Assembly (NCBI RefSeq): GCF_011927765.1
Contig: NZ_JAATJG010000001.1
Coordinates: forward strand, 344,792-408,791
From: Wenyingzhuangia aestuarii
Lineage (GTDB): Bacteria > Bacteroidota > Bacteroidia > Flavobacteriales > Flavobacteriaceae
Reading direction: 5' to 3'
Length of the DNA stretch: 64,000 nucleotides
Positions 1 through 64,000 of this stretch are shown in pieces. How positions within the stretch are numbered: position 1 is the stretch's first letter; the number at the start of each line of letters is the position of its first letter. Below the pieces are notes generated by a model. That model made no database searches. It saw only the letters and a program-made list of their open reading frames with translations, and was not told the DNA's origin. The position numbers were made by a program, and so were the translations under genes.

Positions 1-340
1 TAGCTTCTCCGTCTGTTAGGTTTGGAGAGTCTACATAAATAAAATGACTATCCGTATTATCTAATTCTTTCGTTGTGGAGTTTAAGTCTGTGGAGTATAT
101 AATTTTTGGATTAAAACCAGCATTACGTTTAGCATTATCATAATTATATATTTGAACTCGAAGCCTTATAATTGAGTTTCCATCATTGGCAATGGTTATA
201 GGGGCATTCATATTAGCTTTCCAGGTAGCAGTTGTTTCATTTCCATCATCGTTTCTCCAACGGTAAGCTGTTTGTCTAATGTCAGCACTGGCAGTGTAAA
301 TACCAATAAAAAATAGTAAATAAAGTAATTTTGTTTTCAT
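1..340 (-). CDS. secreted protein of unknown function, N-terminal part only
   Basis: The gene starts with ATG at 340 and stays open to the left edge, so only about 113 N-terminal residues are visible. The protein begins with a positively charged start and a hydrophobic stretch (MKTKLLYLLFFIGIYTASA) typical of a Sec signal peptide, so it is probably exported. The visible mature part is rich in Asn, Asp and Thr, and I recognise no family in it. The start codon overlaps the lnt stop (ATGA at 340-337), which points to co-transcription and translational coupling with lnt. A T9SS C-terminal domain might lie beyond the edge but cannot be seen. Confidence is good that this is a gene and low on any function. 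Confidence 0.8.
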   Translation of the reverse strand, partial: MKTKLLYLLFFIGIYTASADIRQTAYRWRNDDGNETTATWKANMNAPITIANDGNSIIRLRVQIYNYDNAKRNAGFNPKIIYSTDLNSTTKELDNTDSHFIYVDSPNLTDGEA

Positions 341-1842
341 AACTGTAAAAATTTAAAGTGAATAGAATAATTGATTATTAATAAGGCAATCAATAAGTAA
401 ATAAATCCTAAAGGATGTTTACTCATTAAGGTTTTGTTGCTGTTTGCCTGTAAGGTTCCATGTATTACGGTAGGTTTATTTCTTTGGGTGTATTGAGGAA
501 TATTTCCATTGCTTTTAATAATAGCATTGTAGCCACAATTGTTGCTAATAGCCATGTCTTTTCTATACTCAACAGCAAGTAATCGGTTGTAATAAAAATG
601 ATGTTTGGCAACATAAGAATCTTTAAACCAACCATCGTTGCTAAGGTTAAAGAAGAAATGAACATTGTTAGTTTTGATTTGTTTTAAAGCAGCTTGTTCT
701 ATAGTAGATTCGTTACATATTAACGTACCTGCATTGCCAAAGGGAGTGTTAATAATATGATTTGTTAATGCTTTTTTTACAGTAAACTCGTTACCATTAG
801 CCATGGGAAGTAGAAAACCTAAGAAAGGAACTTCGGTTCCTTTTACAGGAGTTTCCTTATGGTATTTTCCTGTAATCTTTTCTTGCTTAAAATAATATGC
901 AGAATTGTAGACTTCTTTTTGGTTGGCGGTTGTTAATATTCCTAAAACATTAGTGGTGTTTGTGTTTTTAGAAATTTTTAATATTTCATTTAACAAATCA
1001 TCTTTTTCACTATAAGTCCATGGTATCGTAGACTCTGGCCAAATAATAAAATCAGGACTACTTTTGATAGCTTCTCTACTAATGGAAAAATAATCTTTAG
1101 CCATTTGGTTCACCTTAGCTTGGCTCCAATTTGTGTTAGGGTCTGTGTTGGCAGATACAGATGCTACTTTAAAAGGCTGTTTTATATTTTGTGGTTGATA
1201 GCTTTTGTAGGTAATAAAACTAATAGCAAAACAAATGAAAGGAATAGTGATACCTTTTAATAAAGAGATTTTTGTTTTTAACAATAAAAAATCTGCGAAC
1301 AATATATTGGTTAATATTACAACAAAGGTTAATAGGGAAAGTCCTCCAATAGGAGCTAATTGAATTAGATAAATGTTTTCACATAAAGGAAATCCTATAC
1401 GATAGCTATGAAATGGGAACCCTTTAAGAACTAAGGCTAAAATAAATTCTCCTAATACCCAGATAGCAGCAATAGTTATGCGATTTATGAAACAGTAGCA
1501 TTGAGAAGTGCTGTTATTAAACCATGTAAACTGGCTTATCCAAAAGAGGAGTGAGAAATAGACTCCTGAAAAAGAACAACTAAAAAACAAAAATAAAATA
1601 GCCAATCCTATAGCTTTACTAGAGTAGTTTATAAAGCCATTTGTCATCCAAAAATAGAGACATAAAGAATATAGAAAACCAAAAACAAACCCTAGTAATA
1701 TCGCTTTTCTCTTTGTTAGAGATGTTAAGCAATAAAAAACAGGAACAAAACTAATAAAGGATAACAAATAGTGCATCTTCATAAGTGTGAAAGCACTAAA
1801 TACTGCGGAAAAAAGAATTAATAATATTTTATGTCTTAGCAT
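337..1842 (-). CDS. lnt: apolipoprotein N-acyltransferase
   Basis: Inner-membrane enzyme that adds the third acyl chain to the N-terminal Cys of lipoproteins, the last step of lipoprotein maturation after Lgt and LspA. About seven hydrophobic segments fill residues 1-210, followed by a periplasmic nitrilase-like domain. The catalytic triad is readable: Glu270 in IIWPEST, Lys329 in GKYHKETPV and Cys376 in GTLICNEST. Many family members have a Tyr after the catalytic Cys where this one has Asn. A final hydrophobic segment near residues 480-497 anchors the C-terminus. The length of 501 aa is normal. The stop overlaps the start of the next gene downstream. The upstream region carries a pair of 12-bp direct repeats. 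Confidence 0.9.
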   Translation of the reverse strand: MLRHKILLILFSAVFSAFTLMKMHYLLSFISFVPVFYCLTSLTKRKAILLGFVFGFLYSLCLYFWMTNGFINYSSKAIGLAILFLFFSCSFSGVYFSLLFWISQFTWFNNSTSQCYCFINRITIAAIWVLGEFILALVLKGFPFHSYRIGFPLCENIYLIQLAPIGGLSLLTFVVILTNILFADFLLLKTKISLLKGITIPFICFAISFITYKSYQPQNIKQPFKVASVSANTDPNTNWSQAKVNQMAKDYFSISREAIKSSPDFIIWPESTIPWTYSEKDDLLNEILKISKNTNTTNVLGILTTANQKEVYNSAYYFKQEKITGKYHKETPVKGTEVPFLGFLLPMANGNEFTVKKALTNHIINTPFGNAGTLICNESTIEQAALKQIKTNNVHFFFNLSNDGWFKDSYVAKHHFYYNRLLAVEYRKDMAISNNCGYNAIIKSNGNIPQYTQRNKPTVIHGTLQANSNKTLMSKHPLGFIYLLIALLIINYSIHFKFLQL

Positions 1843-1886
1843 AATGAATGTCTTTTTTGAAAAGATCCTTTTCTAATTGAAATCAC

Positions 1887-1894
1887 CAAACATG
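1887..1894 (-). promoter_or_regulatory. possible -7 element for lnt
   Basis: On the minus strand this reads CATGTTTG, one base away from the Bacteroidetes -7 consensus TAnnTTTG, and lies about 45 bp upstream of the lnt ATG. No TTG is found at the expected distance, so the promoter would be weak or activator-dependent. Confidence 0.35.
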
Positions 1895-1938
1895 AAATTT
1901 AATAATTCATAAATGTATTTGATTTTTTTTTTCTTGAA

Positions 1939-1971
1939 TAGCCCAATCGGGTATATCATTAGCCCAATCGG
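1939..1971. repeat. pair of 12-bp direct repeats upstream of lnt
   Basis: TAGCCCAATCGG occurs at 1939-1950 and again at 1960-1971, exactly 21 bp apart, two turns of the helix. The pair lies about 97-130 bp upstream of the lnt start and 45-85 bp upstream of its possible -7 element. Direct repeats with 21-22 bp periodicity are the usual target layout of LytTR and AraC type regulators. The regulator is not known. Confidence 0.55.
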
Positions 1972-2044
1972 ATATTTTTGTGTTTTAACTTGTTTTTTAA
2001 AAACAAGTTTGATTAGCTACTAATCCTTGTTTAAAAGAAAAAAG

Positions 2045-2077
2045 AAAAGGACAATTTGTTTTACAAATTGTCCTTTT
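2045..2077 (-). terminator. terminator of the M3 peptidase operon
   Basis: A 15-bp perfect stem (2045-2059 with 2063-2077) with a TTT loop lies just after the stop of the peptidase gene. Read on the minus strand it ends in a T run. Confidence 0.85.
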
Positions 2078-2101
2078 TAAAGGGGGTGAAAAAATGTTTA
2101 T

Positions 2102-4150
2102 TTACAACAATCCTGCTCTTTTTAGTAAAGCATCGGGTTTGGGCTCGTGACCTCTAAATTGTTTGTACAATTCCATTGGTTTTTGGGTTCCTCCTTGGCT
2201 TAGTACAAAGTCTTTAAATTTAGTAGCGGTTTCTTTGTTAAAAATTCCAGTTTCTTTAAAGTATTCAAATGCATCGGCATCCAAAACTTCTGCCCATTTG
2301 TAAGAATAGTAACCCGCAGAATATCCTCCTTGAAAGATGTGAGAGAAAGCGGTACTCATACAATTTTCTGCAACATCAGGGTACAATTGCGTGCTTTTAA
2401 AAGCTTCTTTTTCAAATTCTTTTACACTTTTTGTTACATTACCGCTGTCAAAACTATCCGGGCTTTGTCCGTGCCATGCCATGTCTAAAAGACCAAAACT
2501 CAATTGTCTTAACGTTTGTAGACCTTCTAAAAAGTTTGATGCTTTTTTAATTTTCTGGATCAACTCAATAGGAATAATTTCTCCTGTTTTGTAATGCTTG
2601 GCAAAGAGCTCTAAAGCCTCTTTTTCAAAACACCAGTTTTCCATGACCTGACTTGGTAATTCTACAAAATCCCAAGAAACCGATGTTCCAGATAAACTTG
2701 GATAGGTGGTGTTGGCTAGCATACCGTGCAAAGCATGTCCAAATTCGTGAAACAAAGTAGTTACTTCGTTAAAAGTTAACAAACTAGGTTTGCTTGCTGT
2801 AGGTTTGGTAAAATTACAAACAATAGAAATGTGAGGTCTAGAGTTTTCGCCATCTAAAATCCATTGGCTTTTGTAGCCCGTTTTCCAAGCTCCGTTTCTT
2901 TTTCCTGGTCTAGGATGAAAATCAGCATAATAAACCGCTATAAAATTGCCTTTCTCATCGGTAACTTCATAGGTTTTAACATCTTTATGATATTTTTCTA
3001 TATTGTTTACTTCTTTAAAGTGCAATCCGTACAAGCGTTTGGCAATTTCAAAAGAACCGTTAATTACGTTTTCTAATTGAAAATAAGGTTTTAAAATTTC
3101 CTCATCAAAGTCGAATAGTTCTTGTTTTAATTTTTCACTGTAATAAGCACCATCCCATTTCTGAAAATCTTCAATTCCATCTTTTTTACGAGCAAAGTCT
3201 TTTAGTTGATTGTATTGTTCTAAAGCTTTAGGTTTTGCTTTTTGCAACATGTTTTCTAAGAAATTGGTTACTTTATCAGCAGATTCAGCCATACGCTCTT
3301 CTAAAACAAAATGAGCATGACTTTTGTAACCTAATAATTGAGCTCTTTTACAACGTAATTCTACAATGCGTAAAACAATTTTTTCGTTATTGTTTTTATT
3401 GTCTTGAAATCCTTTTTTTCCGGCAGCAATGGCCATTTCTTTTCTTAAAGATCTGTTATCAGCATACGTTAAAAAAGGAATGTAGCTAGGGAAGTCTAAG
3501 GTAAACACCCAACCTTCTTTGTTTTTGTCTTTGGCTGTTTGGGCAGCATCTTCAATAGCACCTTCTGGCAAACCACTTAGGTCTTTTTCATTACTGATAT
3601 GCAGTTCGTAGTTTTGTGTTTCTGCCAATACATTTTCCCCAAAAGTTAAAGAGAGTTTAGAGAGTTCAGTGTCTATTTTTCTTAATTCCTCTTTTTTGTC
3701 ATTATTTAAATTAGCTCCGTTACGAGAAAAACCTTTGTATTTTTTTTCTAATAAAGTTTGTTCCTCAATAGTTAAGTCTAAAGAATCACGTTGCTCATAA
3801 ATTGCTTTTACGCGTTTAAACAATTCCTCATTTAAACTAACATCGTTAGAAAAAGCGGTTAAAATAGGAGAAACCTCTTGTGCAATTTTTTGCATTTCAT
3901 CGTTGGTTTCTGCCGAGTTTAAATTGAAGAAAATAGAAGAAATTCTACTTAAGGTGTGACCAGAAAAATCTAAAGCTTTAATGGTGTTTTCAAAAGTAGG
4001 GGCTTCGCTATTATTGGTAATTTCATCAATTTCTTCTTTTGCCTTTTTAATGGCTTGTTCAAAAGCAGGTTGATAGTGTTCGTTTTTTATTTGCTCAAAA
4101 GGAGCCGTACCGTAAGGTGTGTTAAATTCTTGTAAAAGTGGGTTGCTCAT
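2102..4150 (-). CDS. M3 family peptidase (oligopeptidase A / dipeptidyl carboxypeptidase)
   Basis: Zinc metallopeptidase of the M3 (thimet) family that degrades short peptides. HEFGH at residues 468-472 supplies the two zinc His and the catalytic Glu, and Glu497 in DFVELPSQ fits the third zinc ligand. The mostly helical N-terminal half (1-350) and the length of 682 aa fit the family. There is no signal peptide, so it probably acts in the cytoplasm on peptides from protein turnover or uptake. It starts 5 bp after the DUF58 gene stops, so it is the last gene of the MoxR operon and is followed by a strong terminator. OpdA/PrlC and Dcp cannot be told apart with certainty from sequence alone. Confidence 0.9.
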   Translation of the reverse strand: MSNPLLQEFNTPYGTAPFEQIKNEHYQPAFEQAIKKAKEEIDEITNNSEAPTFENTIKALDFSGHTLSRISSIFFNLNSAETNDEMQKIAQEVSPILTAFSNDVSLNEELFKRVKAIYEQRDSLDLTIEEQTLLEKKYKGFSRNGANLNNDKKEELRKIDTELSKLSLTFGENVLAETQNYELHISNEKDLSGLPEGAIEDAAQTAKDKNKEGWVFTLDFPSYIPFLTYADNRSLRKEMAIAAGKKGFQDNKNNNEKIVLRIVELRCKRAQLLGYKSHAHFVLEERMAESADKVTNFLENMLQKAKPKALEQYNQLKDFARKKDGIEDFQKWDGAYYSEKLKQELFDFDEEILKPYFQLENVINGSFEIAKRLYGLHFKEVNNIEKYHKDVKTYEVTDEKGNFIAVYYADFHPRPGKRNGAWKTGYKSQWILDGENSRPHISIVCNFTKPTASKPSLLTFNEVTTLFHEFGHALHGMLANTTYPSLSGTSVSWDFVELPSQVMENWCFEKEALELFAKHYKTGEIIPIELIQKIKKASNFLEGLQTLRQLSFGLLDMAWHGQSPDSFDSGNVTKSVKEFEKEAFKSTQLYPDVAENCMSTAFSHIFQGGYSAGYYSYKWAEVLDADAFEYFKETGIFNKETATKFKDFVLSQGGTQKPMELYKQFRGHEPKPDALLKRAGLL

Positions 4151-4155
4151 ATTTT

Positions 4156-5517
4156 TTAGATTAATCCTTTAGATTTAATTTCTATATACTTGTTAATGGA
4201 ATCTATAGTAAGGTTTTCTGGAGTTGTTAAAATAGAGTTTACTCCGTATTTGCTTAATTCTAGCACCATTAATTCTTTGTCGTAAATAAATTTTTCTGCG
4301 ACAGTTTTTTGGACAATTTCTTGTTCTGTACTTACTTTTTTATTGGCAAGTTTTAAAATTTCTGTATTCTTAAAGAAAATAACAATTAGTAAATGACTTT
4401 TGTTAATGGCTCTAAGATAACTCATTTGCCTTTCTAAGGCATCCATACTATCAAAATTGGTATAAAGCAGTAGCAAGCTACGTTGCCTTATGTTTTGTTT
4501 TATAGCACTGTATAAAATTCCAAAATCTGTTTCTTCGTAATTTGTTTTTACATTGTATAGAGATTCCAAAATCATACCTAATTGATGATTTCTTCTTTCT
4601 GCTGACACATAGTCATTGATGTTTTTAGAAAACGAAAACAAACCTGCTTTGTCTTGCTTTTGAATAACTACATTACTTACAATTAACGATGCATTAATGG
4701 CATAATCTAATAAGCTGAGTCCGTTAAAAGGCATTTTCATGGTTCGTCCTCTGTCAATTAACATATAAATGTTCTGAGCTTTTTCATCCACAAATTGATT
4801 GACCATTAACTGATTTTTTTTAGCCGTAGCTTTCCAGTTAATGTCTTTAATATTATCGCCTTGTACGTATTCCTTAATTTGTTCAAATTCAAAAGAATTT
4901 CCAATTCGTCTTACTTTTTTAATTCCGTAAGCAGAAGATAAACTGTTGATGGTTTTTAAATCAAACTGCTTTAATTTTAAAAAAGAAGGATATGTTTTGG
5001 TAACCGTTTCTTGTCCTAAAACATATTTTTTAGTCACCATATTTAAAATAGAATGCACAAAAACATGGGTGTGTCCAAAATGATATGCTCCTCTTTCTGT
5101 AGGAACTAAATCATAAGAAAGTGTTTTAGAACTCTGTGCCCTTAGTTTGGTGTGGATGCTAAAATCTCTAATTTGAAATTGAGCAGGAAGTTCATCAATA
5201 ACTTCTATAAAAACATCTAGAGGATAGTTGTTTTTTAGTTGAATATTGATGGTGTTTTGGTCTCCGTTAGATAATTTTTCGGGTAGTGTTCTAGTGGCTT
5301 CAATTCCATTTTGAATTCTAAAAACTAAGTAAATATCAAAACAAACAATTCCTATAAAAACTACAAATAGCAATTGGCTAAGAAGGTAGAGTTCTTTGAT
5401 GAAAAAACTAAGAACAAACAAAACCACAAATCCAGACAATAGGTAAAAGAACAAATTGTTTAGATAAATGCTTTGATAAGCCTTTTTTAGTTTGTTTAGA
5501 AAAGAGGTTTCTTGCAT
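4156..5517 (-). CDS. DUF58 domain protein
   Basis: Membrane-anchored DUF58 protein of 453 aa. Two hydrophobic segments at about residues 20-60 are followed by a beta-rich region and then the DUF58 core, with the family-type stretch RIGNSFEFEQIKEYVQGD and DINWKATAK near residues 205-235. A von Willebrand A-like fold follows, with DRGRTM in place of the usual DxSxS metal site. DUF58 proteins are regularly encoded beside MoxR ATPases and are thought to be remodelled by them; the substrate is unknown. The gene starts 4 bp after the MoxR gene stops. Confidence 0.85.
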   Translation of the reverse strand: MQETSFLNKLKKAYQSIYLNNLFFYLLSGFVVLFVLSFFIKELYLLSQLLFVVFIGIVCFDIYLVFRIQNGIEATRTLPEKLSNGDQNTINIQLKNNYPLDVFIEVIDELPAQFQIRDFSIHTKLRAQSSKTLSYDLVPTERGAYHFGHTHVFVHSILNMVTKKYVLGQETVTKTYPSFLKLKQFDLKTINSLSSAYGIKKVRRIGNSFEFEQIKEYVQGDNIKDINWKATAKKNQLMVNQFVDEKAQNIYMLIDRGRTMKMPFNGLSLLDYAINASLIVSNVVIQKQDKAGLFSFSKNINDYVSAERRNHQLGMILESLYNVKTNYEETDFGILYSAIKQNIRQRSLLLLYTNFDSMDALERQMSYLRAINKSHLLIVIFFKNTEILKLANKKVSTEQEIVQKTVAEKFIYDKELMVLELSKYGVNSILTTPENLTIDSINKYIEIKSKGLI

Positions 5518-5521
5518 AGAA

Positions 5522-6496
5522 TTAACTTGGTATTTCGGTAGATTGAATACTATCGTTAATAATTTGAGCAGCCGTAATTCCTTCCATTTCTCTTTCCGGA
5601 GTTACAATCACTCGGTGTTGTAATACAGGAACGGCAATTTGCTTAATATCTTCTGGAGTTACAAAATCTCTTCCGTTAATGGCAGCAAAAGCTTTGGAAG
5701 CTTTTAACAAGGCAATAGAGGCTCTTGGTGAGGCTCCTAAATACAAAAAGGAATTGCTACGGGTACTCACCACAATATCTGCAATGTATTTAATTAGGTT
5801 TGGTTCTACAATAACTTGTTTTGCAAGTTGCTGATAAGCTAGTATTTGTTCTTTGCTAATGCTTTCCGAAACAAAATCTAATTTTGGTTGTGTTGCCTGG
5901 TGCTCTCTGTTGATGATTTCTATTTCATCAGTTAAATTTGGATAATCTACGGTAATTTTAAACAAAAAACGATCTAATTGAGCTTCGGGCAATCGGTAAG
6001 TTCCTTCTTGGTCTACGGGGTTTTGCGTAGCAACTACAAAATAAGGAGAAGCTAAATTGTACTTAGTTCCATCAATAGTTACTTGTTGTTCTTCCATTAC
6101 CTCAAACAAAGCGGCTTGTGTTTTTGCGGGAGCTCTGTTAATTTCATCAATTAAAATAAGGTTAGAAAAAATAGGTCCTTTTTTAAATTCAAATTCCGAT
6201 TTTTTCAAATCAAAAATAGAAGTTCCTAACACATCCGAGGGCATTAAATCTGGAGTAAACTGAATTCTTTGATAGTCTATAGCCAATGTTTTGGCCAACA
6301 GTTTTGCTGTTACTGTTTTGGCAACTCCAGGCACACCTTCTATTAATACATGTCCTTCGCACAACAAAGCGGTTAATAACAAATTAACCATGTGTTTTTG
6401 TCCCACAATAACTTTAGAAATTTCTTGCTTTATGGTGTTAATTCCTTGGTGTAGTTCGGTTAAATCTATTCGGTTGCTAAATTCTAATTCTTCCAT
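5522..6496 (-). CDS. MoxR family AAA+ ATPase
   Basis: Cytoplasmic AAA+ ATPase of the MoxR group, 324 aa. Walker A is GVPGVAKT at residues 54-61 and Walker B is LILIDEINR at 113-121, followed by sensor 1 in VVATQNP. The C-terminal lid carries the GASPRAS motif. MoxR proteins act as chaperone-like remodellers of von Willebrand A or DUF58 partners, and the next gene encodes such a partner. The start overlaps the preceding DUF4350 gene by 13 bp, which suggests translational coupling. Confidence 0.92.
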   Translation of the reverse strand: MEELEFSNRIDLTELHQGINTIKQEISKVIVGQKHMVNLLLTALLCEGHVLIEGVPGVAKTVTAKLLAKTLAIDYQRIQFTPDLMPSDVLGTSIFDLKKSEFEFKKGPIFSNLILIDEINRAPAKTQAALFEVMEEQQVTIDGTKYNLASPYFVVATQNPVDQEGTYRLPEAQLDRFLFKITVDYPNLTDEIEIINREHQATQPKLDFVSESISKEQILAYQQLAKQVIVEPNLIKYIADIVVSTRSNSFLYLGASPRASIALLKASKAFAAINGRDFVTPEDIKQIAVPVLQHRVIVTPEREMEGITAAQIINDSIQSTEIPS

Positions 6497-7725
6497 GCGT
6501 TTGTTTTTTTGTTAAAGTCTTCTATTTCTTTATTTAATTTTTTTAAGAGAGCAATAGAGGAGCTGTCTCTATGTTTTAGTACGTTAATAAAACGGATTAA
6601 TTCTTTGGTTTTTTGTGCATCGTAACCCGATTTTAAACTTAGTTGTTTGGCCAGTTTCTCGTTGGTGTTGTCGGTAATCAGATTGTATTTTTGACGAATG
6701 TTTTTATAAAAAATATTTATCTTATGATGAATCATGGGTTGAAAATCATCAGCCTCTTCATATAAAACAGAAATGGTTTCTACAAAGTCTAAACTGGTGT
6801 TTCTGGTTTTGGGAATGATAGGAATAATTCTCTGTTTCCTTTTAGCGTTGATTAATAAAAACAAGCCAATTCCTACGAGTATTAACACCCAAGCAAAATA
6901 AAGCTCTTTCTGTTTTTTAATAAATCGTAAAGGGCTGTTTGCCAAATCTGGATTTCCTTTGTAATTACTCTCAAAATACAGGGTGTTAAAAGTTGTTTTG
7001 TTAGCAGTAATAGTACTTGGAAAAGAAGATAATAGCTGATCTATATACTGTGTGTTTGGAATTGCTAGCAAATAATAATTGCTAAAAATCTCGGGTTGTG
7101 TATGTAAATAGAATCGTCCTTTTTTATAGGGAACTTCAATAAAATTAGTGAGAATTTTAATAGGTTCATTTTTAGGGGTGTAGCTAATTGTTCCTAGAGA
7201 TGTAAGATGTGTACTGTCTTTAAAATGTCCTTGATAAAATTTGAGTTTCTTTTCAATTTTTAAAAAATGCTTAGAGTGATGTAGGTTGATATATAAAGAA
7301 TCTACGTTGTTTAACTCTTTGCTTTTAAAGCTTTTTAAAAGATGTAGACTATCTAACAATTCATCAGCAAAAGTATTGGCACTAATAAAGGCAGTATTTC
7401 CGTTTCCAATAAATTCTAAAAGTTTGTTTCTAGAGACTTTATCGGGTATAAAAACATCATCAATATTAAGGTATAAGTTGTTTTGTTCTTTTTTTACAGA
7501 TGGGTTTTCTTCTTGATATTCGTAAAACGTGTTTTTAAGCGTAACTATTTTTTCAGAAGTAAATACTTTGTTTAATTGATCGTAAAATACTTTTAAATCA
7601 AAAGGGTTTTTGTTTTGCTCGTTATAGGTTTTATCCCAAATGATTTCTTTGGGACTAAGACTGTCTATAAGAATGACCAATAATACAATCACAATTCCTA
7701 GAATAATAAATCCTTTCTTTTTCAT
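6484..7725 (-). CDS. DUF4350-like membrane protein
   Basis: Protein of 413 aa with an N-terminal transmembrane segment (residues 5-22), a large extracytoplasmic domain, a second membrane segment near residues 275-293, and a charged cytoplasmic tail of about 110 aa. The layout and the neighbours match DUF4350 proteins, which recur in MoxR/DUF58 clusters of Bacteroidota. No catalytic motif is seen. The start codon overlaps the stop of the preceding gene by one base. The function is unknown; it may be part of a membrane complex served by MoxR. Confidence 0.75.
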   Translation of the reverse strand: MKKKGFIILGIVIVLLVILIDSLSPKEIIWDKTYNEQNKNPFDLKVFYDQLNKVFTSEKIVTLKNTFYEYQEENPSVKKEQNNLYLNIDDVFIPDKVSRNKLLEFIGNGNTAFISANTFADELLDSLHLLKSFKSKELNNVDSLYINLHHSKHFLKIEKKLKFYQGHFKDSTHLTSLGTISYTPKNEPIKILTNFIEVPYKKGRFYLHTQPEIFSNYYLLAIPNTQYIDQLLSSFPSTITANKTTFNTLYFESNYKGNPDLANSPLRFIKKQKELYFAWVLILVGIGLFLLINAKRKQRIIPIIPKTRNTSLDFVETISVLYEEADDFQPMIHHKINIFYKNIRQKYNLITDNTNEKLAKQLSLKSGYDAQKTKELIRFINVLKHRDSSSIALLKKLNKEIEDFNKKTNAWKN

Positions 7726-8417
7726 TAGGCAAGGTCTTTTAGTAATTGTTGGTAGCTAATTTCAATTTTTTGATAAGCTTCTTGGTCGATTACAAACTCA
7801 CCATACCAAATATAATTGTAGTAATAAGAAACACTTTTAAAATGAGTATCATAAGAAGTGTCTTCTGTTTCTAGTTGATAATCGGCATTGGTTTTAAGAT
7901 TGCTTAATTCAATAATTTCTTTTTCCGATAATTTTTGCAACACCCATAAATAATAATACTTAACAGCCAATCTGTAATTGGTTTGTGTTAGTGCTTCTTT
8001 TACAAGAATATCAAAATTGGCAGATTCAATTTCTTCCACTTCGTTTTGATAGGTTAAGTTGTTGTTCTGTTTTTTTCTAAAAAGCCAAGTACCTTCTTTG
8101 TAAAAAATCATGCGTGCAATTATATAAATGGCACCTATAATAATTAAGGTATAAAAAACAAGTTTAGTGTAATAAATACTTGTACCTCCTAAACCTAATT
8201 TTTTATAAAGATTGTAGATAAGTTGTGCCAACCATATTTTAAATTCAAGCCAAAAAGAAGGTTCTTGTTCTTGATAATTATAATCTGATGAAGTATACGC
8301 TTCTTTGTAGTTTTCTGGAATTTTTCTAGAAACCTTTACAATGCTATCGTTTGTAGCTTTTACTACGCTAACAAACATTAACAAAATTAGGTTGATGGGT
8401 TTGTTGATGAATCTCAT
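7725..8417 (-). CDS. DUF4129-like membrane protein
   Basis: Protein of 230 aa with a hydrophobic N-terminus that could be a signal or anchor (about residues 8-22), a single membrane segment near 88-108, and a cytoplasmic C-terminal domain rich in Tyr and Glu resembling DUF4129 (around residues 140-230). DUF4129 proteins often sit beside transglutaminase-like or MoxR/DUF58 genes. The start overlaps the SpoIIM-like gene by 4 bp (ATGA). No enzymatic residues are recognised. Confidence 0.7.
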   Translation of the reverse strand: MRFINKPINLILLMFVSVVKATNDSIVKVSRKIPENYKEAYTSSDYNYQEQEPSFWLEFKIWLAQLIYNLYKKLGLGGTSIYYTKLVFYTLIIIGAIYIIARMIFYKEGTWLFRKKQNNNLTYQNEVEEIESANFDILVKEALTQTNYRLAVKYYYLWVLQKLSEKEIIELSNLKTNADYQLETEDTSYDTHFKSVSYYYNYIWYGEFVIDQEAYQKIEISYQQLLKDLA

Positions 8418-9391
8418 AGCATAGAGGAATCTAAAGTTACTTTTTTAGCTATTTTGTGTGGATAGATTAAGAAATAGTAAGAAATAAGACTTAAGGTTCC
8501 TATAATAATAGCAAAGGCCAAAATAGTAGGCATGCTATTTCCGTACCTAGATACAAATCCTTCTAAAAAACCAGCAGCAATGGTAAAAGGAAAGGTGCTG
8601 ATGATGATTTTAATTCCATTTTGCATTCCTTCTTTAAAAGAGTCTATTCTTTTTAAAGATTTAGGAAACAAAATACTGGCTCCTAAAAGCAATCCTACGG
8701 CTCCTTCTATCACAATGGCAAAAATTTCCATGGCACCATGAATCCAAATTCCCTTAATGCTTTGGAGCAACACACCTTGTTCTGCAAAAAAGTATTGAAA
8801 AGCTCCTAACATAATTCCGTTTTGCAGCAGTACATAAGCCGTTCCTATTCCTCCGGTAATTCCAAAAGCAAAGGCCTTTAAACCTACATACAGGTTATTA
8901 AAAGTAATTCCAATAAAGCTTCCCCAATTAGATCCCGATTTGTAAATAGCGGTGGGATTTCCGTTTTTAATATTCTCTAAAGTTTCATTTACATAACCGT
9001 CAGAAAGAATCAATCGTACAAAACTATCATCATAAATAGCAGAAAGAAGACCAATACCTACAGACAAACCAAAAATGATGAAGGAATAATAAATGTATTT
9101 TTTATAGGTATAGAGTAACAAAGGCACATCAATTAAGAAAAACTGTAAAAGTCTGTTTTTGTCTTCTTTTTTAGATTTGTATATTTTTTGAAAAGCTAAA
9201 ATGGTTAAATGATTTAAATACACCACCAACTTGCTTTTTTTGTAGTATGTTTGAGCAAAAGCTAAGTCGTTAATTAAGTGTAGATAAAGTTTAGATAACT
9301 CTTCTGGATGCGCTATGTTTTTTTCTTTGATTGCGCTTTCAAAACGCAACCATTTTTCTTTATTTTGTTTAATAAATGCAATCTCTCTCAT
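8414..9391 (-). CDS. SpoIIM-like (stage II sporulation protein M) membrane protein
   Basis: Integral membrane protein of 325 aa with a cytoplasmic N-terminal region of about 95 residues and then five or six membrane segments (about 100-315). The Gly-rich helices around GSNWGSFIGITFNNLYVG and the stretch IWIHGAMEIFAIVIEGAVG are typical of the SpoIIM/DUF95 family. The organism does not sporulate; in Bacteroidota this family recurs next to RDD and MoxR genes, as here. It is the first gene of the minus-strand run, and its start lies only 23 bp from the divergent RDD start. Confidence 0.85.
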   Translation of the reverse strand: MREIAFIKQNKEKWLRFESAIKEKNIAHPEELSKLYLHLINDLAFAQTYYKKSKLVVYLNHLTILAFQKIYKSKKEDKNRLLQFFLIDVPLLLYTYKKYIYYSFIIFGLSVGIGLLSAIYDDSFVRLILSDGYVNETLENIKNGNPTAIYKSGSNWGSFIGITFNNLYVGLKAFAFGITGGIGTAYVLLQNGIMLGAFQYFFAEQGVLLQSIKGIWIHGAMEIFAIVIEGAVGLLLGASILFPKSLKRIDSFKEGMQNGIKIIISTFPFTIAAGFLEGFVSRYGNSMPTILAFAIIIGTLSLISYYFLIYPHKIAKKVTLDSSML

Positions 9392-9414
9392 AGAGTATCA
9401 AATTACTAGCTTTA

Positions 9415-10164
9415 ATGGCAGAAATACAAATTACCACGACCCAAAATGTAAACTTAGATTTTAAGACTGCGGAGTTAAATCATAGGATTGCAGCTTGGTT
9501 TATAGATGTATTAGTCAAATCAGCTTACATAGCTGTTTTTGCTTATTTGTTTTTTGGACTTTTAAATTTAGGAAAGTATTTAAAAACCAACGATCAATGG
9601 TCGGTAATTGCTGTGATTATAGTGTTTTTAATTCCTGTTATTTTTTACACGTTAGCATTAGAAACTATGCTAAACGGACAAACAATTGGGAAAAAGCTAA
9701 TGAAGCTTAAGGTGCTTAAAATTGATGGTTACCAAACAGGGTTTATCGATTTTTTTATAAGATGGGTGATGCGTATTGTAGATGTAAATATGTTTTCTGG
9801 TGCCATTGCTTTGGTGTTTATTGGGAGTACTAAAAAATCTCAAAGATTAGGAGGAATTGCATCTGGAACGGCAGTGGTTAGCTTGCGAAATAAAATAAAT
9901 ATTAGCCACACCATTTTAGAAGAAAATTTAGTTTCTAATTACCAGCCAACTTATACATCGGTAGTTAAATTGTCAGACAACGATGTTAGAATTATCAAAG
10001 AACATTTTCTTAGAGCCAAAGCTAAAAGAGATCATGCTTTGTTGTTAAAACTAAAAGAAAAAATTATAGGGGTTATCAATCAACAACCCCTAGAAAACCA
10101 AACGAGCACACAGTTTATAGAAGTGGTTATTAAAGATTATAATTATTACACGCAGAATATGTAA
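9415..10164 (+). CDS. RDD family membrane protein
   Basis: Protein of 249 aa with the RDD domain in residues 15-150: the motif in RIAAWFIDVL, three membrane segments, and GKKLMKLKVL in the connecting loop. The last 90 residues are charged and helical and are probably cytoplasmic. RDD proteins have been linked to ion exchange or transport, but the substrate here is unknown. The gene is divergent from the SpoIIM-like gene and conserved beside it in flavobacteria. The 23-bp gap leaves almost no room for an untranslated leader; CTAGCTTTAATG at the start looks like a -7 element running into the start codon. Confidence 0.88.
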   Translation: MAEIQITTTQNVNLDFKTAELNHRIAAWFIDVLVKSAYIAVFAYLFFGLLNLGKYLKTNDQWSVIAVIIVFLIPVIFYTLALETMLNGQTIGKKLMKLKVLKIDGYQTGFIDFFIRWVMRIVDVNMFSGAIALVFIGSTKKSQRLGGIASGTAVVSLRNKINISHTILEENLVSNYQPTYTSVVKLSDNDVRIIKEHFLRAKAKRDHALLLKLKEKIIGVINQQPLENQTSTQFIEVVIKDYNYYTQNM

Positions 10165-10166
10165 AA

Positions 10167-10200
10167 AAAACCCTCTTTAGAAACTTCTAAAGAGGGTTTT
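10167..10200. terminator. bidirectional terminator between the RDD and DUF805 genes
   Basis: A perfect inverted repeat, AAAACCCTCTTTAGAA paired with its complement at 10185-10200, has A and T runs on both sides and lies between two convergent genes. Confidence 0.85.
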
Positions 10201-10225
10201 TATGTTTTGTAAAATTAGTAATTGC

Positions 10226-10609
10226 TTAAGCAATACCAATTTCATTCAATTCGTCTGTAGGATTTTTAGGATCAGGTCCGTATTGGTTAGGTCCCTTATC
10301 TCCTTCTGTAGCAAGAACTACAATAAGCCATATCATCCCAACTAAAGGAATTAAGGCTATAAACATAAACCATCCACTTTTGTTAACGTCATGTAATCTT
10401 CTAATACTAACACCTATACCTGGTAGTAATACAGCTAGACTATATATACTAGCAATGTAGCCTATTAAACTAAATCCAGAAGTGATAGCGATTCCCTGTA
10501 GCACCCAGCTAATAATTATGTTGAATAAAAAGAACATCCAATATTCTTTTCTTCTTGCTCTACCGTTAAAATCTGCGTACTGTTTTAATACTTTTAAATA
10601 CCAATCCAT
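10226..10609 (-). CDS. DUF805 family membrane protein
   Basis: Small inner-membrane protein of 127 aa. It starts MDWYLKVLKQYADFNGRARR, the characteristic DUF805 opening, followed by EYW and about three membrane segments, and contains the conserved SIRRLHDVNKSGW. I chose the ATG at 10609 because the family opens there; a longer reading from 10651 adds 14 residues with no similarity. The function of DUF805 proteins is not established. The C-terminus (GPNQYGPDPKNP) is also typical. Confidence 0.9.
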   Translation of the reverse strand: MDWYLKVLKQYADFNGRARRKEYWMFFLFNIIISWVLQGIAITSGFSLIGYIASIYSLAVLLPGIGVSIRRLHDVNKSGWFMFIALIPLVGMIWLIVVLATEGDKGPNQYGPDPKNPTDELNEIGIA

Positions 10610-10723
10610 TTTTCTATAGTTTAATTTTTTTGTGAAAATACAAAAATGCATAGAACATAAAAAAAACTATTTACGGCTTAATTATAGAATTTAAAAGGAG
10701 TTTGTAAATACAATATAAATAAT

Positions 10724-10753
10724 TTGCAAATTCAAAAATCTATGCTAAATTTG
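10724..10753 (+). promoter_or_regulatory. trp operon promoter
   Basis: TTG at 10724-10726, then 19 bp, then TAAATTTG at 10746-10753. This is an exact match to the Bacteroidetes promoter consensus (TTG and TAnnTTTG). Transcription should start at about 10758-10760, at the leader peptide ATG. Confidence 0.8.
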
Positions 10754-10758
10754 TGTCA

Positions 10759-10806
10759 ATGAAATTAGATGCAAAAAATACTTGGTGGTGGCACACTCTT
10801 AATTAA
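10759..10806 (+). CDS. trpL: trp leader peptide
   Basis: A 15-codon frame encodes MKLDAKNTWWWHTLN, with three Trp codons in a row at codons 9-11. It lies between the promoter and a Rho-independent terminator upstream of trpE, the standard arrangement for ribosome-mediated attenuation. Stalling at the Trp codons when charged tRNA-Trp is scarce would leave the segment after the stop codon free to pair with the terminator. The start codon coincides with the predicted transcription start, so this short message may be leaderless. Confidence 0.85.
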   Translation: MKLDAKNTWWWHTLN

Positions 10807-10879
10807 TTAAGCGTGAGTATCATTGTGTATTTTAATCAAATAAATATATAAAGGCTTATCTCACGATAAGCCTTTTTTT
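10798..10879 (+). promoter_or_regulatory. trp attenuator
   Basis: Three pairing options are visible. CTTAATTAATTAAG at 10798-10811 is a perfect palindrome over the leader stop codon. CGTGAG at 10812-10817 can pair with CTCACG at 10860-10865 (antiterminator). AAAGGCTTATC at 10850-10860 pairs with GATAAGCCTTT at 10865-10875 around a TCAC loop and is followed by a T run to 10879 (terminator). The antiterminator uses the terminator loop and one stem base at each side, so the two structures compete. This predicts read-through into trpE under Trp starvation. Confidence 0.8.
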
Positions 10880-10900
10880 ATAGTGTATAAGCAAAAGTTT

Positions 10901-12295
10901 ATGAACAAATTACAATTTAAGACAGTTATTAAAGAGCAGATGGCCGATACGGTGACACCTGTTGGATTATATTTAAGATTTAGAGATCGTTTTGCCAACA
11001 CCGTTTTGTTGGAAGGATCTGATTATCATTCAAAAGAAGACAGTTATACCTTTATAGGAATAGATCCTTTAGTTCATATAAAAGCAGAAAATCATTCGTT
11101 AAGTTTAAGTTATAGAGACGAAGTGTTGAGTACAGCTCCCTTGCAAAGAAATTTTCACGAAGTATTTCAGTACTATTCGGATTTAATTCAGACAGATTCT
11201 CCTGCAGAATACAAAGCGTTTAACGGTTTGTATGGATATACAACCTATGATGCCGTTCAGTATTTTGAGAACATCAAACTACAAGCAAAACAAGCAGAGT
11301 CTGCCATTCCGTTTTTACACTATAGTTTTTTTAGATATGTAATTGCGATCAATCACTTTAATGATGAAATGATCATTATAGAAAATGTGCCAGAAGGAGA
11401 GGAGTCTAATATTGATGAAATCATCACTATTGTAAACAATCCAACCTATCAAACACAAGATTTTTCATACGATGAAACAACAGAAACATCAAGCTGTACC
11501 GATGAAGAATTTAAAGAATATGTAAGAAAAGGAAAAGCACATTGTAAACGCGGAGATGTATTCCAAATTGTACTTTCTAGACAGTTTCAACAAAAATACA
11601 AAGGAGACGATTTTAACTTATATAGAGCCTTGCGTTCTATCAATCCATCACCTTATTTGTTTTATTTTGATTATGGTAGTTTCCGTTTGATGGGATCATC
11701 ACCAGAAGCACAAATTAAAGTTAAAAAAGGAATTGCAACCATCAACCCTATTGCAGGAACGTTCAGAAGAACTGGAAATGCAAAAGAAGATCATTTGTTA
11801 GGAGAAAAATTATCAAACGATAAAAAAGAAACGGCAGAACACGTAATGTTGGTAGATTTAGCTCGTAACGATATGAGTAAACATGCCGATAATGTTACAG
11901 TAGAAGTGTTTAAAGAAGTGCAATACTTTAGCCATGTAATTCACTTAGTATCTACCGTAGTAGGAAAAATAAAAGGAGATCCTTTAAAAATTGTGGGAGA
12001 TACCTTTCCTGCAGGAACTTTGAGTGGAGCTCCAAAATACAAAGCCATGCAGTTAATAGATACATACGAATCTCAAAGTAGAGGTTTTTACGGTGGAGCT
12101 GTTGGTGTAATTGGTTTGTCTGGAGAAGTAAATCTAGCCATTGCTATTCGTTCTTTTGTAAGTAAAAACAACACCTTGTATTACCAAGCAGGAGCCGGAA
12201 TTGTAATGGATTCTACCGAAGAAGGAGAATTACAAGAAGTAAATAATAAGTTAGCAGCATTAAAGAAAGCTTTAGTGTTAGCTGAGAAAATATAA
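10901..12295 (+). CDS. trpE: anthranilate synthase component I
   Basis: Converts chorismate to anthranilate using ammonia delivered by TrpG, the first step of tryptophan synthesis. At 464 aa the length fits. The chorismate-binding domain is clear from about residue 190: FQIVLSRQF, PSPYLFYFDYG, SSPEAQIKV, PIAGTFRRTG, LVDLARNDM, FPAGTLSGAPK and the final AGAGIVMDS with EEGELQEV. I start at ATG 10901 (MNKLQFKTV); the upstream GTG at 10883 lies too close to the attenuator T run. It is the first structural gene of the trp operon, under attenuator control. Confidence 0.95.
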   Translation: MNKLQFKTVIKEQMADTVTPVGLYLRFRDRFANTVLLEGSDYHSKEDSYTFIGIDPLVHIKAENHSLSLSYRDEVLSTAPLQRNFHEVFQYYSDLIQTDSPAEYKAFNGLYGYTTYDAVQYFENIKLQAKQAESAIPFLHYSFFRYVIAINHFNDEMIIIENVPEGEESNIDEIITIVNNPTYQTQDFSYDETTETSSCTDEEFKEYVRKGKAHCKRGDVFQIVLSRQFQQKYKGDDFNLYRALRSINPSPYLFYFDYGSFRLMGSSPEAQIKVKKGIATINPIAGTFRRTGNAKEDHLLGEKLSNDKKETAEHVMLVDLARNDMSKHADNVTVEVFKEVQYFSHVIHLVSTVVGKIKGDPLKIVGDTFPAGTLSGAPKYKAMQLIDTYESQSRGFYGGAVGVIGLSGEVNLAIAIRSFVSKNNTLYYQAGAGIVMDSTEEGELQEVNNKLAALKKALVLAEKI

Positions 12296-12299
12296 ATTT

Positions 12300-12389
12300 A
12301 GTATCTGGTAACAGGTAGCAAGTATCAAGATAAATAGTGTAACAACTAAAAGTCAAATACTAGATACCCGATACTAGATACCTGATACT
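12300..12389. repeat. hairpin-forming repeat between trpE and trpG
   Basis: The ends form an inverted repeat with one mismatch (AGTATCTGGTA at 12300-12310 against TACCTGATACT at 12379-12389). Inside are two adjacent 14-bp units, ACTAGATACCCGAT at 12359 and ACTAGATACCTGAT at 12373. It encodes nothing and has no T run. It resembles repeats in other gaps of this operon in design but not in sequence. Confidence 0.65.
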
Positions 12390-12396
12390 ATAAAGT

Positions 12397-12984
12397 ATGA
12401 AAATATTAATATTAGATAACTACGATTCTTTTACTTACAACCTAGTGCATATGGTAGAAGAAATTACGGGAGAAACTCCAGATGTTTTTAGAAATGATGA
12501 AATTCCTTTAGAGGTTGTTGGGGAATATGATTTAATTATGTTGTCTCCAGGACCAGGGGTGCCAGATGAAGCAGGGATTTTAAAAGAAGTAATTGCTGAA
12601 TATGCAGGTAAAAAACCAATTTTTGGAGTGTGTTTAGGGTTGCAAGCAATTACCGAAGTTTTTGGAGGGAAGATTATCAACATGGACAATGTATTCCATG
12701 GAGTAGCTACAGAAATGAAAGTGGTAGATGAAAATGCTTTAATTTTTAAACAATTACCACAATTTTTTACAGCAGCCAGATATCATTCTTGGATTGCAGA
12801 TCCTGCTACCATGCCTAAAGTATTAAAAGTAACTTGTGTAGATGAAGATGGAGGTGTAATGGCTATTGAACACAAAGATTTTAATATTAGTGCTGTGCAA
12901 TTTCATCCAGAATCTATTTTAACACCAGATGGTGAAATTATGGTTCGTGAGTTTATAGAAAATGCAAAAAAGAACTTATCATAG
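12397..12984 (+). CDS. trpG: anthranilate synthase component II (glutamine amidotransferase)
   Basis: Class I glutamine amidotransferase of 195 aa that supplies ammonia to TrpE. It begins with LDNYDSFTYN, has the oxyanion motif SPGPGVPDE and the nucleophile Cys in GVCLGLQA (about residue 80), and ends with the His-Glu pair in QFHPESILT. There is no fused trpD domain, unlike the enterobacterial fusion. It sits between trpE and trpD with a repeat in front. The same subunit can serve 4-amino-4-deoxychorismate synthase in some bacteria, but the operon context makes the Trp role primary. Confidence 0.95.
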   Translation: MKILILDNYDSFTYNLVHMVEEITGETPDVFRNDEIPLEVVGEYDLIMLSPGPGVPDEAGILKEVIAEYAGKKPIFGVCLGLQAITEVFGGKIINMDNVFHGVATEMKVVDENALIFKQLPQFFTAARYHSWIADPATMPKVLKVTCVDEDGGVMAIEHKDFNISAVQFHPESILTPDGEIMVREFIENAKKNLS

Positions 12985-13009
12985 ATAGTTAAAGGTCAAA
13001 GAAATTAAG

Positions 13010-13999
13010 ATGAAGAAAATATTAGCAAGATTATTTGAGTACGAAAAGCTAAATCAGCAAGAAGCAAAAGAAATTTTAATTAGAATTGCTAACCGTGAAT
13101 TTAACAATTCACAAATAGCCTCTTTTGTAACAGTGTTTTTAATGAGACCTATCACTGTTAATGAATTGGCAGGTTTTAGAGAGGCTTTGTTAGAGTTAGC
13201 CTTAAAAATAGATTTGTCAGAATTCAATACCATCGATTTGTGTGGAACGGGAGGAGACGGAAAAAACACTTTTAATATTTCTACATTAACTTCGTTTATT
13301 GTTGCAGGTACAGGTCATAAAGTAGCTAAACACGGTAACTATGGAGTGTCTTCTGCATCGGGTTCTTCTAACATGTTAGAGCATTTAGGATACCAATTTA
13401 GCAAAGAGGAAAGTGCTTTAAAAAATCAGTTAGACAAAGCGAATATTTGCTTTTTACATGCCCCTTTATTCCATCCTGCAATGGCAGCTGTTGGACCTGT
13501 AAGAAAAGAAATGGCAGTAAAAACATTCTTTAACATGTTGGGGCCTTTGGTAAATCCAAGTATGCCACAAAATCAGTTAGTAGGAGTGTTTAACTTACAA
13601 GTAGGTAGGTTGTATAAAAATATTTTAAGTCAGACTTCTGATAATTTTGCAGTAGTACATGCTTTAGATGGTTATGATGAAATTTCTTTAACAGGGCCGT
13701 TTAAAATTTACACCAAAGACAACGAACAAATATTAAGACCTAGCGACTTTCATTTAAATCAGATTCAACAATCTGATATTTATGGAGGGAATACAGTGCC
13801 CGAAGCCGCTGAAATTTTTATCAATATTTTAGATGGAAAAGGAACCGAAGCACAGAATAATGTAGTCTTAACAAACGCAGCATTTGCTTTAAGAACTTTT
13901 GATCCTAGCAAATCTTTTAAAGAAGCGTTTGCGCAAGCACAAGATAGTTTAATGGGAGGAAAAGCTAAGCAAAGTTTAAAAACTTTATTAGAGTTATAA
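13010..13999 (+). CDS. trpD: anthranilate phosphoribosyltransferase
   Basis: Transfers the phosphoribosyl group of PRPP to anthranilate, the second step of the pathway. The protein is 329 aa, normal length. The PRPP-binding loop is DLCGTGGDGKNTFN (about residues 75-88). KHGNYGVSSASGSSNMLE, FLHAPLFHPAM and the RKEMAVKTFFNMLGPL region are also typical. It starts 25 bp after trpG ends. The gap that follows holds a 23-nt repeat shared with the trpF-trpB gap. Confidence 0.95.
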   Translation: MKKILARLFEYEKLNQQEAKEILIRIANREFNNSQIASFVTVFLMRPITVNELAGFREALLELALKIDLSEFNTIDLCGTGGDGKNTFNISTLTSFIVAGTGHKVAKHGNYGVSSASGSSNMLEHLGYQFSKEESALKNQLDKANICFLHAPLFHPAMAAVGPVRKEMAVKTFFNMLGPLVNPSMPQNQLVGVFNLQVGRLYKNILSQTSDNFAVVHALDGYDEISLTGPFKIYTKDNEQILRPSDFHLNQIQQSDIYGGNTVPEAAEIFINILDGKGTEAQNNVVLTNAAFALRTFDPSKSFKEAFAQAQDSLMGGKAKQSLKTLLEL

Positions 14000-14002
14000 A
14001 AA

Positions 14003-14042
14003 GGTGTTCGAGCGGAGTCGAGAACAAAGCAGAGTTGAGAAC
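14003..14042. repeat. dispersed repeat fragment between trpD and trpC
   Basis: The 23-nt sequence at 14003-14025 (core TTCGAGCGGAGTCGAGAAC) recurs exactly at 15624-15646 and 15823-15845. A degenerate second unit, GCAGAGTTGAGAAC, follows at 14029-14042. TCGA on both sides of GCGGAG can form a small hairpin. It lies just after the trpD stop and encodes nothing. Confidence 0.7.
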
Positions 14043-14078
14043 AATACGAATTAGTTAAAATTTGTAATTAATTATAAG

Positions 14079-14861
14079 ATGACAATATTAGAGAAAATTG
14101 TAGCCTACAAAAAGAAAGAAGTTGCAAAAATAAAGGCAGAAGTACAGGTTAAAAAACTAGTAGAAAGTCCTAATTTTAAAAGAACACCACTTTCTTTAAA
14201 AAGATCATTATTAGAGGTTGGGTCTACAGGAATTATTGCAGAATTTAAAAGACAATCTCCTTCTAAAGGAATTATAAACGATAAGGCAGATATTTTAGAG
14301 GTAACCAACGGTTATTTAGATGCCAATGTAGCCGCACAATCTATTTTAACAGATACCCACTTTTTTGGAGGTACCATGGTAGATTTAATGAAAGCTAGAA
14401 GCATAAATGAAACCAAGCCAATTCTTAGAAAAGATTTTATTGTAGATGGTTTTCAAATTGTAGAAGCCAAAGCTATTGGTGCCGATGTTATTTTATTAAT
14501 TGCGGCTTGTTTAACTAAAGAAGAGTTAAAGCAATACGGTCAATTAGCAACAGATTTAGGAATGGATGTGTTGTACGAAGTTCATACCCAAGAGGAGTTA
14601 GATAAAATTGATGCAAACGATAAAATTATCGGAATTAACAACAGAAACTTAAACACATTTAAGGTAGATTTAGAACATTCTATTGAGTTAGCTTCTAAAA
14701 TTCCAGACAATTGTGTAAAGGTTTCAGAGAGTGGAATTAGCGATCCTAAAATTATTATGGGATTAAAACAATATGGTTTTCAAGGATTCTTAATTGGAGA
14801 GAATTTTATGAAAACAGACAATCCAGGTCAGGCTTGTAAAGAGTTTATTGGACAAATGTAA
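14079..14861 (+). CDS. trpC: indole-3-glycerol-phosphate synthase
   Basis: Closes the indole ring by converting CdRP to indole-3-glycerol phosphate. It is a 260-aa TIM barrel not fused to TrpF. Family signatures are IIAEFKRQSPSKG (about residues 51-63), LRKDFIVDGFQIVEAKAIGADVILLI, IIGINNRNL and KVSESGI near the phosphate site. It lies between trpD and trpF in the same direction, with small gaps filled by repeats. Confidence 0.95.
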   Translation: MTILEKIVAYKKKEVAKIKAEVQVKKLVESPNFKRTPLSLKRSLLEVGSTGIIAEFKRQSPSKGIINDKADILEVTNGYLDANVAAQSILTDTHFFGGTMVDLMKARSINETKPILRKDFIVDGFQIVEAKAIGADVILLIAACLTKEELKQYGQLATDLGMDVLYEVHTQEELDKIDANDKIIGINNRNLNTFKVDLEHSIELASKIPDNCVKVSESGISDPKIIMGLKQYGFQGFLIGENFMKTDNPGQACKEFIGQM

Positions 14862-14866
14862 AATAT

Positions 14867-14945
14867 AGTACAAAGTAAATAGTAAAGAGTACAAAGATAG
14901 CGTAGCTACGGTACTCAATACTTAATACTCAGTACTCAGTACTTT
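14867..14945. repeat. AGTACT-type repeat between trpC and trpF
   Basis: A run of AGTAC-containing units forms imperfect inverted arms around GCGTAGCTAC. The 56-nt part 14888-14943 matches 15921-15976, in front of trpB, with only five differences. Both copies end within 6-10 nt of the next start codon, so they form the 5' flank of trpF and trpB. Confidence 0.7.
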
Positions 14946-14951
14946 AAAAAT

Positions 14952-15581
14952 ATGAAAATCAAAGTTTGTGGAATGAAGCACGAGGAGAATATAAAAGCAG
15001 TAGCGGGTTTACAGCCAGATTATATGGGGTTTATATTCTATCCAAAATCGCCACGTAATTTTGAAGGTGCTATTCCTAAAATGGATGAACACATCAAAAA
15101 AACAGGAGTGTTTGTAAATGCCCCTATAGATTTTGTATTAGAAAAAGTAAAACAATACGGTTTTAAAGCGGTACAATTACACGGATCAGAATCGGTAGCC
15201 TATTGTCAAGAACTAATCAGTCACGATTTAGATATTGAGTTATTTAAAGTCTTTTCAATTAAAGACGAGTTTGATTTTTCTGTACTAAAAAATTACGAAC
15301 CTTTTGTAAATTACTTCCTGTTTGATACCAAAGGAAAAGACAAAGGAGGGAATGGTTATACGTTTGATTGGTCGGTGCTAAAACAATACCCATCAACCAA
15401 ACCTTTTATTTTAAGTGGAGGTATAGGAGTTGATGAAATAGAAAAAGTAAAAGAAATTTTAAAAACAGAATTGCCTATTTATGCTTTGGACATCAATAGC
15501 AAATTTGAAACTGAACCTGCTGTAAAAGATGTGGCCTTGTTACAGCAATTTTTTAATGAAATAAAAGGTCTTGGAGCGTAG
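14952..15581 (+). CDS. trpF: phosphoribosylanthranilate isomerase
   Basis: Amadori isomerisation of phosphoribosylanthranilate to CdRP. It is a 209-aa TIM barrel with the N-terminal KVCGMKHEENI carrying the catalytic Cys7, then DYMGFIFYPKSPR, VGVFVN-like (KTGVFVNAP), AVQLHGSE, and catalytic Asp in LFDTKGKDKGGNG. ILSGGIG and ALDINSKFE form the phosphate site. The last codons (IKGLGA and the TAG stop) lie inside a 121-bp repeat whose second copy is 199 bp downstream, so the C-terminal tail appears to be supplied by the repeat. Confidence 0.94.
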   Translation: MKIKVCGMKHEENIKAVAGLQPDYMGFIFYPKSPRNFEGAIPKMDEHIKKTGVFVNAPIDFVLEKVKQYGFKAVQLHGSESVAYCQELISHDLDIELFKVFSIKDEFDFSVLKNYEPFVNYFLFDTKGKDKGGNGYTFDWSVLKQYPSTKPFILSGGIGVDEIEKVKEILKTELPIYALDINSKFETEPAVKDVALLQQFFNEIKGLGA

Positions 15582-15679
15582 CCAAGAAGTCAAGGAATAA
15601 AAAGGTAATAAAGAAGTGTAAAGGGTGTTCGAGCGGAGTCGAGAACTATTATATCACGACTAAGCTTGATGACCAAGAA
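15559..15679. repeat. 121-bp repeat, copy 1 (overlaps the end of trpF)
   Basis: This copy matches 15758-15878 over 121 bp with about eight differences. It contains a hairpin CTTGG-AGCGTAG-CCAAG near its start and the GAGCGGAGTCGAGAAC core at 15624-15646. The first 23 bp are coding and provide the last trpF codons and stop. Confidence 0.85.
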
Positions 15680-15757
15680 GGTAAAAAAGAGTATTGATTT
15701 GTTATTCGTTTAGTTGTTTAATCAACTTAAGACTTTAACAGATTCGTAAATAAATAT

Positions 15758-15878
15758 AAATAAAAGGTCTTGGAGCGTAGCCAAGAAGTCAAGGAATAAA
15801 AAGGTAATAAAGAAATGTAAAGGGTGTTCGAGCGGAGTCGAGAACTATTGCATTCCGACTAAGCTCGATGACCTAGAA
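15758..15878. repeat. 121-bp repeat, copy 2
   Basis: This is the second copy of the element at 15559-15679, in the same orientation and offset by exactly 199 bp with no indels. It includes the CTTGG/CCAAG hairpin and the GAGCGGAGTCGAGAAC core at 15823-15845. Confidence 0.85.
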
Positions 15879-15899
15879 AATAAAATAGAAACAATAATT

Positions 15900-15976
15900 A
15901 GTACAGAGTATTTAGCACAAAGTACAAAGTGAGCGTAGCTACTGTACTCAACACTCAATACTCAGTACTCAGTACT
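15900..15976. repeat. AGTACT-type repeat in front of trpB
   Basis: Its 56-nt core at 15921-15976 is 91% identical to 14888-14943 in front of trpF. Units of AGTACT and GCGTAGCTAC form imperfect inverted arms. It ends 9 nt before the trpB ATG. Confidence 0.7.
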
Positions 15977-15985
15977 ATATAAATT

Positions 15986-17191
15986 ATGTCAGAATTTCAA
16001 GTAGACGAAAATGGATATTACGGACAGTTTGGAGGAGCTTATATTCCTGAACTATTGTATCCTAATGTAAAGGAATTAGAAGATAATTATTTGGAGATTA
16101 TCAATTCTGAAGCTTTCCAAAAAGAGTATTTGTATTTGTTAAAACAATACGTAGGTAGACCTACACCATTGTATTATGCACCTAACTTATCAGACAAATA
16201 TGGAGCTCATATCTATTTAAAAAGAGAAGATTTAAACCACACAGGTGCTCACAAAATAAACAATACCATTGGGCAAATTTTAATTGCTAAGCATTTAGGT
16301 AAAAAAAGAATTATTGCAGAAACAGGAGCAGGGCAACACGGAGTAGCTACAGCAACAGTTTGTGCGTTAATGAACCTAGAGTGTATTGTGTTTATGGGAG
16401 AGGTAGATATTAAACGTCAATCTCCAAACGTAGCACGTATGCAAATGTTGGGGGCTGAGGTAGTTGCCGCAACAAGCGGAAGCAAAACCTTAAAAGATGC
16501 AACCAACGAAGCTATTCGTGATTGGATTCAACACCCAGAAGAAACCTATTATTTAATAGGATCTGTAGTAGGACCACACCCATATCCAGATATGGTGGCT
16601 CGTTTACAAGCTATTATTTCAGAAGAAATCAAATGGCAGTTAAAAGAACAAACAGGAAAAGAAAATCCAGATACCATTATTGCATGTGTAGGTGGAGGAT
16701 CTAATGCAGCTGGAGCTTTTTATCACTATATGGATGATAAAGAAGTACAGTTAGTAGCGGTAGAAGCTGCTGGTTTAGGAATAGATACCGGAGAAAGTGC
16801 TGCAACATCTCAGTTAGGAGAAGTAGGGGTTATTCATGGTTCTAAAACCATTTTAATACAAGATGAATACGGACAAATTGTAGAGCCTTATTCAATTTCT
16901 GCAGGATTAGATTATCCTGGAGTAGGACCTTTACACGCACATTTGTTTGAAACAAAAAGAGGAACCTTTTTAAACGCAACCGATCAAGAGGCATTAGATG
17001 CTGCCTTTGAATTAACCAAATTAGAAGGAATTATTCCAGCCCTGGAAAGTTCACATGCTTTGGCGGTGTTAGGTAAAATGGATTTGCAAAAAGATCAAGT
17101 AATTGTCATCAATCTATCAGGTAGAGGAGACAAAGATTTAGAAACATATATTACTGAATTAGGTAAAAGACAAGCTAGAGGAGATGAGTAA
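15986..17191 (+). CDS. trpB: tryptophan synthase beta subunit
   Basis: PLP enzyme that condenses indole with serine. The length of 401 aa fits. The PLP lysine is in [11 protein letters not shown] (about residue 91), the conserved [10 protein letters not shown] and [11 protein letters not shown] motifs are present, and GGGSNA binds the cofactor phosphate. The C-terminal SGRGDKD is intact. The start of trpA lies within the end of this gene (8-bp overlap), consistent with coupled synthesis of the alpha2-beta2 complex. A 404-bp repeat-filled gap separates it from trpF. Confidence 0.96.
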
Positions 17192-17951
17192 ATTAACCCA
17201 ATTATTTAAGGAGAAACCAAACAGATTGTGTTCTGTTTATTTCACATCAGGATATCCACAGTTAAATGATACAGTTAGTGTAATTAAAGGTTTAGAAGCT
17301 GCTGGAATAGATTTTTTAGAAGTAGGATTGCCTTATTCAGATCCTATGGCAGATGGACCTACCATTCAAGAAAGTAGTGCTATTGCATTAAAAAATGGAA
17401 TCAACTTAGATGTTATTTTTAAGCAATTAGAAGAAATTAAAAACCAAGTAAATATTCCATTAATTGCTATGGGGTATTTTAACCAAATGGTGCGTTACGG
17501 ATCAGAAAAATTCTGTGAAAAATGTCAGTCAGTAGGAATAGAAACTTTGGTTTTACCAGATATGCCTATGATTGAGTACGAAAAAACTTACAAGGCTATG
17601 TTTGCTAAATACGGGTTGTCTAACGTGTTTTTAATCACACCACAAACATCAGAAGAGCGTATTCGTAAAATTGATGAAATGACCGATGCTTTTATTTATG
17701 TAGTAGCTTCATCGTCTATTACAGGAGCAAAAGGAAGTATTTCGGAAAAGCAAATAGCCTACTTTAATAGAATTAAATCTTACAACCTAAAAAGCACCTT
17801 AATTGCAGGTTTTGGAATTTCTAGTAAAGATACTTTTGATACCGTTTGTGAACATGTAAACGGAGCTATTATTGGATCTGCATTTGTAAAATATGTAGGA
17901 GCCAATGGAGTGAATACAATAAATGGATTTGTAAAAGAAATTATAGGTTAG
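17184..17951 (+). CDS. trpA: tryptophan synthase alpha subunit
   Basis: Cleaves indole-3-glycerol phosphate to indole, which is channelled to TrpB. It is a 255-aa TIM barrel with catalytic Glu in [19 protein letters not shown], the conserved DMPM region, and phosphate-binding GFGISS and GSAFVK. The start overlaps trpB by 8 bp. It is the last gene of the operon; a structured repeat begins at its stop codon, and a terminator follows at 18068. Confidence 0.96.
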
Positions 17952-18057
17952 GACGTTCCCCCGTACTTACGGGGTCGGGCTTTTACCACTCGCTTTTTAG
18001 ATCCTGAAACAAGTTCAGCATCTAAAAGAGCTCAAACAAAGGTGCAATCCCTAACGC
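17946..18057 (+). repeat. structured repeat element at the end of the trp operon
   Basis: The element starts over the trpA stop (GGTTAGG) and ends with CCCTAACGC, so its ends can pair. Inside are CCCCG-TACTTA-CGGGG (17959-17974) and a long arm in which TTTTTAGAT near 17994 pairs with ATCTAAAAG near 18020 around CTGAA/TTCAG (18004-18017). The wording (GTCGGGCTTTT at one end, AATCCCTAACGC at the other) is what I know from repeats found in intergenic positions of many flavobacterial genomes. No coding frame was seen. Confidence 0.65.
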
Positions 18058-18067
18058 AACAACAAAT

Positions 18068-18101
18068 AAAAAAGCCTTCTGAATATTCAGAAGGCTTTTT
18101 T
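18068..18101. terminator. bidirectional terminator between trpA and carbonic anhydrase
   Basis: A perfect inverted repeat around GCCTTCTGAATATTCAGAAGGC is flanked by A6 and T7 runs and lies between convergent genes. Confidence 0.9.
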
Positions 18102-18106
18102 TGTGA

Positions 18107-18733
18107 TTAGTGTAATCTATAAATTTCTCTAATTTGATCTAGAATTTTTTCAAAATCAATTTTTAAATCTATCAATTTACCAGAGTGAATATCAAAAACC
18201 CATCCGTGAACAGTTACTTTTCTGTCGTTGTAAGCTTGTTGAAACTCCGAAGTTTTAATAACATTTACACATTGCTCTTGAACGTTTAATTCCACCAAAC
18301 GTTTGTATTTTTTGTCTTCGTCTTTAATCGTGTTTAATTCATCTTTGTGAATTCTATATACATCTCTAATATTACGTAACCAAGGGTTTAAAATTCCTAA
18401 GTCTTTAGGTTGCATAGCTGCTTTAACACCTCCACAGTAATAGTGACCACAAACCACAACGTGATTTACTTTTAAGTGCATTAACGAATAATCAATAACA
18501 GACATTGCGCTTAAATCTGTGTTAGGAACCATATTAGCTATGTTTCTGTGCACAAAAGCTTCACCAGGTCCAACTCCCATCATTTCTTCGGCAGTTACTC
18601 TACTATCAGAACATCCAATATAAAGTATTTCTGGATTTTGTCCTTTAGACATGTCTTTAAAATAGTTTGTATCAATAGCTAATTGATGTTGTACCCATTT
18701 CTTGTTGTTTTCAAATATTTTTTGAACCTCCAT
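18107..18733 (-). CDS. can: beta-class carbonic anhydrase
   Basis: Interconverts CO2 and bicarbonate, 208 aa. Zinc ligands are Cys41, His97 and Cys100, with the Asp43-Arg45 dyad in CSDSR and GHYYCGGV near the second pair. There is no signal peptide, so it is probably cytoplasmic. It lies downstream of a second carbonic anhydrase and a SulP transporter, but a terminator at 18812-18835 separates it from them, so it probably has its own promoter. This form resembles the housekeeping Can type. Confidence 0.92.
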   Translation of the reverse strand: MEVQKIFENNKKWVQHQLAIDTNYFKDMSKGQNPEILYIGCSDSRVTAEEMMGVGPGEAFVHRNIANMVPNTDLSAMSVIDYSLMHLKVNHVVVCGHYYCGGVKAAMQPKDLGILNPWLRNIRDVYRIHKDELNTIKDEDKKYKRLVELNVQEQCVNVIKTSEFQQAYNDRKVTVHGWVFDIHSGKLIDLKIDFEKILDQIREIYRLH

Positions 18734-18811
18734 GCGTAGTGATTTTTAGAGTTTTTTATAGGTACTAGTACTGTTATTTTAATAGTACTAAGATAGTTCA
18801 TATAAACTAAA

Positions 18812-18835
18812 AAAAGAGGTCGTAAGACCTCTTTT
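18812..18835 (-). terminator. terminator after the sulP-carbonic anhydrase pair
   Basis: A ten-bp stem AAAAGAGGTC / GACCTCTTTT has a 4-nt loop and is followed on the minus strand by a T run. Confidence 0.85.
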
Positions 18836-18857
18836 AAAACGTTATGTAATATTGTTT

Positions 18858-19487
18858 TTAACTAAAAAAAGTTACAGAACCATCGCTAACATTGTACATG
18901 GCTCCAACAATCATAATTTCTCCTTTTTGTTCCATATCGGCCAAAACATCACTTTCGTTTCTAATTCTGTCTATGGTAAGTTGTACATTTTTTTTCGAAA
19001 CGTTGTCTACAAACTCTAAGTTAGTAGATGTTCTTAAACTTTCTTCTTTAGGCTCTTTAATAGAATTTACGGCAGGTTTAATGTTGTTAAGCATTGCTGT
19101 AAGGTTTCCTAGTTTAGCATTGTCACAAGCACCTTTTATAGCTCCACAACTAGTGTGTCCTAAAACTACTATTAATTTTGTTCCTGCTAATTTAGAGGCA
19201 AATTCCATAGAACCTAAAATGTCTTGGTTTACAAAGTTACCTGCAATTCTAATGCTAAAAATATCTCCCAATCCTTGGTCAAATACAAGCTCTGCAGATA
19301 CTCTAGAATCTATACAACTTAAAATGGTTGCAAAAGGAAATTGTCCTTCACTAGTATCGTTTACTTGTTCTAGTAAATTTCTATGTGCTTTTAAGTTGTC
19401 TTGAAACCTTTGGTTACCTTCTTTTAAAAATTCTAATGACTTTTCTGGAGTCATTGTGGCTTGCGTTTCTTTAGTGTGTGCTTTCAT
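18858..19487 (-). CDS. beta-class carbonic anhydrase, partner of SulP transporter
   Basis: Second beta-carbonic anhydrase, 209 aa, clearly diverged from its neighbour. Zinc ligands are Cys58 in LSCIDSR, His111 and Cys114 in GHTSCGA, with the Asp60-Arg62 dyad. There is no clear signal peptide. Its start overlaps the sulP gene by 17 bp, so the two proteins are made together. SulP-carbonic anhydrase pairs are known in several bacteria, where the enzyme is thought to equilibrate CO2 with bicarbonate handled by the transporter. Confidence 0.92.
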   Translation of the reverse strand: MKAHTKETQATMTPEKSLEFLKEGNQRFQDNLKAHRNLLEQVNDTSEGQFPFATILSCIDSRVSAELVFDQGLGDIFSIRIAGNFVNQDILGSMEFASKLAGTKLIVVLGHTSCGAIKGACDNAKLGNLTAMLNNIKPAVNSIKEPKEESLRTSTNLEFVDNVSKKNVQLTIDRIRNESDVLADMEQKGEIMIVGAMYNVSDGSVTFFS

Positions 19488-21006
19488 TTTTTAATACTTT
19501 TATATGAGGCATTGGTTTGTTGTGCTTGTGTAGATTTATGTCCAAATCAACCAATGTCAATTTAATTTCTTTGTTAGCAGCTTTCACCGCAAAATCTTGA
19601 ATAATTTCTACAATATCCAAATGTATAAATTGTGTTTTAGTAGCAATAATAGTTACAATACTTTTTTCTGGAATTTTATCCAATATTTTTAAAACAGAGG
19701 CTTTGTTTAAAAACGTAACATCTTCTGACAATTCAAGAGTATAAGTTCCTATGTCTCCATCTTTACTGTGTTCTAAAAAATAAGGGATTTTGTAGTTGTT
19801 TCTTAATATAATAAAAATAGCCACGGCTATCCCTAATCCTATTCCCATCAATAAATCTGTAGCAACAATACCTACTACAGTAACAACAAACGGAATAAAT
19901 TGATCCCATCCTTCTTTGTACATTTTTTTAAATGTAGCTGGATTTGCCAATTTATAACCTACAATTAATAGAATAGCGGCTAGAGTTGCTAATGGAATTT
20001 GGTTTAATAAGGTTGGAATTAAAAGGATACTAATGAATAATAAAATACCATGAAAAATAGTAGATAATTTACTTTGTCCTCCTGCTTGTTGGTTGGCAGA
20101 ACTACGAACAATAACCTGAGTAACAGGTAAACCTCCTATAAGTCCAGCACACATGTTACCAACACCTTGTGCTATTAATTCTTTGTTGGTAGAAGTGGTT
20201 CTTTTTTGAGGATCTTGTTTGTCTGAGGCTTCTACACAAAGAAGAGTTTCTAGACTAGCTACAACGGCAATTACAATAGCTGTAGAATATACAGCTGGAT
20301 TTAATAGACCTTTAGAAAAATTAGGAAAAGTAAAATTGTTCAAAAATTCTGTAGGAGAGGTAGCAACGGGAATTTTAACAAGAAAAGTGGTATTGATAGG
20401 AAATACAAATAATTGTAGTAAAATACCAACTGTAACTGCTAATAATGCACCGGGAATAATAGCTAGGAAACTAATTTTTTGAATAAATTTAGTTTGCCAT
20501 AGTAATAAAATACCCAAAGAAATTGCAGTAATAATAGCTACGTTAAAAGTGATTCCTGTTTTAATTGCTTCAAAGTTTTGGGCTCCAAGTGCATTGGGAA
20601 TTTGTTTGTAAAAAATTAAAATACCAATACCTGCAAGCATTCCTTTAATTACAGAAGATGGAAAATAATAAGCAACAATACCTGCTTTTAAAATTCCCAT
20701 TATTAACTGTAGCAATCCGGCAAGAATAACACTTACCAAAAATATCTCAAAGCTACCCAAGTCTGTAATAGCATTTAATACAATTACAGCCAATCCGGCA
20801 GCAGGTCCACTAACACCTAGTGCAGAGTTACTAAGAGATCCCACTACTACACCTCCAATAATTCCACTAATAATACCAGAGTATAATGGAGCTCCAGATG
20901 CTAGAGCAATTCCTAAACATAAGGGAAGTGCTACTAAAAAAACTACAATACTTGCAGGAAAATCTTTAGATAGATTTTTTTTAAAATTATTCTTTATGTT
21001 GTTCAT
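19471..21006 (-). CDS. SulP family anion transporter (probable bicarbonate transporter)
   Basis: Inner-membrane transporter of 511 aa with 11 to 14 membrane segments (residues 18-410) and a cytoplasmic STAS-like tail (about 420-511). DFPASIVVFLVALPLCLGIA marks the first segment of the SulP family, and GVSGPAAGLAVIV the second. SulP proteins carry sulfate, bicarbonate or other anions. Overlap with a carbonic anhydrase gene makes bicarbonate the more likely substrate, but the sequence alone does not prove it. The small exported protein gene upstream may belong to the same transcript. Confidence 0.88.
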   Translation of the reverse strand: MNNIKNNFKKNLSKDFPASIVVFLVALPLCLGIALASGAPLYSGIISGIIGGVVVGSLSNSALGVSGPAAGLAVIVLNAITDLGSFEIFLVSVILAGLLQLIMGILKAGIVAYYFPSSVIKGMLAGIGILIFYKQIPNALGAQNFEAIKTGITFNVAIITAISLGILLLWQTKFIQKISFLAIIPGALLAVTVGILLQLFVFPINTTFLVKIPVATSPTEFLNNFTFPNFSKGLLNPAVYSTAIVIAVVASLETLLCVEASDKQDPQKRTTSTNKELIAQGVGNMCAGLIGGLPVTQVIVRSSANQQAGGQSKLSTIFHGILLFISILLIPTLLNQIPLATLAAILLIVGYKLANPATFKKMYKEGWDQFIPFVVTVVGIVATDLLMGIGLGIAVAIFIILRNNYKIPYFLEHSKDGDIGTYTLELSEDVTFLNKASVLKILDKIPEKSIVTIIATKTQFIHLDIVEIIQDFAVKAANKEIKLTLVDLDINLHKHNKPMPHIKVLKNESTH

Positions 21007-21088
21007 TTTTATTTCTTTAACGCGTAAAAATATAACACCTTAATTCTAAATTAAGAGTTGGTAATATGTGTAATGTGTAACCTTAAGG

Positions 21089-21418
21089 TTATGCTAAAGA
21101 AATGTCGGGTGGAGGAGTATGTACCTTTAAATAGGGTGAGATAATTTTTAATAAAGAATGGAAAACAGCATGCAATAAAGTATTGGTGTAGTTTTCCTGA
21201 TTAAAATCGGTAGAGTTATTGTATTTATTATATACTTCTTTACCTATTTTAGATTCTTTTTCGTGAGATTCTTCTTCTAAAAGTTGTTGAGAAGAAGTTT
21301 TTTTGGCCATATCTATAGAGTCTATAGCGGCTTTTAAAGAAGGAGCAAACACAACAGAAACAGCCATACATAGCATTACTAAAATGTTTAAAACGTATGT
21401 TTTTTGTTGTGTTTGCAT
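21089..21418 (-). CDS. small exported protein of unknown function
   Basis: Protein of 109 aa with a hydrophobic N-terminal segment (about residues 10-31) ending near SLKAA, probably a signal peptide. The mature part is charged and helical, and the C-terminus is LKVHTPPPDISLA. I recognise no domain. It lies 12 bp after serS and 82 bp before sulP in the same direction. The palindrome TAACCTTAAGGTTA sits at its stop codon (21077-21090). It may be co-expressed with the bicarbonate genes, but this is inference. Confidence 0.7.
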   Translation of the reverse strand: MQTQQKTYVLNILVMLCMAVSVVFAPSLKAAIDSIDMAKKTSSQQLLEEESHEKESKIGKEVYNKYNNSTDFNQENYTNTLLHAVFHSLLKIISPYLKVHTPPPDISLA

Positions 21419-21430
21419 TCTTTTATAATG

Positions 21431-22705
21431 TTAGTCTATAAGGTTAAACCCAGTATAAGGTACTAAAACTTTTGGGATTTGAATACCGTCAGCAGTTTGA
21501 TAGTTTTCTAAAATAGCGGCTAATACTCTTGGTAATGCTAGTGAACTACCATTTAAGGTATGTGCTAAAGTGCTTTTTCCTTCAGCATTTTTGTATCTTA
21601 ATTTTAATCTGTTGGCTTGGAATGTTTCAAAGTTAGAAACAGAACTAATTTCTAACCATCGGTCTTGACCTGCAGAAAATACTTCAAAATCATAGGTTAA
21701 TGTAGAGGTGAATCCTAAATCTCCACCACATAGGTTTAAAACTCTGTAAGGTAATTCTAACTCGCGTAAAATTTCTTTAACATGAGTTACCATTCCATCT
21801 AAAGCAGCAGCAGAACGTTCAGGGTGTTCTATTCTTACAATTTCTACTTTGTCAAATTGATGCAATCTATTTAAACCACGTACATGTGCTCCATAAGATC
21901 CCGCTTCACGTCTAAAACATGGAGTGTATCCGGTTAAACAAATAGGAAAGTCTTCTTCTTTGATAAGTTCGTCTCTAAAAATATTTGTTAAAGGAACTTC
22001 TCCTGTGGGAATTAAGTACAAATCATCAATAGTAGAATGGTACATTTGACCTTCTTTGTCTGGTAATTGACCTGTTCCCATTCCAGAAGCCTCGTTAACC
22101 AAATGAGGTACTTGTGTTTCTTCGTATCCTGCAGCGGTGTTTTTATCTAAAAAATAGTTGATCAATGCACGTTGCAAACGGGCACCTTTTCCACGGTATA
22201 CAGGAAAACCAGCTCCTGTAATTTTATTTCCCAATTCAAAATCAATCAAATTGTATTTTTTAGCCAATTCCCAGTGTGGTAATTTATCTGTACCTAAAGT
22301 AGGGATGTCTCCTTCTTCAAACACAGTTTCGTTATCATCTTCAGAACTACCTGCGGGTGTGATTTCGTTAGGAATGTTGGGAATGTTATATAATAGGTCT
22401 AATAATTTACGATCAGCATTGTTAAATTCCTCCTGTAATTCTTTAGATGTATTTTTTAATTGTCCGGACTTTTCTTTTAAGATGTTTGCTTTTTGAGCTT
22501 CTCCAGATTTGAAAAGCAAACCAATTTCTTTGTTCAAAGCATTAGATTCAGCTAGCACAGTATCAAGTTTTGCTTGTGTGCTTCTTTTTAGCTCATCGGT
22601 AGCTAAAACATCATCAATAATAGTTTCAGCATTTTTAAAGTTACGTTTAGCTAATCCAACTAATACGCGTTCTTTGTTTTCTCTAATAAAAGGGACTTGT
22701 AACAT
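21431..22705 (-). CDS. serS: seryl-tRNA synthetase
   Basis: Class II aminoacyl-tRNA synthetase that charges tRNA-Ser, 424 aa. The N-terminal 110 residues form the long antiparallel coiled-coil arm. The catalytic domain shows motif 2 in FRREAGSYG and motif 3 in LNGSSLALPRVLAAILENYQ, with TGEVPLTN binding the substrate. A good -7 element (TAACTTTG on the minus strand, 22726-22733) lies about 20 bp upstream, so it has its own promoter and a very short leader. Confidence 0.96.
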   Translation of the reverse strand: MLQVPFIRENKERVLVGLAKRNFKNAETIIDDVLATDELKRSTQAKLDTVLAESNALNKEIGLLFKSGEAQKANILKEKSGQLKNTSKELQEEFNNADRKLLDLLYNIPNIPNEITPAGSSEDDNETVFEEGDIPTLGTDKLPHWELAKKYNLIDFELGNKITGAGFPVYRGKGARLQRALINYFLDKNTAAGYEETQVPHLVNEASGMGTGQLPDKEGQMYHSTIDDLYLIPTGEVPLTNIFRDELIKEEDFPICLTGYTPCFRREAGSYGAHVRGLNRLHQFDKVEIVRIEHPERSAAALDGMVTHVKEILRELELPYRVLNLCGGDLGFTSTLTYDFEVFSAGQDRWLEISSVSNFETFQANRLKLRYKNAEGKSTLAHTLNGSSLALPRVLAAILENYQTADGIQIPKVLVPYTGFNLID

Positions 22706-22725
22706 ACCTGTAAAATTGTTTGCAA

Positions 22726-22733
22726 CAAAGTTA
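22726..22733 (-). promoter_or_regulatory. -7 element of serS
   Basis: On the minus strand this reads TAACTTTG, matching TAnnTTTG, 20 bp from the serS ATG. The TTG partner is not clear. Confidence 0.5.
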
Positions 22734-22768
22734 AACTTTCCATTGAAACACAGAAATAATCTTAGGAA

Positions 22769-23716
22769 TTAAGATGCTTTGTTTTGGGTAAGGTTTTGAA
22801 TGTAATTTAGACTGTTTTTTTTGTCTACGGCTAATTGTTCTTTAAGAGCTTCTATAGAATAAAATTTTTCTTCTTCTCTTAAGTAATAAAGGAATTCTAT
22901 TTTAATGTCTTCTCCATATATATTAAAGTCAAAATCAAAAATATGAGCCTCAATAGTTTTGTCTTTTCCGTTAACAGTAGGTCTGTTACCAATGTTTAAC
23001 ATACCGTAGTAATTTTGTTCTTTATGAGTGGCTAAAATTACATAGACTCCGTTTTTAGGAGTAAGTTTGTAAACTTCGGAAATTTCTATGTTTGCTGTAG
23101 GGTAACCAATAGTAGCTCCTAGTTGCTGTCCTTTTACAACAATACCATTGATAAAAAAAGGAGTGGTTAAGTACTGATTGGCAATTTCAATTTCACCCGT
23201 ATTTAAAGCATTTCTAACTTTGGTAGAACTTACAGCAGTATTGTTAATGTCTTGGGCTTTGATTTCTTTTATTTTAAAATCAAAAGTATGACTGTATTCT
23301 TTTAATTGTTCAAAATCTCCTTCTCTATTTTTTCCAAATCGATGGTCGTAACCTACAACCAATTCTTTTACATTTAATCGAGTAACCAAAACATCTCTTA
23401 CAAAGTCAAAGGCAGAAAGGTTGGAAAAATCTCTGTCAAAAGGTTGAATAACTAAATAATCTAAATCTGTTTTAGATAGAATATCAATACGTTCGTCAAT
23501 AGTGTTAATCAACTTTATAGAATTGTCGGATTGTACAACCATTCTAGGGTGAGGAAAAAAAGTTAGCAATACAGATTTTAAACCTTTTGCTTTTGCTTCT
23601 TTAAAAAGTTGATCCAAAATTTTTCTGTGTCCTACATGTACTCCATCAAAAGTACCAATGGTAACAACCGTAGCTATGTTTTCAGGAAAATTATGATAGT
23701 TGTGAATGACTTCCAA
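22769..23716 (-). CDS. ribF: bifunctional riboflavin kinase / FAD synthetase
   Basis: Makes FMN and then FAD from riboflavin, 315 aa. The N-terminal half is a nucleotidyltransferase with GTFDGVHVGHRKIL (residues 22-35), the HxGH ATP site, and the ISST-like AVSSTKVR motif near 165. The C-terminal flavokinase domain starts near 185 and has GATIGYPTANI and the NGVYVI and NIGNRPTV motifs. It lies upstream of serS on the same strand but serS has its own promoter. No FMN riboswitch is seen in the upstream 100 bp. Confidence 0.95.
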   Translation of the reverse strand: MEVIHNYHNFPENIATVVTIGTFDGVHVGHRKILDQLFKEAKAKGLKSVLLTFFPHPRMVVQSDNSIKLINTIDERIDILSKTDLDYLVIQPFDRDFSNLSAFDFVRDVLVTRLNVKELVVGYDHRFGKNREGDFEQLKEYSHTFDFKIKEIKAQDINNTAVSSTKVRNALNTGEIEIANQYLTTPFFINGIVVKGQQLGATIGYPTANIEISEVYKLTPKNGVYVILATHKEQNYYGMLNIGNRPTVNGKDKTIEAHIFDFDFNIYGEDIKIEFLYYLREEEKFYSIEALKEQLAVDKKNSLNYIQNLTQNKAS

Positions 23717-23871
23717 GTGCTAAGTATTTAATAACAAAAATAAGAATAGTATTTTTAAATGATTTGATGATACGAAGGAAATAATTAGAGAATTAGATAA
23801 AAAACAAAACAAATCATTAGCATTTGTTTATTTTTTGTATTTTGTATAATGAACAACTATTCTATAACGTT

Positions 23872-26826
23872 ATGAAAATCAAACTTACACTTATTTTTTC
23901 AGTACTATTTTGTCTAAGCTCTTATGCACAATACTCATTTGTGGTCAAAGGAAGGGTTTTAGATAAGAAAGACAAATCTAAAATTAATACAGCTACAGTT
24001 TCGGTTTTGGGATCTTCTCAGACAGCTGTTGTGAATAATAACGGAGAATTTGTATTAGAGTTAAAACAGTCTCCTCCGGTAGAAATTACGGTAAAAGCAA
24101 TAGGTTATAAAAACCATAGTTATGTAATTACAGCCAAAGAGGAAGAACTAACCGTTTTGTTAGAAGATGATATTACTAGTCTAGATGAAATTGTGTTATC
24201 AGCTTCTAGAACACCAGAACGTGTTTTTGAATCTCCTGTATCTGTAGAAAGAATGGGGATAACCGCTATAGAGAATACAACGGCTCCAAGTTTTTATGAT
24301 GGACTAGAAAACATGAAAGGGGTAGATGTAAATACAGGAGGACTAACGTTTAAGTCTGTAAACACTAGAGGGTTTGCTGCTATTGGAAATACTCGTTTTG
24401 TACAGTTGGTAGATGGAATGGACAATTCTTCACCGGGATTAAATTTTCCATTAGGAAACTTAATTGGGTTGAATGAACTAGATGTAAGTTCTGTTGAATT
24501 ATTACCAGGGGCATCATCTGCATTGTATGGAGCCAATGCCTTTAACGGAATTATGTTTATGAGAAGTAAGAGTCCTTTTGTGCATGAAGGAACAAGTGTA
24601 TATGGTAAAACGGGAGTAACCAATTCAGAAAACACAGGAGTAAATGAGTTTGTAGATGTAGGAGTAAGAGTAGCAAAAAAAATTAACGATAGATTTGCGA
24701 TTAAATTTACATCTTCTTTGTTAAAAGGAACAGATTGGTTTGCTTCGGATACTAGAAATATAGATGGAGATGGAAAGATTGTTGCGGGAGATAGAAGTAC
24801 AATTGATTATAACGGTATTAATGTATATGGAGATTTAATCAAAACAAACTTAAAAGCAGTTGCGCAAACTCTTGCTGATGCGGGGGCTGCCATAGATCCA
24901 AATGATTTTAATGCAGAGGATGTAGTTTCTAGAACGGGGTATTCAGAACAAGATTTAATCAATTCTGATACAGATAGTTTTAGAGCTTCTTTTTCAGCAC
25001 ATTTTAAACCTATTAAAGGAGATGATGATACCGAAATAATTTTGAGTAGCAAATTTGGAACAGGAAACACTATTTATCAAGGAGCTAGTAGATATGCGTT
25101 AAGAAACTTTATCATGCATCAGCATAAAATCGAAATTCAGTCTAAGCATTTTATGTTTAGAAGTTATGCTACTATAGAAAATGCAGGAGATTCTTATGAC
25201 ATTCGTTTTGCAGGAGTAAATACCTTAGGTACTACAAACGGTGGAAATGCGAGTTGGTTTGGAACTTATGCAGGAGCATATGCACAAGCTATTAATAGTA
25301 ATAGTCCAGGAGTAAATCCAACAGCAGCCCACGCTATTGCTAGAGTTCAAGCAGATGGGTTAAGATTAAATCCAAATTCTGCAGAATTTAGAACTGCATT
25401 TAATAATGTTATTAGCAATTCCGACTTAACCCAAGGAGCTAAGTTTGTAGATAGCTCTAGATTGTATCATTCAGATTTGAATTATAATTTTAAAGAATTA
25501 ATTGATTTTGCAGAAGTGCAAATAGGAGGTTCAGCACGTAGATATGCTTTAAATTCTGAAGGGACTATTTTTACGGATACCAAAACAGAAAATATTACGT
25601 ATGATGAATTTGGAATATACACACAGTTGCAAAGAAAGTTTATAGAGGATAGATTAAAGTTGACGGGATCTTTGCGTTATGACAAAGCTCAAAACTTTGA
25701 TGGAAATTTTTCACCACGATTGTCTGCTTCCTATAATGTAGATTCAGAAAAAAATCATAACATAAGAGCTTCGTTTCAAACAGGATTTAGAAATCCAACA
25801 ACACAAGATCAATATATAGGACTGTATTTAGGGAATACCATATTAATAGGTTCTGCTAAAGACAATCCAGAAAGATATAACAGAAGTTTCTCTGTAAGTT
25901 CTCAAGCAGGGCAGTTTGCTGCAGGTGGAACAAGCATTAACTTTAATGGATTGCAAGGGTATACAAATTCTTACACAAGATCATCTGTAGAGGCTTTTGG
26001 AAAAGCGGTAACAGAAACGGCAACTCAAATTGTAGTAAATTCAGGGGGAACCACATCGCCAAGTTATGCTAAAAAACAAGCAGCAGCATTAAATGCAGGT
26101 TTGTTACAACAGTCTAATATAGATTATGTAAAACCAGAACAAGTAAAATCTTATGAATTTGGGTATAGAGGTAGGTTGTCTAAACATACAGTTTTAGATT
26201 TTAGTGCCTATTATAGTCAATACAAAGATTTTATTGCTATTGTAACTACAGTAGCACCTTTGTATGGAAATGTTTCTGCAGGTATTACAACTGCAGAGTT
26301 GCAAAGTACTAGTCCAGTACCAAACAATTCTAAATTATTATTAAATGCAATTGGAGAAGGAGAATATACACCTGCTTCATTGTATACAAATACAGATGCA
26401 GATGTTGCTTCTTATGGAGTAAATGTTGGAATTGAGACTAAAGTATTTGGAGATTTTGATTTTGGAGTAAATTACGCTTATGCAAAACAAGACTTTGATC
26501 AGTCTCAAGACCCTGATTTTGAAACAGGATTTAACACCCCAGAGCACAAAGTAAAAATGTCTTTTGGAAATAATAACTTATATAAAGGTTTAGGGTTTGG
26601 GTTAAATGTACGTTGGCAAGATGATTTTTACTGGCAATCTACTTTTGTAGATGCTCAAATAGATGCTAGAACCCTAGTAGATTTACAGTTGACTTATGCG
26701 ATAACTCACTGGAATTCAAAAGTTAAAATAGGAGGGGCTAACATTCTAGAGAATGAGTATGAGTCTGCTCCAGGTTCTGGAACAGTAGGGTCTCAATTTT
26801 ACGGATCATGGACCTATAATTTTTAA
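23872..26826 (+). CDS. TonB-dependent outer-membrane receptor
   Basis: Outer-membrane active transporter of 984 aa. A signal peptide ends at SYAQ (about residue 20). Next come a carboxypeptidase-regulatory-like domain (about 23-105) typical of Bacteroidota receptors, a plug domain (about 125-235, with LVDGMDNSSPG and LLPGASSALYGANAFNGI), and a long barrel ending in an aromatic residue (SWTYNF). There is no SusD gene beside it, so it is not a SusC-type pair. The substrate cannot be told. I start at ATG 23872 because the upstream frame lacks a signal peptide. Confidence 0.9.
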   Translation: MKIKLTLIFSVLFCLSSYAQYSFVVKGRVLDKKDKSKINTATVSVLGSSQTAVVNNNGEFVLELKQSPPVEITVKAIGYKNHSYVITAKEEELTVLLEDDITSLDEIVLSASRTPERVFESPVSVERMGITAIENTTAPSFYDGLENMKGVDVNTGGLTFKSVNTRGFAAIGNTRFVQLVDGMDNSSPGLNFPLGNLIGLNELDVSSVELLPGASSALYGANAFNGIMFMRSKSPFVHEGTSVYGKTGVTNSENTGVNEFVDVGVRVAKKINDRFAIKFTSSLLKGTDWFASDTRNIDGDGKIVAGDRSTIDYNGINVYGDLIKTNLKAVAQTLADAGAAIDPNDFNAEDVVSRTGYSEQDLINSDTDSFRASFSAHFKPIKGDDDTEIILSSKFGTGNTIYQGASRYALRNFIMHQHKIEIQSKHFMFRSYATIENAGDSYDIRFAGVNTLGTTNGGNASWFGTYAGAYAQAINSNSPGVNPTAAHAIARVQADGLRLNPNSAEFRTAFNNVISNSDLTQGAKFVDSSRLYHSDLNYNFKELIDFAEVQIGGSARRYALNSEGTIFTDTKTENITYDEFGIYTQLQRKFIEDRLKLTGSLRYDKAQNFDGNFSPRLSASYNVDSEKNHNIRASFQTGFRNPTTQDQYIGLYLGNTILIGSAKDNPERYNRSFSVSSQAGQFAAGGTSINFNGLQGYTNSYTRSSVEAFGKAVTETATQIVVNSGGTTSPSYAKKQAAALNAGLLQQSNIDYVKPEQVKSYEFGYRGRLSKHTVLDFSAYYSQYKDFIAIVTTVAPLYGNVSAGITTAELQSTSPVPNNSKLLLNAIGEGEYTPASLYTNTDADVASYGVNVGIETKVFGDFDFGVNYAYAKQDFDQSQDPDFETGFNTPEHKVKMSFGNNNLYKGLGFGLNVRWQDDFYWQSTFVDAQIDARTLVDLQLTYAITHWNSKVKIGGANILENEYESAPGSGTVGSQFYGSWTYNF

Positions 26827-26904
26827 TTATTTCAAACTAATAGTCAGTAGATTGAAGTAATTTACATTATTATTAAAAACAAGGCTATTTTTTTATAAAA
26901 TGAG

Positions 26905-26934
26905 TTGTGTGCAATGATAAAAAAATTATCTTTG
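26905..26934 (+). promoter_or_regulatory. atpDC promoter
   Basis: TTG at 26905-26907, a 19-bp spacer, and TATCTTTG at 26927-26934 match the Bacteroidetes consensus. Transcription should start near 26940, leaving a leader of about 60 nt before atpD. Confidence 0.8.
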
Positions 26935-26940
26935 CACACA
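26906..26940. promoter_or_regulatory. 35-bp palindrome over the atpDC promoter
   Basis: TGTGTGCAA at 26906-26914 and TTGCACACA at 26932-26940 are exact complements. GATAA at 26916 and TTATC at 26926 continue the symmetry around a run of A, with one mismatch pair. The palindrome covers the TTG, the spacer and the -7 element. No T run follows, so it looks more like an operator than a terminator. Confidence 0.6.
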
Positions 26941-26974
26941 CTTAAATACGTGAAATCATTTAAGTAAAAACTAG

Positions 26975-28516
<1,542 letters not shown>

Positions 28517-28519
28517 TCA

Positions 28520-28609
28520 ATGAACAATTTGCAATGAGCAATTAACAAAAGTTTTAATTGACCATTTGTAAGTATGGAACATTGTTAATTATTAATTGTT
28601 AATTGATAA
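28520..28609. repeat. AT-rich inverted repeats between atpD and atpC
   Basis: The gap has two near-identical units on the left (ATGAACAATTTGCAATGAGC) and AACATTGTTAATTATTAATTG plus TTAATTG on the right, so AATTAAC and GTTAATT units can pair. There is no T run and no start. It probably folds in the mRNA and may modulate the atpD to atpC ratio. Confidence 0.5.
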
Positions 28610-28612
28610 AAA

Positions 28613-28906
28613 ATGTATTTAGAAATAGTATCACCAGAAGCTGTATTGTTTTCATCAGAAGTGGATTCAGTAGTAGTACCTGGAGTTCAAGGAGAGTTTC
28701 AGATGTTGGATAATCACGCAGCGATCGTTTCTGTTTTAGGAAAAGGTATTGTAAAAATCCACGTACATACTCAAGAACATTTAGAGTTTGATGAATTGTC
28801 AGGGGATGTAAATCCAGAAATTGATGATGATAAAATCTTAACACTAAAGATTAAGAGTGGAACTGTTGAAATGAAAGACAATAAAGTTACCATTTTAGCA
28901 GACTAA
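28613..28906 (+). CDS. atpC: F-type ATP synthase epsilon subunit
   Basis: Short form of the epsilon subunit, 97 aa. It has only the N-terminal beta-sandwich (MYLEIVSPEAVLF, VQGEFQMLDNHAAIVSVLGKG), and the C-terminal helical hairpin found in the roughly 135-aa E. coli protein is missing. The short form is usual in Bacteroidota. It binds the gamma subunit and couples F1 to Fo. It is transcribed with atpD and followed by a terminator. Confidence 0.93.
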   Translation: MYLEIVSPEAVLFSSEVDSVVVPGVQGEFQMLDNHAAIVSVLGKGIVKIHVHTQEHLEFDELSGDVNPEIDDDKILTLKIKSGTVEMKDNKVTILAD

Positions 28907-28927
28907 AACTTTCGAATAAAATAATAC

Positions 28928-28958
28928 AAAACGCTATCTAATTTTTAGATAGCGTTTT
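28928..28958 (+). terminator. terminator of atpDC
   Basis: A 14-bp stem AAAACGCTATCTAA / TTAGATAGCGTTTT with a TTT loop is followed by a T run. Confidence 0.88.
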
Positions 28959-28960
28959 TT

Positions 28961-28968
28961 TATTTTTG
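28961..28968 (+). promoter_or_regulatory. -7 element of bioF
   Basis: TATTTTTG matches TAnnTTTG and directly follows the atpDC terminator. The ATG at 28975 is 6 nt further on, so the bioF message may start at or next to its start codon. Confidence 0.55.
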
Positions 28969-28974
28969 CAACCT

Positions 28975-30120
28975 ATGTATAAACTTCCTATATCTTTACA
29001 AGAAAAACTAAATCATAGAAATCAAGAGAATTCTTTTAGATCTTTAAGTCTATTTCAAGAAGGTGTCGATTTTTATTCAAATGATTATTTAGGGTTTTCT
29101 AGATCTAAAACAATTGCTGAGAATGCATTAAGTTTCTTAGAAGAAAATTTGGGTTGGAATGGAAGTACGGGCTCTAGATTAATTTCGGGTACTCATAAAT
29201 TACATCTAGAAGTAGAAGAACAACTAGCAGTGTTTCATAAAGCAGAAGCAGCTTTGTTGTTTAACTCAGGCTACGATGCTAATGTAGGTGTCTTCTCTTC
29301 CATGTTACAAAAAGGAGATGTGTTGCTGTTTGATGAACTGATACATGCCTCTGTACGAGATGGAATTAGATTGAGTACAGCCAATACTTATAAGTTTAAA
29401 CATAACAATCTATCTGATTTAGAAGCCAAACTGATTCGTTGGAAAGAGAATGCAAATCAACTATATGTCGCTATTGAAACTGTTTACTCTATGGATGGAG
29501 ATAAAGCTCCGTTAAAAGATATAGTAGACCTGTGTAAGAAATACAATGCGCATTTAATTGTTGATGAAGCACATTCTGGAGGAGTGTATGGTGCTAACGG
29601 ACAAGGCTTGGTGTGTGAGTTTGGTTTAGAGGCTGATGTATTTGTTAGAGTACACACATTTGGAAAAGCATTAGGGGGGCATGGAGCTGTGGTTTTAGGG
29701 TCTAAAATGTTAAGAGATTATTTAATCAATTTTTCTAGATCTTTTATTTATACAACAGCGATTCCTTTGCATGCTGTAGCTACTATAAAAGCTGCTTATC
29801 TAGAATTAGGTAAAACAAATGCCATAGAAAAGTTAAGAGCTATCATCTCTTATTTTAAGCTACAAATAAAAGAGTTACAATTAGATGATTTTTTCATAAT
29901 CAGCGATAGTGCAATTCACTGTTGCGTGATTTCTGGAAATACTCAAGTTAAAAATGTAGCCTTACAAATTCAAGAATTAGGTGTAAATGTAAAAGCAGTG
30001 CTATCTCCAACAGTTCCAAAAGGGAAAGAAAGATTGCGTTTTTGTTTACATGCTTTTAATACTAAAAAAGAAGTGAATTTGGTATTAAACACATTGGTTA
30101 AAAATTTAAAAGAAGCATAA
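28975..30120 (+). CDS. bioF: 8-amino-7-oxononanoate synthase
   Basis: PLP enzyme that joins pimeloyl-thioester and alanine in biotin synthesis, 381 aa. The family stretches NDYLGFS, GSTGSRLISGTH, VDEAHSGGVYG (PLP-binding Asp and His) and HTFGKALGGHGA (PLP Lys) are present. I start at ATG 28975 (MYKLPISLQ). The closely related Kbl (2-amino-3-ketobutyrate CoA ligase) is less likely because bioD follows with a 1-bp overlap and bioA is near. Confidence 0.92.
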   Translation: MYKLPISLQEKLNHRNQENSFRSLSLFQEGVDFYSNDYLGFSRSKTIAENALSFLEENLGWNGSTGSRLISGTHKLHLEVEEQLAVFHKAEAALLFNSGYDANVGVFSSMLQKGDVLLFDELIHASVRDGIRLSTANTYKFKHNNLSDLEAKLIRWKENANQLYVAIETVYSMDGDKAPLKDIVDLCKKYNAHLIVDEAHSGGVYGANGQGLVCEFGLEADVFVRVHTFGKALGGHGAVVLGSKMLRDYLINFSRSFIYTTAIPLHAVATIKAAYLELGKTNAIEKLRAIISYFKLQIKELQLDDFFIISDSAIHCCVISGNTQVKNVALQIQELGVNVKAVLSPTVPKGKERLRFCLHAFNTKKEVNLVLNTLVKNLKEA

Positions 30121-30752
30121 TGTCAAAAAATATATTTGTTACAGGTATCTCTACCGATGTAGGTAAAACACTAGTGTCGGCGGTTTTAGTAGAAGCATTA
30201 AAAGCAGATTATTGGAAACCTATTCAGGCAGGGGAATTAGACTATTCTGATATGGATAAAGTAAAAGGATTGGTGTCTAATACAGTATCAAAGTTTTTTC
30301 CAAACAGCTATGCTTTACAAACACCTATGAGTCCTCATGCAGCTGCAGAGATAGAAAATATTACAATAGAGACAGATAAAATTAATATTCCACAGACGAC
30401 TAATAATACTTTGGTGATTGAAGGTGCTGGAGGTATTTTAGTTCCTATTAACAATACGCAAACCATTTTAGATATTATTCCAAAGGATGCTTTTGTAATT
30501 GTGGTATCTAGACACTATTTAGGAAGTATCAATCATACTTTAATGACTTTAGAATTGTTAAAGCAAAAAGGATTTAAAATTGGAATCATTTTTAGTGGTG
30601 ATGAACATAAATCTACAGAAGATATTATTAAAAAAATGAGTGGAGTACCTGTAATTGCTAGAGTAAGTGAACAAGCTGTGGTAGATAAGTCCACCATTAC
30701 GACTCTTTCTAAAGAGTTACAAAACATTCATTTAAAGGAGTTTATTATTTAG
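30120..30752 (+). CDS. bioD: dethiobiotin synthetase
   Basis: ATP-dependent ring closure of DAPA to dethiobiotin, 210 aa. The P-loop is GISTDVGKT at residues 9-17, PIQAG and MSPHAA help bind the substrate, and EGAGGILVPI is the second conserved loop. The start overlaps the bioF stop (TAATG). The next gene is an unrelated OmpA protein, after which bioA follows. bioB and bioC are not in the window. Confidence 0.93.
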   Translation: MSKNIFVTGISTDVGKTLVSAVLVEALKADYWKPIQAGELDYSDMDKVKGLVSNTVSKFFPNSYALQTPMSPHAAAEIENITIETDKINIPQTTNNTLVIEGAGGILVPINNTQTILDIIPKDAFVIVVSRHYLGSINHTLMTLELLKQKGFKIGIIFSGDEHKSTEDIIKKMSGVPVIARVSEQAVVDKSTITTLSKELQNIHLKEFII

Positions 30753-30811
30753 TTTTTTTTCTCGCAATATTAAAATATTAACATTTATCATTTTTATTGA
30801 TGATAAATGTG

Positions 30812-30819
30812 TATTTTTG
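30812..30819 (+). promoter_or_regulatory. -7 element of the OmpA-family gene
   Basis: TATTTTTG matches TAnnTTTG and lies 13 bp before ATG 30833. Upstream, ACATTTATCA (30781) and TGATAAATGT (30801) form a perfect 10-bp inverted repeat that may be an operator or, for bioD, a hairpin. Confidence 0.5.
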
Positions 30820-30832
30820 CACGAAAAAAAAT

Positions 30833-32407
30833 ATGCAAATCAATAAAAGATTATTACTTATTGTATCTTTTTTTACCTTAACATCTACAGTTTTTTCTCA
30901 GTATAAAGATGCTAAAGCTACATATAAAGATCAGAAGTATAGATTAAGAACATTAGAACTTAATACAAAGTATCGTGAATATGGTACAAGCTATATAAAT
31001 GATACAATGGTTGTTTACTCTGGACCTGATTATAAAAGTGTGGCTAGTTCAAAAAAATCTTCACGTATAGAGTTAACTCAAGGCTTGGTAACAAAGCATG
31101 GGGATCTTGTTAATGTAGATAAATTCTCTATGGATTTAAATTCTGGGTTTCAAGAGGCAGACTTTGCTTTTACTAAAGATGGTAAGTATGTTTATTTTAC
31201 TAGTGGTGAAAAAAAACTTGGAAAAGGACTAAGAAACTATCAAAAGATTCAATTATATGGTGCCGATGTGGTTGATGGTGCTATCAAAGATATCAAGCTT
31301 TTACAATTTAACGATAGAAGACATTCTATAGGGCAACCAACCTTAGCTGACGACGACCAAACGTTGTACTTTGTTTCTGATAGACCAGGAGGAAAAGGAA
31401 AAATGGATCTTTACAAAGTGGCTATTTTAGGGTACAATCACTATGGAGATGTTGTTAATTTAGGGGATAGAATTAACTCTTCAGAGGATGAGGTTTATCC
31501 TTTTGTTGATATTGATGGGACTTTGTATTTTTCTTCTAATAGACAAGGAAGTAAAGGAGGATTAGATGTATATGGGGTGTCTTTAACCAATTCTTTAGAT
31601 AGTGTTTATCAATTACCGTCCCCTGTAAATTCATTAAAAGACGATTTTAGCTTTGTTTTATCACAAGCTAATCATGGTTTCTTTTCTTCTAATAGAGATG
31701 GAGGAAGAGGAGATGATGATATATATGCTTTAAAGTTAAACAGTCTTCAGAACATTACAGGACTTGTAAAAAACAAAACAACAAAAGAGCCGTTGTCTAA
31801 TGTTCAAATTGGTATTTATAAAAGTGGGATTTTAGTAGATTCCTTACAAACCAATCCTAAAGGAATGTTTACTTCTAGTCTAAAAGTAGAAGCTGATGAA
31901 AAGTTTAAATTAGTAGCTCTTAAAAAGAATTATTTAGGGGATTCTATTTTGATAACCACACCTAGAATTCGATATTTTTCAAACAAAGTAAATTTAAGTC
32001 TAACTGAAATAATCAAAAAGAAAAAGGTTAAAGAGGTTCTTAAGGTTTTAAATATAGAACCAATTTATTATAGCTTTGATGAATCAAAAATTGATAATGA
32101 ATCTGAATTAGTGTTAAATAAATTAATAGAGATTCTAAACAAACATCCAAAAATAGTGATTGCAGTTAATTCCTACACAGATGTAAGAGGAGGTGAAATT
32201 TGGAATCAAATGTTGTCTGATAAAAGAGCAAATGCAGTTGTTGATTATTTAGTTTCTAAAGGAATAGCTTTAGAGAGATTAAAAGCCAAAGGTTATGGAA
32301 TGCACAATTTGGTGAATCAATGTGTAGAAGGGGTGATTTGTAGTGAGAAAGAGCATCAGTTAAACAGAAGAACAGAGTTTAGAATAATTTCTAAACAAGA
32401 GGAATAA
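30833..32407 (+). CDS. PD40 beta-propeller / OmpA-family outer-membrane protein
   Basis: Protein of 524 aa with a signal peptide ending at VFSQ (about residue 22). The middle has at least four WD40-like PD40 repeats (FTKDGKYVYFTSG, LYFVSDRPGGKGKMDLY, LYFSSNRQGSKGGLDVY, FFSSNRDGGRGDDDIY), followed by a carboxypeptidase-regulatory-like domain near 320-390. The OmpA peptidoglycan-binding domain is at about 410-520 (YYSFDESKI, NSYTDVRGG, LSDKRANAVVDYL, NRRTEFRI). Such proteins tie the outer membrane to peptidoglycan and often occur near T9SS components; a specific role is not shown. It interrupts the biotin genes and has its own promoter and terminator. Confidence 0.88.
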   Translation: MQINKRLLLIVSFFTLTSTVFSQYKDAKATYKDQKYRLRTLELNTKYREYGTSYINDTMVVYSGPDYKSVASSKKSSRIELTQGLVTKHGDLVNVDKFSMDLNSGFQEADFAFTKDGKYVYFTSGEKKLGKGLRNYQKIQLYGADVVDGAIKDIKLLQFNDRRHSIGQPTLADDDQTLYFVSDRPGGKGKMDLYKVAILGYNHYGDVVNLGDRINSSEDEVYPFVDIDGTLYFSSNRQGSKGGLDVYGVSLTNSLDSVYQLPSPVNSLKDDFSFVLSQANHGFFSSNRDGGRGDDDIYALKLNSLQNITGLVKNKTTKEPLSNVQIGIYKSGILVDSLQTNPKGMFTSSLKVEADEKFKLVALKKNYLGDSILITTPRIRYFSNKVNLSLTEIIKKKKVKEVLKVLNIEPIYYSFDESKIDNESELVLNKLIEILNKHPKIVIAVNSYTDVRGGEIWNQMLSDKRANAVVDYLVSKGIALERLKAKGYGMHNLVNQCVEGVICSEKEHQLNRRTEFRIISKQEE

Positions 32408-32428
32408 AAAACAACTAAAAATAACATT

Positions 32429-32462
32429 AAAAAAGGAGGCTCTAATTAGAGCCTCCTTTTTT
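32429..32462 (+). terminator. terminator after the OmpA-family gene
   Basis: A perfect stem around GGAGGCTCTAATTAGAGCCTCC is flanked by A6 and T6 runs. Confidence 0.9.
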
Positions 32463-32508
32463 AATGTACTAGCGTTTCATTGATTATTTTAGCATAAATT
32501 TTTTAGGC

Positions 32509-33774
32509 ATGAGTTTAAATTCAAGAGATCAAAAACATTTATGGCATCCTTTAACCCAACACAAAATGACCAAAGAACATTTGGGAATTGTAAAAGCTAA
32601 TGGAGTGTATTTGTACGATGAGGAAGGAAATAAATATGTAGATGCTATATCGTCTTGGTATACTTGTGTGTATGGACATTGCAATCCACATGTGGTTCAA
32701 AAAGTAACAGAGCAAATAACTCAGTTAGACCAAATTGTATTTGCAGGTTTTACCCACAAGCCAGCTGTAGAAATGTCGGAAAAGCTAATGGAGATTTTAC
32801 CTAAAAATCAACAAAAGATATTCTTTTCAGACAATGGCTCTACCACAGTAGATATTGCTATTAAAATGAGTTTGCAATATCATTTTAATCAAGAAAAAAA
32901 GAAGTTAAAAATAATTGCTTTTGAAAATGCATTTCATGGAGATACTTTTGGAGCAATGTCTGTATCTGGTTTAGATGTATACAATGGTCCTTTTGAAGAT
33001 GTTGTTTTAAATGTAGATAGGATTCAAGTTCCGAACGATGATAATTTTGATTTGGTAGTTACAGAGTTTAAAAGGTTGATTGCAACAAAAGAAGTAGCTT
33101 GTTTTGTGTTTGAGCCTTTAGTGCAAGGAGCCAATTGTATGCATATGTACAAAGCAAAATATTTAGATGAATTAATAGCCTATGCACAAGAGCACGATGT
33201 AGTCTGTGTAGCAGATGAAGTAATGACAGGCTTTGGTAAAACAGGAAAGTTGTTTGCTTCGGACTATTTGGTTCATAAGCCAGATATTATGTGTTTATCC
33301 AAAGCATTAACAGCAGGTATGGTACCTATGGGCTTAACTACCTGTTCTCAAAAAATATATGATGCTTTTTATGCTGATGAAATTGCAAAAGGTTTTTTTC
33401 ATGGTCATACCTATTCTGCAAATCCTATAGCGTGTACTGCCGCTATTGCAAGTATTGAATTGGTGCAATCTAAAGAAATTCAGGCAGGAATTCAGATGAT
33501 TGAAGAATCTCATGTTAATTTTGCTTCAAAAATTAAAAGTCATACAAAAGTTACAGAAGTTAGAACTTTGGGAGCCATATTAGCAATTGATTTAAATATT
33601 GATATTGATAGATATGGTAAAGAAAGGAATGTGATTTTTAAACATTTTATGTCCAAGAGAATTTTTCTAAGACCCTTAGGGAATACATTATATATTTTAC
33701 CACCTTATGTGATAACAAAAGAAAAGCTAAGTTTTATTTATACAGAAATAGAGCACTTTATACATTCGTTATAA
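32509..33774 (+). CDS. bioA: adenosylmethionine-8-amino-7-oxononanoate aminotransferase
   Basis: PLP aminotransferase of class III that makes DAPA in biotin synthesis using SAM as amino donor, 421 aa. The start LWHPLTQHKM is characteristic of BioA, as are SSWYTCVYGH and the substrate region around it. Other signatures are SDNGSTTVDIAIKM, the PLP Asp in VADEVMTGFGKTGK, and the PLP Lys in CLSKALTAGMVPMG. It overlaps the convergent methyltransferase gene by 6 bp, and its terminator seems to lie inside that gene. Confidence 0.95.
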   Translation: MSLNSRDQKHLWHPLTQHKMTKEHLGIVKANGVYLYDEEGNKYVDAISSWYTCVYGHCNPHVVQKVTEQITQLDQIVFAGFTHKPAVEMSEKLMEILPKNQQKIFFSDNGSTTVDIAIKMSLQYHFNQEKKKLKIIAFENAFHGDTFGAMSVSGLDVYNGPFEDVVLNVDRIQVPNDDNFDLVVTEFKRLIATKEVACFVFEPLVQGANCMHMYKAKYLDELIAYAQEHDVVCVADEVMTGFGKTGKLFASDYLVHKPDIMCLSKALTAGMVPMGLTTCSQKIYDAFYADEIAKGFFHGHTYSANPIACTAAIASIELVQSKEIQAGIQMIEESHVNFASKIKSHTKVTEVRTLGAILAIDLNIDIDRYGKERNVIFKHFMSKRIFLRPLGNTLYILPPYVITKEKLSFIYTEIEHFIHSL

Positions 33775-34941
33775 CTTTTTACAAAGAAGAACAATTTGTT
33801 CTTCTTTTTTGTTTGTGGTAAAAAATAAGTAAACAGATCCTCCGTCTTTAATTCCTGTTTTCTTTCGGATGCTAGCAACACTTTCTTTAAAGTTACGCGT
33901 TGTTATGTTTGCTTTTTTATGAGGTAACTTTTTTAAAAGTTGCTTTTTATTGTAGGGCAATATTTCCAAAACTTCAAAACTTCTACCTGGGAATGTGATT
34001 TCTGATGCGGACGTATATATATGAGAGTGTTTGTGTAATTTGTATAGGTCAAACAATTCAGAAACGGCCTCAAAACCACCTGATTTTAAAATAGCACTGT
34101 TGGGCTCATAAATATATTTTAAAGGCTCAGAGAGTACTACATTATAATCTTTTTGATAAGTAAAGCTAAATTCATCGGTTGTTTCTTGAAGGTTAACAGC
34201 GTGAATTTGTATCGTTCCTTGGTACTCTTTTTCTACGTGAACTAAAACTTCTTTTACCTCGTTGTAAAGTGCTATAATATGAATTTCCTTTACAAAAGAA
34301 AGTTCGTTAATACAGCTTGTAAGATCAATTAGAGGGGAGTTTTTAATGAGAATATTATTGCTTTTTTCTAACAATGCATTTAAGTGCAAAGGAATATTGG
34401 GCAAGCAATCCTCTAATAAAAAGACTTTTCCTTTAACATCATTTCTTCTCGAAGGATCTACATAAATCCAATCGTAATGAGTGTTGTTGTTTGTAATATA
34501 GGTTACTCCATTACCCTTGTGTGTTTTAATAGTATCAACCTTAAGACTTTTAAGATTATGTTTTACAATGTCAGATAAAGATTCGTTTAGTTCGCAATGA
34601 GTTACAGAGTCAAACTGTTTGGAAAATGCATAACAATCTACTCCAAATCCTCCTGTAATATCAATTATAGAAGTTCCACTCATCAACTTACTTTTGTAAG
34701 CAGCAGTAGCTTCTGAGGAGGTTTGCTCTATGTTTAATTTGTTGGGAAAATAAATAGCACTTGTGTTGTACCAGGTAGGGAGTTTTCTTTCACATCTCTT
34801 TTTGGCTTCTATTTGCTCTATTAATTCTGTAGTGTTAATAGTAGGAAAAGGAGAGCCTTTTAAAACCAATTTAGTAATATCGGCTTTAAGGTTTTGATGA
34901 ATGAAATCCTGAACTTCAGGTAAAAGAATAGAAGGGTTCAA
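33769..34941 (-). CDS. class I SAM-dependent methyltransferase with THUMP-like domain
   Basis: Protein of 390 aa. The SAM-binding motif is IIDITGGFGVDCYAFS (around residues 91-106), followed by CELNESL and the DPSRR motif (YVDPSRRND) that recurs in this Bacteroidota family. The C-terminal 90 residues are Lys-rich and match the THUMP-like domain often annotated there. It is probably an RNA methyltransferase, but the target is unknown. The gene ends within bioA by 6 bp and starts 1 bp after the AI-2E family gene ends. Confidence 0.8.
   Translation of the reverse strand: MNPSILLPEVQDFIHQNLKADITKLVLKGSPFPTINTTELIEQIEAKKRCERKLPTWYNTSAIYFPNKLNIEQTSSEATAAYKSKLMSGTSIIDITGGFGVDCYAFSKQFDSVTHCELNESLSDIVKHNLKSLKVDTIKTHKGNGVTYITNNNTHYDWIYVDPSRRNDVKGKVFLLEDCLPNIPLHLNALLEKSNNILIKNSPLIDLTSCINELSFVKEIHIIALYNEVKEVLVHVEKEYQGTIQIHAVNLQETTDEFSFTYQKDYNVVLSEPLKYIYEPNSAILKSGGFEAVSELFDLYKLHKHSHIYTSASEITFPGRSFEVLEILPYNKKQLLKKLPHKKANITTRNFKESVASIRKKTGIKDGGSVYLFFTTNKKEEQIVLLCKKL
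33783..33810 (+). terminator. bioA terminator inside the convergent methyltransferase gene
   Basis: AAAGAAGAAC and GTTCTTCTTT form a 10-bp stem around AATTT and are followed by a T run. It starts 9 bp after the bioA stop and lies wholly within the 3' end of the methyltransferase coding region. Confidence 0.7.
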
Positions 34942-34942
34942 A

Positions 34943-36025
34943 TTAAAAATCTTTAGTCAGTAATTTTACAGCTTTGTACTTATTAAAAAATTCTTTAGCA
35001 ATAACTTTAATGGCTGTGTAGGCGGGTATAGAAACGACCATTCCTATAATACCAAACAAGCTTCCAAAAATCATAATAACTAAGAAAATTTCTAAAGGAT
35101 GCGATTTTACACTTTTAGAAAAAATAAGAGGTTGACTCACAAAATTATCAATTAACTGAGCCGTTAAATAACCTCCCATGATGTATAAAGAGTTTGGTAG
35201 AATTTGAGTTTGAAAATCTAAATCTAAATTGCTAGTGGTAGCCAAAACAAACATGATTAAACCACCAATTAAAGGTCCTATATAAGGGATAAGATTAAAC
35301 AAGGCACATAAAAAAGCAATAATAATAGCATTTTCAATATTAAAAACACTTAATACAATGCTGTAAATAGTAAATAAAACAGAAATTTGAATAACCAAAC
35401 CAATAAAATATCTAGACAATAAATCTTTAATAGTTTCTATAGATCTGGCAGCGTGTAATACATGTACTTTAGGAATAAAAGCATAGGTTCCTCTAGATAA
35501 AATTCTAGAGTCTAGCATAAAGAAAAAGGTAATAAACAAAACGGAAAACAGTCCCATACTAAAAGAACCTATTTTACTTAGAATAACATTTAAAATATTG
35601 GGAATGTTTTTTAGGCTTGGTAGAAAATCTATGTTTTTGGTCTTTTCTAAAATGTCAATATTGTGAAAAAGTAAATAATCATTCACCTCGTTGCTTAGTT
35701 TTTCTATGTTGTTTTTAAACTCATCAGAATTTAACAAGGCAATGTTTTCACTCTGCTTACTAATCAAAGGAGTAAAAGCATTAAAAACAAGTAGTGTAAA
35801 AAAACTATATAGGAGAATGGTAATTACCACGGCTAAGGTGTTGTTAAACTTTAGTTTTTGTGTTAAAAAACGAACTCCTGGTCTAGAAATTAAAGCCAAA
35901 ACAGCCGATATAATAATATAAACAACAATGGTTTGTATTTGTATAAAAAACCAAAGTAATCCAATAATACCTACTAAAATACCAAGGGTTCTTAAAAGTC
36001 CGTTACTAAGTGTTTTTGCGGTCAT
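34943..36025 (-). CDS. AI-2E family transporter
   Basis: Inner-membrane protein of 360 aa with about eight membrane segments and a long hydrophilic region between residues 90 and 150. The conserved PYIGPLIGGL near residue 248 and the final QPLIFSKSVKSHPL and VSIPAYTAIKVI stretches place it in the AI-2E/PerM family. Members export quorum signals, act as Na+/H+ antiporters, or have unknown roles; the name should not be read as proof of AI-2 transport. It overlaps the ACP phosphodiesterase gene by 20 bp. Confidence 0.87.
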   Translation of the reverse strand: MTAKTLSNGLLRTLGILVGIIGLLWFFIQIQTIVVYIIISAVLALISRPGVRFLTQKLKFNNTLAVVITILLYSFFTLLVFNAFTPLISKQSENIALLNSDEFKNNIEKLSNEVNDYLLFHNIDILEKTKNIDFLPSLKNIPNILNVILSKIGSFSMGLFSVLFITFFFMLDSRILSRGTYAFIPKVHVLHAARSIETIKDLLSRYFIGLVIQISVLFTIYSIVLSVFNIENAIIIAFLCALFNLIPYIGPLIGGLIMFVLATTSNLDLDFQTQILPNSLYIMGGYLTAQLIDNFVSQPLIFSKSVKSHPLEIFLVIMIFGSLFGIIGMVVSIPAYTAIKVIAKEFFNKYKAVKLLTKDF

Positions 36026-36605
36026 AGTTTTCTAAGTATTGAGTGCTAAAAATTCGAAGTTCCTCAAAAAAAGCAGTAAAATCTTGTTCAAAAATAGTGT
36101 AATTCTCGGTAAGGTCTACAATAGCCTCGTCCATTTTAGACAACCCTTTGGTTCTTACATTCATATTGTGTAAAACACTAGTAATTGCATCTGTAGTTCT
36201 GTAGTTGTACAACCAATCCTGGTCTGACATATAAGGCAATAAATGTTTGGCTCTGTCCGGAAGAATATCAAAGTTCTCATGCAACAAAGCATATACTTCT
36301 TGACTAAAAAGGTTTAGGGGGGTAGAAGAGTATTGTTCCCAGTTTTTGGCCAAAAAATGATCGTAAATAATATCTATAATCACTCCTTTGTACAATCTGT
36401 ATTTGGGATCTAATCTTCTTTTACTTTGTCTAAAAATAGGATGCTCATCCGTAAAAACGTCTATAGCTCTGTGCATTCTAACGCCAAACTGAATTTTCTC
36501 GGAAAAGTGATGAAATTTATTTCCTCTAATTGTATCCGCAATAAAATTTCCAATGATAATTTCTTTATCAGTAGCTGCTAAATATAAGTGAGCAAGGAAA
36601 TTCAT
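36006..36605 (-). CDS. acpH: acyl carrier protein phosphodiesterase
   Basis: Removes 4'-phosphopantetheine from holo-ACP, 199 aa. The start MNFLAHLYLA and the motif GNFIADTIRG, followed by HRAIDVFTDEHP, are the metal-binding HD-like signatures of the AcpH family. ATG 36605 is chosen over the TTG at 36611 because it matches the family start. It is the first gene of a run with the AI-2E transporter and methyltransferase genes, after the dnaN terminator. Confidence 0.9.
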   Translation of the reverse strand: MNFLAHLYLAATDKEIIIGNFIADTIRGNKFHHFSEKIQFGVRMHRAIDVFTDEHPIFRQSKRRLDPKYRLYKGVIIDIIYDHFLAKNWEQYSSTPLNLFSQEVYALLHENFDILPDRAKHLLPYMSDQDWLYNYRTTDAITSVLHNMNVRTKGLSKMDEAIVDLTENYTIFEQDFTAFFEELRIFSTQYLENYDRKNT

Positions 36606-36640
36606 AAGCAATTGTTTTAAGCTTGGTTAAAGGTAAAGAA

Positions 36641-36674
36641 AAAAGCGTTTTGCAAAAGATTGCAAAACGCTTTT
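36641..36674 (-). terminator. dnaN terminator
   Basis: A 15-bp stem AAAAGCGTTTTGCAA / TTGCAAAACGCTTTT with a 4-nt loop lies 20 bp after the dnaN stop, with a T run on the minus strand. Confidence 0.88.
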
Positions 36675-36694
36675 AATATAGTTTTATGTAATGT

Positions 36695-37813
36695 TTAGTT
36701 GCTTAACATTACAGGCATTACTAACATGGTAATTTCTTCACCTTCTTCTGTTCCGTCTGCAGGAGTTAAAATTCCGGCACGGTTAGGTAAAGACATTTCT
36801 AATTGTACGTTGTCAGAGGATAAGTTGTTTAACATTTCTGTTAAAAAACGAGAGTTGAATCCAATTTCTAAATCATCACCTTGATAATCACAATTCAAAC
36901 GTTCGTTGGCTTTGTTAGAAAAATCAATATCCTCTGCAGAAATATTCAATTCAGTTCCTGCCATTTTTAAACGAATTTGGTGTGTTGTTTTGCTAGAGAA
37001 AATAGACACACGTTTGGTAGAGTTTAAAAAAGAACCTCTAGAAATTGTTAATTTATTTGGATTCTCTTTAGGAATAACCGCATTGTAATTTGGATATTTT
37101 CCATCAATCAATCTACAAATTAAAGCCACATTGTCAAATGTAAACTTTGCGTTAGATTCGTTATATGATATAGAAACTTCTGCATCTGATGTAGCTAAAA
37201 TTCCTTTTAAAATATTCAAAGGTTTTTTAGGCATAATAAACTCAGCTACTTCATCGGCTTGTACATCTGTACGAGTATATTTTACTAATTTGTGAGCATC
37301 TGTAGCTACAAAGGTTAAGTTTTCTGTTCCAAACTGAAAGAAAACTCCACTCATTACAGGTCTTAAATCATCATTACCTGTAGCAAAAATAGTTTTAGAA
37401 ATAGCATTTGCCAGTACATTTGCAGGCACTACTGTAGTACTTGGGTTTTCTAAAGCTACTGCTTTTGGAAATTCGCTACCATCAAAATAAGGCATTCCGT
37501 AGTTTCCTTGTTCAGAGGTAATTTCTACTTCACTGCTTCCTTCAATTTTAAAAGTTAAAGGTTGATTTGGCAACGTTTTTAACGTATCCAATAAAATTCT
37601 AGAAGGCACAGCAATAGATCCTTCGCTATCAGATTGTACTTCTATAGTAGTAGACATGGTAGTCTCTAAATCTGAAGCAGATATTTTTAGTTCGTTTTCG
37701 CTTAGTTCAAATAAGAAATTATCTAAAATAGGTAAGGTATTACTTGTGCTAATAACACCACTTAAAACTTGCAATTGCTTTAACAATTGAGAGCTAGATA
37801 CTATAAATTTCAT
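36695..37813 (-). CDS. dnaN: DNA polymerase III beta subunit (sliding clamp)
   Basis: Ring-shaped processivity clamp for replication, 372 aa, with the three repeated clamp domains of about 120 residues. Typical stretches are KFIVSSSQLLKQLQVLSGVI at the N-terminus, RPVMSGVFF, and the C-terminal VMPVMLSN that lines the protein-binding pocket. It lies after gldG on the same strand with 113 bp between and a separate terminator. It is not beside dnaA or oriC here, which is usual for flavobacteria. Confidence 0.96.
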   Translation of the reverse strand: MKFIVSSSQLLKQLQVLSGVISTSNTLPILDNFLFELSENELKISASDLETTMSTTIEVQSDSEGSIAVPSRILLDTLKTLPNQPLTFKIEGSSEVEITSEQGNYGMPYFDGSEFPKAVALENPSTTVVPANVLANAISKTIFATGNDDLRPVMSGVFFQFGTENLTFVATDAHKLVKYTRTDVQADEVAEFIMPKKPLNILKGILATSDAEVSISYNESNAKFTFDNVALICRLIDGKYPNYNAVIPKENPNKLTISRGSFLNSTKRVSIFSSKTTHQIRLKMAGTELNISAEDIDFSNKANERLNCDYQGDDLEIGFNSRFLTEMLNNLSSDNVQLEMSLPNRAGILTPADGTEEGEEITMLVMPVMLSN

Positions 37814-37926
37814 AGGTTATGTTGTATGTAATGATACATGATTCGTGATAGCTAATATAGGAGGAAAACTCAATGAATCAAAGAAATGTTTTGAACATAA
37901 TTAACCAAAGTGTTAATAACCTTTCC

Positions 37927-39555
37927 TTAGTATTTAGATTTTCTATAGTAGAAAATAAGACCTCCAAAAACCGCTAATAAGAGCAAAGGAACAAATGTAT
38001 TTATAAGTTGCCATTTGGTTTTTTCTTGCGTTGCTTTGGGTCTGTTAATGCTGTCTAAAGCAATTTGTTTTGCACGTAACTGAATCAAACCGGTGTCATT
38101 TAACAAGTAGTTTACTGTGTTAATTAAAAATTCTTTATTGGCATAATAAGCTTGGGTCCATTTGTCTAAACCTAATTCCAAGGGTTTTCCTTTGCTAATT
38201 TGATTAGAGGCAATATCGCCATCGGCAATAACCACCATGCTGTTTTGTGTTCCTTTTTCTTGAAATTGATTTTCAAAAGGTTTGATCCTGTTTTTATAGG
38301 CCGATGAAAAATCTCCTTCTAACAAAATTCCTAAAATTTTAGAACCGGCATTGTAGGTTGTAATGTCAGAACTTTGTGTTATACTAGCCAGCGCTACATA
38401 ACTTGGAACCGATGTGGTTTTGCTTAGCTTAGAACTTTCTAACAAAACAGTTTTTTGAATGTTTGGGTTTAAAGTGTCTATACTATTGGTAAATTCCAAC
38501 TTTACTTCTCCTATGTTTTTGTTAATTACATGTTGATTGTTGGTTTTTAATACCGGATAATAATCCCATAAAAATTCGTCAAACTGAGTTTTGTTCCCCA
38601 CTTTACCCACAGCTAAAGGAATTTTAGCAGCATACAAATCTCTCACCAAATGTTTCTGAATTCGAACTCCGTAATTAAATAAATAATCGGTTAAGTTCAA
38701 ATCTCTTTGATAGGCTAATACTTTTCCGTTTTGCATTAAACTATCCTTAGGGGTGTGTACTAGGTCTAACAACCAAAGTGTTTTTCCTCCATTAATGGTA
38801 AACTGATCCAAGGTGAATTTTTCTGCCTCTGTAAAAGCTTCTGTAGGTTTGCTAATAATAGCCAAATCAAAACTTTGTAACTGAGCTAATGTTTTTTGTG
38901 GCTGTTTAGCCACAGAATCTAAAGTAAAAGGAGCTAAAAAATAATTTTGTCCTAGAGTTTTTAAAAAGTCATATTGATAAATATCTTCCAATTCTCCATT
39001 TCCTCTAAGAATGGCAATTTTTTGTTGCTTAGTAGCGGTGACTTTCTGAATAGCATTGGCAAAAGCAAATTCTAAATTTTGGATAGAGTTTTCTATCTGT
39101 GTAGTTTCATCATTAAAAGAAGAATTTTTTAACAAGCTAACAGCAGTAGTCTGGTCTCCATATTTTACAATAGCCCAAGGAAAAATAATACTTTCAGAAA
39201 CAACTCCGTCCTCTTGCACTGTTAATTTACTAGGAGCTAATCCTTGTTGAGTTAGTTTTTCTTCGTTGTTTTTGGGATTTAAAAAACGATAATGAATATG
39301 GGAGTTTTTAGCGGTAATTTCTTTTAAAAAATAATCAGTTTCCTTGCTCAATCTTTCAAAATCATAAGGAAGATTTCCAGACAAATACACGCTAATATAA
39401 ATGTCTTTATCAATGGTTTTTAACAATTCTTTAGTAGGTGTAGATAAAGAATATTTTTGATCCTTGGTCAAATCCCATCGATAATTTACTTGGTTGATGA
39501 TAAACTGAATCAAACCAAAGAAAACAAATAAGAGGATGTATTTTTTCTTAATCAT
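37927..39555 (-). CDS. gldG: gliding motility ABC transporter component GldG
   Basis: GldG-type auxiliary component of the GldAFG ABC transporter, needed for gliding in Flavobacterium johnsoniae. It is 542 aa, with a membrane segment at residues 5-22, a large periplasmic region of the ABC-transporter auxiliary type (DLTKDQKYSLSTPTKELL, VSVYLSGNLP-like ISVYLSGNLPY), and a C-terminal membrane segment near 518-537. Its start overlaps gldF by 8 bp. gldA is not in the window. Confidence 0.92.
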   Translation of the reverse strand: MIKKKYILLFVFFGLIQFIINQVNYRWDLTKDQKYSLSTPTKELLKTIDKDIYISVYLSGNLPYDFERLSKETDYFLKEITAKNSHIHYRFLNPKNNEEKLTQQGLAPSKLTVQEDGVVSESIIFPWAIVKYGDQTTAVSLLKNSSFNDETTQIENSIQNLEFAFANAIQKVTATKQQKIAILRGNGELEDIYQYDFLKTLGQNYFLAPFTLDSVAKQPQKTLAQLQSFDLAIISKPTEAFTEAEKFTLDQFTINGGKTLWLLDLVHTPKDSLMQNGKVLAYQRDLNLTDYLFNYGVRIQKHLVRDLYAAKIPLAVGKVGNKTQFDEFLWDYYPVLKTNNQHVINKNIGEVKLEFTNSIDTLNPNIQKTVLLESSKLSKTTSVPSYVALASITQSSDITTYNAGSKILGILLEGDFSSAYKNRIKPFENQFQEKGTQNSMVVIADGDIASNQISKGKPLELGLDKWTQAYYANKEFLINTVNYLLNDTGLIQLRAKQIALDSINRPKATQEKTKWQLINTFVPLLLLAVFGGLIFYYRKSKY

Positions 39556-40267
39556 TGTCTAACTGTAATTTAGTAATTCCTAAAAAAAGAAAAGTAATGC
39601 TTAAAAAATAAAAGAGATCGGTAGTGTCTAAAACTCCTCTACTAATACTTTCAAAATGTTGTGGAATTCCAAAGGAGTTCCATCCAAAATTTGAGGCAGC
39701 CGATAAGCTTTCTAAAGCAGAAAAACCAAAGTAAAGAACAGTATTGATAAGAATACTAAGAATAAATGCAGTAATGCTGTTTTGAGTATAAATAGAACTA
39801 AAAATTCCAATAGCTATATAAGTAGCCGCTACTAAAATTAAGCCAATATAAGAGGTAAAGGTGCTTCCTAAATCTATATTCCCAACAGGATTTCCTAATT
39901 GATAGGTGCTGTAAACAAAAATAAAAGTAGGGACTAAAGCAATGGCAATAATAGCTAAATAACCTAAAAATTTACCAATGATTATTTTAGTGTGAGAAAT
40001 AGGCAATGTTTTTAAAATTTCAATGGTTCCGTTGCTGTATTCGTCCGCAAAACTTTTCATGGTAATGGCGGGAATCAAAAAAACAAAAAGCAACGCACTG
40101 TTTTCAAAAAAAGCATTAATGTTGGCAAAGCCTGTGTAAATAACATTGCTATAACCTTTAAAAACCCATAACAATAAAGCATTCATTAATAAAAAAGAAG
40201 CAATGATTAAGTAGCCCACAGGGTTGTTAAAAAAGGACTGTATTTCTTTGTTAAAAATAGCTTTCAT
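39548..40267 (-). CDS. gldF: gliding motility ABC transporter permease GldF
   Basis: ABC-2 type permease of 239 aa with about six membrane segments. The start KEIQSFFNNPVGYLII and the stretch MKSFADEYSNGTIEILKTLPIS are characteristic of GldF. It forms the membrane part of the GldAFG transporter, whose cargo is not established. Its start overlaps the stop of the upstream gene by one base, and gldG overlaps its end. Confidence 0.93.
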   Translation of the reverse strand: MKAIFNKEIQSFFNNPVGYLIIASFLLMNALLLWVFKGYSNVIYTGFANINAFFENSALLFVFLIPAITMKSFADEYSNGTIEILKTLPISHTKIIIGKFLGYLAIIAIALVPTFIFVYSTYQLGNPVGNIDLGSTFTSYIGLILVAATYIAIGIFSSIYTQNSITAFILSILINTVLYFGFSALESLSAASNFGWNSFGIPQHFESISRGVLDTTDLFYFLSITFLFLGITKLQLDND

Positions 40268-41109
40268 TAAGGATGCGTGGGTTTCTTAAATTCGATGCTA
40301 ATGCTACTTCTGTAATCTAAACCTAACAAGGTAGAAGCTCCACCAACGGTTTGTAAATTACTTTTGTAGACGGCAATTTCTAAAAAATCTCCTGAATTAA
40401 AAAGAGCCATTTTGTTACCTGCAACGTTTCTTTGGTTGTCTGGCAAATCAAAATTAACAATGTCACTGTATTTATTGTGCACTTTTTTTAAGGTATATCT
40501 TCCTAAAGAAATTACATAATCTCTTCCTTTTCCTACACTGTGAAACAATTCTCTAGTAACGTTAGTAATTACGTTTCCGTAGTTGTCTATATAAATTACA
40601 GAGCCAATAATTTTACTTTCAGAGATGGTTTGCGGTTGCAGTTCTACCATTTTCTTAATTTCAGTTAAAGGTCTACCAATCACTTCTAAGGTTCCACCTC
40701 TAGCAATATGACAAGCTACATTTACAAAAACATCTAACACAGAAAAACTAGTCTCTACACGATCGTGAATATTGATTTCTACAATTTTTGTAGGATTGAT
40801 TTCCGATGCAATTAAAGACATAATTCCGTTGTTGGGACAAACAAAATAATGATCGTCTAACAACAAGGCAATGTGTTTGTTTTCAGGAGTCATTTCAGAA
40901 TCTACTCCTACAATATGTATGCTTCCTTTAGGAAAACTCTTGTATGCGTTCTTTAAAATATAAGCCGTTTCGGTAATGTTAAAAGGAGAGATTTCGTGAG
41001 AAATATCTACAATAGTAGTCTCAGGTAATAAATTGTAAATGGCTCCTTTTACTGCCGACACAGAGTGGTCTTTTCTTCCGAAATCAGTAGTTAGGGTGAT
41101 GAATGCCAT
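40267..41109 (-). CDS. SAM hydroxide adenosyltransferase (DUF62 family)
   Basis: Cleaves S-adenosylmethionine with water to adenosine and methionine; related to fluorinase and chlorinase. The length of 280 aa is normal. The N-terminal ITLTTDFGRKDHSVSAVKG holds the conserved Asp and the family start, HIVGVDSEM and VCPNNGIMSLI bind the nucleoside, and VIYIDNYGNVITN is the C-terminal family motif. It is the first gene of the gldF-gldG run. The physiological role of the family is not settled. Confidence 0.9.
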   Translation of the reverse strand: MAFITLTTDFGRKDHSVSAVKGAIYNLLPETTIVDISHEISPFNITETAYILKNAYKSFPKGSIHIVGVDSEMTPENKHIALLLDDHYFVCPNNGIMSLIASEINPTKIVEINIHDRVETSFSVLDVFVNVACHIARGGTLEVIGRPLTEIKKMVELQPQTISESKIIGSVIYIDNYGNVITNVTRELFHSVGKGRDYVISLGRYTLKKVHNKYSDIVNFDLPDNQRNVAGNKMALFNSGDFLEIAVYKSNLQTVGGASTLLGLDYRSSISIEFKKPTHP

Positions 41110-41168
41110 ATGTAGAAACGGTAAGGATGTTTTTGTGAATTATTCTAAGCAAATTTACAGAATTGTAA

Positions 41169-42164
41169 ATGATAATTATGTACTTTGTAGCTGCAATTTA
41201 TAAACAGATTTTTAGCTTGAACGAACGTTTAATTACCCTAGAGGAAATCAACCCAATAGACTTTTTTGGGCCTAATAATTCTCATATTAATTTGATTAAA
41301 TCTTATTATCCAAAATTAAAATTGGTAGTTAGAGGAAACGAAATTAAAGCTTACGGAGAAGCCATTTTATTAGATGAATTTGAAAAGAGAATAGAAGTTT
41401 TAGTAAACTATCTAGCCAAGTACAATAAGTTAGATGAAACAAGTATAGAGCAACTTTTATTGTCATCAGAAATAGAACTGCAAAAACAACGTCTTAAAAA
41501 CGATGTGTTGGTACATGGTGTAGGAGGAAAATTAATCAAACCTCAAACAGAAAACCAATACAACATGGTAAAAGCCATAGCGGTGAACGATATGTTGTTT
41601 GCCGTAGGACCTGCAGGTACCGGAAAAACCTATACTGCGGTGGCCATGGCTGTGAGAGCTTTAAAAGAAAGAGAGGTTAAAAAAATTATTTTAACCAGAC
41701 CAGCAGTAGAATCTGGAGAAAACTTAGGTTTTTTACCAGGAGATATGAAAGAGAAATTAGATCCTTACATGCAACCTTTGTATGATGCTTTGCGAGATAT
41801 GATTCCTGCAGAACGTTTGGCATCGCATATGGAAAAAGGAGTTATTCAAATTGCTCCATTGGCTTTTATGCGTGGTAGAACTTTAGACAATGCTTTTGTA
41901 ATTTTAGACGAAGCACAGAACACCACTCACAGTCAAATGAAAATGTTCTTAACCCGTATGGGAAAAAGAGCCAAGTTTGTAATTAACGGAGATCCTGGTC
42001 AAATAGATTTACCAAGAAAACAAGTGTCTGGATTAAAAGAAGCTTTGTTGGCTTTAAAAGATGTAAAAGGAATTGCTCAGGTCTATTTAGATGGGAAAGA
42101 TGTCATTCGTCACCGTTTGGTTAAGGAAATTATTACAGCTTATAAAAGTATAGAAACTGAGTAA
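41169..42164 (+). CDS. phoH: PhoH family ATPase
   Basis: Cytoplasmic P-loop ATPase of 331 aa. Residues 1-105 hold a KH-like PhoL-type N-terminal part, Walker A is GPAGTGKT (about 146-153), and Walker B is FVILDEAQNTT. The stretches ILTRPAVESGENLGFLPGD and MKMFLTRMG are diagnostic. PhoH proteins are linked to RNA handling and phosphate stress. The start is uncertain: ATG 41169 and ATG 41178 are both possible. Confidence 0.92.
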   Translation: MIIMYFVAAIYKQIFSLNERLITLEEINPIDFFGPNNSHINLIKSYYPKLKLVVRGNEIKAYGEAILLDEFEKRIEVLVNYLAKYNKLDETSIEQLLLSSEIELQKQRLKNDVLVHGVGGKLIKPQTENQYNMVKAIAVNDMLFAVGPAGTGKTYTAVAMAVRALKEREVKKIILTRPAVESGENLGFLPGDMKEKLDPYMQPLYDALRDMIPAERLASHMEKGVIQIAPLAFMRGRTLDNAFVILDEAQNTTHSQMKMFLTRMGKRAKFVINGDPGQIDLPRKQVSGLKEALLALKDVKGIAQVYLDGKDVIRHRLVKEIITAYKSIETE

Positions 42165-42256
42165 GATAAAGAGATAATAGTTTAAGAGCTAAGCTTTAGG
42201 AAGTAATTAGAATAAAAGTCTTGATTCTAGATTCTAGATACTTGATTCTAAATACC

Positions 42257-42264
42257 TATTTTTG
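42257..42264 (+). promoter_or_regulatory. -7 element of purC
   Basis: TATTTTTG matches TAnnTTTG, 19 bp before the purC ATG. Just upstream, 42222-42253 has repeated TTGATTCTAGATTCTAGATAC units similar in style to the trpE-trpG repeat. Confidence 0.5.
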
Positions 42265-42283
42265 CATCAAATTAAATTCCGAG

Positions 42284-43231
42284 ATGAGTAACACAATTAA
42301 CGATACCAACTTTAATTTTCCAGGGCAAACAGCTATTTATAAAGGAAAAGTTCGTGAAGTTTATACGGTAAACGAAAAATTAGTAATGGTAGCATCAGAC
42401 AGACTTTCTGCTTTTGATGTCATTATGCCAAAACAAATTCCTTATAAAGGACAAATCTTAAATCAGATTGCAGCTAAAATGTTAGAAGCAACCAAAGATA
42501 TTTGTCCAAACTGGGTATTGGGAACACCAGATCCTAATGTAACTATAGGTTATGCTTGCGAGCCTTTTAAAGTAGAAATGGTAGTACGTGGATACTGTAC
42601 AGGTCATGCTTGGAGAACTTATAAAAGTGGAGAAAGAGTGTTGTGTGGAATTACCATGCCAGAAGGATTAAAAGAAAATGATAAGTTTCCAAATCCAATT
42701 ATTACTCCAACAACCAAGGCAGATTTAGGTGATCATGATGAAGATATTTCTAGAGAAGCTATTTTGGCTAACGGAATTGTGTCAGAAGAAGATTACAAAC
42801 AATTAGAAGCGTATACGTTGGCTTTGTTTGCAAAAGGAACGGAATTAGCTGCAGAAAGAGGATTGATTTTAGTAGATACCAAATATGAATTTGGAAAAAC
42901 AGCAGAGGGTAAGATTGTGGTAATTGATGAAATTCACACACCAGATTCTTCTCGTTATTTTTATGCTGATGGTTATCAAGAAAGACAAAACAACGGAGAG
43001 GCTCAAAAGCAATTGTCTAAAGAGTTTGTTCGTCAATGGTTGATAGAAAACGGATTTCAAGGAAAAGAAGGACAACAAATTCCTGAACTAACTGAAGAAA
43101 AAATAGAAGAAATTTCTAATAGATATATTGAGTTGTACGAGCAAATTACAGGAGAAGATTTTGTAAAAGCAGATATTTCTAATGTGTTAGAAAGAATAGA
43201 TAAGAATGTTACAGATTTTTTAAAAGCGTAA
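42284..43231 (+). CDS. purC: SAICAR synthase
   Basis: Phosphoribosylaminoimidazole-succinocarboxamide synthase of purine synthesis, 315 aa, the longer form usual in Bacteroidota. The ATP-binding start is [10 protein letters not shown], then [32 protein letters not shown], and the C-terminal [14 protein letters not shown]-like [14 protein letters not shown] start at ATG 42284 (MSNTINDTN), after the -7 element at 42257. No PurR or riboswitch site was recognised. Confidence 0.95.
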
Positions 43232-43245
43232 CTTTTACAAATCAT

Positions 43246-43280
43246 AAAAAAGCCTCAAGCTAATTGTTTGAGGCTTTTTT
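43246..43280. terminator. bidirectional terminator between purC and the beta-helix gene
   Basis: AAAAAAGCCTCAA and TTGAGGCTTTTTT form a 13-bp stem with a short loop between convergent genes. Confidence 0.88.
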
Positions 43281-43293
43281 GTATAATCTTTTT

Positions 43294-45879
43294 TTAGTTC
43301 TTAATTACTTTTAGTACGCTAGGTTTGTTACTTATAATTTTTACAAAATAAACTCCTGGAGGTTGATTTTGGATGTTTAACGGAGTTTGGCCATTTGCAA
43401 TGGTACATGTTTTAGATTGAATTAATTGAGATTGTACATTGTAAATCTCTACAGGAACTTCTCCATTACTAACAGGAACCGTTAAATAAAATTCTCCATG
43501 TGTTGGGTTAGGGCTAACTTTTGCATTGCTGTAGTAGTCTATAGTGTTTATAGAAAGCCCTTCGCAGTTTGGTTCGGAAGCTATTTTTACGACATCTCCT
43601 TGGTTTACTTGGATTTCTATAGAAGTAGATGTGGTTTCAAGAACCAATTCATCATTTACAGAAACTTTATAAGGGGGTGTACCATTGTTAATTTCAATAG
43701 CGTAAGTTCCATTGCTTTTTAAAGAGGATTCTACATGAATACTTGAACTTTCTTCTATTTGAACCTTAAAACATTGTTGTTCCGTTTTTCCTTGTAAAGA
43801 AATACACAAATCATAAGTATTAGGTTCTATATTTTCTAGAGTAATTTCTTTGGTAAAACCAGTAGTTTGTCCGTTAAAGGTTACAGTATAGTTTTCTGTA
43901 ATATCTGCAGAAATGCTTACTTTTCCATTGTTTTCGTTTGGACAGGTTTCTGAGTATGAAGTAATGGTGAATTGAGAGTCAAACACCGTCCATGCTTCCC
44001 CTTCTCCAGTATCTTCAATAGCGTTTATACCTGCAGTCCATCGGGTACCACCACGTTCGTAAGCACCAATATCTGGGCTAGAACCTTGGTAAGGTTTGGT
44101 AAAGCCATTAATAATAGGAGCTGCATCAATTAAAGAGCTACCTGCAGATGGCATGAAATTTAAATTTTCTGCATTTTCAAAAGGAGAATCTGTAAAAATA
44201 GGACTGTTCTGAATGTCAAACTCACTGGGTCCTGTACCTGTATGCCAACTACCCGTGTTTGCGTAATTGTTATAAATTTTATTGTTAGGTTGGGGGTACC
44301 CATTTACCCAAGATTCCATTGCGGTTTGAGCATTCCATATAGTATTGTGATAAAAGTCTAAGTGAGTATTGTTCCAGTTTACTTGGTAACCAGACCAAGA
44401 TACATTCCAAATGACATTGTGATGCACAACATATCCTTTGCTATTGTTGTCTAAATAAATACCAGCTGCTTTGGCTGGATCACTAGGGTTGTGTGAGTAG
44501 GATGGAGCTGTGGCATCATGAAACCAGTTGTGGTGAATTTCATTGTTTTTAAGGTTGTTGTTTCCAACGGTGTAAAAAATACCAGAATCACTATTAATTA
44601 TTTGAGATCGAGATACATCGTTATAAGCTACTTCGGAGTCTGTTCCTGCAACATACATACCATCTCTACCTGTGTTAAAAATGGTGTTTTTAAGTATTTT
44701 CATTCTGTCTCCACTAGTTCTTATAGGAGATGCGTGTATTCCAATATAATCTGTATTGCTAATGGTATTTCCTTCCACCGTACAATCATCAGCTGCCCAT
44801 CCAGATATTACAATACCATTTACAGAACTGTGGTTAATGGTACATCCTTTAATAAGTGTATTATCTCCTAAAACCTCTATGGCTGCTTCTCCAACTTGAG
44901 CTCCGGTATTGGTAAGTGAATCGTGACCTTCGCTACCATGGGTTATCGTACAGTTGATGATTTGATTGTAGTCAGCGTTGTTGGGGATTTTAATAGCTCC
45001 TCCAAAAAATTCAATACCTTCTAATTTTATATAATCCCCGTTTAATTCAGCAGCATATTTTCGAGTAGCGTATTTTACGGTACCATTACTAGGTAGGTTT
45101 CCATCGGCAGGTTGAAAATATAAGGTTTGATTGGTAGAATCGTAATACCATTCTCTAGCATAATCTAAAGCTTCTAACTTATCAAACAAATACATTTGTC
45201 CTCTTTGGTTGCCTGGGTAATTTCTCCAGGTGGTAGGGTTGTGTGTGCTAAAAGGCCATTTGTTAATATCTACTTCGGTAAAATCAATTCTAGAAGTGGT
45301 GTTGGCTGTAATAGTTCTAGTCCAACTAGCACCAGAATGAGCCCCTAAATAATAAACCAATCCTCCTGTCCAATTTATATTAGGAATGTTATCGGCTGTA
45401 AAGTGAGTGCCATCACCTCCGGTAACAGGAGTACAGTTTATGGTCCAACGGTTGTTATCTGTATTGTTTGGCCATCTAGCTAAATCCATAAATTCATTAT
45501 GGTGATAAACAGCTCTAAATCTTTTCTCTATATTCATGTTTACAGAGGTTTTGTAAATAGAGCCGTTGTGTGGTTGCCAATTGTTTAGACTTTTGGTAGC
45601 GTTAATTTCTACTTTTTCGCCATCGGCTGCTTTAAAGGTTAAATAATTAGAAGCGTTTCCGTTTTTATTGATAATAAATTCTTGTTCATAAACGCCCCCT
45701 CTAATAATACAGATATCTCCTGCATTCATTACAGAAACAGCCTTGTTAAAAGTAAGGTAGGGTTGATGAATACTTCCATTGTTAGCATCGTTACCATTGG
45801 TAGAAATATAAATAGTTTTTCCAAAAACAGTAGCACTAAAAAGAAAGGCAATTAGAATAAAATGTAGTTGTATTTTCAT
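43294..45879 (-). CDS. secreted right-handed beta-helix protein with T9SS sorting domain
   Basis: Protein of 861 aa, exported through T9SS. A signal peptide (residues 1-20, ending VFG) is followed by TIYISTNGNDANNGS and a right-handed parallel beta-helix to about residue 605, ending in SPDIGAYERGG. Repeated short strands with N-G-I and N-T-I turns fit pectate-lyase-like folds. Residues 630-780 are two Ig-like beta domains with CPNENNGKVSIS and TYDLCISL, a type I associate with flavobacterial CAZymes. The last 75 residues (VSPNPTHGEFYL to the end) are a type A sorting domain. It may cleave a marine polysaccharide, but no lyase or hydrolase family can be assigned, so activity is unproven. Confidence 0.85.
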   Translation of the reverse strand: MKIQLHFILIAFLFSATVFGKTIYISTNGNDANNGSIHQPYLTFNKAVSVMNAGDICIIRGGVYEQEFIINKNGNASNYLTFKAADGEKVEINATKSLNNWQPHNGSIYKTSVNMNIEKRFRAVYHHNEFMDLARWPNNTDNNRWTINCTPVTGGDGTHFTADNIPNINWTGGLVYYLGAHSGASWTRTITANTTSRIDFTEVDINKWPFSTHNPTTWRNYPGNQRGQMYLFDKLEALDYAREWYYDSTNQTLYFQPADGNLPSNGTVKYATRKYAAELNGDYIKLEGIEFFGGAIKIPNNADYNQIINCTITHGSEGHDSLTNTGAQVGEAAIEVLGDNTLIKGCTINHSSVNGIVISGWAADDCTVEGNTISNTDYIGIHASPIRTSGDRMKILKNTIFNTGRDGMYVAGTDSEVAYNDVSRSQIINSDSGIFYTVGNNNLKNNEIHHNWFHDATAPSYSHNPSDPAKAAGIYLDNNSKGYVVHHNVIWNVSWSGYQVNWNNTHLDFYHNTIWNAQTAMESWVNGYPQPNNKIYNNYANTGSWHTGTGPSEFDIQNSPIFTDSPFENAENLNFMPSAGSSLIDAAPIINGFTKPYQGSSPDIGAYERGGTRWTAGINAIEDTGEGEAWTVFDSQFTITSYSETCPNENNGKVSISADITENYTVTFNGQTTGFTKEITLENIEPNTYDLCISLQGKTEQQCFKVQIEESSSIHVESSLKSNGTYAIEINNGTPPYKVSVNDELVLETTSTSIEIQVNQGDVVKIASEPNCEGLSINTIDYYSNAKVSPNPTHGEFYLTVPVSNGEVPVEIYNVQSQLIQSKTCTIANGQTPLNIQNQPPGVYFVKIISNKPSVLKVIKN

Positions 45880-45999
45880 TTAAAACATAGTAATATGTGT
45901 TGGACTAATTTATAGATTACTATTTGTTTTTGAGGTTGCTCATTCGTAATTCACTAGAACATATATGCTATTTTACAAATCATTTGATTTTTTGGATGT

Positions 46000-46860
46000 T
46001 TAAATTTCATCACCTAAAAAGCTTTTAAATTTTTGAGGATTTCCGTCTTCATCATTAGTGAGTAAGTAGTAAATCATTCCAGCATCAGAAATATCTGCTC
46101 TATCTTCTTTGTGTTTGCGCATGCATTTCCATATCCAGGCAATGTCTGGGTTTGGATGATTTTTTAACCAATCCCAGGGACTCCAATTGTGATTAGAACT
46201 CCAACCTTCGTTAGGGTTGTTTTTGTTGTTTTGATCTTTAATTCTTTTAAACGCTAATCGGTTTTTGCTTAATTCTATTACTTGTTCAATGCTATGGTGA
46301 TTAGGTCTTCTTAAGTGATGATCGTTGTAATTGCTGTGAGATAAAATATAGACATGCGATAAACAGTTGATGTTTCCGTTGCTAACCGTTTTTTGTACAG
46401 CTTGGTATAGAAATTCAGAAGGTCCCATGTTGATGAAAAACAGAGGGTTGTTTTTGGTGGATTTTTCTAGCTCTTTTTGTAAGTGTTTAATGGCTTTTTC
46501 TTTGTGAGTACCCACATCAAAAAAAACAGAAGAATTAAAATTCCATCGTTCAATAGCTCCATTTACCCCTTCTTTCATGTAATTTCTTACTGTAGTATGC
46601 GGAGGTGATGGCATAAAGTTGTTATAAGAAAAATGAACCAGTTTATTTTGTAGTTTCTTTTTTGCCAACATGGCCAAGGCAGCAGGAGTAGCTCCCCAAT
46701 CATCAGGATCTGCATAGTTGTATTTTCCAGTGTACTCTAAATCTGGTTGTGCATTACCATCTGCACTACAAGCAATTCTGTTCTGATTGTAAGTTAAGAA
46801 TTGAGCTGATGAGCTAAGAGAAAAGTAGAAAAGAGTAGTGAATAAAAATAATGATTTCAT
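46000..46860 (-). CDS. secreted protein of unknown function, possibly nucleoside-hydrolase-like
   Basis: Protein of 286 aa with a signal peptide ending at SSSAQ (about residue 19). The mature start IACSADGNAQPDLEY, followed by ADPDDWGATPAALAMLA, recalls the Asp-rich start of inosine-uridine nucleoside hydrolase folds (DxD then DDxxA), and later segments contain many His and Trp (SNHNWSPWDWLKNHPNPDIAW). I do not recognise the family with confidence. It lies 39 bp after the CBM6-like lipoprotein gene and 120 bp before the beta-helix gene, on the same strand, so the three are probably expressed together. Confidence 0.7.
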   Translation of the reverse strand: MKSLFLFTTLFYFSLSSSAQFLTYNQNRIACSADGNAQPDLEYTGKYNYADPDDWGATPAALAMLAKKKLQNKLVHFSYNNFMPSPPHTTVRNYMKEGVNGAIERWNFNSSVFFDVGTHKEKAIKHLQKELEKSTKNNPLFFINMGPSEFLYQAVQKTVSNGNINCLSHVYILSHSNYNDHHLRRPNHHSIEQVIELSKNRLAFKRIKDQNNKNNPNEGWSSNHNWSPWDWLKNHPNPDIAWIWKCMRKHKEDRADISDAGMIYYLLTNDEDGNPQKFKSFLGDEI

Positions 46861-46899
46861 TTGCTAAAATTAAGTGATATAAGACAAGTGTTGTTGAGG

Positions 46900-47619
46900 T
46901 TAATCACAAGTAGTACTTTCAGTTAGATTTTTTGAATTTTCTTGAGCATCTGTATCCGATATACCACTAGAAAGAACAATTTTATCTAGTTGAAATAGAG
47001 ATGATCTTGCACAAATTTTTAAGATATATTCTCCAGCTTCTGGAAATTCAACTCTCATCCATGAGCTAGATTTTTTGGGTTCATGAAGATCCAGAGCTCC
47101 TCCGTAAGCAAATTCACCATCTTTACCGCTTCTACTTACAAATTTTTCGTAGTGTTCTAAAACATAAGGACTTCCGTCTATATAGGCTCTACCTAGGTTT
47201 CCAGGGAAATAAATCCATACATCGTTCGCTAAATCGCCTGTAGCTTCTTCTTCGGGTTGTCTCATATACCATCTCACAAGATAATTTCCTTGAGCACTAA
47301 CTTTAAATTTAACACTAATTTCGTTATTTAAATTTTGGGTGTTGTAACTATTGGCTCCTATATATTGTATGTATTTTCCTCCCGAAGCTTTTTCGTCTGA
47401 TGCAACTTTCCATTGTCCTTTTAAATTAAAACTTTCTCCTTCTATAATTAACAAACCATCTTTATGGGTAATAAAACATGCTGTAGGTGTTTCTTCTTCA
47501 TTTGGTGTCTCCTCTTCTGCAGGTGTTTCGGTAGGAGGTATAAAAGTGTCTTCTTCATCTTTGTTACAAGATGTGAATAGTGCAAAGAATAAGAATGGTA
47601 GTAAAAGAAGTTTTTTCAT
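46900..47619 (-). CDS. lipoprotein with CBM6-like carbohydrate-binding fold
   Basis: Protein of 239 aa. The lipobox is LFTSC with Cys18, followed by NKDEED, a charged start that fits surface-exposed Bacteroidota lipoproteins. A Pro/Glu/Thr-rich linker (about 26-46) leads to a beta-sandwich starting LLIIEGESFNL, similar to the IEAE start of CBM6-like domains, and ending with FQLDKIVLS. Aromatic residues WYMRQP and WIYFPG could line a sugar site. It probably holds carbohydrate at the cell surface. It is the first gene of the three-gene run and divergent from the TPR regulator. Confidence 0.75.
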   Translation of the reverse strand: MKKLLLLPFLFFALFTSCNKDEEDTFIPPTETPAEEETPNEEETPTACFITHKDGLLIIEGESFNLKGQWKVASDEKASGGKYIQYIGANSYNTQNLNNEISVKFKVSAQGNYLVRWYMRQPEEEATGDLANDVWIYFPGNLGRAYIDGSPYVLEHYEKFVSRSGKDGEFAYGGALDLHEPKKSSSWMRVEFPEAGEYILKICARSSLFQLDKIVLSSGISDTDAQENSKNLTESTTCD

Positions 47620-47846
47620 AATTGTTCAGTAAAAATTAAGTTAGAATTTTGTGCCTGTACCTATCTTTTGGAATCTGTAGTTTTCAAAGGCTTTTGTAAC
47701 AGGATTTTCATCTCTTCAAAAATAGATGATGAATTCAGAAAATAGGTTGTTTTTAACTTTACAATAACTTTACAAATAGCTCCTTATGCACTGTGTTTGC
47801 TTGTCAATCACCTTATCAATCCATAAAAATGACTAAATTGCCTATT

Positions 47847-49415
47847 ATGAAAAGATATCTATTTTTTGTTGCGGTTTTAATATTGTTTACCTCTAAAGTT
47901 TCGGGAAACAATAAAAATAAACGAATTAAAGTTTCTAATATAGAAAGTGATTTTTTGCTAAAAAAACTTCAAGAAAAATCACCAACATCTAGTTTTGATA
48001 CCATTGTTTTGATAGAGAAATATATCAAACAAGCGGATGTAAATAAAAACAAAGGATTGTATACGTTGGCATATGGAGATTTGTGGAAAGCTTTATCATT
48101 GGCAGATTCATATGGAGAAATGGAGCAATTGATAACAATTCATAGTGAACTAGGAGGGTTGTATGGGATTTATGGGAAACATAAAAAGGCCATTGAGCAT
48201 AAGTTATTAGCCTTGCAACATGTAAAAAAACAATTTAAGGATAGTAATAAAGACAAAATACTTTTAAGAAAGGCTTATTACAACTTGGCTGTGCAACATA
48301 GAAGATTTGGAGATTATGAGAAAAGTTTACAATACTTAGATTCTTGCGTGTACATATTTAAAGAAAAATTTAAATCTAAAGAGAATCCGTATGTTTTGGC
48401 GGAAAGAGGAAAAGTGTTTCTCTTGCAACAAAAAACAGAAGCTGCGGAACCTTTGTTGCTAAGGGCAGAACATCTTTTGAAAAAGGAAGACAGACATTAT
48501 TTAGTAATTATTTATTCCTTTTTAGGTGATTTATACACACAGAAATCAGAATTTAATAAAGCGCGAGAGTATTATAAAAAGAGTTTAAATAAATTGGAAA
48601 ATTTTAATGCTCATACAGATATAAAGTCTGATGTTTTAAAAAAAATAGCACTTACGTATCAATACCATCAAAAATTAGATACAGCATATTACTATCTTCA
48701 TAAATCTACTAAAATAGCGGATAGTTTGTTTAGTATGCGAAATCAAAACAATAGTCAGTTGTTTGAAATCAAAAATGAGTATGAGGAAAATTTATTAAAA
48801 AAAGATCAACAAATTTTTTACCAAAATCATTTGATAGAAAAAAAGAAAAGAATACAAGCACAATTGATTTTTGTGATTGTATTTATTTTGTTTTTGGTAA
48901 TTGGATTTGTGATTTTGGTGTATTATAGAACTAAAGTTAGAAAGCTAGAGGTAGAGCAAGAGAAAAATGAAATTAAAATTAAACACGATCAGGAAAAGCT
49001 AAATGTTGTTTTAGAGACAAAGAGTAAAGAGCTTACGGTGTCTGCTTTGCAATTGATAGAAAAAGATAAAAACATAGATAAGCTATTGAGCTTGTTAAAG
49101 GATAGTAGTCCTGAGTCTTACAGAACAATAAAAAAAGAAGTTGTAAGAGGAAATAAAGATTTATGGGAAAGTTTTAATTTACGTTTTACAGAGGTGAATA
49201 TAGGGTTTTACAAAAGGTTAAAAGAAAAGCATAGTAACTTATCGCCTACAGAGCAAAAGCACTGTGCGCTTATAAAATTAAAGTTTGATAGTAAAGAAAT
49301 GGCTAGATTGTTAAATATTTCAGTAAACAGTGTGCATATTTCTAGACACAGAATAAGAAAAAAAATGGAACTGCAAAGAGATGATGATTTAAGCAATTAC
49401 ATAGCTAGTATTTAG
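47847..49415 (+). CDS. TPR-containing membrane regulator with LuxR-type HTH
   Basis: Protein of 522 aa. A signal or anchor segment (residues 2-20) is followed by TPR-like helices (about 50-300, for example AYYNLAVQHRRFGDYEKSLQYLDS), a membrane segment near 335-358 (LIFVIVFILFLVIGFVILVYY), a coiled coil, and a C-terminal helix-turn-helix of the LuxR/GerE type (LSPTEQKHCALIKL, ARLLNISVNSVHISRHRIRKK). This domain order is common in Bacteroidota one-protein regulators. I start at ATG 47847; ATG 47829 adds six residues. Divergent from the lipoprotein gene, it is a likely local regulator of the polysaccharide-like genes. Confidence 0.85.
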   Translation: MKRYLFFVAVLILFTSKVSGNNKNKRIKVSNIESDFLLKKLQEKSPTSSFDTIVLIEKYIKQADVNKNKGLYTLAYGDLWKALSLADSYGEMEQLITIHSELGGLYGIYGKHKKAIEHKLLALQHVKKQFKDSNKDKILLRKAYYNLAVQHRRFGDYEKSLQYLDSCVYIFKEKFKSKENPYVLAERGKVFLLQQKTEAAEPLLLRAEHLLKKEDRHYLVIIYSFLGDLYTQKSEFNKAREYYKKSLNKLENFNAHTDIKSDVLKKIALTYQYHQKLDTAYYYLHKSTKIADSLFSMRNQNNSQLFEIKNEYEENLLKKDQQIFYQNHLIEKKKRIQAQLIFVIVFILFLVIGFVILVYYRTKVRKLEVEQEKNEIKIKHDQEKLNVVLETKSKELTVSALQLIEKDKNIDKLLSLLKDSSPESYRTIKKEVVRGNKDLWESFNLRFTEVNIGFYKRLKEKHSNLSPTEQKHCALIKLKFDSKEMARLLNISVNSVHISRHRIRKKMELQRDDDLSNYIASI

Positions 49416-49432
49416 TAGCTTAGCATAGAAAT

Positions 49433-49464
49433 AAAAAAGCCCAAGCAACTTGCTTGGGCTTTTT
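49433..49464. terminator. bidirectional terminator
   Basis: AAAAAAGCCCAAGCA and TGCTTGGGCTTTTT form a stem with a short loop between the regulator gene and the convergent NAD(P)-binding gene. Confidence 0.88.
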
Positions 49465-49468
49465 GGGT

Positions 49469-50113
49469 TTATAAAGGTAAATTTTGAATTGCTTTCTGAA
49501 TTGGAGTAGCCCCACTGTGCATGGTAATTACTTTTTTGTAGGCTGTTTTTTGATTTAAAACTTCAACTAAGGTACTAGCAACATCTTCTATAGGATTTTC
49601 TCCGGGGTGCTGAATGTTAACTTCAATCTTTCCGGTTCCTTTAGATTCGGTTAAGGCACTGGGTTGTAATAGGGTGTAGTTTAGCTTAGTATTTCTAACT
49701 AACCATTCATCGGCATAGTGTTTGGCTATGTAATAATCTTTTAATTCGTTAAAACCTTCTTCTTTCCATTTTTGTGTTTCTAAAGAAAATACAGAACTTA
49801 ACATAATGTATTGTTTTACTTTTTTATGCTCAGCAATTTTCATAGTTTTTACAGCTCCGTGTAAATCTAAAGCAAGTAAGTTTTTAGCCCTAGAGCCCGC
49901 TACAAAATAAAAGGCATCAATACCGTTGGGAATAGTAGCCTCCATATCTTCTAATTCTCCTAATAAATCAAGAGAAATCTGAGTGTAGTTTTCGTTTTCA
50001 AAAAGAACTTCATCTTGTCGGGTAGTTCCTATAACTTCGTGCTTGTTGTCTAATAATTTTTGAGTTAAAATTTTTCCAACTCTTCCGCTTGCTCCTATAA
50101 CTAAAATTTTCAT
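49469..50113 (-). CDS. NAD(P)-binding atypical SDR protein
   Basis: Rossmann-fold protein of 214 aa with the dinucleotide motif GASGRVGK (residues 7-14), YFVAGSRAKNLLALDLHGAVK and a YIMLSSVFS core strand, and YYIAKHYADEWL where a Tyr-x-x-x-Lys-like site would be. It belongs to the atypical SDR group (NmrA or YwnB-like), which often lacks full catalytic residues. The substrate is unknown. It is divergent from the AraC regulator and separated from it by 200 bp, and may be under its control. Confidence 0.82.
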   Translation of the reverse strand: MKILVIGASGRVGKILTQKLLDNKHEVIGTTRQDEVLFENENYTQISLDLLGELEDMEATIPNGIDAFYFVAGSRAKNLLALDLHGAVKTMKIAEHKKVKQYIMLSSVFSLETQKWKEEGFNELKDYYIAKHYADEWLVRNTKLNYTLLQPSALTESKGTGKIEVNIQHPGENPIEDVASTLVEVLNQKTAYKKVITMHSGATPIQKAIQNLPL

Positions 50114-50313
50114 AAATGTGTTTTTGGTGATACAATATAAAGTTCTGTTCTAATGCCTAAAACAGTAATCTTTGTAGTGGTAATAAATGCAAAAAGGATA
50201 CCGTAGCTCATTTTTTGTTGTTGATGCTAATCAAGTTAACAAGCTAAATTGGTGGCTTAAAATGTTAATTTTTCTATTTTGCAACGACCAAGCAAGAACT
50301 TAAAAAAACAATA

Positions 50314-51153
50314 ATGGCTATTCAAGATATTAATACATACAGTTACAAAGATATTTTTTCGTTAAGTAGTGTGAATTTTGAAAATGCCTGTGTGTTTAAC
50401 AAACCCGAACAGGTAAATACCTATAGTATTTATTGGATAAAAGAGGGGAGTGGTTTTTATAATATTGACTTTAAAAAATATCATTTTGAAAATAACGTAT
50501 TGTTCTTTTTATCGCCAGGACAATTTTTTTCGGTAGCCTCAGAAAGTGTAAAAGAAGCTTATAAAATTAGTTTTGTAAAAGATTTTTACTGTATTCAAAC
50601 CCATGACAAAGCAGTGGCTTGTAACGGGGTGTTGTTTAACAATGTATACGAGACTCCTTATGTAAAGCCTTGTGAAAAAGATACGTTAAAATTGAGTTTT
50701 ATTTTAGAGAGTTTGGAAGAAGAGTTTCAGAAGAACGAAGTGGCTCAATACGATATGTTACAGGCTTATTTAAAACAGTTTATTATTTTGTCGGTAAGAA
50801 TTCAGAAAGGATTAGCTCCTACCAAAACGGATGTAGAAACAAAGTTGTTTAAAGACTTTAGCTTACTAGTAGAGCAGAATTTTAAAAGCATGCATGCTGT
50901 GTCAGAATATGCAGAACGATTGGCCTTATCTCCTAAATCGTTAACAAAAAATTTTCAGAGAGTAGGAGCAGAATCACCTAGTGATTTTATCAAAAACAGA
51001 ATTCTACTAGAAGCCAAACGTCAGTTAATTTATACGGATGTACCTGTTAAAGAAATTGCTTATGATTTAGGTTATAATGATGCTGCTTATTTTACACGAT
51101 TTTTTACCAAGGCAGAAAACAAATCGCCCTTACAGTTTAGAAAAGAATATTAA
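50314..51153 (+). CDS. AraC family transcriptional regulator
   Basis: Protein of 279 aa with an N-terminal cupin-like sensing domain (residues 15-150, VNTYSIYWIKEGSGFYNID) and a C-terminal pair of helix-turn-helix motifs (about 180-279): YAERLALSPKSLTKNFQRVG, then VKEIAYDLGYNDAAYFTRFF and KSPLQFRKEY. The ligand is unknown. Nearby genes for an NAD(P)-binding protein, a BASS transporter, an AhpD-like protein and a cupredoxin-like protein are likely targets, since two of them share an upstream block with 21-bp direct repeats, a common AraC target layout. Confidence 0.9.
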   Translation: MAIQDINTYSYKDIFSLSSVNFENACVFNKPEQVNTYSIYWIKEGSGFYNIDFKKYHFENNVLFFLSPGQFFSVASESVKEAYKISFVKDFYCIQTHDKAVACNGVLFNNVYETPYVKPCEKDTLKLSFILESLEEEFQKNEVAQYDMLQAYLKQFIILSVRIQKGLAPTKTDVETKLFKDFSLLVEQNFKSMHAVSEYAERLALSPKSLTKNFQRVGAESPSDFIKNRILLEAKRQLIYTDVPVKEIAYDLGYNDAAYFTRFFTKAENKSPLQFRKEY

Positions 51154-51166
51154 TAAGTAAAGCAGC

Positions 51167-52042
51167 TTATGAAGAAATAGCTACTTTGTTCTTTTTACCC
51201 AAATACCACATTAATAGACCTCCTGTAAGATACATCCATATAGAATAGGCAGCAGTAGGAATGGCCATTTCTACACTATCTAAAATGGTGGTGGCAATTA
51301 CAAATCCTAAGGTAGCGTTCTGAATTCCTCCATCTACTCCAATAGAAATAGCATTTTTAACTCCTAGTTTAAAAATTTTAGCGAGTAAAAAACCAGATCC
51401 AATAATACCAATATTTAAAAGAAGAGTTACAAACCCTACTCTTTTTAAGGCATTTCCTACTTGGCTAAAATTAGTAGCAATAATTCCAATAAATATTAAA
51501 ATAAAAATAATGGTAGAAGCAATTTTCATAGGTTTTAGCATTCTAAGAGCAAAGTTTGTTTGGTAAGAGCGTATTGTCATTCCTATAGAAATGGGAATCA
51601 CGGTAATCATCATAATCTGGATCATAGTATCTAAAACCGGAAGCTCTAGAACAGCTTCTGTATATGTGCCAAAATAAGACAGAGCGTAAGCTGTAATAAA
51701 CTGAGTTGTAAAAATACTTGAAAAACTAGCAACAGCAGTTAATGTAACTGACAAGGCAATATTTCCGTTGCAAATTTGGGTGATGATATTGCTAGTAGGA
51801 CCTCCGGGGCAAGATGCCAAAATAATAAGTCCTACAGCCATAGTTGTGTCTAAATGGAAAGCAATTGCCAAGGTAAAAGCAATAAGAGGTAAAATAACAA
51901 CTTGGTTAAAAAGTCCAATAACAACAGATTTGGGTTGTCTAAAAACTCGAGTAAAATCGTGAATAGTTAAAGACATTCCCATTCCTAACATAATAATAGC
52001 AAGAGATAAGGGTAATAATACTTTAAGTAATAAGTCGGTCAT
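51167..52042 (-). CDS. BASS family (bile acid:Na+ symporter-like) transporter
   Basis: Inner-membrane protein of 291 aa with nine or ten membrane segments. The conserved GLIILASCPGGPTSN (about residues 72-86) and the second substrate-site stretch GVDGGIQNATLGFVIA (near 233-248) identify the BASS family. Members carry organic anions with sodium; the substrate cannot be told. It is convergent with the AraC gene and divergent from the AhpD-like gene, sharing the region that holds the first 57-bp block. Confidence 0.9.
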   Translation of the reverse strand: MTDLLLKVLLPLSLAIIMLGMGMSLTIHDFTRVFRQPKSVVIGLFNQVVILPLIAFTLAIAFHLDTTMAVGLIILASCPGGPTSNIITQICNGNIALSVTLTAVASFSSIFTTQFITAYALSYFGTYTEAVLELPVLDTMIQIMMITVIPISIGMTIRSYQTNFALRMLKPMKIASTIIFILIFIGIIATNFSQVGNALKRVGFVTLLLNIGIIGSGFLLAKIFKLGVKNAISIGVDGGIQNATLGFVIATTILDSVEMAIPTAAYSIWMYLTGGLLMWYLGKKNKVAISS

Positions 52043-52079
52043 ACTAGTAAATACGTTAGGGGTATAGTTTTTATCATAA

Positions 52080-52110
52080 CAAACATAAGTTTTTAGAGGA
52101 TGAATAGCAA
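52080..52110 (-). promoter_or_regulatory. promoter of the BASS transporter gene
   Basis: On the minus strand TTG (52110-52108), a 20-bp spacer and TATGTTTG (52087-52080) match the Bacteroidetes consensus. It abuts the AraC-type block at 52111-52167, so one site could act on both directions. Confidence 0.65.
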
Positions 52111-52167
52111 TCCAAGTACTAGGAACTTTTGTCCATTTTTAAAGGCTTGTGTGGGTTGCATCTTTGT
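52111..52167 (+). promoter_or_regulatory. AraC-type operator/promoter block, copy 1
   Basis: This 57-nt block recurs at 52779-52835 with the same spacing throughout: TCCAA, two variable bases, ACTAGGAACTTTTGTCCATT plus TTTAAA, ten variable bases, then GGTTGCATCTTTGT. TCCA recurs 21 bp apart inside the block, as in AraC half-site pairs. CATCTTTG at the end resembles a -7 element, but no TTG is correctly spaced, which suggests activator dependence. Confidence 0.75.
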
Positions 52168-52214
52168 AGTGTCCATAAGGCAAAACAAAAAACAACAATT
52201 ATAATATAGAAACT

Positions 52215-52763
52215 ATGAGTACAAAAATTAAAACACTAAATCCGGCAACAGCAACGGGAGAGGCAAAAGAATTATTTACAGCAGTAGAAAACAAATTAGG
52301 TTTTATACCCAACTTAATTAAAGTATTTGGAAATTCTCCAGCAACGCTAAAAAGTTATTTGTCTTTGGGAGAGTTAACAGCTAGCGGAAACTTTACCAAC
52401 AAATTTAGAGAACAATTGGCTTTGGCAGTGGCAGAAGAAAATTCTTGTAACTATTGTTTATCTGCACATACCGCAATAGGAAAGTTAAACGGGTTGAATG
52501 AAACACAAATTATAGCAAGTCGTAAAGGAGAAGCAACTGATGCAAAACAACAAGCAGGGTTAAAATTTGCACAAGAAGTAACGGCTAAAAGAGGTTTGGT
52601 TTCTGCAGAGTCTTTACAAGCAGTAAAAGATGCAGGTTATACAGATGAAGATATCTTGGAAGTGGTGTTAAACGTAGTGTCAAACACCTTAACAAACTAT
52701 GTCAATCATATTGCAGAAACAGAAATTGATTTTCCAGAAGTAAAAGCAGGAGACTTAGCCTAG
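52215..52763 (+). CDS. AhpD/carboxymuconolactone decarboxylase-like protein
   Basis: Protein of 182 aa of the AhpD-like family. The redox site is Cys78-x-x-Cys81 with His85 in NSCNYCLSAHT, inside the CMD domain. The N-terminal part (TATGEAKELFTAVENKLGFIPNL) is typical of the peroxidase-related group. It may reduce peroxides or act in an oxidative reaction. An AraC-type block lies 48 bp upstream of the start, and the next gene has the same block. Confidence 0.9.
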   Translation: MSTKIKTLNPATATGEAKELFTAVENKLGFIPNLIKVFGNSPATLKSYLSLGELTASGNFTNKFREQLALAVAEENSCNYCLSAHTAIGKLNGLNETQIIASRKGEATDAKQQAGLKFAQEVTAKRGLVSAESLQAVKDAGYTDEDILEVVLNVVSNTLTNYVNHIAETEIDFPEVKAGDLA

Positions 52764-52778
52764 TTAAAAAATAAAGAG

Positions 52779-52835
52779 TCCAACCACTAGGAACTTTTGT
52801 CCATTTTTAAACGAAAGTATTGGTTGCATCTTTGT
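52779..52835 (+). promoter_or_regulatory. AraC-type operator/promoter block, copy 2
   Basis: Second copy of the 57-nt block of 52111-52167. The match is exact outside the two-base and ten-base variable parts. It lies 39 bp upstream of the cupredoxin-like gene and shows that this gene has its own promoter. Confidence 0.75.
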
Positions 52836-52874
52836 CAAAGAATTAAAACAATAAATCATTAAAATAAGTAGAAC

Positions 52875-53243
52875 ATGAAAAATTTAGTATTAGGATTAAT
52901 AATTGCAGTAGGGTCTTTATTTACAGCAAACGCACAAAGTAAAGCAGTAAAAACAGTAGCTTTAGAGCAGACCAAAGGAGAGTTTACTCAAAAAGCCATT
53001 ACCTTATCAGAAGGAACTTATGTGTTTGAAATTGCAAACCACGAAGTAGGAAAAGATGTTGGTTTTGTATTGGCTCCTAAAGGAAAAACAGATCAAGCAA
53101 ATCACATCAAAAATGCGTATGTTACATCTTTGGTAAAAAACAATACCACAGGACATTCTAAAGAAGTAAAATTAGAAAAAGGAGAATATGTGTATTTCTG
53201 TCCTTTAAATCCAACTCCGCAATATACACTGGTAGTTAAATAA
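52875..53243 (+). CDS. secreted cupredoxin-like protein
   Basis: Protein of 122 aa with a signal peptide ending at TANAQ (residue 21). The fold signs are beta strands with FEIANHEVGKDVGFVLA (His56) and the C-terminal EYVYFCPLNPTPQYTLVV (Cys109). Classical blue copper proteins have a second His and often a Met after the Cys; neither is seen here, so the copper site may be altered or lost. It shares an upstream block with the AhpD-like gene and is probably induced with it. It could act in periplasmic electron transfer or metal handling. Confidence 0.75.
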   Translation: MKNLVLGLIIAVGSLFTANAQSKAVKTVALEQTKGEFTQKAITLSEGTYVFEIANHEVGKDVGFVLAPKGKTDQANHIKNAYVTSLVKNNTTGHSKEVKLEKGEYVYFCPLNPTPQYTLVVK

Positions 53244-53261
53244 TTTAGTAAGTAAAAAAGT

Positions 53262-53293
53262 AAAAGGGTCACAATTAGTTTTGTGACCCTTTT
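53262..53293. terminator. bidirectional terminator
   Basis: A 13-bp stem AAAAGGGTCACAA / TTGTGACCCTTTT with a 6-nt loop and T runs lies between convergent genes. Confidence 0.88.
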
Positions 53294-53308
53294 TTTAGGT
53301 GTGTGTAA

Positions 53309-54835
53309 TTATTTTCTTTTTAATTCGTAAACATCTTTACGTCTGTCTTTTAGGTTTCTAACACTACCGTGTTGATTCAGTTCTTTTAATAGGCTTAAAT
53401 CTACATCAGCAATTAAAATCATTTCGGTGTTAGGAGTGGCTTCTGCTTTAATACCGTTGCTTGGAAAGGCAAAATCACAAGGTGTAAATACCATAGATTG
53501 CGCGTACTGAATGTCCATGTTCTCTACATTAGGTAAGTTTCCTACACTTCCTGCAATAGCCACATAACATTCGTTTTCTATAGCTCTAGCTTGAGCACAA
53601 TGTCTTACTCTAGAATAGCCGTTTTGGGTATCGGTTAAGAAAGGAACAAATAAAATGTCCATGCCATCATCTGCTAAAATTCTGCTTAGTTCTGGGAACT
53701 CAGAATCGTAACAAATTAAAATTCCAATTTTTCCACAATCGGTATCAAAGGTTTGCAGTTTGTTTCCTCCTTGCATTCCCCATACTTTTTCTTCATCTGG
53801 AGTAACGTGTATTTTTTCGTAACGTTCTATAGAACCATCACGTTTGCATAAGTATCCTACATTGTACAATTTTTCATCTCTAATTTCAGGCATACTCCCT
53901 GTAATGATGTTGATATTGTAAGAAATAGATAATTCAGAAAATTTCTGAACAATTTCTTTAGTGTGTTTGGCCAATTCTCTAATAGCTTGGGCAACCGGTA
54001 AATGGTTGTTACCTGCCATTAAAGGAGCGTTAAAAAATTCAGGAAACAAAGCAAAATCAGAACGATAACCAGAAACAGCATCTACAAAATACTCGGCTTG
54101 TTTCATCATGTCTTTTAAACTATCATAGGGTCTCATTTGCCATTGAATCAATCCTATTCTGACAACTTCTTTGTTTTGTGTGGCAATTTTTTTAGGTTTC
54201 TGATAGTAAATATTATCCCATTCTAATAGCACAGCAAAATCATTAGATCCAGTGTCTCCTTCTAAATAACCTTTGATAATTTTTGAAGGATGAAAATCAT
54301 TAGAAATCTGAAAATTTAAAACAGGGTCGTGAATTTCTTTTAGTTTTACCTTCTCTATATAAGCTTTAGGGCTTAATTTATCTGCATATTTATGATAGTT
54401 TGGAATTCTACCTCCAAAGGCAATTCCCTTTAGGTTTAAATTTTCACACAGTTCTTTTCTATAATCATACAATCTTCTTCCCAAACGCAAACCTCTAAAT
54501 TCAGGTCTAATAAAAACCTCAATACCATATAACATATCACCTTTGTCGGTGTGTGAGTTAAAGGTGTAATCTTCGGTAATTTCACTATAAGTATGGTCGT
54601 CAGAAAAAGTTTCGTAATCCACAATAATAGACAAAGCACAACCTGCTATATGTCCATTTACTTTAATAACAACTTGCCCTTCCTTAAATTTGTGAATCAA
54701 CGTTTTTATATGATGCTCATCCCAATAAGAGTTTTCCAAATCATGATATACCTCTATCATGGCTTGTTTTAATTCTTGATAATCATTAATATCAAGATAT
54801 TTTAATTCAATTGTATCTATTTCTTTAATATCCAT
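53309..54835 (-). CDS. GNAT acetyltransferase fused to carbon-nitrogen hydrolase
   Basis: Two-domain protein of 508 aa. Residues 10-210 form a GNAT domain with the acetyl-CoA loop RGLRLGRR (114-121). Residues 223-508 form a nitrilase-superfamily hydrolase with the triad Glu266 in LFPEFFN, Lys341 in YEKIHVTPDE and Cys375 in ILICYDSEF. This fusion is known in Bacteroidota and other bacteria, but its substrate is unsettled. There is no signal peptide, so it is cytoplasmic. It is divergent from rpoN, with 219 bp between that shows no other feature. Confidence 0.92.
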   Translation of the reverse strand: MDIKEIDTIELKYLDINDYQELKQAMIEVYHDLENSYWDEHHIKTLIHKFKEGQVVIKVNGHIAGCALSIIVDYETFSDDHTYSEITEDYTFNSHTDKGDMLYGIEVFIRPEFRGLRLGRRLYDYRKELCENLNLKGIAFGGRIPNYHKYADKLSPKAYIEKVKLKEIHDPVLNFQISNDFHPSKIIKGYLEGDTGSNDFAVLLEWDNIYYQKPKKIATQNKEVVRIGLIQWQMRPYDSLKDMMKQAEYFVDAVSGYRSDFALFPEFFNAPLMAGNNHLPVAQAIRELAKHTKEIVQKFSELSISYNINIITGSMPEIRDEKLYNVGYLCKRDGSIERYEKIHVTPDEEKVWGMQGGNKLQTFDTDCGKIGILICYDSEFPELSRILADDGMDILFVPFLTDTQNGYSRVRHCAQARAIENECYVAIAGSVGNLPNVENMDIQYAQSMVFTPCDFAFPSNGIKAEATPNTEMILIADVDLSLLKELNQHGSVRNLKDRRKDVYELKRK

Positions 54836-55054
54836 TTGTGTAAATTATAATTCTGTAGCCTTTAGGTAGCTAACTAGAATTTCTGAATTAAATGTAATTA
54901 ATTTTTTGATGATTTTGCGATGAAAAATTAAAATAGATAAATACTTATAGCAAGGTTAAAATAATTCGGCATTAATTTTGATAGGAGGATTGCTTGCTTC
55001 TACCAAATACTTTACTTACCTTAGTTTAATCGGTGAAAAGAACAAACCAACTAG

Positions 55055-56512
55055 ATGTTAAAACAAAGCTTAAATTTAAAATTATCTCAAAAATTATCTC
55101 CTCAACAAATTCAGTTGATGAAAATGATTCAATTGCCTACACAAGCATTTGAACAGCGATTGAAACAAGAGATTGAAGAAAATCCTGCTTTAGAGTCTGG
55201 AAAAGAACAAGAAGATACTTTTGATGAGAATTATGAAGAGGACTATGGAGATGAAGGAAACGAATCTATTGCTGCAGATGACATCAATATTGATGAATAT
55301 TTAAGTGATGATGACATTCCTAGTTATAAATTACAAGCCAATAACTATTCTGCAGATGATGAGGATAGAGATGTTCCCTATGCAGGGGGCTTAAGTTTTC
55401 ATCAATCCTTAATCAACCAATTAAATACATTTACCCTAACCGATGAAGAGTTTGCTATTGCTGAATTCTTAGTGGGGAGTATTAATGATAACGGATATTT
55501 ACGAAGAGAAACACTAGATATAGTTGATGATTTAGCTTTTACTCAAAATATTTTTACAGAAGAAAGTAAGGTAGAAGATGTGCTTTACAATGTGGTACAA
55601 AAATTAGATCCTATAGGAGTAGGAGCTAGGGACTTAAAAGAGTGTTTGATCATTCAGTTAGAAGGAAAAAGACCTACAAAATCGGTAGAATTGGCCATTC
55701 AAATGCTAGATCAGTCTTTTGATGCGTTTGTAAAAAAACATTATGCCAAATTATTAACAAAGTTTGAGGTTACAGAGGATGAGCTTAAATTGGCGATTAA
55801 AGAAATAGAAAAATTAAACCCTAAGCCAGGAAGCTCTATTGTAGGGAATTCTAAAATTGTAGAACAAATTGTTCCAGATTTTACCCTAAGAGTAGCCGAT
55901 GGTGAAATAGAGTTGTTACTGAATTCTAGAAATGCTCCAGAATTACACGTGTCTAGGGAGTACAACAATATGTTAAAAGGTTATCAAGAAGCCAAAACAA
56001 AAACCAAATCTCAGAAAGATGCCGTTTTGTTTATCAAGCAAAAATTAGATTCTGCCAAATGGTTTATTGATGCCATTAAACAAAGACAACAAACCTTAAT
56101 GGTAACCATGAGCTGTATTATTGATATTCAGCGTGAATACTTATTAACAGGTGATGAAAGCAAGTTAAAGCCCATGATTTTAAAAGATGTGGCCGAAAAA
56201 ATAAATATGGATATTTCTACGGTTTCTCGTGTAGCCAATAGTAAATATTGTGCAACTCCTTATGGAACCAAATTGGTGAAAGAATTTTTCTCAGAATCTA
56301 TGAAAAATGATCAAGGAGAAGATGTTTCTACCAGAGAAATAAAGAGTATTTTAAAAACAGTATTAGCAGAAGAAGACAAAAAGAAACCTTTAACAGATGA
56401 TAAATTATCTGCGCTTCTAAAAGAAAAAGGTTATTTAATTGCGCGTAGAACGGTTGCAAAATATAGAGAACAATTGGATATTCCAGTTGCTAGATTAAGA
56501 AAAGAAATATAA
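55055..56512 (+). CDS. rpoN: RNA polymerase sigma-54 factor
   Basis: Alternative sigma factor for promoters with -24/-12 elements that need enhancer-binding ATPases. It is 485 aa, and all regions are present: the Gln-rich activator-interacting start (KLSPQQIQLMKMIQLPTQAFEQ), an acidic region (about 55-105), the core-binding domain, the HTH with DISTVSRVANSKYC, and the RpoN box ARRTVAKYRE near the C-terminus. No activator gene is in the window. A small membrane protein gene follows 2 bp after its stop. Confidence 0.95.
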   Translation: MLKQSLNLKLSQKLSPQQIQLMKMIQLPTQAFEQRLKQEIEENPALESGKEQEDTFDENYEEDYGDEGNESIAADDINIDEYLSDDDIPSYKLQANNYSADDEDRDVPYAGGLSFHQSLINQLNTFTLTDEEFAIAEFLVGSINDNGYLRRETLDIVDDLAFTQNIFTEESKVEDVLYNVVQKLDPIGVGARDLKECLIIQLEGKRPTKSVELAIQMLDQSFDAFVKKHYAKLLTKFEVTEDELKLAIKEIEKLNPKPGSSIVGNSKIVEQIVPDFTLRVADGEIELLLNSRNAPELHVSREYNNMLKGYQEAKTKTKSQKDAVLFIKQKLDSAKWFIDAIKQRQQTLMVTMSCIIDIQREYLLTGDESKLKPMILKDVAEKINMDISTVSRVANSKYCATPYGTKLVKEFFSESMKNDQGEDVSTREIKSILKTVLAEEDKKKPLTDDKLSALLKEKGYLIARRTVAKYREQLDIPVARLRKEI

Positions 56513-56514
56513 GG

Positions 56515-57114
56515 ATGATTAAATTATACAAAGCAATTTCTGTACTACTTCATCCTGTTTTTTTACCGTCTATTGGGGCTGGTATTTATTTATCAGTTTT
56601 GCCTTTGCCACTGTCTCCCGCTCAAAAATATTTGGTATTTTTTATAGTATTAGGGAGTACGCTTATAGTGCCTTTGTTAACCTTGTTTTTATTAAGAGTA
56701 TTAGGTTCGGTAAAAACCAATCAAGCAGAAACCATACAAGAAAGAAAAATTCCCGTTGTTTTAATGATTGTAAATTACTTGTTTTTAGGTCGAGTATTGC
56801 AAGATCTTTGGCAACTAAGAGAGTTGACGATTTTAGCCTATGCTACTGCAGCAGGCCTAGTAGTTACAAGTTTAATGTTTTATACCAAAACAAAAATTAG
56901 CTTGCACATGTTAGGTATGGCAGGTATGTTAGGTTTTACTTTAGTCTATGGTGCTAATTACGGCTATGCAAATAAAACAATTGCTTTGTTAGTGGCTTTG
57001 TTGGGTTGCTTAGCAACTGCTAGATTGCAATTAAAAGCGCACAATGTAAAAGAGATTGTGTGGGGAGTTTCTTTAGGGTTAATAATTCCTTTAGTTTTAG
57101 CCTTTGTTCTATAA
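56515..57114 (+). CDS. conserved membrane protein of unknown function
   Basis: Protein of 199 aa with about six membrane segments. HPVFLPSIGAGIYL at the start and KISLHMLGMAGMLGF and LKAHNVKEIVWGVSLGL further on contain conserved His residues like those in PAP2-related membrane proteins of Bacteroidota, but the full phosphatase motif is not readable. It is 2 bp after rpoN and probably co-transcribed. Its end overlaps the convergent barrel gene by 6 bp, with no terminator between. Confidence 0.75.
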   Translation: MIKLYKAISVLLHPVFLPSIGAGIYLSVLPLPLSPAQKYLVFFIVLGSTLIVPLLTLFLLRVLGSVKTNQAETIQERKIPVVLMIVNYLFLGRVLQDLWQLRELTILAYATAAGLVVTSLMFYTKTKISLHMLGMAGMLGFTLVYGANYGYANKTIALLVALLGCLATARLQLKAHNVKEIVWGVSLGLIIPLVLAFVL

Positions 57115-57783
57115 AATATAGAACATCACTCCAATTTTTAATTGATTGAAGCTTAGTTTTTTGTTGTCAGTAGTTCTAATGCTATCTTTAAAAGGAGATT
57201 TTAAATAATACTTTAGGTGAAAATTCCAGGTTCCAAAACCAATAGAGCTGTAAACAGTGTAGTTTATTTGGTTTAAGGCTTCTAGGTCGGTATAGGTAAA
57301 GGTAGCGCTCCCTGTGTCAAATTCAGTTTTACTACTTAGGTTGTAAACAACAGATCCTCCAGTATAGAATCTCCAAAAACTATCGTTGGTAGCTGTTGAG
57401 GTTCTCCATCTAAATTCTAAGGGGATTTCTAAGTTGTGAGATTGATATTTGTAGCTACTAAAAGTATCGCTAATGGCATATTCAAAATCAGTACCATTAG
57501 GAGTAACAGTAATGTTAGGTCTTAAAATATCGTAACTATAGCCAATTCCTAGTCCCAAACCTATGTTTCGTTGTTTGTTTAAAGGCATGTCTTTTATAAA
57601 ACCTGCCTCAAAACTATAAGGAACACCATTGTTGTTAATTCCATTATTATAGGTAATCAAACTATTGTACTGAATTCCTACATACAACTGATCTTCATAA
57701 TATTTTTCATCGGCATATAAGGTTGCTTGAGACATCAAGACCAAAGGTGCTAGTAAAAACAATAGGAAAGATAAAAATTTCAT
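57109..57783 (-). CDS. outer-membrane beta-barrel protein (PorT-like)
   Basis: Protein of 224 aa with a signal peptide ending at VLMSQ (about residue 19). The rest alternates as in small beta-barrels, with NIGLGLGIGYSYD, LEIPLEFRWRT and NQLKIGVMFYIL at the C-terminus. Size and style fit the PorT family of T9SS-linked outer-membrane proteins, but the usual porT neighbour ubiE is absent, so I do not assign the symbol. It directly follows rsmG on the same strand. Confidence 0.75.
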   Translation of the reverse strand: MKFLSFLLFLLAPLVLMSQATLYADEKYYEDQLYVGIQYNSLITYNNGINNNGVPYSFEAGFIKDMPLNKQRNIGLGLGIGYSYDILRPNITVTPNGTDFEYAISDTFSSYKYQSHNLEIPLEFRWRTSTATNDSFWRFYTGGSVVYNLSSKTEFDTGSATFTYTDLEALNQINYTVYSSIGFGTWNFHLKYYLKSPFKDSIRTTDNKKLSFNQLKIGVMFYIL

Positions 57784-58431
57784 TTAACGATTTGTTGGCT
57801 TAAATTTTAAAGGCAAATGCACTACTTTTTTAGTTTCAAAAAAGTCTTCTTCAAAATAAGTAGGCAAATCAAACAAGGTAATACTTGCAAATTCTTTTAA
57901 CTCTTCTGTTAAATCACCTCCTTTTAAATACAAAATACCGTTTTTAAGTGCGTGATTTTGTTTTTTAGCACATTTCTTTTTTACCCATTTTACAAAATCG
58001 GGCATAGCAGTTACGGCTCTACTTACTACAAAATCAAATTCCCCTTTCACTTTTTCTGCACGCATATGTTCGGCAGTTAAGTTGGTTAGTCCAATTCCTT
58101 CTGCAACACCATTTACAACTTTAATTTTTTTACCAATAGAGTCTACTAGTAAAAATTCAGTTTCTGGAAATAAAATAGCCAAAGGAATTCCTGGGAATCC
58201 ACCTCCGGTACCTACATCTAAGATTCTAGAACCTGGTTTAAAGGGTTGAACTTTAGCAATTCCTAAAGAGTGCAATACGTGTCTTATGTATAGCTCATCT
58301 ATATCTTTTCTAGAAATTACGTTTATTTGAGCATTCCACTCTTTATATAAACTTTCTAGTTGGGTAAATTGAGCTATTTGCTTTTCCGTTAAATCAGGAA
58401 AATATTTTAAAATAATGTCTACTGTAATCAT
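57784..58431 (-). CDS. rsmG: 16S rRNA (guanine527-N7)-methyltransferase
   Basis: Methylates G527 of 16S rRNA, 215 aa. It has the SAM motif ILDVGTGGGFPGIPLAILFPE, the upstream NVISRKDIDELYIRHVLHSL typical of RsmG/GidB, and VVSRAVTAMPDFVKW. I start at ATG 58431 (MITVDIILK); the TTG at 58440 adds three residues. It abuts the barrel gene. Confidence 0.94.
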   Translation of the reverse strand: MITVDIILKYFPDLTEKQIAQFTQLESLYKEWNAQINVISRKDIDELYIRHVLHSLGIAKVQPFKPGSRILDVGTGGGFPGIPLAILFPETEFLLVDSIGKKIKVVNGVAEGIGLTNLTAEHMRAEKVKGEFDFVVSRAVTAMPDFVKWVKKKCAKKQNHALKNGILYLKGGDLTEELKEFASITLFDLPTYFEEDFFETKKVVHLPLKFKPTNR

Positions 58432-58572
58432 ACAAGGCAAAAGTAATTCATTTCGCTCTAAAATAGATTAGGAATCTTACTATTTGATAAAATGTTCCTT
58501 ACATATGTAAGAAAAGCGTTTAAATCTTAAATTTCTTGTACGAATATTAAAATAATGTGAATAAAAAATGGT

Positions 58573-58580
58573 TATTTTTG
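58573..58580 (+). promoter_or_regulatory. -7 element of the desaturase gene
   Basis: TATTTTTG matches TAnnTTTG, 20 bp before the ATG at 58601. Confidence 0.5.
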
Positions 58581-58600
58581 TAGACTGAATATATCATTGA

Positions 58601-59692
58601 ATGCAACAAGTAAGTTTTTCTAAAGATCAAAATAAGTTGTTCTTTAAAACTCTAAATCAAAGAGTTAATAAATACTTTAAGGACAACAACCTTAAACGTA
58701 CCGGGAATGGATTGCTATATACCAAAGCAATTTTAATGTTCTCGTTACTATTTGTTCCTTATTTTTTATTAATGCTAGTTCCTATGGGAACCGCTTTGCA
58801 AATAACCATGTGTGTGATCATGGGCTTGGGAATGGCTGGAGTGGGAATGAATGTGATGCACGATAGCAATCACGGTTCTTTTTCTAGCAAATGGTGGGTC
58901 AATCAACTTTTAGGAAATAGTATTTACATTTTAGCAGGAAACGTGTACAATTGGAAAGTACAACACAACCTATTACACCATACCTATACAAATATTGAAG
59001 GTTTAGATGAGGATATTGATATACAAGGAGTGATTAGATTGTCTAAGCATGAAAAATGGAAACCTTTTCACAAATATCAAAAAGTATATGCTTTTTTTCT
59101 ATACGGATTGTTAACCATTCAATGGGCATTGGTGGTAGATTTTAGACAAACGCCTAAATACATCAAACATGGTTTAAGTGCGGAGGGAGAATTAAATCCT
59201 AAGAAAGAATGGGCTTTGTTAATTATGACCAAAGTAGTGTATTACCTATTCTGGTTAGTGTTACCAATGTTAGTATTGCCAATTACTTGGTATGCTTGGT
59301 TAATTGGATTTTTTATCATGCATTATGTTGCTGGTTTTATTCTAAGTGTGGTATTTCAATTGGCTCACATTACAGATTCTGTAGAAGTAATATCACCAGA
59401 AGAATTAGAAAAAGAAGAAAGAAGTTGGGCAGCGCATCAATTGTTAGAAACAGCCAACTTTGCTACTAAAAATAATTTTGTGTCTTTCTTTTTAGGAGGA
59501 TTAAACTTTCAAATAGAACATCATATTTTTCCAACCATCTCACATGTACATTACAAAGATTTGGCAAAAATAGTAAAGAAAACAGCGAAAGATTTTCAGT
59601 TACCATATCACGAATATGAAACCATGAAAGATGCCTTGGCTGCACATATCAAGCAATTGATTATTTTAGGAAAACAACCCCAGTTGGGATAA
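58601..59692 (+). CDS. membrane fatty acid desaturase
   Basis: Di-iron acyl-CoA or acyl-lipid desaturase of 363 aa. The three His boxes are HDSNHG at residues 87-92, HNLLHH at 122-127, and QIEHH near 305. The QxxHH form of the third box is typical of front-end (delta-5/delta-6 like) and related acyl-lipid desaturases, but there is no cytochrome b5 domain. Four membrane segments lie around residues 45-80 and 205-255. It probably adjusts membrane fluidity. The aminotransferase gene follows after 22 bp. Confidence 0.92.
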   Translation: MQQVSFSKDQNKLFFKTLNQRVNKYFKDNNLKRTGNGLLYTKAILMFSLLFVPYFLLMLVPMGTALQITMCVIMGLGMAGVGMNVMHDSNHGSFSSKWWVNQLLGNSIYILAGNVYNWKVQHNLLHHTYTNIEGLDEDIDIQGVIRLSKHEKWKPFHKYQKVYAFFLYGLLTIQWALVVDFRQTPKYIKHGLSAEGELNPKKEWALLIMTKVVYYLFWLVLPMLVLPITWYAWLIGFFIMHYVAGFILSVVFQLAHITDSVEVISPEELEKEERSWAAHQLLETANFATKNNFVSFFLGGLNFQIEHHIFPTISHVHYKDLAKIVKKTAKDFQLPYHEYETMKDALAAHIKQLIILGKQPQLG

Positions 59693-59714
59693 CAACTATA
59701 TATTTACAATTAAA

Positions 59715-60902
59715 ATGGAACAACATTTATCAGACAGAATTACTGGTTTACCAGCATCGGCTACTTTAGCAATGGCGGCAAAAGCAAGAGAGTTAAAAGC
59801 AGCAGGAAAAGATATTATTAGTTTAAGTTTAGGTGAGCCAGACTTTAATACTCCTGAGTATATTAAAGATGCAGCAATTCAAGCAATTAACGATAATTAT
59901 AATTCTTATAGCCCTGTAGATGGTTATGTAGATTTAAAAGAAGCGATTTCTTTAAAATTTAAGAGAGATAATAACTTAGAATACAAGCCAAGTCAAATTG
60001 TTGTTTCTACGGGAGCTAAACAATCTTTAGCAAATATTACACAAGTATTATTAAATCCAGGAGATGAGGTTTTATTACCTGCACCATACTGGGTATCTTA
60101 TTCTGCATTAGGAATTTTAGGAGGAGCTACTTACAAAGAAATTCCATCTACGATTGATACAGATTTTAAAATTACACCAGCACAATTAGAGGCTGCAATT
60201 ACACCTAAAACCAAATTAGTTTTCTTTAACTCTCCAAACAACCCAAGTGGAACGGTATATACAGAGGAAGACTACAAAGGATTAGCGGCAGTTTTAGAAA
60301 AGCACCCAAATATTTTTATCATTTCTGATGAAATTTATGAGCACATTAACTACGGTACTCCAAACTTTAGTATTGCTTGTATTCCATCTATGTATGACAG
60401 AACCATTACCGTAAACGGATTGGCAAAAGCCTTTGCAATGACAGGATGGAGAATTGGTTATATAGGTGCTCCTGAGTGGATTGCAAAAGCTTGTACTAAA
60501 ATGCAAGGACAAATTACTTCGGGAACGAACTGTATAGCTCAAAGAGCTGCAATTACTGCATTAACAGAGCCTGTTTCTAAAATTCAATACATGGTAGATG
60601 AGTTTGAGAAACGTAGAAACATGATGTTAGAATTGTTAGGAGAAATTGAAGGATTTAAGTTAAACGTTCCTAAAGGAGCTTTCTATATTTTCCCTGATGT
60701 ATCTGCTTTCTTTGGAAAAACATTCAAAGGAAAAACAATTGAAACGGCTGCAGATTTTTCTATGTTATTATTAGAAGAAGCTAACGTAGCAACTGTGTCT
60801 GGTGAATCTTTTGGAGCACCAACATGTATCCGTATTTCTTACGCAGCTTCTGAAGCTCAATTAAGAGAAGCGGTAAAAAGAATTAAAGAGGTATTGTCTT
60901 AG
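59715..60902 (+). CDS. aspC: class I aminotransferase (probable aspartate aminotransferase)
   Basis: PLP aminotransferase of fold type I, subgroup I-gamma, 395 aa. The start SLGEPDFNTPEYIKDAA, the VSTGAKQSL stretch, NSPNNPSGTVY, DEIYEHINYG and the PLP Lys in NGLAKAFAMTGWRIGY are clear, with IRISYA carrying the substrate-carboxylate Arg. The closest role is aspartate/2-oxoglutarate aminotransfer, though broad specificity is common. It is followed by a strong terminator. Confidence 0.9.
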   Translation: MEQHLSDRITGLPASATLAMAAKARELKAAGKDIISLSLGEPDFNTPEYIKDAAIQAINDNYNSYSPVDGYVDLKEAISLKFKRDNNLEYKPSQIVVSTGAKQSLANITQVLLNPGDEVLLPAPYWVSYSALGILGGATYKEIPSTIDTDFKITPAQLEAAITPKTKLVFFNSPNNPSGTVYTEEDYKGLAAVLEKHPNIFIISDEIYEHINYGTPNFSIACIPSMYDRTITVNGLAKAFAMTGWRIGYIGAPEWIAKACTKMQGQITSGTNCIAQRAAITALTEPVSKIQYMVDEFEKRRNMMLELLGEIEGFKLNVPKGAFYIFPDVSAFFGKTFKGKTIETAADFSMLLLEEANVATVSGESFGAPTCIRISYAASEAQLREAVKRIKEVLS

Positions 60903-60919
60903 TACAAATCACTATATAA

Positions 60920-60961
60920 AATAATAAAGCCTGCTTTTGTAAAAAAGCAGGCTTTATTATT
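60920..60961 (+). terminator. bidirectional terminator after aspC
   Basis: A 19-bp stem around AAGCCTGCTTTT / AAAAGCAGGCTT with a 4-nt loop lies between convergent genes. Confidence 0.88.
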
Positions 60962-60985
60962 TTATGTTTTTAAGTAATGTACTCT

Positions 60986-62200
60986 TTAGAAGTGAACATC
61001 AAACTGTACCCTAAATTGCAAACCTTCAGAAGCTCCAGCAACAGTAGTATAACTTAGGTCTGTTTGTACTTTTAAAGCATGTCCTACAATGTATTTTGAG
61101 ACACCAACAGTATATTGCTCTGTGGTGTTTCCTACACCTTTATAGTCTATTTGTGTGTATCTAGTAGCTATTTCATAGTTGTTTGCAAATAAATAACCCG
61201 TTGCTAAATTATACCCTTTTCCTTCTTTAGGTGGGTTTTCTCCTAGGGTAGCATCATCGGCATTTCTATAGGCAAATTCTCCCATAGCAGAATAACCCTT
61301 GTGTTTGTACATAAAATCTACAAAGCTTGTGTTTATGTCTGTGGTAGCAAAAATATGATCCTCACCACTATCTTCAGGGTTTTCAACATAAATTACACTA
61401 CCTTGACTACCTTTTTGTCTAGAGGCTCTGTCATTATGGTTATAAGTAGCACCTACAGATAATTTTGGGCTTGTTTCTCTTTTTAAATCTCCACCTTTAT
61501 AATCTCCTTTTGATGAAAAAGCTCCAAAGGGTAACAATTCAATTCTACTAGTGTATTGTTGTCCTCCAACATTTCCTGTAGTAATATTTCTTCCTTCTCC
61601 TTGGCTAATGGCAAAAATTTCTCTAATAATAAAGTGTTTACCAATTGTGTGATGATTCCTTAATTGAAATCCCATATCTCTATCTAACGTAAACTCTTTG
61701 TTAAGCAAAGATCTGTCTACCAACTGCAAGTTTGCAGAAGAAACAACACGTTCTCTGTTTCCGGGTAATTTAGTTTGTCCAGCCCATAACTCTAAGTTTT
61801 TATAGAAATTCCATTTTAAAACGGCATCTAAAATTAGTTTGGGACCTAGTTTTGTATATTCATTTGCAGAACCGGTATCGTTATTAGACATACCAATCTC
61901 AATTTTGTATTTAAGTTTTGGATCTAATACAAAACCATCAAACTTTAAACGATATCTTCTTACTTTGGTGTCTGTTTGAAGGTTGTTTCCGCTAAAATTA
62001 AAGTTGTTGTTTCCATCTGCATCTAAACCTATAGAGGTAAGGTATTGCATACGAAGTCCGAATTTCATACTCCAAGTACTATCTTTGGCAACGGTATTTA
62101 TAATTCCTTTACCAAAGGTATCACGACTTATTTTTTGGGCACTTAAGTTTGCGATTGATATAACAAGAATGAAGAGGGTAATTTTTTTTGCTTTCGCCAT
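60986..62200 (-). CDS. phosphate-selective porin (OprO/OprP family)
   Basis: Outer-membrane porin of 404 aa. A signal peptide ends near ANLSAQ (about residue 21). Barrel strands alternate through the protein and end in RVQFDVHF with a C-terminal Phe. Stretches such as RRYRLKFDGFVLDPKLKYKIEIG and LWAGQTKLPGNRERVVSSANLQLVDRS are typical of the OprO/P family. The ATG at 62200 is used; an upstream TTG adds only two residues. It lies downstream of a Pit-type phosphate transporter and has TTAACA repeats upstream, which fits a phosphate-starvation role. Confidence 0.88.
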   Translation of the reverse strand: MAKAKKITLFILVISIANLSAQKISRDTFGKGIINTVAKDSTWSMKFGLRMQYLTSIGLDADGNNNFNFSGNNLQTDTKVRRYRLKFDGFVLDPKLKYKIEIGMSNNDTGSANEYTKLGPKLILDAVLKWNFYKNLELWAGQTKLPGNRERVVSSANLQLVDRSLLNKEFTLDRDMGFQLRNHHTIGKHFIIREIFAISQGEGRNITTGNVGGQQYTSRIELLPFGAFSSKGDYKGGDLKRETSPKLSVGATYNHNDRASRQKGSQGSVIYVENPEDSGEDHIFATTDINTSFVDFMYKHKGYSAMGEFAYRNADDATLGENPPKEGKGYNLATGYLFANNYEIATRYTQIDYKGVGNTTEQYTVGVSKYIVGHALKVQTDLSYTTVAGASEGLQFRVQFDVHF

Positions 62201-62220
62201 AATCAAATAATATGAAGGTG

Positions 62221-62228
62221 CAAAAGTA
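62221..62228 (-). promoter_or_regulatory. -7 element of the porin gene
   Basis: On the minus strand this reads TACTTTTG, matching TAnnTTTG, 20 bp before the ATG and 11 bp downstream of the nearest TTAACA unit. Confidence 0.6.
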
Positions 62229-62239
62229 AGTTAGATTTA

Positions 62240-62266
62240 TGTTAAGGAGTGTTAATTTAATGTTAA
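62240..62266 (-). promoter_or_regulatory. Pho-box-like array, three TTAACA direct repeats
   Basis: On the minus strand TTAACA occurs at 62266-62261, 62255-62250 and 62245-62240, with periods of 11 and 10 bp. The TTAACA unit with 11-bp period is the known target of the PhoP response regulator in Bacillus, and E. coli PhoB boxes have the same direct-repeat spacing. The array sits just upstream of the porin -7 element. Confidence 0.65.
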
Positions 62267-62360
62267 CAAAGAAAGAGGTGAAGCTAGGGAGTACGCTTTT
62301 GTAATAATTAATAGGTGTTGAATTTATTAGAATTCAAATAAATTTTACTTGTTAGGAGAT

Positions 62361-62396
62361 TGTTAATCAGAAACTTCAATGTTAATTTAATGTTAA
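62361..62396 (-). promoter_or_regulatory. second Pho-box-like site
   Basis: TTAACA units on the minus strand occur at 62396-62391 and 62385-62380 (11-bp period), with a third at 62366-62361. The 16-nt unit GTTAATTTAATGTTAA is identical at 62251-62266 and 62381-62396. It lies between the Pit terminator and the first array. Confidence 0.55.
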
Positions 62397-62397
62397 T

Positions 62398-62434
62398 AAA
62401 AAAGCCTTCTTAATCTTAATTAAGAAGGCTTTTT
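62398..62434 (-). terminator. terminator of the Pit transporter gene
   Basis: A stem AAAAGCCTTCTTAA / TTAAGAAGGCTTTT with a 6-nt loop and a T run on the minus strand lies 20 bp after the Pit stop. Confidence 0.88.
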
Positions 62435-62453
62435 ATAAAATAGGTTTGTTTGG

Positions 62454-64000
62454 TTATCTTTTAACGTTCGATTGAATTTCATCAATAGATTCAGATAAAT
62501 TAATTAAGGCCATAATTAAATCCTTAGACTCCATAATAATACCAAAGTGTAGTGTACTGTTCTTTGGACTTGTTTCTATGGTTCTAATTCGGTCAATTTG
62601 TTTTCCTAAAGATTCAGAAACATTTTCTAATAAAGCTTGTTTCTTTTCTATAATAACAGAGATTTTACTAAAATCTTGATCTTGCAATACTTCTGTAATT
62701 TCTGTTAAAACAGTGTTTAAACCTTTCATAATAGCTCTTAAATCACTGATTTGCTCTTTGTTTAAAGACTTGTGATTGTTGTTTACGTGCTTGTAACTAA
62801 TCTTAGAAATATAGTTGATAGATTGAGAGATATCTTCTAAATATCCTAATACTGAAATGTAGAATTTACTAGCTTCAACAGATCCTTTTTCAAGAGATTT
62901 AATAAAGTAGAAAACATCGTTTCTTAATTGTTCAATTTCTTGATTCAATTTGGTTACGTGCTTGTCGTTTTTCTTAAGCTTGTCTAAGTTTTGATCCGCT
63001 AAGTTATTTACTACGTTAGAGTATAGTTTTTGTACTCTCCCTAATACCTGAATAATGTGTTCAGAACTTTCGTTAATCACTCCATTAATGGTATCTATAG
63101 TTTCTTTTTTAATCGCTTTTTTAGCTTCTTTTTCTTTTTCTTTTTGTGAGTGCTTAATGTAGTTTCTTCCAATTAAGAAAAGAACAGTTAATAGTAAAAC
63201 AGCAATCATTAAAGAACCTCCTAAGTTGATTAAGAACGCAACAATAGCAGAAAAAGTAAAGGCAACTAGTGCTGTTAAAAACCAACCACCAATTACACTT
63301 AATACTCCTGCAATTCTGTATACAGCACTTTCTCTACCCCAGGCTCTATCCGCTAAAGAGGTACCCATAGCAACCATAAAAGTTACGTAAGTGGTAGATA
63401 AAGGTAATTTTAAAGAAGTACCTATAGAGATTAAAATACCAGCGACTACTAAGTTGATAGAAGCTCTAATCATATCAAAGGCAGGAGCTTCATAGCTCTT
63501 GTTTTTTGAAATAACAATAGAAGGTCTTTCAAATCTTGTATCTATGTATTTTCTTGTTTTTTGAGGGATAAAGAAGTTCAATCCAGAGTTGATCAACATA
63601 CCAAATCTAACAATACCTCTAGAGGCTGGGTTCGGCTCAAATTTTTCATGTCCATCTCCTTGTCTAGATAGGTTAACTCCTGTTTCAATAACAGTTTTCG
63701 CTTTTTTAGAAAACCATAAGGTAACCACCATAATACTTCCAGCTAAAATTAGCAACATAGGGCTAGAAGGTACTTTGTCTGCTAAAATTCCCATTGAGAA
63801 TTCATTGGCAGCAACACCAGAAGCAGACCATGCTTGGAAAGAGTTCCAGGCTGCAATAGGTACACCTACAAAGTTTACCAAGTCGTTTCCAGAGAAAGCC
63901 ATGGCTAAAGAAAAAGTTCCAATTCCAATAATCACTTTTAAAATATCAATTTTAAAAACACTAATTAGGAATTGAGAAATTAAAGTCCAACCTAAAAATC
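62454..64000 (-). CDS. pit: inorganic phosphate transporter, Pit family, N-terminus beyond the window
   Basis: The frame is open to the right edge, so about 515 residues of the C-terminal part are visible. It shows membrane segments around FSLAMAFSGNDLVNFVGVPIAAW (the GANDxxN-like Pit signature), a cytoplasmic loop, the second signature STTYVTFMVAMGTSLADRAWG, and three further membrane segments. The last 220 residues are a cytoplasmic helical domain resembling DUF47/PhoU proteins, a fusion seen in Bacteroidota Pit proteins. It probably imports phosphate with H+ or Na+. The GTG at 63935 is internal, not a start, because the coding frame continues upstream (ending FLGWTLISQFLISVFKIDIL). Confidence 0.9.
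   Translation of the reverse strand, partial: FLGWTLISQFLISVFKIDILKVIIGIGTFSLAMAFSGNDLVNFVGVPIAAWNSFQAWSASGVAANEFSMGILADKVPSSPMLLILAGSIMVVTLWFSKKAKTVIETGVNLSRQGDGHEKFEPNPASRGIVRFGMLINSGLNFFIPQKTRKYIDTRFERPSIVISKNKSYEAPAFDMIRASINLVVAGILISIGTSLKLPLSTTYVTFMVAMGTSLADRAWGRESAVYRIAGVLSVIGGWFLTALVAFTFSAIVAFLINLGGSLMIAVLLLTVLFLIGRNYIKHSQKEKEKEAKKAIKKETIDTINGVINESSEHIIQVLGRVQKLYSNVVNNLADQNLDKLKKNDKHVTKLNQEIEQLRNDVFYFIKSLEKGSVEASKFYISVLGYLEDISQSINYISKISYKHVNNNHKSLNKEQISDLRAIMKGLNTVLTEITEVLQDQDFSKISVIIEKKQALLENVSESLGKQIDRIRTIETSPKNSTLHFGIIMESKDLIMALINLSESIDEIQSNVKR

Follow-up and report, generated by a model that had tools for sequence, protein, structure and literature searches.

The trpEGDCFBA operon of the marine flavobacterium Wenyingzhuangia aestuarii, which lies complete at 10901-17951 (+) in the 64-kb window (the whole stretch of DNA that was analyzed), is preceded by an attenuator that belongs to the known family RF01692 and is not a new kind. 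We consider it probable that this trp attenuator is ribosome mediated and that a leaderless RNA serves as the template for its leader peptide. Taken separately, the attenuator as such, with its presumed response to tryptophan, is close to certain, and leaderless initiation, which depends on a predicted transcription start, is likely. In this study, we established the anatomy, conservation, 2:3 covariation, and energetic logic of the trp attenuator. The less ordinary part seems, from promoter spacing, to be a messenger that begins at the start codon of the peptide.

Anatomy and ribosome-position logic of the attenuator

The attenuator elements, from the -7 box to the terminator, span window positions 10746-10879. 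A divergent gene starts at 10651, separated from the trp leader by 107 nt, and trpE (10901-12295, +), the first gene of the operon, begins 21 nt after the end of the terminator. TrpE is 90-95% identical to sequences from the genus Wenyingzhuangia. The sequence-only reading that preceded this work had proposed a 15-codon frame with three consecutive Trp codons ahead of trpE, and this frame is present as trpL at 10759-10806 (+). It encodes the peptide MKLDAKNTWWWHTLN followed by a stop codon (ATG AAA TTA GAT GCA AAA AAT ACT TGG TGG TGG CAC ACT CTT AAT TAA), with the Trp codons at 10783-10791 preceded by no in-frame ATG, GTG, or TTG other than the start codon. Close relatives have not lost the Trp codons, as WWW is kept in 7/7 genus genomes; the flanking codons change around a conserved WWW and reading frame, and the peptide outside WWW varies even inside the genus. 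Within the operon, a 132-nt direct repeat (15559-15690 and 15758-15889, 92% identical, spacing of 199 nt) occupies much of the gap between trpF and trpB, which is unusually long, and a scan of the window found no likely gene and no Rfam family in this repeat.

The trpL leader combines mutually exclusive 1:2, 2:3, and 3:4 pairings with an intrinsic terminator before the first structural gene. The 1:2 protector hairpin (10794-10815, +; -5.1 kcal/mol) pairs 10794-10796 with 10813-10815 and 10798-10802 with 10807-10811, and the palindrome CTTAATTAATTAAG at 10798-10811 covers the trpL stop codon. Region 2, CGTGAG (10812-10817, +), pairs with region 3, CTCACG (10860-10865, +), which consists of the terminator loop and one stem base on each side. 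Between them, folding alone predicts an AU-rich inner antiterminator stem (10820-10854, +; 10823-10832 with 10842-10851). The intrinsic terminator, formed by regions 3 and 4 (10850-10879, +), has a stem of 11 pairs (10850-10860/10865-10875), the loop TCAC, a hairpin energy of -14.2 kcal/mol, and a run of seven T's at 10873-10879. A terminator scan of the leader region returned two terminator-like sites, which are one hairpin read on both strands, versus 0.3 in shuffled sequences. Thus, the palindrome at the stop codon, the pairing of CGTGAG with the terminator loop, and the Rho-independent terminator that had been read from the sequence could each be located.

In the model that we propose, transcription would begin at 10758 or 10759, and a ribosome would load on the 5'-terminal AUG and trail RNA polymerase. 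When charged tRNA-Trp is ample, the ribosome would reach the stop codon and cover CGTGAG, which would lead to formation of the terminator and an end of the transcript near 10880. When charged tRNA-Trp is scarce, the ribosome would stall on UGG UGG UGG and prevent the 1:2 hairpin. In the stalled state, CGUGAG would pair with CUCACG with the help of the AU-rich inner stem, and the 2:3 pairing would occupy the 5' arm of the terminator, leading to transcription of trpEGDCFBA.

We folded the predicted transcript with the ribosome footprint masked and RNA polymerase near 10866. At the W. aestuarii locus, a ribosome masked on a Trp codon gave the CGUGAG/CUCACG pairing plus the AU-rich inner stem (about -13 kcal/mol), with the inner stem occupying the 5' end of the terminator arm. 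When the mask was placed on the stop codon instead, 2:3 was blocked and the terminator formed; termination was also predicted for untranslated leader RNA. Masked-ribosome folds of 209 leaders contained 2:3 in 203/209 with the ribosome on Trp and in 1/209 with the ribosome on the stop codon, a test that is partly circular in that the helix was preselected as the best pairing (the permutation test described below is free of this). At equilibrium, 2:3 is less stable than the full terminator, and the attenuator model must therefore be a kinetic one; in silico folding is no test of kinetics. An equivalent 1:2 hairpin that sequesters region 2 was present in 204/205 loci.

On the evidence of leader comparisons, the 2:3 antiterminator covaries across Bacteroidota. 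Covariation of CGTGAG with CTCACG in relatives had been put forward as a check on the attenuator, and compensatory change is indeed seen across the Bacteroidota leaders, 209 of which contain 53 distinct 2:3 helices. Variant pairs include CGCTGTGTA/TACACAGCG in Chitinophaga (L221) and GTAAGATT/AATCTTAC (L209). Covariation was assessed for the 2:3 pairing only, by per-locus pairing and permutation, in the 39 variant loci whose loop no longer has the common TCAC core. Pairing with the locus's own partner scored 15.2, versus 10.45 across loci, and 0/10,000 permutations were as high; some of these loci are closely related, and the independent events are fewer than 39. When the 2-to-3 stretch was aligned with MAFFT and analyzed with RNAalifold, some of arm 4 remained in the alignment, and for this reason the inner terminator stem was all that was recovered.

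These results bear on whether the structure could respond to something other than ribosome position, for example as a T-box, as a riboswitch, or as an RNA bound by a protein, with the WWW frame being incidental. The Rfam model would suit such an arrangement, since its structure is a different one, with the Trp codons base-paired. Nevertheless, WWW and its frame persist among changing flanking codons, the pairing beside the stop codon covaries, and no T-box or TRAP was found in the W. aestuarii genome, which makes the probability of this explanation very nearly negligible. TrpR was likewise not found in this genome, and control genomes matched for all three. The proposal of ribosome-mediated attenuation is thus supported by the conservation of WWW in the genus, compensatory change in 2:3, the near-universal 1:2 hairpin, and the ribosome-position folds.

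Promoter and predicted 5' end of the leader RNA

Upstream of trpL we found a match to the Bacteroidota promoter consensus TTTG/TAnnTTTG (PMC6847099), with a weak -33 element, TTTG (10723-10726, +), and a -7 element, TAAATTTG (10746-10753, +), that matches TAnnTTTG exactly, separated by a 19-nt spacer. A scan for E. coli-type sigma-70 promoters did not report the trp leader promoter. The claim of a consensus promoter consequently holds by the Bacteroidota rule and fails by the E. coli one. The -7 element is the sole exact TAnnTTTG on the plus strand between 9254 and 13208, and an exact TAnnTTTG precedes the trp leader in 144/151 relatives.

Transcription in Flavobacterium johnsoniae starts 4-5 nt after the -7 box, with the last G of the box at -5 (PMC6847099). 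Since only 5 nt separate the -7 box from the AUG in W. aestuarii, this rule predicts a transcription start at 10758-10759 (+) and a 5' untranslated region (UTR) of 1 or 0 nt. In leadered relatives, a pyrimidine-A initiator occurs at G+4/G+5, counted from the -7 box. The sequence-only reading, in which the start coincides with the leader ATG, was therefore right to within 1 nt, and the leaderless start is supported, as a prediction, by the conserved 5-nt spacing together with the F. johnsoniae distances. Ordinary leaderless genes peak at a box-to-ATG gap of 4 and trp leaders peak at 5, and one extra 5' nucleotide on the trp leader RNA is therefore likely by this spacing. An out-of-frame open reading frame, MQKILGGGTLLIN, whose ATG at 10769 lies at a gap of 15 (a typical leadered distance), was considered as the leader and rejected; its ATG is missing in the genus relative L013.

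The same attenuator could instead be carried on a leadered RNA whose promoter lies farther upstream or whose start lies before 10750, with the box at 10746 not being the main promoter. By the same spacing rule, the 5' UTR is about 9-18 nt long in most relatives in the family, and leaderless mRNAs are a minority (5.5%) in Flavobacterium psychrophilum (PMC9723704). However, no exact -7 box other than TAAATTTG lies near the leader, the gap is exactly 5 nt in every genus member (7/7 genomes) while leadered relatives range from 13 to 22, and relatives probably use this same box, placed at a different distance, as their promoter. We therefore regard a leadered W. aestuarii RNA as unlikely and retain the leaderless start as the favored reading.

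Predicted leaderless and leadered attenuator peptides in relatives

RF01692 matches were present in 7/7 genus genomes and 275/397 family genomes, and the same leader layout was found upstream of trpE in relatives. The gap distribution of the family trp leaders is bimodal. Among 144 leaders, 33 have a gap of 5, one a gap of 4, one a gap of 6, and ten a gap of 7-8; ten more lie at 9-12, and the other 89 have gaps of at least 13, most of them within a broad leadered peak at 14-22. The leaderless state is thus not universal in the family, and gap-5 leaders occur in several separate clades. In Flavicella, the sister genus, the gap is 17. A gap of 5 is also seen in a separate clade (ten rows, nine genus codes), and the values in Polaribacter, Tenacibaculum, and Lutibacter are mostly 6-8. 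When gaps of at most 6 are mapped onto a TrpE tree (104 rows), at least six changes of state are needed, four of them forced by well-supported branches; the tree is a quick build with some long branches, which makes these counts approximate. From these spacings, relatives seem to have reached a leaderless trp leader several times. Several Tenacibaculum and Polaribacter trp leaders (L168, L174, L175, L179, L180, L184, and L196) open with ATGATG (MM), a doubled start codon close to the predicted 5' end.

For a genome-wide background, we used about 2 Mb from five flavobacterial genomes (G000, G061, G150, G424, and G425; 0.4-0.46 Mb each), with 1,529 genes predicted from open reading frames, 417 of which have a -7 box within 110 nt; start codons came from open reading frames rather than annotation, and the reversed box served as the control. 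Gaps of 4-6 accounted for 43/417 boxes (control, 3), with the mode at 4, indicating that leaderless transcripts form a regular minority mode of about a tenth of boxes. Gaps of 7-8 gave 12 boxes (control, 5), gaps of 9-12 were near background (7 versus 5), and a broad class began at 13, with 114 boxes at 13-22 (control, 15). In the W. aestuarii genome alone, the range of 7-12 is empty. The share of trp leaders at gaps of 4-6 is 24%, which is above the background share, but the loci are related and no probability is attached to the difference. The literature gives 5.5% leaderless mRNAs for F. psychrophilum (PMC9723704) and a share of 3.7% for UTRs shorter than 10 nt in Bacteroides thetaiotaomicron (PMC7366714).

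W. aestuarii also has a histidine attenuator upstream of hisG (L266, contig C17), with the leader MNSIKLHHHHIQYCA, a hairpin, and a T-run. Its -7 box, TATATTTG, lies 17 nt before the ATG, making this leader leadered. Because the his leader has a gap of 17 and the trp leader a gap of 5 in the same genome, the start mode belongs to each operon rather than to the genome. An HHH peptide lies upstream of hisG in 27/28 genomes examined, and the his leaders of several other genera have gaps of 6-8, some of them read by eye on TAnnTTTA boxes. No Ile/Leu/Val leader peptides were found upstream of ilvD. We lean toward the view that attenuator peptides in Bacteroidota have moved repeatedly between a leaderless state, whose AUG is at the 5' end or no more than 1-3 nt from it, and a leadered state, whose UTR is about 9-18 nt long, and that intermediate lengths are avoided genome-wide. 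Bacteroidota mRNAs lack Shine-Dalgarno sequences. If this view is correct, leaderless loading in an attenuator would keep the first ribosome closely coupled to RNA polymerase.

Relationship to known attenuators

The W. aestuarii leader matches RF01692 (Bacteroid-trp) at 10739-10860 with 56.6 bits (cutoff, 49; E value of 3e-4 over 64 kb). It is like the family in phylum, in having a trp biosynthesis gene downstream and an open reading frame with consecutive Trp codons, and in exceeding the gathering score. The model begins 20 nt before the AUG, and its first ~19 positions are promoter DNA here, predicted to be untranscribed; it stops in the 5' arm of the terminator and leaves out both the 2:3 pairing and the terminator. 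Attenuation of this type had been called little described in flavobacteria, which is partly right, but the family was published in 2010 (PMC2864571), the element has been recognized ahead of trp in F. psychrophilum and discussed for that species (PMC6414381), and leader-peptide attenuation in flavobacterial amino acid operons was noted in 2021 in the F. psychrophilum transcriptome (PMC9723704). In the searchable open literature, we came across no description of a leaderless attenuator peptide from Bacteroidota.

Our analyses add the antiterminator and its covariation, a correction of the RF01692 model (promoter DNA in, terminator out), and the repeated alternation between predicted leaderless and leadered starts. 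They give a full, comparatively tested anatomy for an Rfam family whose model omits the antiterminator and the terminator, and they provide many natural leaderless/leadered attenuator pairs in a phylum whose translation initiation does not use Shine-Dalgarno sequences. How Bacteroidota ribosomes find a 5' AUG, and whether leaderless loading affects attenuation, become directly testable.

The E. coli trp leader encodes a tandem-Trp peptide and has 1:2, 2:3, and 3:4 alternatives and an intrinsic terminator before trpE. The W. aestuarii attenuator has all of these in common with it. Unlike in E. coli, the leader has three Trp codons, no TrpR was found, and no Shine-Dalgarno-led leadered start is predicted; RF00513 (Trp_leader) scores 22.1 bits on the W. 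aestuarii leader, below its cutoff of 41.

A leaderless trpL is known in Sinorhizobium meliloti, an alphaproteobacterium, where the trpLE(G) RNA begins at the ATG of a 14-amino-acid Trp leader peptide and trans roles have been shown for rnTrpL and peTrpL (PMC7298713). By analogy, the terminated RNA of ~120 nt (predicted to be a leaderless small mRNA) or its peptide might act in trans in W. aestuarii besides attenuation. We consider this very unlikely, as the W. aestuarii peptide outside WWW differs even within the genus; the predicted layout itself is that of rnTrpL/peTrpL, in which a leaderless trpL RNA is freed by termination (PMC7298713).

Follow-up and report, generated by a model that had tools for sequence, protein, structure and literature searches.

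REP-type palindromes supply the end of trpF in Wenyingzhuangia, with a neighbouring GIY-YIG nuclease as their candidate mover

The junction between trpF and trpB in the analysed stretch of Wenyingzhuangia DNA (64,000 nucleotides, henceforth the window; the genome that holds it, G000, comprises 3.53 Mb in 43 contigs) is occupied by a cluster of three REP-type palindromes, two in direct and one in inverted orientation, which is locally duplicated and whose first member provides the last codons and the stop of trpF. We observed directly the anatomy of this cluster, the copy number of its palindromes, the covariation of their stems, their in-frame insertion into other genes and the differences in TrpF tails between relatives; from these observations we infer that the palindromes probably behave as a small mobile repeat, with a putative mover in the form of a single-domain GIY-YIG nuclease.

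Architecture of the trpF-trpB junction

The trp operon of the window has the order trpE-G-D-C-F-B-A (gene names were taken from a reading of the ORFs, with TrpF assigned by PF00697) and is preceded by a Bacteroid-trp leader (RF01692), the sole match to the window in an Rfam search. Between trpF and trpB we found a direct repeat of 132 bp (15559-15690 and 15758-15889; 122/132 positions identical, spacing 199, no indel). The original prediction, which was made from the letters of the sequence, had described two same-orientation copies of a 121-bp unit, 199 bp apart, free of indels and about 93% identical, and we recovered this arrangement with 114/121 identical positions (94%). It had further suggested that the unit was a small mobile or RNA-structured repeat, an idea against which an absence of further copies in the genome was to count. 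This absence is what we found for the 121-bp unit, which occurs only twice in G000, as two adjacent copies at trpF-trpB, and was rejected as a dispersed element; the suggestion carries over to the component palindromes, which belong to a genome-wide family of 78 copies. Palindromes in the cluster are of the type GGT[C/G]-[T/A]TCGAGCGNAGTCGAG[A/T] (Table 1). Another, single palindrome lies between trpD and trpC, and likewise G002 and G004 have one palindrome about 900 bp upstream of trpF.

Table 1 Features of the trpF-trpB junction and its surroundings (window coordinates)
Feature	Position	Strand	Basis or remark
Single palindrome between trpD and trpC, GGTG-TTCGAGCGGAGTCGAGAAC	14003..14025	+	3 nt past trpD stop
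trpF, phosphoribosylanthranilate isomerase, 209 aa	14952..15581	+	ORF list; PF00697
trpF codons 206-209 (GLGA) and stop, made of palindrome A sequence	from 15567	+	codon reading
Palindrome A, copy 1, GGTC-TTGGAGCGTAGCCAAGAA-GTC	15567..15591	+	diverged, 3 mismatches from TTCGAGCGNAGTCGAGAA
trpF stop TAG, in the loop of palindrome A	15579-15581	+	codon reading
Palindrome B, copy 1, GGGTG-TTCGAGCGGAGTCGAGAA-CTATT	15623..15650	+	exact member
Palindrome C, copy 1, inverted, degenerate	15652..15676	-	forms a single long hairpin with B
Spacer after copy 1	15681..15757	+	by eye like the plain trpF-trpB spacer of relatives, ATTTGTTTTT...AAATAAACATAAA
Palindrome A, copy 2	15766..15790	+	identical to copy 1
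Palindrome B, copy 2	15822..15849	+	sequence reading
Palindrome C, copy 2	15851..15875	-	sequence reading and fold
trpB, downstream gene	15986..17191	+	ORF list

The CTTGG/CCAAG hairpin noted earlier folds as claimed (RNA, -6.4 kcal/mol). When compared with 200 shuffled sequences, the stretch from A to C in copy 1, with its long B-C hairpin, folded at -26.9 kcal/mol (z -3.0), and the B-C hairpin of copy 2 at -32.2 kcal/mol (z -3.9). This predicted RNA hairpin between trpF and trpB may be a by-product of the palindrome cluster. A MAFFT alignment of trpF-trpB spacers was uninformative, one of its three rows being a one-base dummy reference. We also noticed a second repeat (AGTACTCAGTACTCAATACT... 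with AGCGTAGCT) at 14862-14950 and 15893-15984 of the window, i.e., directly 5' of the start codons of trpF and trpB; a stretch resembling it also precedes trpB in G006 and Ochrovirga.

Palindrome-derived TrpF tails within the genus

The named organisms with a related TrpF are Wenyingzhuangia heitensis, W. gilva, W. marina and Ochrovirga pacifica, which places G000 in Wenyingzhuangia. TrpF of G000 ends in NEIKGLGA, with the reading running through a drifted palindrome. At the site of palindrome A, W. marina (G004) and G005 carry the intact palindrome TTCGAGCGTAGTCGAGAA, and their TrpF proteins end in KGVRA and KGIRA, respectively, via an intact GGT-G/A-TTCGAGCGTAG...; the TAG stop lies inside the palindrome loop in all three genomes. 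The tails of G001 and G002 (both KGECV, with palindromes just downstream) and of G003 (EIH, with two degenerate palindromes downstream) are not derived from the palindrome, and TrpF ends in EIKQS in G006 and in EIKQK in Ochrovirga, neither of which has a palindrome there.

These comparisons refine the earlier proposal that a repeat had inserted at position 15559 and rewritten the C-terminus of TrpF with the tail IKGLGA and a TAG stop. The repeat does supply a tail and stop, namely GLGA and TAG, and the same tail was not seen in any relative lacking the repeat among the seven genus genomes and Ochrovirga. Since EIK (GAA-ATA-AAA) is common to relatives without the palindrome, however, the residues IK do not come from the repeat and the AATAAAA at its left edge is not specific to it; the repeat thus starts after EIK, at 15567, and the junction lies at 15566/15567 instead of 15559.

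The PF00697 profile spans TrpF residues 4-202 and the chains of solved PRAI structures end at the equivalent of residue 207, which places the tail off the fold. Under our proposed explanation, a palindrome would have landed at the 3' end of trpF such that translation continues across its left arm and ends at the TAG in its loop, and the resulting GLGA, located beyond the conserved fold, would have been tolerated. In a genus tree built from four proteins, G004 grouped with G002 (support 100), G001 branched outside this pair (74), and the other forks had supports of 33-77; this topology with these supports means that the palindrome tail of G004 may stem from a small deletion and that the three palindrome tails need not share one event. 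The forks relevant to the trpF insertion are those with supports of 33-77, which do not separate one origin from several.

TrpF ends elsewhere in Flavobacteriaceae

Extending the survey to 90 genomes of the family, 83 of which had a trpF match, we read 49 loci from outside the genus (no tail was found in two). The trpF-tail palindrome of the genus was found in none of the non-genus tails read; by our reading, other palindromes rewrite the TrpF tail in other genera. Specifically, inspection by eye revealed GTCATTCCGCA-CTTGA-TGCGGAATC with the stop in its loop in G067, G074 and G094, where TrpF ends in SFRT, similar versions of it in G078 and G065, the tail GTCATTCTGA in G076 and G035, and an element GTCATTACGA... 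at the trpF end of G011, G025 and G091. A scan for strict hairpins found the stop inside a hairpin in 14/47 trpF genes (some of them AT-rich and possibly there by chance) vs. 4/92 other gene ends (0/58 other ORFs, 2/27 trpB and 2/7 fused genes; p 6e-5), while missing the palindromes of G000, G004 and G005 owing to their mismatches. Members of the palindrome groups are spread over the TrpF tree, each group still being compatible with one origin. Inserts within TrpF, close to residue 90, occur in G091, G086, G094 and G088, and those of G091 and G086 contain the genus palindrome.

In seven family genomes trpF and trpB form one ORF of about 600 codons (G012, G057, G050, G077, G023, G040 and G020; loci L250, L254, L259, L261, L262, L271 and L272), and the joint in G012 is a translated palindrome, IPAFAGMT.

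A dispersed palindrome family with a covarying stem

The 18-bp palindrome TTCGAGCGNAGTCGAGAA occurs 78 times in G000 at up to 2 mismatches (43 copies exact; 40 and 38 copies on the two strands), compared with 0 hits for a reversed-pattern control. The corresponding counts in other genomes of the genus were 45 (G001), 34 (G002), 44 (G003), 31 (G004), 56 (G005) and 0 (G006), and at least one copy was present in 139/249 genomes of the Flavobacteriaceae. Most copies in G000 are extragenic (70/78, with 7 inside ORFs and 1 at a contig edge), and neighbours up to 250 bp apart were diverging in 14 cases, converging in 12 and in the same direction in 16. No precise target-site duplication was established at palindromes of this family.

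To describe the stem we used 218 distinct 42-mers from six genomes (G000-G003 complete, G004 and G005 partial), which were gathered by likeness to one consensus, and this bounds the variation that is visible. Most of these sites have GGT 5' of a stem made of four outer pairs, a GA/AG mismatch, one inner pair and a six-base loop. The outer stem pairs covary strongly: pair 1-18 was TA in 143 sites, AT in 72, CG in 2 and TG in 1, being paired in every site, and pair 0-19 was CG in 115 and GC in 79. The core of the stem has two readings, one with a double G-A mismatch and one with TCGA/TCGA and a bulge of two bases. A bulge in the outer part was rejected, as the outer pairs covary only in the symmetric register, while the inner part folds both ways.

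Several arrays contain further elements. At L078 (2740-4830) and L180 (2362-2409) there are palindromes with an extended loop in which a second repeat (GGTGTTCGAGAAGCCTGTACTGAGCTTTGCCGAAGTGTAGTCGAGAAC) is nested, and one palindrome of the array on contig 14 of G000 holds an IS110-family transposase element (L078, 3280-4505; PF01548 and PF02371), much like the REP-targeting IS elements of other bacteria. In G159 (L107, 1699-2276), the interval separating a CRISPR array from a Cas1-Cas2-like gene pair holds seven palindromes that alternate in orientation (genes identified by eye).

Palindromes translated within other genes

The original description of the repeat as non-coding proved too simple, as members of the family are translated in frame inside leucyl-tRNA synthetase (LeuRS), MetRS and an AMP-binding ligase, which hold five, one and one, respectively, of the seven intra-ORF copies of G000. 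The LeuRS inserts encode SSSGVE-type peptides where the editing domain begins, between the residues aligned to Thermus 239 and 242. With palindromes, this loop measures 108 aa in G000, 57 in G001, 37 in G004, 62 in G005 and 36 in G003; without a palindrome, it measures 38 aa in G002 and 30-31 aa in most insertion-free genomes. MetRS carries the palindrome in both G000 and G001, the AMP-binding ligase has four different inserts at one site in G000-G003, and an HsdS-like protein of G003 is a further carrier. A script placed 6/45 copies inside ORFs in G001, 3/34 in G002 and 8/44 in G003, including doubtful short or N-terminal ORFs (1, 1 and 4, respectively). Under our proposed explanation, most copies settle between genes, and a few persist in genes where they leave an open frame and a peptide in a loop or tail.

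The same LeuRS loop holds other insertions. In 4/88 family genomes with a LeuRS match, a nuclease-like DUF559 domain (PF04480) lies in frame in this editing-domain loop (L277 in G042, L279 in G056, L281 in G029, and L227, 1474-1947, in G008), flanked in G042, G056 and G029 by palindromes of the CCCC-TTCGGGGG type. We found no paper that mentions DUF559 together with leucyl-tRNA synthetase in the openly licensed literature. As a mover of the trpF-tail palindromes the DUF559 nuclease was rejected, being absent from all palindrome-centred loci of the genus. In other genera, this loop or a second one before KMSKS carries the peptides MLKLVQHDE, HSELVSES, PPQPSPKEREQ and MPTGQAG (loci L145, L276, L278, L164 and L149), which we read as resembling translated copies of other Bacteroidota repeats; the site thus seems to be shared by several families of repeats.

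GIY-YIG nuclease genes beside palindromes

We found a gene of about 100 aa, with a single GIY-YIG domain (PF01541) and no NCBIfam model above cut-off, beside palindromes at two loci in G000, one in G001 and one in G003 (three of four congeners examined). The palindrome loci of G002 had no such gene, nor did 399.5 kb of palindrome-free sequence from G000. At the G003 locus the gene lies between palindromes of the same family, 37 and 44 bp away, and on contig 14 of G000 it is similarly placed, at 41 and 225 bp.

While these loci of the genus were chosen by palindrome, a second sample was chosen by protein similarity alone. A tblastn search with the GIY-YIG protein of Aquimarina returned 34 records of a plasmid collection, mostly from alphaproteobacteria and also from Neisseria (groups with reported CGTC REPs according to PMC3733652; Di Nocera, De Gregorio and Rocco 2013), and 17/34 were analysed. 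A strict test of outward tags found palindromes on both sides of 4/6 GIY-YIG genes and on one side of the other two, as compared with 0 of about 286,000 interval positions in the control. A scripted scan of all 17 loci, which was not blind as it came after the strict test and a reading by eye and used a looser tag rule, found tagged CGTC-type palindromes no more than 200 bp away on both sides in 9/17 loci, on one side in 2/17 and on neither in 6/17; both sides were flanked in 183/56,760 random intervals (0.32%) from six 50-kb stretches. By eye, palindromes were also seen at the GIY-YIG loci of Planktothrix, Spirosoma and Sinorhizobium C101, and none at those of two near-identical rhizobia and Sphingomonas.

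The trp operon itself is among the sites of such genes. In Aquimarina, the GIY-YIG gene lies between trpB and trpA inside GTCATTCCAGCGTAGGCTGGAATCC ... GGATCCCAGCCTACGCTGGGATGAC, i.e., in the same operon as the G000 cluster, and in G074, G077, G067 and G020 it lies after trpB, next to a different palindrome, as read by eye (the strict scan scored zero for G074, G077 and G067, the start used for G074 having included the palindrome). Separately, we observed GIY-YIG genes between sufB and sufC in Azospirillum lipoferum (L342) and between rnc and era in Sphingomonas paeninsulae (L352), which, like the trp case, are junctions within housekeeping operons.

A search of the openly licensed literature for GIY-YIG with 'repetitive extragenic palindromic' returned no paper, one for GIY-YIG with palindromic returned none on REPs among the matches listed, and the word GIY is absent from PMC3733652; the link may be in print elsewhere. 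The association between GIY-YIG genes and palindromes thus appears to be new here, and it is a correlation. One possible, if rather doubtful, explanation of it is that a homing-type gene has settled in REP-rich junctions as a passenger, with no part in moving the palindromes. Such junctions do draw unrelated elements, e.g., the IS110 element within a palindrome or the RAYT-like Y1 gene between trpF and trpB in G205 (L099, 1549-2100), but a mere passenger fits poorly with the palindromes on both sides in 9/17 loci and with the outward tags on both sides in 4/6 strictly tested ones.

We therefore put forward, at roughly even chances and from genomic context, that single-domain GIY-YIG nucleases move CGTC-type REPs and their Bacteroidota cousins. 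The autonomous element would then be a nuclease gene enclosed by two outward-tagged palindromes, with free palindromes or pairs (such as those behind the TrpF tail and the LeuRS loop peptides) as its non-autonomous offspring. In G000 and its congeners the mover would be the nuclease encoded beside the same palindromes; in other bacteria its gene lies between two head-to-head REPs of the CGTC type, much as RAYT lies within GTAG REPs.

Comparison with host signals and known REP classes

Two accounts would dispense with a nuclease. Instead of mobile DNA, the palindromes might be RNA signals under host selection that terminate transcription, stabilise mRNA or slow translation, which is in keeping with hairpins 8-22 nt past the stop codons of several genes, with a long B-C hairpin that outperforms the shuffled sequences, and with the finding that E. 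coli REPs up to 15 nt from the stop lower translation (PMC12306157). We consider this unlikely, however, because the position is not conserved, relatives having no palindrome in the same junction, and because copies are found in either orientation, within synthetase reading frames, in the gaps between divergent genes and densely arrayed on contig 14. A classical REPIN moved by RAYT (a Y1 tyrosine transposase), as for GTAG REPs, would account for dispersed palindromes and inverted pairs and for a weak link between Y1_Tnp and any palindrome (66/139 vs. 30/110 family genomes, p 0.0016), but is quite improbable given that this association is gone at 10 or more and 20 or more copies (p 0.41 and 1.0), that G000 has no Y1_Tnp (PF01797), that a RAYT protein query matched 8/20 genomes and missed G000, G001, G003-G005 and the palindrome-richest G137 and G185, and that most RAYT-like loci examined had no adjoining palindrome of the trpF-tail family.

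The genus palindrome has the general features of a REP, namely a length of 20-40 bp and many dispersed, mostly extragenic copies. CGTC REPs as described in PMC3733652 share with it the length of 20-40 bp, an unpaired 5' tag, the lack of an association with Y1/RAYT (G000 has no Y1 transposase), A-T pairs at the first and second stem positions (in the ATCGAG variant), intragenic copies that include tRNA synthetase genes, and a reported presence in Bacteroidetes among other phyla. Measured against the same description, the differences are the tag (GGTC/GGTG vs. CGTC, or TGTC/CCTC), the stem (a G-A/A-G double mismatch or bulge with a six-base loop vs. a stem of 8-9 bp with a loop of 4-5 bases), the lack of a CCA tail after the stem, and the trpF stop in the loop. 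Head-to-head pairs, the predominant arrangement in CGTC REPs, showed no clear excess among neighbouring copies of the genus palindrome (14/12/16).

With GTAG REPs or REPINs and their RAYT, our system shares inverted pairs, the gift of a TAG stop to a flanking gene (often provided by the ends of GTAG REPs) and an enzyme gene within a REP pair, whereas the palindrome has no GTAG tag, G000 has no RAYT and the candidate enzyme is GIY-YIG instead of HUH/Y1. As both tag and stem differ from the CGTC and GTAG types, we filed the genus palindrome in neither. Rickettsia palindromic elements (as cited in PMC3733652) similarly lie in frame in housekeeping genes, but the genus palindrome has another sequence, is found in Flavobacteriaceae and also supplies a gene end and stop codon. 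REPs inside genes, tRNA synthetases included, and stops provided by REPs are already known from PMC3733652.

Implications for Flavobacteriaceae and beyond

CGTC REPs seem to be without a dedicated transposase, and which enzyme, if any, makes them is left open by PMC3733652; the GIY-YIG nuclease gives this role a named candidate. If our proposal is true, it would explain both how selfish palindromes have repeatedly rewritten essential enzymes (TrpF, LeuRS and MetRS) at their ends and loops and why the trpF-trpB junction recurs as a landing site.
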